Shown: positions 1-32,556 of the stretch, in pieces
Layout: the number at the start of each line of letters is the position of its first letter
Numbering within the stretch: the first letter of the stretch is position 1
Source: Akkermansia muciniphila
GTDB taxonomy: Bacteria; Verrucomicrobiota; Verrucomicrobiia; Methylacidiphilales; Verrucolacustridaceae
Direction: 5' to 3'
Length of the DNA stretch: 32,556 nucleotides
Assembly: GCA_945878585.1 (NCBI GenBank)
Contig: CAMDXQ010000009.1
Location: 1 to 32,556 of the forward strand
Made by a program: the position numbers and the translations under genes
The notes under the pieces: generated by a model
Told to the model about the DNA's origin: nothing
The model's database searches: none
Seen by the model: the letters and a program-made list of their open reading frames with translations, nothing else

Positions 1-256
1 AGAACTTGGAGATGGAGGTGAGTAGAGTTCCTTTTCCCGGAATGGGGTTGGGAAGAATAACATCGTAGGCGGAAATGCGATCGGAGGCGACGAGCCAGAT
101 CTGATTTTGCCAGCGGTAGATGTCGCGAACTTTTCCTGAGCGAAGTAAAGTCGGTTTCACGTAACCCGATCGTAGCGGTCGGGAAGAAAATTGGAATTTT
201 CGATTCTTTTGGTCTGGAAGGTCAGGGGGTGGCACTGCCTTGACTTCGAGAGGCAT
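1..256 (-). CDS. purC: Phosphoribosylaminoimidazole-succinocarboxamide synthase (SAICAR synthetase), N-terminal part, truncated by window start
   Basis: Reverse-complement translation from ATG at 256: [85 protein letters not shown]. The GKVRDIY...[17 protein letters not shown] motif is typical of PurC. Not in the ORF track because it runs off the edge. Confidence 0.93.
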
Positions 257-280
257 GTAAGAGATTCTATAGGGGCGCTT

Positions 281-410
281 CTTATCAAGAGCAGTGGAGG
301 GGCTGGCCCTACGAAACTGCGGCAACCGGACCCCATCTTCGGATGGGGTTGTTAGGGTGCCAAACCCAGTCAGGCGCTTTCCCGAAAGGGGGAGTGTCGG
401 AAAGGATGAG
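281..410 (+). ncRNA. SAM-I (S-box) riboswitch aptamer
   Basis: CTTATCAAGAGCAGTGGAGGGGCTGGCCCTACGAAACTGCGGCAACC...GGGTGCCAAACCCAGTCAGGC...GGATGAG matches the S-box core. P1 is CTTATC(281-286)/GATGAG(405-410). P2 is GCAGT(291-295)/ACTGC(316-320). P3 is CCCCATCTTCGGATGGGG with a C(UUCG)G loop. P4 is CTTTCCC-GAAA-GGGGGAG. Confidence 0.93.
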
Positions 411-487
411 AGGATCGGCATTCCGCGTATAGACGCAGTGTGATCCCCCATTCTTACAGGCGAACAAACCGGCCATGACTGGGTTTG
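361..487 (+). promoter_or_regulatory. Predicted riboswitch expression platform (anti-aptamer pairing)
   Basis: Aptamer segment 361-372 (CAAACCCAGTCA) is a perfect 12-nt complement of 476-487 (TGACTGGGTTTG). GGC 373-375 can add pairs to GCC 472-474 across a bulged A475. The pairing is mutually exclusive with the aptamer P3/P4 junction region. Confidence 0.6.
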
Positions 488-515
488 AAATCGGGCAGGG
501 GCGCACGAAAGAGAC

Positions 516-1778
516 ATGGCTGGAAAATTTTTCTCCAAGTTAAAGTGTCGCGAATGTGGCCGGACCTATCCGGCTCAGGCGATCCATGTGTGCGAGTTCG
601 ATTTTGGACCTTTGGAGGCAGACTACGATTATACGGCGATTGGTTCCGTCTTGAACCGAAAGTTAATCGAGTCCCGTCCCGATTCGATGTGGCGTTATCG
701 GGAGCTTCTTCCGCTTGAAGCAGAGCCCACGGTTGGAAAGCAGGTTGGGTTTACGCCTTTGGTGAAGGCAGATCGACTGGCCAAGGCTCTTGGGGTGAAG
801 GCTTGTTATGTGAAAAACGACACCGTGAATCACCCGACGCTGAGTTTCAAGGATCGGGTGGTGGCGGTGGCGCTTTCGCGGGCCCGGGAGTTGGGATTCA
901 AGGTGGTGGCCTGTGCCTCGACGGGAAACTTGGCAAATTCGGTCGCGGCGAATGCGGCGAGTGCAGGTTTGGAAAGTTGGGTTCTGATTCCGGCCGACCT
1001 TGAACAAAACAAAGTCCTCAACAGCATCGTCTATGGAACGAATGTGGTTGGCATTGAGGGTGCGTATGACGCCGTGAACCGGCTTTGCTCCGAGATTGCC
1101 GGTAAGTACGGGTGGGGATTTGTGAATGTGAATTTACGTCCGTACTACGCGGAGGGTTCGAAGACATTCGGGTATGAAATCATGGAGCAGTTGGGTTGGA
1201 GAATTCCTCGCCACACGGTGGTTTGTATGGCCAGCGGCTCGCTTTTAACAAAAATCCACAAGGCGTATGGGGAATTTACGAAGCTGGGGCTGACATCGAA
1301 GTCGGCCTTTTCGATTCATGGGGCGCAAGCGACGGGTTGCAACCCGATCACAGCTGCTCGTAAGAGTGGTACGGATCTGATTCGCCCGGTTCCCCATCCG
1401 AAGACGATTGCGAAGTCGTTGGCAATTGGAACACCTGCGGACGGCTATTATGCGGTGAAGTCGATGGCTACGACGGGAGGATGGTCGGAGGACGCGACGG
1501 ATGAGGAGATTATTGAGGGCATTCAGCTACTGGCCGAAACGGAGGGGATCTTTGCGGAAACCGCCGGGGGAGTAACCGTCGCTTGTGCCAAGAAGTTGGT
1601 GCAGACGGGGAAGATTCCCAAGGACGAGGAGGTGGTATTGTGCATCACGGGTCACGGCTTGAAAACGGTGGAAGCCTTGGTCGGACATTTGGACAGCCCG
1701 TCGAAAATCAAACCCAGCCTAAAGGATTTTGATGCGTTGCTTTCGTCCGGACTCGCCAAAAGGCACGTCCAAGTCTAG
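516..1778 (+). CDS. thrC/metM: Threonine-synthase-family PLP enzyme; probable MetM-type O-phosphohomoserine sulfhydrylase (homocysteine synthase)
   Basis: 420 aa. Zn-ribbon-like N-terminus ([16 protein letters not shown]), PLP-Lys motif [18 protein letters not shown]. The usual glycine-rich PLP-phosphate loop (GNGGN-like) reads MASGSLLTK. Downstream of a SAM-I riboswitch and upstream of a sulfur-carrier gene. Confidence 0.8.
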
Positions 1779-1788
1779 AAAAGGGATT

Positions 1789-2064
1789 ATGGCCGTTTCT
1801 GTCAGCATTCCGACTCCGCTTCGCGCCCTGACCGGGCAGAAGGATACCGTAGAGGTGGAGGCAAAAGATGTGCATGCGATGTTGGCATCGCTCGAGAAGT
1901 CGTTTCCCGGGATCCACGATCGGTTGGTGGATGAAAAAGGGGAGGTCCGTCGTTTCGTGAATATTTATGTGGGCGGTGAGGATATTCGTTTTCTCCAAAA
2001 TCAGCAGACTCCGCTCAAGGCTGGAGATGAAGTGAGTATCGTTCCCGCCATTGCGGGGGGTTGA
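1789..2064 (+). CDS. MoaD/ThiS-family sulfur carrier protein (MetO/HcyS/CysO-like)
   Basis: 91 aa from ATG 1789: MAVSVSIPTPLRALTGQKDTVEV...VNIYVGGEDIRFLQNQQTPLKAGDEVSIVPAIAGG. Beta-grasp pattern with C-terminal GG. Confidence 0.9.
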   Translation: MAVSVSIPTPLRALTGQKDTVEVEAKDVHAMLASLEKSFPGIHDRLVDEKGEVRRFVNIYVGGEDIRFLQNQQTPLKAGDEVSIVPAIAGG

Positions 2065-2069
2065 TTTGT

Positions 2070-2324
2070 ATGGCGACCAAGCGAGTAAGCCTCCGGTACT
2101 GGCTGACCTTTGATCCGGAGACCGGAAAGAAGCCTTTGCTCTATCTGATGAGTAAGAAGTTTGATCTGGAATTCAATGTGCGTTCGGCTTCGGCAGACCG
2201 AGATGTGTTTGTGATGGCATTGGAGTTCACGGGAGCGCACGAAAAGATTGATGAAGTGGTGAAGTGGTTTGAAAAACAGGGTGTTCAGGTAGAGCCTGTC
2301 GAGATCAACACGATCGAGGGATAA
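2070..2324 (+). CDS. Stand-alone NIL-domain protein
   Basis: MATKRVSLRYWLTFDPETGKKPLLYLMSKKFDLEFNVRSASADRDVFVMALEFTGAHEKIDEVVKWFEKQGVQVEPVEINTIEG resembles the NIL domain of MetN and of methionine-pathway ferredoxins. Alternative TTG start at 2061 overlaps the upstream stop. Confidence 0.82.
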   Translation: MATKRVSLRYWLTFDPETGKKPLLYLMSKKFDLEFNVRSASADRDVFVMALEFTGAHEKIDEVVKWFEKQGVQVEPVEINTIEG

Positions 2325-2332
2325 AGGGCGGC

Positions 2333-3199
2333 ATGAAGGTCCTGATTCTCGGGGCCGGGGGATTGACCGGGCGGTATTTGGTGAAAGAGGCGAAGCGACG
2401 GGGGATGGAAGTGACGGCACTGACCCATTGTGATCTCGATATCACCCAGCCCGATGCGGCGAATGGAGCGTTGCTCAAGTTTCAGCCGGATTGCGTGATC
2501 AACGCTGCTTCTTTGACCCGTTTGGAGCGTTGTGAGGAGGATCCGGTCGCGAGTCGAAAAATCAACACGACGGCTCCGGCGGATTGGGCCAAGGAGTGTG
2601 GAAAAGTGGGTATCAAGTTTGTGCATTTGGGAACGGATTACATTTTTGATGGAACAAAGAAAACGCCTTACGTTCCGGAAGATCCGGCGTCTCCTTTGTC
2701 TCGCTATGGCCACGACAAAGCGAATGGGGAAAAGCAGGTGCTTTTGGCGAATTCACAGGCATTGATCGTGCGGTTGGCTTGGGTGTTTGGACATGGTGGT
2801 TCAACCTTTATGAGCCAGCTTCCGGGAATTTTGGCCGAGCGGGAGGTAGTCGAGTTGGCGGGGGGACGGAGGGGCTCGTGTACCTATGCCGGAGAAGCGG
2901 CGCGGATCATACTCGATTTGGCGAGGGGAGATGCACGGGGAATCTTTCACGGAGTTCAAAGTGGGGAGACCACGTGGAAAGAATTTGCGAAAAAGGCGGT
3001 GGAGTTGATGCGGGGGAGAGGAGGGAAGGTCGCTTGTCGGGAGATTCGGGAACTTTCCTTGGATCAGATTCCGGGGATGAAGGTGGCGCGTCCTGCGTTT
3101 TCGCCTCTGGACGTTCAGCAGACGGAAAAGTTTCTTGGAAGAAAAATTCCGAATTGGGAAAAGGGATTGGAAGAGTATTTGGCAGAAATCGGTTTTTAG
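2333..3199 (+). CDS. RmlD-family (dTDP-4-dehydrorhamnose reductase-like) SDR
   Basis: 288 aa. GAGGLTG nucleotide-binding motif, HLGTDYIFDGTKKTPYVPEDPASPLSRYGHDKANGE (YxxxK). Starts 9 nt after the NIL gene stop. Confidence 0.85.
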   Translation: MKVLILGAGGLTGRYLVKEAKRRGMEVTALTHCDLDITQPDAANGALLKFQPDCVINAASLTRLERCEEDPVASRKINTTAPADWAKECGKVGIKFVHLGTDYIFDGTKKTPYVPEDPASPLSRYGHDKANGEKQVLLANSQALIVRLAWVFGHGGSTFMSQLPGILAEREVVELAGGRRGSCTYAGEAARIILDLARGDARGIFHGVQSGETTWKEFAKKAVELMRGRGGKVACREIRELSLDQIPGMKVARPAFSPLDVQQTEKFLGRKIPNWEKGLEEYLAEIGF

Positions 3200-3240
3200 C
3201 GAAACTGGTTTGAAGAGTTTGGAAACCTTGCTAGTTCAAA

Positions 3241-4155
3241 ATGATGTCATCAAATCTTTCACTTTTGGTCATGGCAGCGGGAATGGGAAGCCGGTATGGC
3301 GGATTGAAACAGCTGGATCCGGTGGGTCCAGGGGGGGAGGTGCTGCTCGACTATGCAGTTTACGATGCGAAGCATGCAGGGTTTGAGCGGGTGGTGTTCC
3401 TGATCCGGAAGGATCTGGAGGCAGATTTCCGAAAAGCGATTGGGAAACGATACGAAGGGAAGATCGAAGTGGATTACGCCTTTCAGGAGCTGCATGACCT
3501 GCCTAAAGGGTTCGTGGTTCCCGAAGGAAGAAAAAAGCCGTGGGGTACGGGTCAAGCGATCCTCGCAGCCGGATCGGTGATTCGGGGTGGCTTTGTTGCG
3601 ATCAACGCGGATGATTTTTATGGTCGGGAATCGTACCGACTTTTGCATGCGCATTTGACGTCGCCGACTGGAAAGGGGAAGGGGGAGTTTTCGATGGCGG
3701 GATTTCGGCTGGATCAAACGTTATCGGATCACGGAACGGTGACCCGAGGAGTATGCCAGCGAGATCCAAAAGGCTTTCTCGTTGGGGTGGAGGAGTATTT
3801 TGATCTGCATCAAGAGGGGGGCAAGGTGAAGGGGAAGAATCACTCCGGTCGGGAAGGTGTATTTCCCGGGGAAGATCCGGTTTCGATGAATTGCTGGGGG
3901 TTCAACGCATCGATTTTTCCCATGTTGCAGGAGGGGTTTGAGACCTTTCTGAAAGAAGCGGGTTCGTCTGAGAAATCAGAGTATCTCATTCCTAATGCTG
4001 TGGGTGGATGGATTCGGGAGAGGAAGGCTCGGGTTCAGGTTTTGCCGACATCGGAAAAGTGGGCTGGAATGACCTATCCGGAAGACAAACAACTGGTGGC
4101 GGATTATCTGAAGGGTTTGGTTGCCAGGGGAGTCTATCCTCATCCTTTGTTTTGA
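3241..4155 (+). CDS. Nucleotidyltransferase family protein (sugar-NTP transferase-like)
   Basis: 304 aa. LSLLVMAAGMGSRYGGLKQLDPVGPGGEVLLDYAVYDA and GGFVAINADDFYG. Confidence 0.8.
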   Translation: MMSSNLSLLVMAAGMGSRYGGLKQLDPVGPGGEVLLDYAVYDAKHAGFERVVFLIRKDLEADFRKAIGKRYEGKIEVDYAFQELHDLPKGFVVPEGRKKPWGTGQAILAAGSVIRGGFVAINADDFYGRESYRLLHAHLTSPTGKGKGEFSMAGFRLDQTLSDHGTVTRGVCQRDPKGFLVGVEEYFDLHQEGGKVKGKNHSGREGVFPGEDPVSMNCWGFNASIFPMLQEGFETFLKEAGSSEKSEYLIPNAVGGWIRERKARVQVLPTSEKWAGMTYPEDKQLVADYLKGLVARGVYPHPLF

Positions 4156-4180
4156 GTTTTTTTGGAGGTAGAATTTCCTC

Positions 4181-5233
4181 ATGAGAAATCCTTGGCAGTT
4201 TTGGATCGGATTGGGCCTGCTTGCAGGGCTGGCGGTGTGGTGGTTTTCAGGGCATCTTGGTGCGATGACACAGGGAAAAGAAAAGAAACAAGGTGAAGGC
4301 GTGATGGTTCGTCTTATGACGGAGGAAGGGACGACCGGACCGGTTTTCGAAGTTCCAAAAGTAGTGCGATCGGACAAGGAGTGGGCGGCGCGTCTGAGTA
4401 TCGAGCAGTTTCGAATCGGAAGAACCGCTGGAACAGAGCGGGCCTTTTGCGGAGTGTTTCACGATAACCACAAAAAGGGGGTGTATTTCTGTGCGGGTTG
4501 CGGTCTGCCGTTATTTCGATCGGGAGACAAATTTGATTCCGGCACGGGTTGGCCGAGTTTCTTTCAGCCGTTCGCCGAGGAGAATATTGGGGAGCAGACC
4601 GACAACGAACTGGGCATGACCCGGACGGAAGTTCACTGCATTCGCTGCGACATGCATCTCGGCCATGTGTTTCCGGACGGGCCGAAGCCTTCTGGATTGC
4701 GATATTGCATCAACTCAGCTGTGTTGAGCTTTCAGGAAGAGGGTCCGGCTCCAGAGTTGGAGACGCTCGATCTGGGGGCAGGATGTTTTTGGGGAGTGGA
4801 GGAGGTGTACTCGAAATTTGTCGGAACTCGAAAAACAGAAGTGGGATATGAGGGAGGGTGGACCAAGGCTCCGACCTATCAGGAAGTGTGTGGTCATGGA
4901 ACGGGGCATGCGGAGGTGATGCGACTGGTTTACGAGACGAAGAAAACCAACACGCGAAAAGTGGTGGAATATTTTTTCAAGATTCATGATCCAACAACGC
5001 TGAATCGTCAGGGTCCGGATGTGGGGGATCAGTATCGGTCGGCGATCTATTTCACCCGACCAGAGCAGGAAATGGTGATTCGCAGCGTGATCGCGGAGTT
5101 GACGCAGCAGAAAAAGTTCTCAAGACCGATCGTTACTCAGGTGGATCTGGCGGGACCATTCACCCCTGCGGAGGAGTATCACCAAAAGTATTTCCAAAAA
5201 CATGGCGGTGCTGGTTGTCACGTTCCGCAGTAA
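4181..5233 (+). CDS. msrBA: Bifunctional peptide methionine sulfoxide reductase MsrB-MsrA with N-terminal membrane/signal segment
   Basis: MsrB part: CAGCGLPLF...GTGWPSFFQP...CIRCDMHLGHVFPDGP...GLRYCINSA. MsrA part: LGAGCFWGVEE...GYEGG...DPTTLNRQGPDVGDQYRS. N-terminal hydrophobic FWIGLGLLAGLAVWWF. Confidence 0.93.
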   Translation: MRNPWQFWIGLGLLAGLAVWWFSGHLGAMTQGKEKKQGEGVMVRLMTEEGTTGPVFEVPKVVRSDKEWAARLSIEQFRIGRTAGTERAFCGVFHDNHKKGVYFCAGCGLPLFRSGDKFDSGTGWPSFFQPFAEENIGEQTDNELGMTRTEVHCIRCDMHLGHVFPDGPKPSGLRYCINSAVLSFQEEGPAPELETLDLGAGCFWGVEEVYSKFVGTRKTEVGYEGGWTKAPTYQEVCGHGTGHAEVMRLVYETKKTNTRKVVEYFFKIHDPTTLNRQGPDVGDQYRSAIYFTRPEQEMVIRSVIAELTQQKKFSRPIVTQVDLAGPFTPAEEYHQKYFQKHGGAGCHVPQ

Positions 5234-5290
5234 GAAATTGTCCGAATCCGGGAAACTTTTCTGTTTTGTGAATAAGTAGACCATTGAGGG

Positions 5291-5318
5291 GGTCGTTTTT
5301 GCGTAGGGAAAAACGACC
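5291..5318. repeat. 10-bp perfect inverted repeat, possible terminator of msrBA
   Basis: GGTCGTTTTT(5291-5300)-GCGTAGGG-AAAAACGACC(5309-5318). No clean 3' T tract. Confidence 0.45.
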
Positions 5319-5456
5319 TATTCGCTTTAATTTAAGAGATATACGAACAAAATTAAAAAATTTCGCAAAGTCTATTGACACGTAAAATTCTCACACTACA
5401 TCTAGTCCCCTTGAACACATTCAACACAACTCAAAGGTGTTGCGGGCTAAATAAGG

Positions 5457-5480
5457 TATTTACGCATATTAGCGTAAATA
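5457..5480. promoter_or_regulatory. 24-bp palindrome in nrdBA leader (hairpin or operator)
   Basis: TATTTACGC-ATATTA-GCGTAAATA, 9-bp perfect arms. Confidence 0.55.
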
Positions 5481-5551
5481 ATAGTGAAAATGGCTCCTGC
5501 GGCGGGTATGCAAGCCTGGCCCTCGCAGAAGCTGGAAAGCGGGATTAAATT

Positions 5552-6640
5552 ATGATGCAAACAGAGTTCACCGTGGGGGGGCGTAAGTTCGTTCTCGATA
5601 AGAAAAAAGCGGAAGAGGCATTTGCGGGGAAAAAGGTGATTCTTGGTAAGGAGACGATGACCTTCAATCTTCTCCCATTAAAATATAGCTGGGCGTACGA
5701 CCTTTACCGAAAGATGAAGGCGAATCACTGGGAGCCTGAGGATATCGGGATGGGTAAAGACATTGAGCAGTGGAAAGACGGCAAAGTGGTTTCCGACGTG
5801 GAGCGTTGGATTATCCGGATGGGCATTGGTTATTTTTCCGCGGCAGAGGGAATCGTCGGGGACAACATTCAGCACGTCGTTCGCGAAATGGTCACAGCTC
5901 CGGAGCTCAAGCTGGTGCTGGGTCGTCACGCCCACGAGGAAAACATCCACGCCGACTCGTTGCTCTATATGATCAGCTCGCTGGGGATTAACCCGCATGA
6001 GTGTGAGGCCATGTTTGAAGACGTGCAGTCGATCGTGAAAAAGAATGAGTTTGTGACTGGAATTTCCAGGGAACTGCGCCGGGATTTGGATCTGACGAAG
6101 ACCGAGAACAAGAGACTTCTGGCCAAGAATATCTTTGTTTTTGGTCAGTGCATGGAGGGAACGCAATTTTACGGATTGTTTGGGATGATTCTTTCCCTCT
6201 ATCGGCAGAACAAGTTCCCGGGGATTGGTCAGATGTTCCGTTACACCCTGCGGGATGAGTCGAACCACATTGAAGTCTTCCGTAACCTCTTCATGGATCT
6301 TGTTGAGGAAAACCGAGAGATCTGGAGCGAGGACTTCAAGGAAGAGCTGCGGCAAACGATGGCCACGGCTGTGGAGTTGGAGAAGACCTTTATCAAGGAT
6401 TGTCTCCCGGTGAATGCGGTCGGATTGAGCTTGGAGGATTTCCTGTCCTACATCGATTACATCGCAGATCGGCGATTGGAGGGGGTTGGGTTGAAACCCT
6501 TGCGGGGCGAAGTTGCCAATCCGTTGCCCTGGCTGGCCGAAATGATGGACATCAAGAAGGAGCAGAACTTCTTTGAAGGCCGTGTGACCGAGTATCAGAA
6601 GTCTTCGGCGTTAGCGGCAGTGCACGACGACGAACTTTAA
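5552..6640 (+). CDS. nrdB: Ribonucleoside-diphosphate reductase beta subunit, class Ic-like (no radical Tyr)
   Basis: 362 aa. FSAAEGIVGDNI, HEENIHADSLLYMISSLGI, and YTLRDESNHIEVF metal-ligand motifs. The position matching E. coli Tyr122 is Leu. Confidence 0.95.
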   Translation: MMQTEFTVGGRKFVLDKKKAEEAFAGKKVILGKETMTFNLLPLKYSWAYDLYRKMKANHWEPEDIGMGKDIEQWKDGKVVSDVERWIIRMGIGYFSAAEGIVGDNIQHVVREMVTAPELKLVLGRHAHEENIHADSLLYMISSLGINPHECEAMFEDVQSIVKKNEFVTGISRELRRDLDLTKTENKRLLAKNIFVFGQCMEGTQFYGLFGMILSLYRQNKFPGIGQMFRYTLRDESNHIEVFRNLFMDLVEENREIWSEDFKEELRQTMATAVELEKTFIKDCLPVNAVGLSLEDFLSYIDYIADRRLEGVGLKPLRGEVANPLPWLAEMMDIKKEQNFFEGRVTEYQKSSALAAVHDDEL

Positions 6641-6674
6641 TTTTTAGTAAAAGCAGAAAGAGGAGGATTGTATT

Positions 6675-9600
6675 ATGAAGATGGACCCGCGTGATGTGGA
6701 TGTGGATTTGGCCATGAAGCGTTTTCTCAACCTACCGGACGGTAAGTCGGATGCGTGGGGTGAGTCGATCGGCGAGTTGCAGGTGGACATGCCCGAGATC
6801 GAGGTGATCGACGGGGATTCCCACCACGCATTTCAGTTGGCGGAAGTAGCAGAAATGGTCGGCCGGAGTTTGGCTCGGTGGTTGAAGGCCAAGGGGCAGG
6901 AGTCGATTTTCACCGAAACAAATCGCCGTTGGGTTGCTAAAATTTGTACGGAAGTTGGTCGCAACCTAGCCCGTCAGGCCCTTGCCGAGAGGCCGTTGAG
7001 ACTTAAGATTGAAGATTTGCAAACCTTGGTGGAGAAAACTCTAGTGGATAACAACGCGTATGATGTGGCTCGAAGCCTGGTGGGAGAGCGACGTGAGCGT
7101 CCTCCCGTTGTGCCGGGGCCCGGAGAGCCTGCTGCTTGTACGGTGCGATTGATCCGTCGGCAGGGGCAAACGGTCCCGTGGAATGAGTCGAAGATCGAGG
7201 TGGCGGTATGTCAGGCGTTTCTTTCCTTACGGATGGACGCATCGTCCGCTCCAGAGATTGCCCGTGCGGTAACGGTAAGAGTGACCGAATTGGGTCAAGC
7301 GACCGTGCATATCGAGGAAGTCCAAGATCTGGTGCAGGAAGAGCTGATGCGGGCCGGGCACTACAAGGTGGCTGAACGTTATATCATTTATCGCGCCATG
7401 CGTGCCGATCAGCGTGAGCGGAAGGCCCGGGGCGAGGTTGCTGCGGCTCCAACCGATCCGACGGAGGGGATGGTGGTGGTTGCCAATTTGGATGGAACAA
7501 CCTTTTTGTGGGACGGAGCGGATTTGCGTTCCAGGATTGAGTTTGCCTCGATCGGATTGGATCTGTGTCTTTCTGCCGGGGAGATCGAAAAAGAGTTGCG
7601 GAGGTCTGTTTTCGATGGAATGAAGCGATCGGATCTTAATAACACAATCAGTCTGAATGCCAAGACCCTGATCGAGAAAGATGCGGATTTCGCTAAATTT
7701 GCCGGAAGAATTCAGCTCACCTTTATTTATGAGGAGGTGCTGGGCTGGGATATTTTACGGGATGGAATCCGTGCGTTGCGGGATTTCCACCGTAAGAAGT
7801 TTGTGGAAACGATCCAGCGCGGAGTGGAGATCAACCGGTATAGCGCAGTTCTGCAAAAATATGACCTAGAGAAACTGGCGGCGGCACTTGATCCATTGGC
7901 GGATCTGGAGTTGGACTTCTTGGGAGTCCAGACGTTGTACGATCGGTATTTGATCGTTGATAAGCAGGCGGATGTTTCCCGCAGGTTGGAGACACCTCAA
8001 TTCTTCTGGATGCGTGTCGCGATGGGGCTTTTCCATGCAGAACCGAAAGATCGGGAAGTACGGGTTCTAGAGCTCTACAATCTCTACAAGAGTCGGCGGT
8101 TCTGCTCGTCGACGCCCACGTTGTTTAATTCGGGAACGAAGCACAGTCAGCTTTCGTCCTGCTACCTGTACTGGGTCGACGATTCGATCGAGGCGATCAT
8201 GCAGCGTGGCGTTGCGGAAAATGCAATGCTTTCGAAGTGGGCGGGCGGCTTGGGAGGTTCTTGGACCAGCGTCCGGGGAACCGGCAGCTACATCGGCGGA
8301 ACGAACGGAGAGAGCCAAGGGGTCATTCCTTTCCTTAAACTGCACAACGATCTTCTCGTCGCAGTGAATCAGGGAGGCAAGCGGAAGGGTTCGGGCTGTG
8401 CCTATTTGGAGACTTGGCATAACGACCTGTTCGACTTTCTCGAGTTGAGGAAGAACACCGGGGACGATCGGCGCCGTTGCCATGACATGAATACGGCCAA
8501 CTGGATTCCTGATTTGTTCATGAAGCGGATGGAAGCCCGAGAAGACTGGACCTTCTTCCGGACGAGTGATGCTGCGGACCTTCACCATCTCTATGGGAAG
8601 AAGTTCGAAGAGCAGTATGTGGCTTATGAGAAACGGGCCGAGAAGGGCGAAATTTGGAGCCATAAGGTTCCTGCCATCGAGGTTTGGAAGAGAATGCTCT
8701 CCATGCTGTTCGAGACGGGGCATCCGTGGATCACCTTTAAGGACGCCTGCAACATTCGGAGTCCCCAGGATCACGTGGGCGTGATCCATAGCTCCAATCT
8801 TTGCACGGAGATCACCCTCAACACGGGGAAGGATGAAACCGCTGTTTGCAATCTGGGTTCGATCATTCTCGACACCCATATCCTTCCAGACGGATCGCTC
8901 GATCATGCGAAGCTGCGGGATACGGTCCGAGTGGCGGTCCGAGCTTTGGATAATGTGATCGACATCAACTTCTACCCAACGGAAGCCGCAAAAACGGCGA
9001 ATTCCCGTCACCGCCCGATCGGGCTTGGGGTGATGGGGCTCCAGAATGCCCTCTACATGAAGGGGCTTTCCTTTGAGTCGGAGGGTGCGGTGGAATTTAA
9101 CGATGAGATGATGGAAGCGATCGCTTACTACGCATACGAGGCTTCGAGTGATTTGGCGGCGGAGAAGGGCACCTATTCCACGTACAAGGGTTCGAAGTGG
9201 GATCGTGGACTCCTTCCTCAGGATACGGTTGACCTACTGGAGCAGGAGCGGGGAGTCGAAGTCGAAGTCCCCCGCGGCGGCCGGATGGATTGGAAACCGT
9301 TACGAGAAAAAATCCGCACTCATGGAATGCGAAATTCCAATGTGTTGGCGATTGCTCCGACGGCAACCATCTCGAATATCACCGGAACGTCTCCTTGCAT
9401 TGAGCCGACTTACAAGAATCTTTTCGTGAAGAGCAATCTTTCCGGGGAGTTCATTGTTTTGAATCCTTTCTTGGTGAAAGATCTAAAGAAGGCCGGTCTA
9501 TGGAACCAGGAGATGGTGGATCAGCTGAAGTACTTTGACGGAGAGCTCGGTTCGATTGAAGGGATGCCCGAGGAGTTGAAGAAGAGGTACCTGACCGCCT

Positions 9601-9947
9601 TTGCAGTGGGCTTTGAGTGGATCATGAAGGCGGCGGCTCGCCGGCAGAAGTGGATTGATCAAGCCCAGTCCTTGAACCTGTTTTTGGGTCAGCCTGACCT
9701 GAAGGTTCTTTCAAGGATGTATCGGTTGGCCTGGCATCAAGGACTGAAGACGACCTACTATCTACGGACATTGGGAGCTTCGAACATTGAGAAAGCCACT
9801 GTGAAGCTGAAAAAAGAGGTGAGAGCTGGTCTGCAGGATCCTGAAGCTTCACATGATGCATCCAAAAAAACCTTCAGTGCCGAGGAAAAGTTGGCCTGTT
9901 CAATCGAAGCCATGCGCAATGGCGGCGAGTGCGAGGCCTGTCAGTAG
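6675..9947 (+). CDS. nrdA: Ribonucleoside-diphosphate reductase alpha subunit with ATP-cone region(s)
   Basis: 1090 aa. ATP-cone TVRLIRRQGQTVPWNESKIEVAVCQAF...; catalytic TLFNSGTKHSQLSSCYLYWVDDS, HSSNLCTEITLNTGKDETAVCNLGS, ANSRHRPIGLGVMGLQ; C-terminal CEACQ. Confidence 0.96.
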   Translation: MKMDPRDVDVDLAMKRFLNLPDGKSDAWGESIGELQVDMPEIEVIDGDSHHAFQLAEVAEMVGRSLARWLKAKGQESIFTETNRRWVAKICTEVGRNLARQALAERPLRLKIEDLQTLVEKTLVDNNAYDVARSLVGERRERPPVVPGPGEPAACTVRLIRRQGQTVPWNESKIEVAVCQAFLSLRMDASSAPEIARAVTVRVTELGQATVHIEEVQDLVQEELMRAGHYKVAERYIIYRAMRADQRERKARGEVAAAPTDPTEGMVVVANLDGTTFLWDGADLRSRIEFASIGLDLCLSAGEIEKELRRSVFDGMKRSDLNNTISLNAKTLIEKDADFAKFAGRIQLTFIYEEVLGWDILRDGIRALRDFHRKKFVETIQRGVEINRYSAVLQKYDLEKLAAALDPLADLELDFLGVQTLYDRYLIVDKQADVSRRLETPQFFWMRVAMGLFHAEPKDREVRVLELYNLYKSRRFCSSTPTLFNSGTKHSQLSSCYLYWVDDSIEAIMQRGVAENAMLSKWAGGLGGSWTSVRGTGSYIGGTNGESQGVIPFLKLHNDLLVAVNQGGKRKGSGCAYLETWHNDLFDFLELRKNTGDDRRRCHDMNTANWIPDLFMKRMEAREDWTFFRTSDAADLHHLYGKKFEEQYVAYEKRAEKGEIWSHKVPAIEVWKRMLSMLFETGHPWITFKDACNIRSPQDHVGVIHSSNLCTEITLNTGKDETAVCNLGSIILDTHILPDGSLDHAKLRDTVRVAVRALDNVIDINFYPTEAAKTANSRHRPIGLGVMGLQNALYMKGLSFESEGAVEFNDEMMEAIAYYAYEASSDLAAEKGTYSTYKGSKWDRGLLPQDTVDLLEQERGVEVEVPRGGRMDWKPLREKIRTHGMRNSNVLAIAPTATISNITGTSPCIEPTYKNLFVKSNLSGEFIVLNPFLVKDLKKAGLWNQEMVDQLKYFDGELGSIEGMPEELKKRYLTAFAVGFEWIMKAAARRQKWIDQAQSLNLFLGQPDLKVLSRMYRLAWHQGLKTTYYLRTLGASNIEKATVKLKKEVRAGLQDPEASHDASKKTFSAEEKLACSIEAMRNGGECEACQ

Positions 9948-9993
9948 GTCTGAAATGGCTTGAAGCGAGCAGGAAAGTGCCCAGCCTTACTCT

Positions 9994-10233
9994 ATGAACA
10001 AACAACAGATCCAATTCCTCAGTAACCTCTGCTTCGCCTTGGGATTCTTGTCGATCATCGGTTCAGTGATGATCTGGTTTTCTGCAGGTGGCCAATTTGG
10101 TGCACCCGGAGTGGATGCTTTGGCAGACCTAAAGCGGGCGTATGCGGAACGTTTTGGAATCTTTGTCGGGCTTTGGGCCCCGACGTTCATGATTCTGTCG
10201 AATCGTCTACACCACTACGCTGAAAAGCGATAA
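9994..10233 (+). CDS. Small membrane protein of unknown function (two predicted TM segments)
   Basis: 79 aa MNKQQIQFLSNLCFALGFLSIIGSVMIWFSAGGQF...RFGIFVGLWAPTFMILSNRLHHYAEKR. Confidence 0.6.
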   Translation: MNKQQIQFLSNLCFALGFLSIIGSVMIWFSAGGQFGAPGVDALADLKRAYAERFGIFVGLWAPTFMILSNRLHHYAEKR

Positions 10234-10266
10234 TTTCCAGCACCTGACAGATCCCAGTTCGTTCTT

Positions 10267-11142
10267 TTAAACTGTTCTGGGTATCGAACGGACGATTTGA
10301 ATTCCGTTATTGTCGGCTGAAAGAACCTGGATCTCGACGGATTTGAGGCCTGCCTTCTGTAGAGATCGTTTCATTGCCGCACCGATTGTGGATTCTCCTT
10401 TGAGACAGATCGCCATGACCGTGGGCCCAGCTCCGCTCAGAAAAGCTCCAATGGCTCCCGCCTTTTCGGCGCTATGGATCGCATCCTTGAGTCCGGGCAC
10501 AAGGGTGGCACGGTAGGGTTGATGGAGACGATCGGAGAACGATCCTCGAGCTTCTTCATACTTCTTTTCAAAAAAGGCTGCTGTGATACGAGAGGCACTG
10601 CGTAGATTCGCTACGGCATCCTGAAAGGGGACCCTGGAGGGAAGGAGGGAACGGGCGGCACGGGTGGAGGTTTCGAGTTTTGGAATGGCGGCGACGAACT
10701 TCAAACGATTGGAGACTTTGGTGCGGGCCGGATGGATTCCGGCACAAACGACAAATCCACCCAAAACGGCGGCGGTGATATTGTCGGGATGCCCTTCCAG
10801 AGTGGTCGCGGTCTCAATCAACCAAGGCAGATCCAGGGTTCGACGGTGGATCTTGTCGAGAGCGGCGAGCATGCCAAGGCGGACGGTGGCACTGCTGCCG
10901 AGACCACGAGAGCGGGGGACATGTCCACGAACTACGAGGCGATATGGTTTCCTTGGGAGTTTTCTGGATTTGTGATAAGCCGCTATGATTTCTGAGGAGA
11001 AAGCATCCGGAGTCTCGGGATGTCCAGGCTCGACGGTGATGTAGTTATAGAGATTGAGGGCGAGGCCAAAGGCATCAAATCCCGGGCCAAGATTGGCGGT
11101 TGTAGCTGGAACACGAATCCAGAATGGGATAGGAGGTTTCAC
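10267..11142 (-). CDS. thrB: Homoserine kinase (GHMP family)
   Basis: 291 aa. IRVPATTANLGPGFDAFGLALNLYN, RGLGSSATVRLGML, GAFLSGAGPTVMAIC. Confidence 0.92.
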   Translation of the reverse strand: MKPPIPFWIRVPATTANLGPGFDAFGLALNLYNYITVEPGHPETPDAFSSEIIAAYHKSRKLPRKPYRLVVRGHVPRSRGLGSSATVRLGMLAALDKIHRRTLDLPWLIETATTLEGHPDNITAAVLGGFVVCAGIHPARTKVSNRLKFVAAIPKLETSTRAARSLLPSRVPFQDAVANLRSASRITAAFFEKKYEEARGSFSDRLHQPYRATLVPGLKDAIHSAEKAGAIGAFLSGAGPTVMAICLKGESTIGAAMKRSLQKAGLKSVEIQVLSADNNGIQIVRSIPRTV

Positions 11143-11996
11143 GATATGGAGGGGAACCGGAAGAACTTTTCCGCAGCTGAGGTCGTTTCGCGAGCGATTT
11201 CTTCCAAGGTTGTTCCACGGAGGGAGGCTACCCTTTCAGCTACCAACCTTGTGTATGCAGGTTCACACCGCTTGCCTCGGTGGGGTTCGGGAGAGAGATA
11301 GGGGCAATCGGTCTCAAGAAAGAAGGAACCTGCGGGAACTTTTTGGACACAGGCATGAAGGTCGCGGGCATTTTTAAAGGTGACGATCCCTGTAAAGGAG
11401 ATGGAGTGGCCTAGTTCGATCAGTTCTTGGGCTTGAGTATGGCTTCCTGAAAAGCAGTGAAAAACAGCCCGAAGACGACCCGAAAATGGCTTCAGGTTGG
11501 ACAAAGTATCGGCCCAGCTGTCTCTTTGATGGACGACAACGTTGAGTTGCAGTCGTGCAGCCAGATCGAGCTGCTCTTGGAAAAATGTGGCTTGGCGATT
11601 TTTGATCTCTGCATCGGCGAGAAGGAGTTCCTCGCTTCCGGGGGGAACTCCGCCAGTGGTCGAGGAGGATTCGGCAAACGGAGTAGATCGGCTGGGGAGG
11701 CGATGGTAATCAAGTCCGCACTCTCCTAGGGCAACGACCTTAGGATGTTGGGCGAGCTTTGCGAGTTGCTCGATGGCTGAATCTGGAGCTTCCTGGACTT
11801 CCGAGGGGTGGAGACCCACGGTGGCAAAGACATGGGGGTAGGAGTCGGCTAAGGCAAGGGCAGCCCGGCTAGTTTCAAGGGTCGTTCCAATCGAAATGAG
11901 GCGAGTGACGCCTGCTTGTGAGGCCCGTTGGATGACATCAGCGCGGTCGGCGTCAAAATCGGGGAAGTCGAGGTGGCTATGGGTATCGATCAGCAC
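11139..11996 (-). CDS. TatD-family metal-dependent hydrolase/DNase
   Basis: MLIDTHSHLDFPDFDADR, VGLHPSEVQE, ALGECGLDYHR, VFHCFSGS, FLETDCPYLSPEPHRGKRCEP. Confidence 0.93.
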   Translation of the reverse strand: MLIDTHSHLDFPDFDADRADVIQRASQAGVTRLISIGTTLETSRAALALADSYPHVFATVGLHPSEVQEAPDSAIEQLAKLAQHPKVVALGECGLDYHRLPSRSTPFAESSSTTGGVPPGSEELLLADAEIKNRQATFFQEQLDLAARLQLNVVVHQRDSWADTLSNLKPFSGRLRAVFHCFSGSHTQAQELIELGHSISFTGIVTFKNARDLHACVQKVPAGSFFLETDCPYLSPEPHRGKRCEPAYTRLVAERVASLRGTTLEEIARETTSAAEKFFRFPSIS

Positions 11997-12094
11997 AGCA
12001 AGGGCATGTTAAAGCAGGGAAAGTCGAAAAAGGAGAGTTTTATCCAAAGAACAATTTCTTTTCCCGCCGAGAAAGAGGAAGGTAGAAACCTTCC

Positions 12095-12526
12095 ATGAGT
12101 CACAAGTGCTGCTCGGGGGAAAGTCACGACCATGGGGACGTCCCAACGGCAAAAGAGATTGAAAATCGGCCGCAGGAGTGTGAGAGGATCGTTCGTCGAC
12201 TTCTGGAGCGAATCGACACTCACGTCGCGTCGTTAGCCAAAAGCGATCTCAGCATCAACTGGGCGGAGATGCAGCTGGTCTTGCTTGCCTTGGATGCGGA
12301 TGCGGAGGGTCGGGATGTGAATGTGCATTTGGACGGAGGGCATGAAATCTCTGCTTATGTGAGGCGGAATCTTTTCGATGAGCTTGTGGGGGAACCGAGC
12401 AATATCTTTTACACCACCCAAGTGGATGCCAAAACGGTGCGGTATGAAGCGTTGCCGAAGGACTTTTGGAAAGAGTGCATTGCACTCTTGAGACAAAAGC
12501 TGACAGAACTAAGACAAAGAGATTAG
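12095..12526 (+). CDS. Hypothetical protein with Cys/His-rich N-terminus
   Basis: 143 aa MSHKCCSGESHDHGDVPTAKEIENRPQECERIVRR... Good start context; stop overlaps the convergent hupE stop (TTAG). Confidence 0.65.
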   Translation: MSHKCCSGESHDHGDVPTAKEIENRPQECERIVRRLLERIDTHVASLAKSDLSINWAEMQLVLLALDADAEGRDVNVHLDGGHEISAYVRRNLFDELVGEPSNIFYTTQVDAKTVRYEALPKDFWKECIALLRQKLTELRQRD

Positions 12527-13143
12527 TGGGTGCAGCTTGTCAGTGGTGAGTTGCAAGAAGGTTTGGCAGGGAGACAGGCTTGGCTGAGGAAGTAAGCCCC
12601 CACAACGGCAATTGCGACACCGCTGGCACGTAGGAGGAAGGAGTGGCGAGGTTGGCGGGTAGCCAACCAGCCCAGAAGCACGCCTGAGAGGTGAATCAGT
12701 GTGGTTCCAAGAACAAACCCCAACGCGTAGAGAGCGGGTTGGGCCGATCCGGGCATTTCCTCCCCGTGAGCGTGTCCATGGAAAAGGGCGAAGAAGGCAA
12801 CACCAGTCATGGTGATAGCCATGGGAAACTTTTTATCGATGGCGATGGCCAAGCCGAGAGCAAGGACGGAAGCGGCGATCGCAATTTCCACCGAGAAAAA
12901 AGGGATTCCGAGCATGCCAAAGATTCCGCCGACGAGCATGAACGAGACAAAGGTCAGGGGAACAGTCCAGATCGCACGACCGCCCATCTGAGCGCTGAGG
13001 ATCCCGACGCTAAGCATCGCCAGGAGATGATCCAGACCCAAAACGGGATGGGTGAAGCCATTGGTGAATCCCAGCGCTTCATGGCCGGTGTGGGCAAAGA
13101 GGGGGGCGGGCAGAAGGCAAAGAAGGAGCAGAATTAATTTCAT
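12523..13143 (-). CDS. hupE: HupE/UreJ-family (nickel/cobalt) transporter
   Basis: MKLILLLLCLLPAPLFAHTGHEALGFTNGFTHPVLGLDHLLAMLSVGILSAQMGGRAIW...ALFHGHAHGEEMP. Start taken at the signal-peptide Met, not the longer ORF start at 13341. Confidence 0.88.
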   Translation of the reverse strand: MKLILLLLCLLPAPLFAHTGHEALGFTNGFTHPVLGLDHLLAMLSVGILSAQMGGRAIWTVPLTFVSFMLVGGIFGMLGIPFFSVEIAIAASVLALGLAIAIDKKFPMAITMTGVAFFALFHGHAHGEEMPGSAQPALYALGFVLGTTLIHLSGVLLGWLATRQPRHSFLLRASGVAIAVVGAYFLSQACLPAKPSCNSPLTSCTH

Positions 13144-13267
13144 AGGGCAATTGTAAGTGGGAAAAATGAGGGCGCAAAGTGAAAATCGGAGTGGGTGAAT
13201 TGGATCCGTGTAACGTTGAGGAGAAGATCGTTCATGAGCGTTGACCTGGGGGTCGGATTCAGAAAAG

Positions 13268-13663
13268 ATGCAGGGCATGGGACACAAAGGTTGGACATCA
13301 AAACTGGCGGGTCCGGCGATCGGGCCATACCGGCAAGCCACGGAAGCGGGCGGCTTTGTTTATCTTTCAGGGCAGCTCGCTTTGGATGAGGCTGGAAATT
13401 TACTGAATGGATCCGTGGCTGAGCAGACACGGAAGGCTTTGGAACGAGCCCAAAGCCTGTTGAAAGAGGGAGGGTTGAGTCTAGCGGATGTGGTGAAGGC
13501 GACTGTTTTCTTGACCGACCTAAAGACTTTTCCTGAGATGAACGGGGTGTATGCAGAATTTTTTCCCCAAGATCCACCCAGTCGTTCCACGATTCAGGTC
13601 GCCGCATTACCCAAAGGGGGAGCAGTAGAGATTGAGTTGCTGGCCCGACGTCCAGGCTCATGA
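13268..13663 (+). CDS. ridA: RidA/YjgF/Rid family protein
   Basis: GPAIGPYRQATEAGGFVYLSGQLALDEAGNLLNG...RKALERAQSLLKEGGLSLADVVKATVFLTDLKTFPEMNGVYAEFFP...PSRSTIQVAALPKGGAVEIELLA. Confidence 0.92.
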   Translation: MQGMGHKGWTSKLAGPAIGPYRQATEAGGFVYLSGQLALDEAGNLLNGSVAEQTRKALERAQSLLKEGGLSLADVVKATVFLTDLKTFPEMNGVYAEFFPQDPPSRSTIQVAALPKGGAVEIELLARRPGS

Positions 13664-14229
13664 CCGCAGATCAGGTTCTTGAGGTTTTTCGCCGCTGCGG
13701 AGCCCTCCTCCATGGGCATTTTATTCTGCGATCGGGTTTGCACAGCCGAACTTTTTTTCAGTGCGCCCTTGTTTTGCAAGACCCGGTAGCGACGTCCGAG
13801 TTGTGTGGGGCCTTGGTGGAAAAGGTGAAGGTGGACAAGTGGGTCTTTCATTCGGTGATTTCGCCAGCGATGGGGGGAATTTTGGTGGGTCATGAGGTGG
13901 CCCGGCATTTGGGGCGGAGACATATCTTTGCGGAAAAGGTTGAAGGTCAGTTAAGGATTCGGCGATTTGACGTCAAACCCGGGGAAAGATTTCTGGTGGT
14001 GGAGGATGTGATTACCACAGGAAGCGCCGTCCGGGAGGTGATTCAGCGGGTCAAAGAAGCGGGTGGGGAAGTGGCCGGAGTAGCCTGCCTGGTAAATCGA
14101 AGCGAGACCAAGCCCGAATTGGGTGTGCCGATGTGCTCTCTTTTGTCCCTTCCGGTTGAGACATTTTCGGCTAGCTCGATTCCTGAAGATTTGCAGAAGA
14201 TCCCTGCGGTGAAACCGGGAAGTCGCTAG
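13660..14229 (+). CDS. pyrE: Orotate phosphoribosyltransferase
   Basis: 189 aa. GALLHGHFILRSGLHSRTFFQCALVLQDP, PRPP motif FLVVEDVITTGSAVREVI. Confidence 0.92.
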   Translation: MTADQVLEVFRRCGALLHGHFILRSGLHSRTFFQCALVLQDPVATSELCGALVEKVKVDKWVFHSVISPAMGGILVGHEVARHLGRRHIFAEKVEGQLRIRRFDVKPGERFLVVEDVITTGSAVREVIQRVKEAGGEVAGVACLVNRSETKPELGVPMCSLLSLPVETFSASSIPEDLQKIPAVKPGSR

Positions 14230-14276
14230 GAGGTTTCCGGCTTGGCCTTTGGTCGCATATGCGTTCCAATTGATGG

Positions 14277-14804
14277 ATGAAACGCACCCCTCAACTGATC
14301 CGTTTCACTTGGGATTTGGGGAAAGTGCCCCTCCAGCAGCCCTCTCTTCCCGCCAAGCACGAGATTAAACTCCAGCCGAATCCCAATGTGGAGGTATTAT
14401 GGGAAGGGATTCAACGGGCCTTTTTGAACGAAAAGTCGTGGATTGTGGGTCTGGAGGCTCATTTGGAGCAGTTGCGACAAAAAACTTTCCCCGAGGGCAA
14501 GCCGCTGGTTGGAATGGAAATTCTAGTGCTATCCCATGGTTCCCGAGTCATTGGTTTAAGCGCTTTGCAGCCGAAGGAGGGGGAAGAACCCCAGCTTCTT
14601 TCCGGGGTCATTCTGGATTATGAGTACCAGCGACGTGGCTTGGGGGTGGCTCTGTTACAGGCTTCATTACGCCATTTGGCGGAAAAGGGATTGGAGAAGG
14701 CTTCGGTGATCACACGGGAGGGAATTCCTGCTGCCCGTTATCTTTATCCCAAGTTTGGCGGACAAGGTTCGGTGATTGAATCCAAGGCCCCGACTGGGGT
14801 CTAA
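14277..14804 (+). CDS. GNAT-family N-acetyltransferase
   Basis: 175 aa. SGVILDYEYQRRGLGVALLQASLRHLAEKGLEKASVITREGIPAARYLYPKFG. Confidence 0.75.
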   Translation: MKRTPQLIRFTWDLGKVPLQQPSLPAKHEIKLQPNPNVEVLWEGIQRAFLNEKSWIVGLEAHLEQLRQKTFPEGKPLVGMEILVLSHGSRVIGLSALQPKEGEEPQLLSGVILDYEYQRRGLGVALLQASLRHLAEKGLEKASVITREGIPAARYLYPKFGGQGSVIESKAPTGV

Positions 14805-14806
14805 CC

Positions 14807-16225
14807 ATGACGCCTTCTTTTGACCTGGCCGTAATCGGCGGGGGAAGTGCGGGTTATGCGGCGGCGCGAACAGCGCAGGGACTAGGTCTGAAAGTGGCTG
14901 TGATCGAAGGGGGGAAGGAGGTCGGAGGCCTTTGTATTTTGCGTGGATGTATGCCGACCAAAACATTCTTAGAGAGTGCCCATCGGAACCATGAAATCGC
15001 ACGCGCGGCTGAATTTGGAATCCGAGTGGGTAAGCCAAAGCCTGACTGGAAAGCGATTCTGAAAAGAAAAGACCGTCTAATCCGGGAGTTTGCCGATTAC
15101 AGAAAAGGACAGTTGGAGAGGGGAGATTTCACCTTTTATCGGGCTTATGCAAAATTTCGGGGACCGCATCACCTCGGGTTGGAGTCTGTGGGCAAAGACA
15201 AGGTCCCGGCGGAAATCGAGGCGAAAAGTTTTGTAGTGGCGACGGGATCAAGGACAGCCAAGCGTGAAATCCCGGGATTGGAAAAGACGGGGTACTGGAC
15301 GAGTGATGATTGTTTGCGGGTCGGGAAGCCGATCAAAAGCCTGATCGTGCTTGGAGGGCGGGCTGTGGGGCTGGAATTTGCCCAGTATTACGCCCACCTG
15401 GGAGTCAAGGTCACTGTTATCCAACGAAGTTCCCAGTTGTTGCCGGAATCAGACCCTGAGGTGGGGCAAGTTTTGGGGAAAGTCTTTCGGCAGGATGGGA
15501 CGGATGTTTTTTGCGGGACGGAGATCGTGCAGGTGATCCAAAAAGGAAAAACAAAGAGGGTGGAGTTTCTGCAAGGGGGTAAAAAAAAATCAGTGGAAGC
15601 GGAGCAGATTCTTCAGGCTCTTGGTCGGGAGCCGGATTTGTCGGAGCTAAAGTGTGAGAATGCGGGAGTTGAAATCACAAAGGGCAAAATTGTGGTATCT
15701 GAAACCCAGCAAAGCGGTGTTCCGCATATCTTTGCGGCGGGAGATGTGTGTGGACCGTACGAGGTGGTACATCTGGCGATCCAGCAAGGGGAGGTAGCAG
15801 CGAAAAACGCGGCTCAACTTCTTAAGGGTGGAGATCTGCGGGAGAAGATGGATTATCGAATGAAGCTGGAGGTGATCTTTACTTCGCCCGAGGCGGCTGG
15901 GGTGGGGTATTCGGAACGGGAGTGTCGTGCAAAGGGGTGGGATATCCTGACGGCGAGTTATCCTTTCGCCGATCATGGGAAGTCGATTGTGATGGGGGAG
16001 ATGAACGGCTTTGTGAAACTGATCGCATTAAAGGAAAGGGGACAAATTGTGGGTGCAGAGGTGGTGGGCCCCCATGCCTCAGATCTGATTCACGAGCCGA
16101 TGGCGGTGATGAGGTATCGTGGGACGGCGACAGAGATTGCGGAGATGCCCCACTATCATCCCACCCTCTCCGAGATCTGGACTTATCCTGCTGAGGATAT
16201 TGCGGAGAAAATCGGCACTTATTGA
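14807..16225 (+). CDS. Pyridine nucleotide-disulfide oxidoreductase (dihydrolipoamide dehydrogenase/mercuric reductase-like)
   Basis: 472 aa. FAD motif VIGGGSAGYAAARTAQ, redox site GGLCILRGCMPTKT, IFAAGDVCGPYEVVHLAIQQG, C-terminal HYHPTLSE. Confidence 0.9.
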   Translation: MTPSFDLAVIGGGSAGYAAARTAQGLGLKVAVIEGGKEVGGLCILRGCMPTKTFLESAHRNHEIARAAEFGIRVGKPKPDWKAILKRKDRLIREFADYRKGQLERGDFTFYRAYAKFRGPHHLGLESVGKDKVPAEIEAKSFVVATGSRTAKREIPGLEKTGYWTSDDCLRVGKPIKSLIVLGGRAVGLEFAQYYAHLGVKVTVIQRSSQLLPESDPEVGQVLGKVFRQDGTDVFCGTEIVQVIQKGKTKRVEFLQGGKKKSVEAEQILQALGREPDLSELKCENAGVEITKGKIVVSETQQSGVPHIFAAGDVCGPYEVVHLAIQQGEVAAKNAAQLLKGGDLREKMDYRMKLEVIFTSPEAAGVGYSERECRAKGWDILTASYPFADHGKSIVMGEMNGFVKLIALKERGQIVGAEVVGPHASDLIHEPMAVMRYRGTATEIAEMPHYHPTLSEIWTYPAEDIAEKIGTY

Positions 16226-16279
16226 CACGGAAATCTGTGTTTTGTTGTCTTTGGGTTTTTGCTCTGGTTTTTTGAAGAG

Positions 16280-17623
16280 ATGAACAAACACATTTCAGTA
16301 CTTATGTTGTCGGCGTTAGCTTCCATCTCTTTTGCAGATAGTGCGCCAGAGGCTTCTGCGCAAGACACCAAGAAAATGGTTCAGAACAACTTTGTCGAAA
16401 CGGCTCAAAAAGGGATCAAGCTCAGTGGTTATGTCGACGCCGGATACAGCTACAACTTTACTGGATCAGGAAATAACTCGATGGTTTCGACACGTTACGC
16501 AACAGATACGGCCCAGCGTGGCGATTTCAATCTCTACGCGGTGAAGTTGGCTTTGGAAAAAGCGCTAACTTCGGAGAACAAGGCCCAAGCTGGGTTCCGA
16601 ACTGATGTGATGATTGGTGAGGACGCCTCTTATTTTATTAACCGGAGTCCCAATGCCGGTTACAACACGAATAACAACTCAAACAGTCTCTTCTTGGAGC
16701 AGGCCTACGCCTCGATTCGCGCCCCTGTGGGGAACGGATGGGACTTCAAAGTGGGCAAGTTCGTTTCGACCATGGGTTATGAAGTGATGGAGCGGCCTGC
16801 CAACTTGAATACCAGTTACGGGATTCTCTTTAATGTGATGCCTTTGTACTACACGGGGGTTTTGTCGTCCTACAGGTTTGATGACTACCTCGACGGAAAA
16901 CTCGGTGTTGTAAACGGATCGAATAGTGACAATAATACCACTTTGAATCCGAATGCGGGCGATGGAGTGGCTTTGTTAGCCTCCCTGAACGTCACGGCCC
17001 CTGGAGGTAATGCAAACTGGAGCAATAATTTCCAGTACAGCAGTGGATATGATAACAACACGTCCACGGGGTCGACCAATAGCAGTTTGACCTCCTCGAG
17101 TCAGCCGGCTCGGGCCAACAACGGGGATATTTCAGCCTACATGCTCCTATATAATTCTTGGGGAAATTGGGCCCCTAAATTTGCCGAGGACAAGCTGTTG
17201 CTGGCCTTTAACACAGTCTTCGGGAACATCAGTGGAGTCTCGCAGGATGGCCCCGCGAATATTAACACGCATTGGTATGGGGCAGGAGCTTATGCCAAGT
17301 ACCAGTTCAACGACTGGTTTAGCCTGAGTAGTCGTGGTGAGTATCTGGGCAGTAATAATGACGGTGTGATTGGTTATGTGGGAGCCAGCACTACACATAA
17401 CACCCCAGAAGCAAATAATCCTACCCGCCATGTCACTGGGGTAAACTTTTGGGAGTACACTCTCACAGCCGGATTCAATGTGATCGACAATCTGCTCATT
17501 CGGGCGGAATACCGATTGGATTGGGGATCCAACCTTTATCAGGTGCAAAGTGGAGCAGCCCAACCCGAAGGTCAGAATGGTCCGGCTCACTACGCGGGTG
17601 CGGAAGTAGTTTACAGCTTCTAA
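16280..17623 (+). CDS. Outer-membrane beta-barrel porin-like protein
   Basis: Signal peptide MNKHISVLMLSALASISFADSAPEASA; aromatic and Gly/Asn-rich repeating strands; C-terminal ...GAEVVYSF. Confidence 0.82.
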   Translation: MNKHISVLMLSALASISFADSAPEASAQDTKKMVQNNFVETAQKGIKLSGYVDAGYSYNFTGSGNNSMVSTRYATDTAQRGDFNLYAVKLALEKALTSENKAQAGFRTDVMIGEDASYFINRSPNAGYNTNNNSNSLFLEQAYASIRAPVGNGWDFKVGKFVSTMGYEVMERPANLNTSYGILFNVMPLYYTGVLSSYRFDDYLDGKLGVVNGSNSDNNTTLNPNAGDGVALLASLNVTAPGGNANWSNNFQYSSGYDNNTSTGSTNSSLTSSSQPARANNGDISAYMLLYNSWGNWAPKFAEDKLLLAFNTVFGNISGVSQDGPANINTHWYGAGAYAKYQFNDWFSLSSRGEYLGSNNDGVIGYVGASTTHNTPEANNPTRHVTGVNFWEYTLTAGFNVIDNLLIRAEYRLDWGSNLYQVQSGAAQPEGQNGPAHYAGAEVVYSF

Positions 17624-17650
17624 AAAAAGTTAGAATAAGACTCTCAAACA

Positions 17651-17692
17651 AAACCCCTGGGACCAGCGATTGGGTCCCGGGGGTTTTTGTTT
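17651..17692 (+). terminator. Rho-independent terminator of porin gene
   Basis: AAACCCCTGGGACC-agcgatt-GGGTCCCGGGGGTTTTTGTTTT: strong GC stem followed by T tract. Confidence 0.88.
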
Positions 17693-17743
17693 TGGTGATT
17701 CGCCTCCTAAAAACCCGCCCTTGGCCTTTCCGGTCACCCCTAT

Positions 17744-17766
17744 GGGTCGGTTGAGACAACCGACCC
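17744..17766. repeat. 10-bp perfect hairpin between convergent porin and gcvP
   Basis: GGGTCGGTTG-AGA-CAACCGACCC. Confidence 0.6.
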
Positions 17767-17794
17767 TGCGACAATTGAAGGATGTGCTTTCCGA

Positions 17795-20710
17795 TTAGGA
17801 GGCCAACTCTTCGACGGTTGGGCAGGAGCAGATGAGATTCCGATCGCCGTGGACGGCGTCAATCCGAGAGACAGTGGGCCAATATTTCCATGTCCGTGTC
17901 CACGGAGCGGGATAGGCAGCCTTTTCGCGGCTGTAGGGGCGATCCCAACCATCCGAGATGACATCGGCTGCGGGGTGAGGGGCCAGTTTTAAGGGGTTGC
18001 GGGCACGGTCCATTTTGCCCGACTCAATTTCGGAGATCTCCTTACGGATGGAGATGAGTGCATCCGCAAAACGGTCGAGTTCTTCGCGGGATTCGGATTC
18101 GGTGGGTTCGATCATCAGAGTTCCGCCCACGGGCCAGGACATGGTTGGGGCATGAAATCCGTAATCCATCAACCGCTTGGCGACGTCTTCAACCTCGATC
18201 CCAGCGGAGGCTTTGAAAGGTCGAAAATCGAGGATGAACTCATGGGCAACCCAGCCTCCCGCACCCCGGTAAAGAATCGGGTAGTGGGCAGAGAGTCGTT
18301 TCGCCAGGTAGTTGGCGTTCAGGATGGCGACTTCGGTACAACGGGCGAGTCCCTTGCCACCGACCATCGCCAGGAACATCCAAGGAATGACCAGAATGCT
18401 CGCGCTACCGTAAGGAGCGGAGGCAACAGCTCCTACCTGATCTTTTTCCAGAGGCTGGTGAGGATGAGAAGGAAGGAACGAGGCTAGGTGGTCTGCCACA
18501 GCAATAGGGCCGACCCCTGGGCCGCCTCCGCCATGAGGGATGCAGAACGTTTTATGAAGATTGAGGTGGCAGGCATCGATTCCAAATTCCCCGGGGCGAC
18601 AGATGCCGACCAAGGCGTTGAGGTTGGCGCCGTCCATATAGACTTGGCCGCCCGCTTGGTGGACTTTTTTACACAGTTCCCGGATGGCGGTTTCAAAGAC
18701 TCCATGTGTAGACGGGTAAGTGACCATGGCGGCGGCGACGCGCGGTCCGTGTTCTTTTAGTTTTGCGTCGAGGTCGGTCAGATCGACATTCCCTTGAGTG
18801 TCACAAGCGACGGGAACGACCCGAAAACCGACGAGGACCGCACTGGCGGGGTTCGTGCCGTGTGCGGAGACGGGAATCAGGCAGATATCCCGCTGGGTTT
18901 CTCCTCGGGAGTGATGCCACGCACGAATCGAGAGAAGACCGGCATATTCACCTTGGGAACCGGCATTGGGCTGGAGGGACACATGCGGAAGTCCGGTAAT
19001 TTCTCCCAGCCATGTTTCCAGGTCGTGAATCATCTTAAGGTATCCGGGGTTTTGTTCAGCAGGGGCGTAAGGATGAGGTTCGGCGACCGTCGACCAACCG
19101 AGAGGGGTGAGTTCGGAGGCCGCGTTCAGTTTCATTGTGCAGGAGCCGAGCGGAACCATTGACTGGGCGGGACTCAAGTCTTTGGCGGCGAGGCGTCGGA
19201 TATAGCGGAGCAGTTCATTTTCGTTCGCGTGAGAGGTGAAGATCGGGTGGCGAAGGGCGGGTGTGGTACGGGATAAAGCGGTGGAGATCGGCAGAAATTC
19301 TGAAGCGGGAGGCGGAAGTTTGGTTGCTCCAAAAAAGGAGAGAAGGCGATCGACTTCGGCATCGTCGGTACGCTCATCCAACGTGATGCCGAGATCCCCA
19401 TTTGGGAATTGGCGGAAGTTTGTATGGGCTTGCGAGGCTTTCGTGAATGCGGTTTTGAGTGTCGCGGCTGGGCCTTGAATGTGGAGGGTATCGAAATAGG
19501 TCGAATGGACGATCGTAAGGCCGAGTGTTTTGAGACCAGCCGCGAGCCGTTGGGTATGCTGATGGATACGGAGAGCGATTTGGTGAAGGCCTTTGGGGCC
19601 GTGATGGATGGCGTACATCGAGGCGAGAGTGGCAAGGAGGGCTTGGGCTGTGCAGATGTTGCTGGTGGCACGGTCCCGGCGGATATGTTGCTCGCGAGTT
19701 TGGAGGGACAGGCGATAGGCGGTACGACCTGCAGAATCCTTCGAGACACCGATCAGGCGGCCAGGAAGAAGGCGTTGGTAGGCGACGCGGGTGGCAAAGT
19801 AGGCGGCGTGGGGTCCCCCAAAACCGATGGGGACGCCGAATCGCTGGGTGCTGCCAACGGCGACATCGGCGCCCAGTTCGCCCGGCGGAGTGAATAGAAA
19901 AAGGGAAAGAGGATCGGCGACCACAATGGAGAGAGCCCCAGATTTTTTTAAATTTTCAATGGCGGGGCGTGGATCGGCCAGATGCCCATCGCTTTCGGGG
20001 TAGGCGAGGATTCCGGCAAAAAGAGTAGGAGCATCTTTTTTGGGAAAAGTTTCCGAAATCAGAATCTTCCAGCCTAATGCAGCCGCGCGGGTCGAGATAA
20101 CCGAGGTCGTCGAGGGGTGTAGGCCTGCGGTCAACCAGAGAGTTCGGCGATTTTTATCGGTCATGGCGGCTTGGGCGAGCGAGGCGGCTTCAGCGGCAGC
20201 GGTGCCTTCATCCAAAAGGGAGGCATTTGCAATTTCCATGCCGGTAAGCTCGAGCACCATGGTTTGGTAGTTGAGGAGGGCTTCCAACCGGCCTTGGGAG
20301 ATTTCCGGTTGGTAAGGGGTATAGGAGCTGTACCAACCGGGGTCTTCGACGATGGCGCGGCGTAGGACAGGGGGGGTGATAGTGCCGTGATAGCCCAATC
20401 CGATGAGAGAGCGGAAGGGCTGATTTGTGGCTAGAATCTTCTCCAGATCGGCAAGGGCACGGGTTTCGGATCGGGCAGGGGGGAGACGAGGTGGCTGGAC
20501 AGAGGCTAGCCCTTTAGGGAGGGTAGCTTGGACGAGCTCTTCCAGGGATGAGAGCTCGAGGGTTTTGAGCATCTCCTTTTCAGTCGCCTTGTTTGGGCCC
20601 AGATGACGGGACAGGAAGGAGAGATCGTCGATGGGTGAAGATGTCTTGGACGACGGGGTGGGAGAGGCGGGGGGCGATGATTTGGATCGTTTAGCTGCGG
20701 TTACTGGCAC
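17795..20710 (-). CDS. gcvP: Glycine dehydrogenase (decarboxylating), glycine cleavage P protein, full-length
   Basis: 971 aa. FLSRHLGPNKATEKEML, LLDEGTAAAEAASLA, SMVPLGSCTMKLN, LPHVSLQPNAGSQGEYAGLL, HLNLHKTFCIPHGGGGPGVGP. Confidence 0.97.
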   Translation of the reverse strand: MPVTAAKRSKSSPPASPTPSSKTSSPIDDLSFLSRHLGPNKATEKEMLKTLELSSLEELVQATLPKGLASVQPPRLPPARSETRALADLEKILATNQPFRSLIGLGYHGTITPPVLRRAIVEDPGWYSSYTPYQPEISQGRLEALLNYQTMVLELTGMEIANASLLDEGTAAAEAASLAQAAMTDKNRRTLWLTAGLHPSTTSVISTRAAALGWKILISETFPKKDAPTLFAGILAYPESDGHLADPRPAIENLKKSGALSIVVADPLSLFLFTPPGELGADVAVGSTQRFGVPIGFGGPHAAYFATRVAYQRLLPGRLIGVSKDSAGRTAYRLSLQTREQHIRRDRATSNICTAQALLATLASMYAIHHGPKGLHQIALRIHQHTQRLAAGLKTLGLTIVHSTYFDTLHIQGPAATLKTAFTKASQAHTNFRQFPNGDLGITLDERTDDAEVDRLLSFFGATKLPPPASEFLPISTALSRTTPALRHPIFTSHANENELLRYIRRLAAKDLSPAQSMVPLGSCTMKLNAASELTPLGWSTVAEPHPYAPAEQNPGYLKMIHDLETWLGEITGLPHVSLQPNAGSQGEYAGLLSIRAWHHSRGETQRDICLIPVSAHGTNPASAVLVGFRVVPVACDTQGNVDLTDLDAKLKEHGPRVAAAMVTYPSTHGVFETAIRELCKKVHQAGGQVYMDGANLNALVGICRPGEFGIDACHLNLHKTFCIPHGGGGPGVGPIAVADHLASFLPSHPHQPLEKDQVGAVASAPYGSASILVIPWMFLAMVGGKGLARCTEVAILNANYLAKRLSAHYPILYRGAGGWVAHEFILDFRPFKASAGIEVEDVAKRLMDYGFHAPTMSWPVGGTLMIEPTESESREELDRFADALISIRKEISEIESGKMDRARNPLKLAPHPAADVISDGWDRPYSREKAAYPAPWTRTWKYWPTVSRIDAVHGDRNLICSCPTVEELAS

Positions 20711-20795
20711 GTTCCGAAAGTAATCTGGGGTAGTGGGTTGGCAAGGGGTCGAGTAAAGTTGGTCAGATGGGGTTGGGAATAGTTAGTCTAAAGGT

Positions 20796-23081
20796 ATGCA
20801 TCAGCATGTGGTCAAAAACTGTGGGTTGGATCTTCTGGCCCATGAACTGGCTGAATCATCCGATTTGAGGGGCGTGTCGATCTCCTTTCATGAGGGGCGA
20901 ATTGATTATGCAACGGCCGGGCAGGGTGAAGGGGAGAGGAGTGCGGTTGGTTTGGCTGAGGCTGTCCGTAGTTTAGGAGGTGAGAGTGTATGCCGGTGGA
21001 CCCCACCGGATTCCCGCTGCGGGAAGTGTGGTCGACTACTGGAGGGAAAGTGGGAAGAAGGTGTTTTTCTTCGGAGGGAAGGAGAAAAGATTGTTTTGGA
21101 AAGGGAGAGTTGCCCGACAGCGCCCAAGTTCTGGCTTTGGAAGATATTGAGCGGGGTGAAGCTGGAGGTGAGGCAGTTGCCTTCGGTGGTGGGGGCTGGA
21201 AAAAAATGGAAAGTCCCACTCGTTTTGGCACTGGTTTGCGGTGGTGCGGGAATCATGGGGTGGTGGTTGGAAGGATGGATGGGAAAAGCTTTCTTTCTCT
21301 TTGCGTACCTTGCGGGGGGTTGGAAGACGGGAGAGGAAGTCGTCCACCGAATCCGTACCGGTGTGTTGGACATCCATTTCCTCATGTTGGCTGTTGCTGC
21401 AGGAGCTGCAGCTGTCGGGCACTGGGATGAAGGAGCTCTGCTACTTTTTCTATTTTCCTTAAGCGGCGCCTTGGAGGAGTTGGCGGCTTACCGGACGGAG
21501 CGGGAGTTGGCGGGGTTATTTAAAACAGCCCCAAGAGAGGCCGTAAAAATTCTGGATGATGGTTCGGAAGAACGGGTTCCCGTGGAGCTATTAGAACCGG
21601 GAATGCGGGTGAGAGTTCGCCCTGGGGATGGTTTCCCCGTCGATGCTGAAGTGGTGGATGGGAAGACGAGTGCCGATGAATCCAGTCTGACAGGGGAAGC
21701 GGCTGCCGTGGACAAAGAGATTGGATCTGTCGTTCTTGCAGGAACTTTGAATTTGTGGGGCCGAGTAGATTTGCGGGTTGTACGGCGGGCCAAGGAGAGC
21801 GCTTTGGAGGGGATCCTGCGATTGATACGGGACGCTCAAGAGCAGAAGGCACCGGCACAGCGTTTTACCGATCGATTTGGAACGAGATACACCCAGGCGA
21901 TCCTGACGCTTAGTCTGGTAATGTTTTTGGTTTGGTGGGGGAGGGTGGGATGGGTCCGCGCGGAAATGGGCTCGGCTTTCTATAAAACAATGACCTTGCT
22001 GGTGGTGGCCTCTCCCTGCGCGTTGGTTCTCTCGATTCCTTCGGCGATTTTGGCGGGGATTGCTTCGGGGGCTCGGCGGGGAATTCTTTTTCGAGGGGGG
22101 AGTCCGATGGAGAGGCTTGGGTCGATCCGTCGGGTAGCCTTGGACAAGACGGGGACGCTCACCACGGGAGAGATGAAAGTTCGCGGGATCGAAGCAGAGA
22201 AAGGTTGTACCGAGGAGCAAGTTTTACGGGGTGCTGCAGCCCTCGGGATGCAATCTCTTCATCCAGTTTCCGTTGCCATTGTTCGTGAGACCAAAAAAAG
22301 GGGATGGAGCACACCTGCTTTGAAGGAGTTTTCGTCAGCGACTGGCGGTGGGTTGATGGGCAGAACGAGTGAGGGGCAGGTGTGTCGACTTGGGAGGAGA
22401 AGTTTCTTGGGGGAACCAAGCTGGATCAAAGAGAAAGCAGCACCCGCTCCAGGAGTTTCTGAGGTTTTCTATGATGCGGGGAATGTCCGGGGAAGAGTTT
22501 TATTAGAAGATGAAATTCGAAAGAGCAGCCGCCCTTTGTTGGAATGGTTGGCTCGGCAAGGATTGAAAGTGACCATGCTCACTGGGGATCGGGAGGCGGC
22601 TGCCCGATTGGTTGCGGAGCAGGTCGGATTGAAAGACTTTCGTTTTGGGCTTCATCCCGAGGACAAAGTGGCGGCAATCCGGGAGTGGAGTGCCCAAGGC
22701 GAAAAAGTGGCGATGGTAGGAGATGGTGTGAATGATGCGCCGAGTCTCGCTGTTGCAGAGATCGGTGTGGCTATGGGGGCACGCGGAACAGGGGCCGCAT
22801 TGGCGGAGTCGGACATCATCCTAATGCGGGATCGTCTTGAAAGCTTTGCCGAGGCCTACGATTTGAGTCGGCGAACCCGAAGGATCATCCTTCAGAATCT
22901 TGTGATTTCGTTAGGTACGATCCTGGTTCTGGTGGTGGCGGCGATGGGGGCGGCTATTCCGCTGACGTGGGGAGTGGCGGGTCATGAGGGAAGTACGGTG
23001 ATCGTGGTGTTGAATAGCCTTCGCTTGTTGGCGCCACGGCGGGGATTTGGTGAGTTGCGCAAGACGGGGGAGAAGGTGTAG
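20796..23081 (+). CDS. Heavy-metal translocating P-type ATPase, P1B-4-like
   Basis: 761 aa. TGE loop SLTGEAAAVDK, SPCAL TM motif, DKTGTLTTGEM, MVGDGVNDAPSLA, HEGSTVIVVLNSLRLL. Confidence 0.93.
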   Translation: MHQHVVKNCGLDLLAHELAESSDLRGVSISFHEGRIDYATAGQGEGERSAVGLAEAVRSLGGESVCRWTPPDSRCGKCGRLLEGKWEEGVFLRREGEKIVLERESCPTAPKFWLWKILSGVKLEVRQLPSVVGAGKKWKVPLVLALVCGGAGIMGWWLEGWMGKAFFLFAYLAGGWKTGEEVVHRIRTGVLDIHFLMLAVAAGAAAVGHWDEGALLLFLFSLSGALEELAAYRTERELAGLFKTAPREAVKILDDGSEERVPVELLEPGMRVRVRPGDGFPVDAEVVDGKTSADESSLTGEAAAVDKEIGSVVLAGTLNLWGRVDLRVVRRAKESALEGILRLIRDAQEQKAPAQRFTDRFGTRYTQAILTLSLVMFLVWWGRVGWVRAEMGSAFYKTMTLLVVASPCALVLSIPSAILAGIASGARRGILFRGGSPMERLGSIRRVALDKTGTLTTGEMKVRGIEAEKGCTEEQVLRGAAALGMQSLHPVSVAIVRETKKRGWSTPALKEFSSATGGGLMGRTSEGQVCRLGRRSFLGEPSWIKEKAAPAPGVSEVFYDAGNVRGRVLLEDEIRKSSRPLLEWLARQGLKVTMLTGDREAAARLVAEQVGLKDFRFGLHPEDKVAAIREWSAQGEKVAMVGDGVNDAPSLAVAEIGVAMGARGTGAALAESDIILMRDRLESFAEAYDLSRRTRRIILQNLVISLGTILVLVVAAMGAAIPLTWGVAGHEGSTVIVVLNSLRLLAPRRGFGELRKTGEKV

Positions 23082-23090
23082 GAAAGAAGG

Positions 23091-23714
23091 ATGCGTTGGC
23101 GCGCGATTTTGCTGTTTGGGGCACCCGGTTCCGGGAAAGGAACGCAGGGAAAGGTTTTGGGTACGATTCCTGCCTTTTGTCACATCTCTTGCGGGGATGT
23201 TTTTCGCGGGATGGATCTGAGAACTCAAGTCGGGCAGGCCTTTCTCAAATATTCGAGCGCAGGCCAACTGGTCCCCGATGAGGTTACGGTCGACTTATGG
23301 CGTCAACATATGGCTCATTTGGTCACCTTGGGAAAATTTAAACCGGAGATCGACCATCTTGTTTTGGATGGAATTCCCAGGAACGTCGAACAGGCGAAGT
23401 TGTTGGAGAGCGATCTGAAGGTGGAAGCGCTCTTTCATCTTGTTTGTCATGACAAAGCTAAGCTGGAGGATCGTCTGAAGCGTCGGGCCTTGCGGGACAA
23501 CCGTCTAGACGATGCCAGTGATTCTGTGATTCATGATCGACTATTGACCTACGAAAAAGAGACAAAACCCGTCTTGGAGTACTATGGCAAAAAGATTGTG
23601 AAGGAGGTCGATGCTGAGCAGTTTCCGTTTGAAGTGACCCGTGACATCCTGAATCAAGTTCAGTCGACCAAAGCGAGTAAAACGAAGCGGGCGGTGGCCG
23701 GGGTGGGTATCTAG
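23091..23714 (+). CDS. adk: Adenylate kinase-like nucleoside monophosphate kinase (short LID)
   Basis: 207 aa. P-loop FGAPGSGKGTQGK, HISCGDVFR, VLDGIPRNVEQA. Confidence 0.82.
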   Translation: MRWRAILLFGAPGSGKGTQGKVLGTIPAFCHISCGDVFRGMDLRTQVGQAFLKYSSAGQLVPDEVTVDLWRQHMAHLVTLGKFKPEIDHLVLDGIPRNVEQAKLLESDLKVEALFHLVCHDKAKLEDRLKRRALRDNRLDDASDSVIHDRLLTYEKETKPVLEYYGKKIVKEVDAEQFPFEVTRDILNQVQSTKASKTKRAVAGVGI

Positions 23715-23718
23715 TCGC

Positions 23719-24660
23719 GTGCGGATTGTTTTTGCCGGCACGGGAGAGTTTGGGGTTCCCTGCTTGGAGGCGTTGGTGGCCTCGGATGATCATTTTGTCC
23801 TCTCGGTCATCACCCAACCGGATCGTCCTGCCGGCAGGGCACAAAAGTTGCTCGCGTCTCCGATCAAAGAGTGTGCTTTGCGGCATCAGCTGACCGTGTT
23901 CCAACCCGAGGACGTGAATTCCTCAACCACCTTGAGTCAGATCCGGTACCAGAAGCCTGACTTGATGGTGGTGGTGGCTTACGGCCAGATCTTGAAAAAA
24001 CCGATCCTCGAACTGCCGGAAATGGGTTGCTGGAATGTTCATGGCTCGCTTTTGCCGAAGTATCGTGGCGCTTCTCCGATCGCTGCAGCGATTCGTGACC
24101 GGCAAAAGCGGACTGGAGTCACAATCATGCAAATGAATGAGGGGCTGGATACGGGGGATATGTTGGGAAAGATCGCGACACGGATCCGTCCCGCGGAGAC
24201 TACGGGAGTGTTGCATGACAGGCTGGCGGGGAAAGCGGCTCCCCTTCTTTTGGAACTTTTAGAGAAGGCGAAAAAGGGGAAGTTACGAAGTGCTCTTCAG
24301 AACTCGGCAGAAGCTTCCGTTGCCCCGCGGATGAAAAAGGAGGATGGAAAGATTGATTGGAATAAGAGCCCTGAAGAGATTGAAGCACATATTCGGGCCA
24401 TGCAGCCATGGCCTGGCGCGTATACTTGGATTCCGGACGGACAGGATCAGAAGATGCTAAAGGTGTTTACGGTTATTCTATCGAGAAGGGCGAAGGGAAA
24501 ACCCGGGGAGATTGTGGAGGTGAATCCGCATGGGATTCTCGTGGCTGCAAAAAAAGGCGGGGTCCTGCTTCGGGAGGTTCAGTTGGAGGGTCGGAAACGG
24601 ATGACTGCGGTGGAGTATGCGCGTGGAGCGGGGTTGGTAGCGGGCGTGGTTTTGGCCTAG
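23719..24660 (+). CDS. fmt: Methionyl-tRNA formyltransferase
   Basis: GTG start. MRIVFAGTGEFGVPCLEAL, VITQPDRPAGR, WNVHGSLLPKYRGASPIAAAIRDR, GVTIMQMNEGLDTGDML. Confidence 0.96.
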   Translation: MRIVFAGTGEFGVPCLEALVASDDHFVLSVITQPDRPAGRAQKLLASPIKECALRHQLTVFQPEDVNSSTTLSQIRYQKPDLMVVVAYGQILKKPILELPEMGCWNVHGSLLPKYRGASPIAAAIRDRQKRTGVTIMQMNEGLDTGDMLGKIATRIRPAETTGVLHDRLAGKAAPLLLELLEKAKKGKLRSALQNSAEASVAPRMKKEDGKIDWNKSPEEIEAHIRAMQPWPGAYTWIPDGQDQKMLKVFTVILSRRAKGKPGEIVEVNPHGILVAAKKGGVLLREVQLEGRKRMTAVEYARGAGLVAGVVLA

Positions 24661-24668
24661 GGGACTCT

Positions 24669-25295
24669 TTACTTTTTCAGCCATTTCTCTTTTTGCAGAA
24701 CCAGTTTGCGGTTCACAGATTCCAAGGGCCCGGGGTTTCTTCCGGCTGCATAGAGGTCCGCACGACGAAGGATCGTTCTGATGTAAGCCTTGGTTGTTGG
24801 AAAGTCCATTGCCTCGAGAAAGTCCTTGGCGGTAAGCGTGGGATTTTCTTTTGCCCATCGGCGAGCATGGGTGATCCCTGCATTGTATTCCGCCAAGGCG
24901 AAAACTTCCGGGCGATCGGCATTCGACCACCGTTTCATGGCACGGGAAAGGTACCAGGACCCTGCAGAGAGATTGGTTTGAGGATCGAAAAGGTCGGTTT
25001 CATGAAATGTTCGGATTCGGTGGGCTTGGGCCCAGTCCTGGCCTGCACCCGGCGTCACTTGCATCAGTCCTCGTTCTCCTGCCCCTCCGAGCGCACGGAC
25101 TTCAAAATTACTTTCGCGCCAGACAACCGCCCGAAGTAGGGGAAGGGGGATACCAGACTTTTGGGCCGCTTGAACGAGTAGGGGTTCTAGGGCTTGGGAG
25201 CGGTGGATTTCACCCAACCAAGAGAGGCCGATCAGGAAAAAGGGGGCCAGAATAACGGCTAGTGCGGCCAGGATTCGTGGACGGGCGAGAAGCAT
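24669..25295 (-). CDS. Soluble lytic murein transglycosylase-like (SLT domain) protein
   Basis: RAVVWRESNFEVRALGGAGERGLMQVTPG...FDPQTNLSAGSWYLSRAM...ALAEYNAG. Upstream in-frame start at 25340 also possible. Confidence 0.88.
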   Translation of the reverse strand: MLLARPRILAALAVILAPFFLIGLSWLGEIHRSQALEPLLVQAAQKSGIPLPLLRAVVWRESNFEVRALGGAGERGLMQVTPGAGQDWAQAHRIRTFHETDLFDPQTNLSAGSWYLSRAMKRWSNADRPEVFALAEYNAGITHARRWAKENPTLTAKDFLEAMDFPTTKAYIRTILRRADLYAAGRNPGPLESVNRKLVLQKEKWLKK

Positions 25296-25378
25296 GAAGG
25301 GATAGGGTATCGAAAAGGGTGGGAAAGGAAAGACGGTCAAAACTTGCCTCCTAAGAAAAAAGAGAGCAGAGCCAAGGG

Positions 25379-27613
25379 GTGAATTATCCCGAATTTGTCA
25401 AAGTAGCGCCCGAACTGGGGCTAGATCGGTTGTTTGACTATGGGATCCCGCAGCGTTTGCGGGGTCGGATTCAGCTTGGGCAGCGACTGAGAGTGCCTTG
25501 GGGGAAAAGGAGTATCATGGCGTATGCGGTGGAGTTTCCCCTTCGTCCCGAGGTGGAGCAGGTCAAAGATGTGGAGGAGGTGGCTGGGGAGAAACCGCTG
25601 ATTCCTTCTGGTTTATGTCAGTTGGCGCGGTGGATGGCGGATTACTACGCATGTGATTTAGGGGCGGCTCTCAGGACCATTTTGCCGGGGCCCGTTCGAT
25701 CCCACGAGGGGGGAGGAAAGATGGCCTGGTGGATTTCTCCCGTTCCGGGAAGGGAGGAGATGGCGAAAGAGATCCTTCGTGGTGCAAAAGCACAGGAGAA
25801 GGCGTGGCTTCATCTTTTGGGCTGTGGGGGCGGTTGGCAGACGGTTTTAGTGAAAGAGTCGGGAGCGGGAACGGCGGTATGGAGGGCTCTGGTGGATCGG
25901 GGTTTGGCGGAGCGGAGTGAGAAACGGTTGGTACGAGGGGAGGAAGCTGCAGAGGGGGGCTGGCCTGGATCGGAAACACGGCCTGAGTTGGGCAAAGAAC
26001 AGACAGAAGCGATGTTGGCTTGGGAAGAAGAGCGACAAAGAGAGGGCGGGGGACGCCCCATTCTTTTGGAAGGAGTGACTGGGAGCGGAAAAACGGAAAT
26101 CTACTTGCGGGCCATGGAGCAAGTCTTGGGTGAGGGGAAAAATGTGATCATTCTCGTTCCTGAAATCTCCTTAACGCCACAAACTGTCGCACGGTTCCGT
26201 GGTCGTCTAGTTGGGAGGAAGATCAGGCTCTCTGTTCTACATAGCGGGCAAACGGTGGCGGAAAGGAGGGAGTCGTGGCATGAGATTCGGGAGGGTAGGG
26301 CAAGGGTGGTGATTGGTGCGCGATCGGCTCTTTTCGCTCCCTTGGAGAATCTGGGGTTGATCGTGGTCGATGAGGAACATGATGGGGGGTACAAGCAGGC
26401 GGAGGCACCCCGGTATCAGGCCCGAGATTTGGCGGTCGTTCGCGGCCGGACGGAAGGAGCCCCTGTGATTCTCGGAAGTGCGACACCTTGTCTTGAGAGC
26501 GGATGGAATGCGGATCGTGATAAATATCGGCGTGTTCGGCTGACGCAGCGGGTGGACGGGGCGAAATTACCAAAAGTTCATATCGTTGACTTGCGAAAGG
26601 AGGACAAACCGTCAGGTGGTGGACCGATCCTTTTGTCGGAAGAGTTGGTGACGGCTTTGAAGAGTCGACGTGAAAAGGGGGAGCAGAGTCTGGTCCTCCT
26701 GAATCGGCGTGGGTATGCGCCGAGTGTCCAGTGCCCACACTGTGGGAAGGTCGAAGAGTGTGATCGGTGCGCAGTTCCCATGACGTATCATCGAATCGAC
26801 GGGAAGCTTCGGTGCCATTTCTGTGATGCAGATCGGGCTTCCCCCGTTCGGTGTCGTGAGTGTGGATCTCCAGTATTGAAATACACAGGAGCGGGCACGG
26901 AGCGATTGGAGGAGGGGGTAACGGAAATAATGCCAGGGGTCAGGTTGACCCGAATGGATTCGGACAGCATGAAGGCAAGGGGTGCCCATGCAAAAGCTTT
27001 GACCGAGTTTCGGGAAGGGAGGACTGATATTCTTTTGGGCACACAGATGATCGCGAAAGGGTTGCATTTTCCCAATGTGACTTGCGTCGGTGTGGTTGGG
27101 ATCGATGGGGCGTTGAATCTCCCCGACTTTCGGGCTTCGGAGAGAGTCTTTCAGCTTTTGGTTCAGGTCGCTGGACGAGCAGGACGAGGGGAGGTTGCAG
27201 GCGAAGTGTTTGTGCAGACCTACACCCCCTTTCATCCTGCGATTCAGTTTGCGCGACACCACGATGTGGACGGCTTTCGTGAGCAGGAGTTGGAGTATCG
27301 CAAAGCCCATGGGTATCCACCTTTTCGGCGTGCGATCTTGCTCTCTTTTTCAGGCTCAAGTGAGGCCCAGACTCTTGCTTCGGCGGAGCATGTGGTGAAA
27401 AAACTTCGGTTGGCTTGGGGAGACAAAGTGGAGGTTCCGGATCCGTGTCCTGCTCCGATTGCTCGGGTGGAGGGGAGATTCCGGTTTCATGTTTTCCTTC
27501 TCGTCGATAGGGGAGTTCCCATCTTGGGAGATCTGAAGCGGGAAGTATTGGCACCGAAGTGGCCGAGCGGGTTGAAAGTTTCGGTGGATGTGGATCCGCA
27601 GGATCTTCTTTGA
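25379..27613 (+). CDS. priA: Primosomal protein N' (replication restart helicase)
   Basis: 744 aa, GTG start. LLEGVTGSGKTEIYLRAM, VVDEEHDGGYKQ, Zn-binding CPHCGKVEECDRC...CHFCDADRASPVRCRECG. Confidence 0.95.
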   Translation: MNYPEFVKVAPELGLDRLFDYGIPQRLRGRIQLGQRLRVPWGKRSIMAYAVEFPLRPEVEQVKDVEEVAGEKPLIPSGLCQLARWMADYYACDLGAALRTILPGPVRSHEGGGKMAWWISPVPGREEMAKEILRGAKAQEKAWLHLLGCGGGWQTVLVKESGAGTAVWRALVDRGLAERSEKRLVRGEEAAEGGWPGSETRPELGKEQTEAMLAWEEERQREGGGRPILLEGVTGSGKTEIYLRAMEQVLGEGKNVIILVPEISLTPQTVARFRGRLVGRKIRLSVLHSGQTVAERRESWHEIREGRARVVIGARSALFAPLENLGLIVVDEEHDGGYKQAEAPRYQARDLAVVRGRTEGAPVILGSATPCLESGWNADRDKYRRVRLTQRVDGAKLPKVHIVDLRKEDKPSGGGPILLSEELVTALKSRREKGEQSLVLLNRRGYAPSVQCPHCGKVEECDRCAVPMTYHRIDGKLRCHFCDADRASPVRCRECGSPVLKYTGAGTERLEEGVTEIMPGVRLTRMDSDSMKARGAHAKALTEFREGRTDILLGTQMIAKGLHFPNVTCVGVVGIDGALNLPDFRASERVFQLLVQVAGRAGRGEVAGEVFVQTYTPFHPAIQFARHHDVDGFREQELEYRKAHGYPPFRRAILLSFSGSSEAQTLASAEHVVKKLRLAWGDKVEVPDPCPAPIARVEGRFRFHVFLLVDRGVPILGDLKREVLAPKWPSGLKVSVDVDPQDLL

Positions 27614-27650
27614 TCGAACTTCAGCCATTCTTCTGCTAGAAAAGTTCAGG

Positions 27651-29195
27651 ATGGACACCCTTTTTCTTACGACAGCGATCGACTACGCCAATGCGCAACC
27701 TCATCTCGGACACGCGTATGAGAAGGTTTTAACGGATACGTTGGCCCGTTTTGCCCGCCGAACCGGGAAAAATGTCCGCTTTTTAAGCGGACTGGATGAG
27801 CACGGGCAGAAAGTGCAACAGAGTGCTGCAAAAGCAGGCAAGAGTCCTCAAGAATTTGTCGACGGCATTAGCGTTCATTTTCTGGATCTATGGAAGGATC
27901 TACGAGTTGAGCCGGATGATTATTTGCGGACAACGGAATCCAGACACAAAAAGTTGGTCCAAGAGGTTTTGGCACACCTGTATGCCAAGGGGGACATTGT
28001 TAAAGGCACGTTTCATGGGTTTTACAGTGTCCGGGCCGAACAGTTTCTGACCGAGAAAGAGAGGCAGGCCGACGGAAGCTGGCCCGAAATCTTTGGGGAA
28101 GTAGTGGAGCTGACGGAGGAGAACTATTTCTTCAAGCTATCTAAGCATCAGGACTGGTTGAAGGAGTTGTACCAGAAACACCCCGAGATCATCTTTCCGG
28201 AGTTTCGGGCGAAGGAGATTTTGGGTGCTTTGGAAAAGCCTTTGCCCGACCTGTGTATTTCGCGTCCGAAAACGAGATTAGCTTGGGGGATCCCACTTCC
28301 GTTTGACGAGAGTCAGGTGACGTATGTTTGGTTTGATGCCTTGCTCAACTATGTGACAGGCGCTGGAAAAGGGGAGGGGAAGCTGGTGGATTGGGTGCCG
28401 GCAGTGCACGTGATCGGCAAGGACATTATGGTGCCGGCTCACGGAATTTATTGGCCCTGTATGTTGCGTTCTCTGGGATTGCCGATGTTTCAAAAGCTGT
28501 TGGTGCACGGTTTCTGGACGAGGAAGAGTGAGAAACTTAGTAAATCAACAGGCAATGTGGTGGATCCCAAGCTCCTTGCGGAAAAGTATGGGGCAGATTC
28601 GTTTCGGTACTATGTTTTGCGCGAGATGGCACTTGGGCACGATGCGGACTTTGATGAGGCTTCCTTGGCGGCGCGACGCAAGGGGGAGTTGGCTCATGAG
28701 CTGGGGAATTTGCTTCAGAGGGCAGGATCGATGATTGGACGTTATTGCGAAGGGAAGATCCCTGATGCGCCAACTCCAGACGCGGTTTCCGTGGCTTTTC
28801 GGGCAACGGTGTTGGGGGCTTTACGGAAGTGGGACGAGTTAATGAAGGCCAATCAGATTCATTTGGCTTTGGGGGAGCTGTGGAAAGCGGTGCAGGCAGG
28901 AAATCAGATGATCGAGAGCAGGGCGCCTTGGAAATTAGCCAAAGATCCTGCCTTGGCTGGGGAGTTGCGAGCCACCTTGGCGGATGCGATGGCGGTGTTG
29001 GAGTTGGTTTTGCAGGAGGTGGAGTGTGTGATTCCTAGCACGGCACAAGCAGGGTTGAGGCAACTTGGGCTGGAGGGACGTGTCGATGCGCGGGCTAAGG
29101 ATTGGCCTCAGTGGCCGAGCACTCAGGCGGGTCGGGCGTTAGGTAGAATTGAGCCTCTTTTCCCTCTCCTTGAAGAGGAGAAAACAAAGGGTTAG
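27651..29195 (+). CDS. metG: Methionyl-tRNA synthetase
   Basis: [59 protein letters not shown] (KMSKS variant). Confidence 0.96.
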
Positions 29196-29266
29196 AGGAT
29201 GACACGGCGGGCGGTTGCACGCGGTATTGCGGTGAGGCATCTTGGAGGTTCGAAGGAAATAAACTT

Positions 29267-30127
29267 ATGAGCAAAAAAGAGTACATTCATCCTGAAGCTT
29301 TGGTTGAAACCGACTGGCTGGCCCAACATCTGAATGACCCTGGAATCCGGGTGGTGGAAAGCAACGAGGACGTTCTACTGTACGATACGGGGCACATTCC
29401 GGGAGCGGTGCATATTGATTGGCGGCGGGATTTGCAGGATGCCTTGGTGCGTGACTACATCAGCCCCCAAGCTTTTGCTGAGCTTTGTGGACGAAATGGA
29501 ATCACTCCCGACACCACAGTGATCTTCTATGGTGATAAATCGAACTGGTGGTCTTGTTACGCTCTTTGGGCATTTCGCCTTTTTGGTCATACCAAAGTGA
29601 GAATTTTGAACGGAGGTCGGGATAAATGGGTGGGGGAGAAAAGAGAGTTAACCCGCGACAAGGTGAAAGTTCCCGTAGCGAACTATCCTGTGCCGCCACG
29701 CAGGCTGGATTCGGAGATTCGGGCTTTTTATGAGGATGCTTTGGCATTCAGTCAGAAAAAACTGCCCCTGATCGATGTTCGTTCCCCCGGAGAGTTTAAG
29801 GGGGAGGTCACTCATATGCCCGAGTACCCGCAGGAGGGAGTTCTCCGTGGTGGTCACATCCCTGGCGCGAAGAGTGTCCCTTGGAAAACGGCGGTGAAGG
29901 AGGATGGAACCTTCAAGTCAGCGGATGAGTTGGAGAAAATCTACGTTGAGGGTTGCTCATTGGCACCTGAGACGGAGGTGATCGCTTATTGTCGGATCGG
30001 GGAACGGTCGAGTCACACCTGGTTTGTCTTGAGCTATTTATTGGGCAGGAAGAAAGTGCGCAACTACGACGGATCTTGGACCGAGTGGGGAAATCGGGTT
30101 CGCGCGCCGATCGAACGCTCGAACTGA
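29267..30127 (+). CDS. Sulfurtransferase (tandem rhodanese, thiosulfate/3-mercaptopyruvate type)
   Basis: 286 aa. [32 protein letters not shown], active-site loop [14 protein letters not shown]. Confidence 0.94.
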
Positions 30128-30129
30128 AC

Positions 30130-31167
30130 TTAAGGATTCCCGCTGGGGGGAGTCGATGGAGCGGGAGGGGTAACGGAGTTTGGGGACGCGGGCTGATAGT
30201 CGGTCATCTGGCTGACCTGCTTCTGGGCCATACGATATCCCATAATATTCAAGTCGAAGGTCATGAGGAAATTGGAGGGGACAGGGATGTTCAACGAGGG
30301 GAGCTCAGAGGTTTCGTAGGAGAAATCCATTCCTTTCATCGATGCTAGGAACCAGGCCACATCGACCTCTTCGGTCAGTTTTCCCTTCGTCTGGATAATG
30401 CTGAAGTCGTTTTGATCGATCCAAATCGTCCCGCCAACCTTATTAATAACTTTCTCCTCCCGAGTGGAGAAGGGTTGATCATCTTTCGGGGTGAATTTAA
30501 TGACGAAGCACGGGCGGTTCCGGAGAGTCTCATCCGCGATGCGTGAATACTTGAAGCGGGGGGCGATTTTCCCCATGTCGAGCATGGCATTCACCTTTTT
30601 TGCGTCCTCCACATCTTTGTTGGAGTCATCGTCATCGTCGTCCGACTTCTTCTGTTTTGATTGAAGTCCGCGGCCACCGGTTGCACCTGCATAGGTTGTT
30701 TTGCTGGAAGAATCGTCATCGCCCTTCGAGTCGTCATTGAAATCGGCGCTGAAGGTGATGTCTTTGCCGGGTTTGATTTTCGCAGTGACGGTTTTGGTTT
30801 TATCGGGAATGACCTTGTTGTCGTCGTCGAGGCGTTGGGTCACCAGTTTCAGTTGGTAGGTGAACTCTTCGCGTAGTTCCCGGAGCTCCTCGTCCCTGCG
30901 GATAGCATTTTGGATGATCTGATCCACCGACAGTTTGGAGTTATCTGCATTTGCGGCCACAGGGGCAGGGGAAGCGGATGGCGCGGGCGTAGGGGTTGGA
31001 TCAGATGCTGGCACGGCCTTGGCGACCCGCTCGTTATTCACCTCTTCGTCGCACGTGGTCTGGAAGTCGGGGCTACGCCCTGGGTCACGGGAGTTGACCT
31101 GGGCAAGGAGGGGGCTGACCACGAGGAGTGATGAAACAACGAGAAGGTTATGTTTGCGCAAATGCAT
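30130..31167 (-). CDS. Secreted outer-membrane lipoprotein-sorting-like protein with Asp/Ser-rich linker
   Basis: 345 aa. Signal peptide NLLVVSSLLVVSPLLAQ, Pro/Ala-rich linker, acidic tract KKSDDDDDDSNKD, C-terminal VNKVGGTIWIDQNDFSIIQTKGKL region. Confidence 0.72.
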   Translation of the reverse strand: MHLRKHNLLVVSSLLVVSPLLAQVNSRDPGRSPDFQTTCDEEVNNERVAKAVPASDPTPTPAPSASPAPVAANADNSKLSVDQIIQNAIRRDEELRELREEFTYQLKLVTQRLDDDNKVIPDKTKTVTAKIKPGKDITFSADFNDDSKGDDDSSSKTTYAGATGGRGLQSKQKKSDDDDDDSNKDVEDAKKVNAMLDMGKIAPRFKYSRIADETLRNRPCFVIKFTPKDDQPFSTREEKVINKVGGTIWIDQNDFSIIQTKGKLTEEVDVAWFLASMKGMDFSYETSELPSLNIPVPSNFLMTFDLNIMGYRMAQKQVSQMTDYQPASPNSVTPPAPSTPPSGNP

Positions 31168-31189
31168 AGTTCCCCTATCTACCCTATTT

Positions 31190-32272
31190 ATGTCTCACAT
31201 CAAATTATATATCCCTGGTCCGGTCGAAATCTCCCCCTCGGTTCTACAGGCCTTTGCCAAGCCGATGATTGGTCACCGCGGAAAGGGTTTCCAGGATCTC
31301 TATGCAAGGGTGCAACCCGGTCTTCGGCAACTATTTCAAACCCAACAGCCTGTCTTCTTGGGGACGGGTTCAGCCTGGTCGGTGATGGAGGCGGCAATAC
31401 GGAATCTGGTCCAAAAGAAGGTTCTAGTTTGTATGAACGGGGCTTTTTCCGATAAGTGGTTCGATGTCGCCCAAAAGTGTGGAAAACAGGCGGGCAAGGT
31501 GCAGGTGGAGTGGGGGCAGGCGATCAAACCTGAGATGGTTGAAAAAGAGCTCTCCCAAGGGGGGTATGATGCTCTGACCCTAATTCATCATGAGACTTCC
31601 ACCGGAGTTTTGAGCCCGCTGGCTGAGATTGCGAAACTAGTTCGAACAAAATTTCCGGACGTGATGCTCATCACGGATACCGTTTCCTCGTTCAGCGTGA
31701 TGCCGATTCCCTTCGATGAGTTGGGGTTGGATGTGATGTTGTGTGGCACACAAAAGGCGTTGGCTTTGCCCCCCGGAGCGGCTCTTTTTTCTGTGAGCGA
31801 GAGGGCTTACGCCAGATCCGAAAAGGTCAAAGATCGCGGGTACTACTACGACTTTCACGAGTTCCGTAAGCAGGCGGAGAGCAATATGACCCCTTGCACC
31901 CCCTCCATTTCCCATCTCTATGCGTTGGAAGTGAAGTTGGCGGAGATTGTCAAAGAGGGAATTGCCCAAAGACACGAGCGCCATCGGAAGAACGCGGAGC
32001 GGGGTCGGGCGTGGTTGGCTGCGAATGGGTTCGAGGTGTTCCCTGAAAAGGGGTATGAGTCGCTCAGCCTGACCTGCGGCAAAAACACGCGTGGGGTGGA
32101 TGTGGCCAAGTGGATTGCGTGGCTGAAGGAAACCCACGGGGCGATTTTTGACGGAGGATACGGAAAGATGAAGGGTCTCAATTTCCGCGTTTCCCACATG
32201 GGTGATGAGACGGAGAAGGGGATGGAAGAGCTGTGGGGCCGTTTAGCGGAGGGATTGAAGAAAATCGGGTAA
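31190..32272 (+). CDS. Class V aminotransferase (serine-pyruvate/alanine-glyoxylate type)
   Basis: MSHIKLYIPGPVEISPSVLQAFAKPMIGHRGKGFQDLY, ITDTVSSFSVMPIPFDELGLDVMLCGTQKALALPPG. Start set at MSHIKL, not the ORF start at 30935. Confidence 0.93.
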   Translation: MSHIKLYIPGPVEISPSVLQAFAKPMIGHRGKGFQDLYARVQPGLRQLFQTQQPVFLGTGSAWSVMEAAIRNLVQKKVLVCMNGAFSDKWFDVAQKCGKQAGKVQVEWGQAIKPEMVEKELSQGGYDALTLIHHETSTGVLSPLAEIAKLVRTKFPDVMLITDTVSSFSVMPIPFDELGLDVMLCGTQKALALPPGAALFSVSERAYARSEKVKDRGYYYDFHEFRKQAESNMTPCTPSISHLYALEVKLAEIVKEGIAQRHERHRKNAERGRAWLAANGFEVFPEKGYESLSLTCGKNTRGVDVAKWIAWLKETHGAIFDGGYGKMKGLNFRVSHMGDETEKGMEELWGRLAEGLKKIG

Positions 32273-32277
32273 AGCCT

Positions 32278-32556
32278 TTAAGCGGCTTTGCGGGATTCTT
32301 TCCGTTTGATAATCGGGGCGCGATGACCCTCGGCCACAGCCTGATTGATGATCACCTCCTCGACGTCGTCCCGGGAGGGGATGTCGTACATCAGATCGAG
32401 CATCATGCCTTCAAGAAGGCTACGCAGGGCTCGGGCACCAGTGCCTTTCTTTAAGGCTGTCTCCGCCAGGCAACGCAGAGCATCCCTGGTGAAATTCAGT
32501 TTTACTCCCTCCATCCCGAGCAGTTTTGCGTACTGCCGGGTTAGCGAATTCTTGGG
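32278..32556 (-). CDS. clpX: ATP-dependent Clp protease ATP-binding subunit ClpX, C-terminal part, truncated by window end
   Basis: Reverse strand reads PKNSLTRQYAKLLGMEGVKLNFTRDALRCLAETALKKGTGARALRSLLEGMMLDLMYDIPSRDDVEEVIINQAVAEG. Confidence 0.93.
   Translation of the reverse strand, partial: PKNSLTRQYAKLLGMEGVKLNFTRDALRCLAETALKKGTGARALRSLLEGMMLDLMYDIPSRDDVEEVIINQAVAEGHRAPIIKRKESRKAA

Follow-up and report, generated by a model that had tools for sequence, protein, structure and literature searches.

A SAM-I riboswitch ahead of a probable MetM/MetO-type homocysteine synthesis operon in Verrucomicrobiota

Introduction

Why should a riboswitch for S-adenosylmethionine (SAM) stand in front of a gene that would normally be annotated threonine synthase? 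The question arises from a 32,556-nt stretch of DNA (the window, meaning the whole stretch that was analysed) from a genome of the Verrucomicrobiota; those of its near relatives that bear a name are assemblies of subdivision 6. A sequence-only reading of the window had placed a SAM-I riboswitch at 281–410 and argued for reassigning the genes behind it to methionine metabolism, but gave no enzyme name. The evidence presented here points to MetM/MetO. According to PMC12172450, Hasebe et al. 2024 identified in Streptomyces a homocysteine synthase, MetM, which converts O-phosphohomoserine to homocysteine, and a SAM riboswitch lies upstream of S. albulus metM. The features of the window that bear on this question are as follows.

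279–412, + strand: SAM-I (S-box) riboswitch aptamer (RF00162, 72.5 bits), with P3 cap and K-turn variant C312
413–515, + strand: leader and putative expression platform, based on folding models, with a predicted mechanism
516–1778, + strand: metM-like gene (P0001), a PLP fold-II enzyme with the profile annotation thrC; proposed O-phosphohomoserine-dependent homocysteine synthase
1789–2064, + strand: metO-like gene (P0002), ThiS/MoaD-type sulfur carrier (PF02597, E 2.2e-15; Gly-Gly end; synteny)
2070–2324, + strand: NIL-domain protein (P0003; PF09383, E 1.2e-11; PDB 3dhx, E 4e-9; MetO-NIL fusions)
2333–3199, + strand: RmlD-like reductase (P0004), in the same tight operon
10267–11142, − strand: thrB-like homoserine kinase (TIGR00191, 213 bits summed in frame against a cut-off of 168.25; GHMP kinase domains)

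A full-length SAM-I aptamer conserved upstream of metM

Comparison of the window with Rfam by cmscan returned a single match above gathering score, to RF00162 (SAM-I / S-box) at 279–412 on the + strand (72.5 bits, E 2.5e-15; gathering cut-off 44.4 bits). The match spans all 108 model positions (1–108), that is, a full-length aptamer, and a genome search counted one SAM-I in the whole 1.48 Mb assembly. The riboswitch proposed from the sequence is thus borne out by the Rfam covariance model, one of the checks that the sequence-only reading had itself named. The C(UUCG)G cap that it had described on P3 was located at 337–342, and the slight departure that it had noted in the K-turn is correct, if minor: C312 stands where the RF00162 model and nine congeners have U. 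The resulting CGAA form recurs in other MetM-linked aptamers (L087, L093, L134 and L137, among others), and we therefore regard it as ordinary variation.

Of the genomes of 60 relatives, 46 yielded a SAM-I. In 44 of these, aptamer and P0001 orthologue share a contig, with the aptamer immediately upstream of the gene; in the other two (G001 and G013) aptamer and orthologue are on separate contigs. G023 has a second SAM-I (L076, G023:C165:2045-2164) close to where a short contig ends; this may reflect duplication in the assembly or may mark a second regulated gene. Of 80 named loci drawn from a wider scan, 77 had a detected MetO close to MetM and 53 a NIL. An RNA family search of 40 of these 80 loci placed SAM-I at 29, always upstream and on the strand of the gene, and did not detect it at the remaining 11. 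Loci combining SAM-I with MetM include members of the Verrucomicrobiota, Mariprofundus, Gemmata, Myxococcota and NC10. The recurrence of the aptamer before orthologues of the gene throughout the order, and in further phyla, excludes a chance match. A scan of viral contigs found no relatives of P0001. Two single-contig genomes of the same class (G094 and G113; 0.9 Mb, 99% complete) retain MetM and MetO (L169 and L170), although the match for one copy is reported to contain a TAA.

P0001 is distinct from canonical threonine synthase

P0001 scores 263.1 bits against the NCBIfam thrC model TIGR00260, whose cut-off is 167.1 bits. This explains its usual annotation as threonine synthase, just as the sequence-only reading had anticipated. 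Its best PDB matches are threonine synthases as well. Both observations favour one alternative, namely that P0001 is an ordinary threonine synthase under SAM control, O-phosphohomoserine being the branch point between threonine and methionine. However, the same genome carries a second ThrC-like gene on contig C101, a canonical threonine synthase, to which P0001 is 37% identical over 343 residues (36% in the alignment). A match to P0001 was found in 60 of 60 relatives, nearly all of which hold both the MetM and the ThrC kind, with one kind only, or fragments, found in a few fragmented genomes. The ThrC paralogue (~36% identical), found in nearly every relative's genome, lacks a SAM-I.

The two kinds are also separated by their motifs. 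In the alignment, STGNLA is present in all 162 MetM-type sequences and in none of the seven ThrC sequences, the converse being true of N[ST]xNPxRxEGQ (0/162 and 7/7). The canonical ThrC motifs as a set (STGNT, GNAGNIT, NSxNPxRxEGQ and EPxxA) are absent from all 162 MetM-type sequences and present in all seven ThrCs, and AETAGGVT is present in P0001-type sequences. Moreover, Tyr211 of P0001 takes the alignment position of Arg160 in the Thermus enzyme 1uim, the residue that we take to bind the substrate phosphate. In a maximum-likelihood tree P0001 falls within a 55-row clade that includes Nonomuraea (support 100/100), and the ThrCs of the same genomes form a separate 100/100 clade; long branches meet in this tree, so that the groups themselves are firmer than the order in which they branch. 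Distant ThrC-like proteins of the same phylum with an N-terminal CxxCG (L178–L186) were considered as MetM and set aside, lying outside the MetM clade with no MetO neighbour detected. The presence of another ThrC with canonical motifs, the lack of the NSxNPxR motif in P0001 (Tyr211), its separate clade and its linkage to a sulfur carrier, which threonine synthesis does not need, all argue against an ordinary threonine synthase, and we consider that reading very improbable.

A second alternative is a bifunctional P0001 that yields threonine as well as homocysteine, the riboswitch then serving to keep the branch in balance. In Microcystis a MetO-like putative sulfur carrier gene lies beside a MetM homologue, and a protein of Microcystis that shares 51.6% identity with S. 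albulus MetM is reported to have threonine synthase activity (PMC12172450). The genomes studied here, however, retain a dedicated ThrC, and dual function in P0001 seems unlikely.

Gene neighbourhood

P0002 follows P0001 after ten bases and ends in PAIAGG. The metM-like, metO-like and NIL genes recur as a trio across the order. The RmlD-like gene P0004 was considered as a pathway member and rejected: it adjoins metM only within the window's genus and is therefore probably outside the conserved module. We compared P0001 with MetM through an actinomycete proxy, Nonomuraea gerenzanensis (L087), whose protein is 54% identical to P0001 and belongs to the same clade. At that locus a SAM-I (68.7 bits) precedes MetM and a MetO-like gene follows it.

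Several other genes of the window touch on methionine or sulfur. A fused methionine sulfoxide reductase (MsrB/MsrA) lies downstream on the same strand at 4181–5233, a methionyl-tRNA formyltransferase-like formyltransferase and a methionyl-tRNA synthetase-like gene at 23719–24660 and 27588–29195, and a rhodanese-domain protein, in two stretches and possibly a sulfur-transfer enzyme, at 29267–30127.

Other routes to homocysteine

For the metabolic survey we took 28 relatives whose completeness is 90% or more and whose contamination does not exceed 5%. MetM is present in 28 of 28. Full-length PF01053 proteins (the type of MetB, MetZ and MetY, the last of which we take to be a PF01053 enzyme), MetX, MetA and DUF39 are all absent in 20 of the 28, and each of these 20 has MetM together with MetH or MetE. 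Some relatives hold MetM alongside MetX/MetY or MetA. HcyBio (DUF39) was found in none of 60 genomes, and full-length PF01053 in neither the window's own genome nor its genus, which yielded one 126-aa fragment (in G009). The own genome is 87.7% complete, and absences rest mainly on the relatives; it contains a ThiF-type (MoeB/MoeZ-type) E1, the ThrB encoded in the window at 10267–11142 (−) and a fragment of MetH. To judge from gene content, MetM appears to be the only recognisable route to methionine in these bacteria.

The reassignment to methionine metabolism is upheld by four lines of evidence: the separate canonical ThrC on C101, the distinct clade shared with SAM-I-linked actinomycete MetM, the adjacent ThiS-type sulfur carrier with its GG end and the absence of the known homocysteine routes. 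It is highly probable that P0001 and P0002 constitute a MetM/MetO-type system of homocysteine synthesis under SAM-I control.

In a metabolic model of Methylacidiphilum fumariolicum no genomic evidence for L-homocysteine production was found, and orphan reactions were added (PMC12341988). One family related to that of the window includes Methylacidimicrobium, and L069 and the named locus L093 are sisters in our tree. Since the family with Methylacidimicrobium carries the MetM operon, the homocysteine gap of Methylacidiphilum has a testable candidate; we infer this from relatives rather than from a named Methylacidiphilum locus. Further prototrophs for which no homocysteine route is known have been listed (PMC5764234). 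Because the MetM family is routinely named threonine synthase, automated reconstructions miss this methionine route, and the SAM-I riboswitch offers a convenient flag by which to correct such annotations.

The NIL-domain protein

Profile comparison links P0003 to MetN, whose C-terminal domain it matches (3dhx, E 4e-9), and the protein contains no cysteine. In six loci (L125, L135, L145, L148, L150 and L153) MetO and NIL are fused in frame, with NIL after the GG, and both domains were confirmed by Pfam in the two fusions tested. The fusions support a functional tie of NIL to MetO. Such a fused carrier would need cleavage to expose its Gly-Gly C-terminus.

A NIL domain in the operon might instead signal a sulfide-dependent system akin to the DUF39/NIL-ferredoxin pathway, in which P0003 would act with the enzyme and the ThiS protein would serve otherwise; homocysteine synthesis in Desulfovibrio needs NIL-ferredoxin proteins (PMC5764234). 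Against this, HcyBio/DUF39 is found in 0 of 60 genomes, P0003 lacks both a ferredoxin domain and cysteine, and the six loci above carry NIL and the ThiS protein as one fusion. We find this reading scarcely credible. Within the MetM/MetO reading, the NIL gene is possibly a new third component of the system. By analogy with MetN, from whose methionine-sensing domain it may derive, we tentatively suggest that P0003 could be a methionine-sensing regulatory subunit of MetM/MetO, a role to which we give somewhat less than an even chance. If true, the operon would be under double control, with SAM acting on the RNA and methionine on the protein, and the MetO-NIL fusions would be evidence of direct contact.

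Leader and expression platform

The aptamer ends 103 nt ahead of P0001, and no intrinsic terminator was found in 413–515. In folding models, 469–477 (CCGGCCATG) is able to pair with the start-codon region at 515–523. With the aptamer held fixed, modelled accessibility of the AUG falls in seven of ten congeners, in some slightly, and rises in three. Translational control by the riboswitch is plausible. An antiswitch formed by 362–371 (AAACCCAGTC) and 477–486 (GACTGGGTTT), an exact 10-bp complement, was also considered; it is exact only in the own genome and its closest relative, and we therefore do not rely on it.

Terminator-like hairpins occur in the leaders of L104, L108, L127, L135, L136, L150 and L153, with the T-run starting 37–49 nt past the SAM-I aptamer. 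Thus several other MetM leaders have such hairpins, whereas no intrinsic terminator was seen in the window's lineage, which suggests that the same operon is fitted with differing expression platforms across lineages.

Proposed mechanism

We propose that the riboswitch responds to S-adenosylmethionine by reducing the expression of an operon whose product would be homocysteine, the precursor of methionine. O-phosphohomoserine, supplied by ThrB and common to threonine synthesis, would be taken by P0001, a member of the MetM family, which would swap its phosphate for sulfur. In the system of Hasebe and colleagues MetO is reportedly a thiocarboxylated sulfur donor. In the window's operon the sulfur would travel on P0002, as a thiocarboxylate at its C-terminal Gly-Gly, and P0002 would be charged by the MoeB/MoeZ-type E1 of the genome. 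P0003 probably has a regulatory or supporting role towards MetM and MetO, for which it may bind methionine in the manner of the MetN domain.

Comparison with known systems

The riboswitch matches the RF00162 family model over its full length, and the window's aptamer precedes a MetM-type operon. With the DUF39 and NIL/ferredoxin pathway (PMC5764234) the window operon has a NIL domain in common, but it differs in having no DUF39, no ferredoxin domain and another enzyme. The C-terminal domain of MetN (e.g. 3dhx, 3tui) is similar in sequence to P0003; that domain is part of a transporter, however, whereas P0003 is a stand-alone protein in a biosynthetic operon.

Wolinella succinogenes has a thiocarboxylate pathway, HcyS/MetY (Krishnamoorthy and Begley 2011, as cited in PMC5764234). 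There the sulfur comes from a ThiS-type carrier, as proposed for the window. Wolinella MetY is of the PF01053 type, however, and the window's genus has no full-length PF01053.

Lastly, the principle of a riboswitch-controlled MetM/MetO system is already known from Streptomyces. The window shares with it a threonine-synthase-like enzyme, an adjacent sulfur-carrier gene and an upstream SAM riboswitch; it differs in belonging to another phylum and in its extra NIL-domain gene, which is absent from the Nonomuraea locus.
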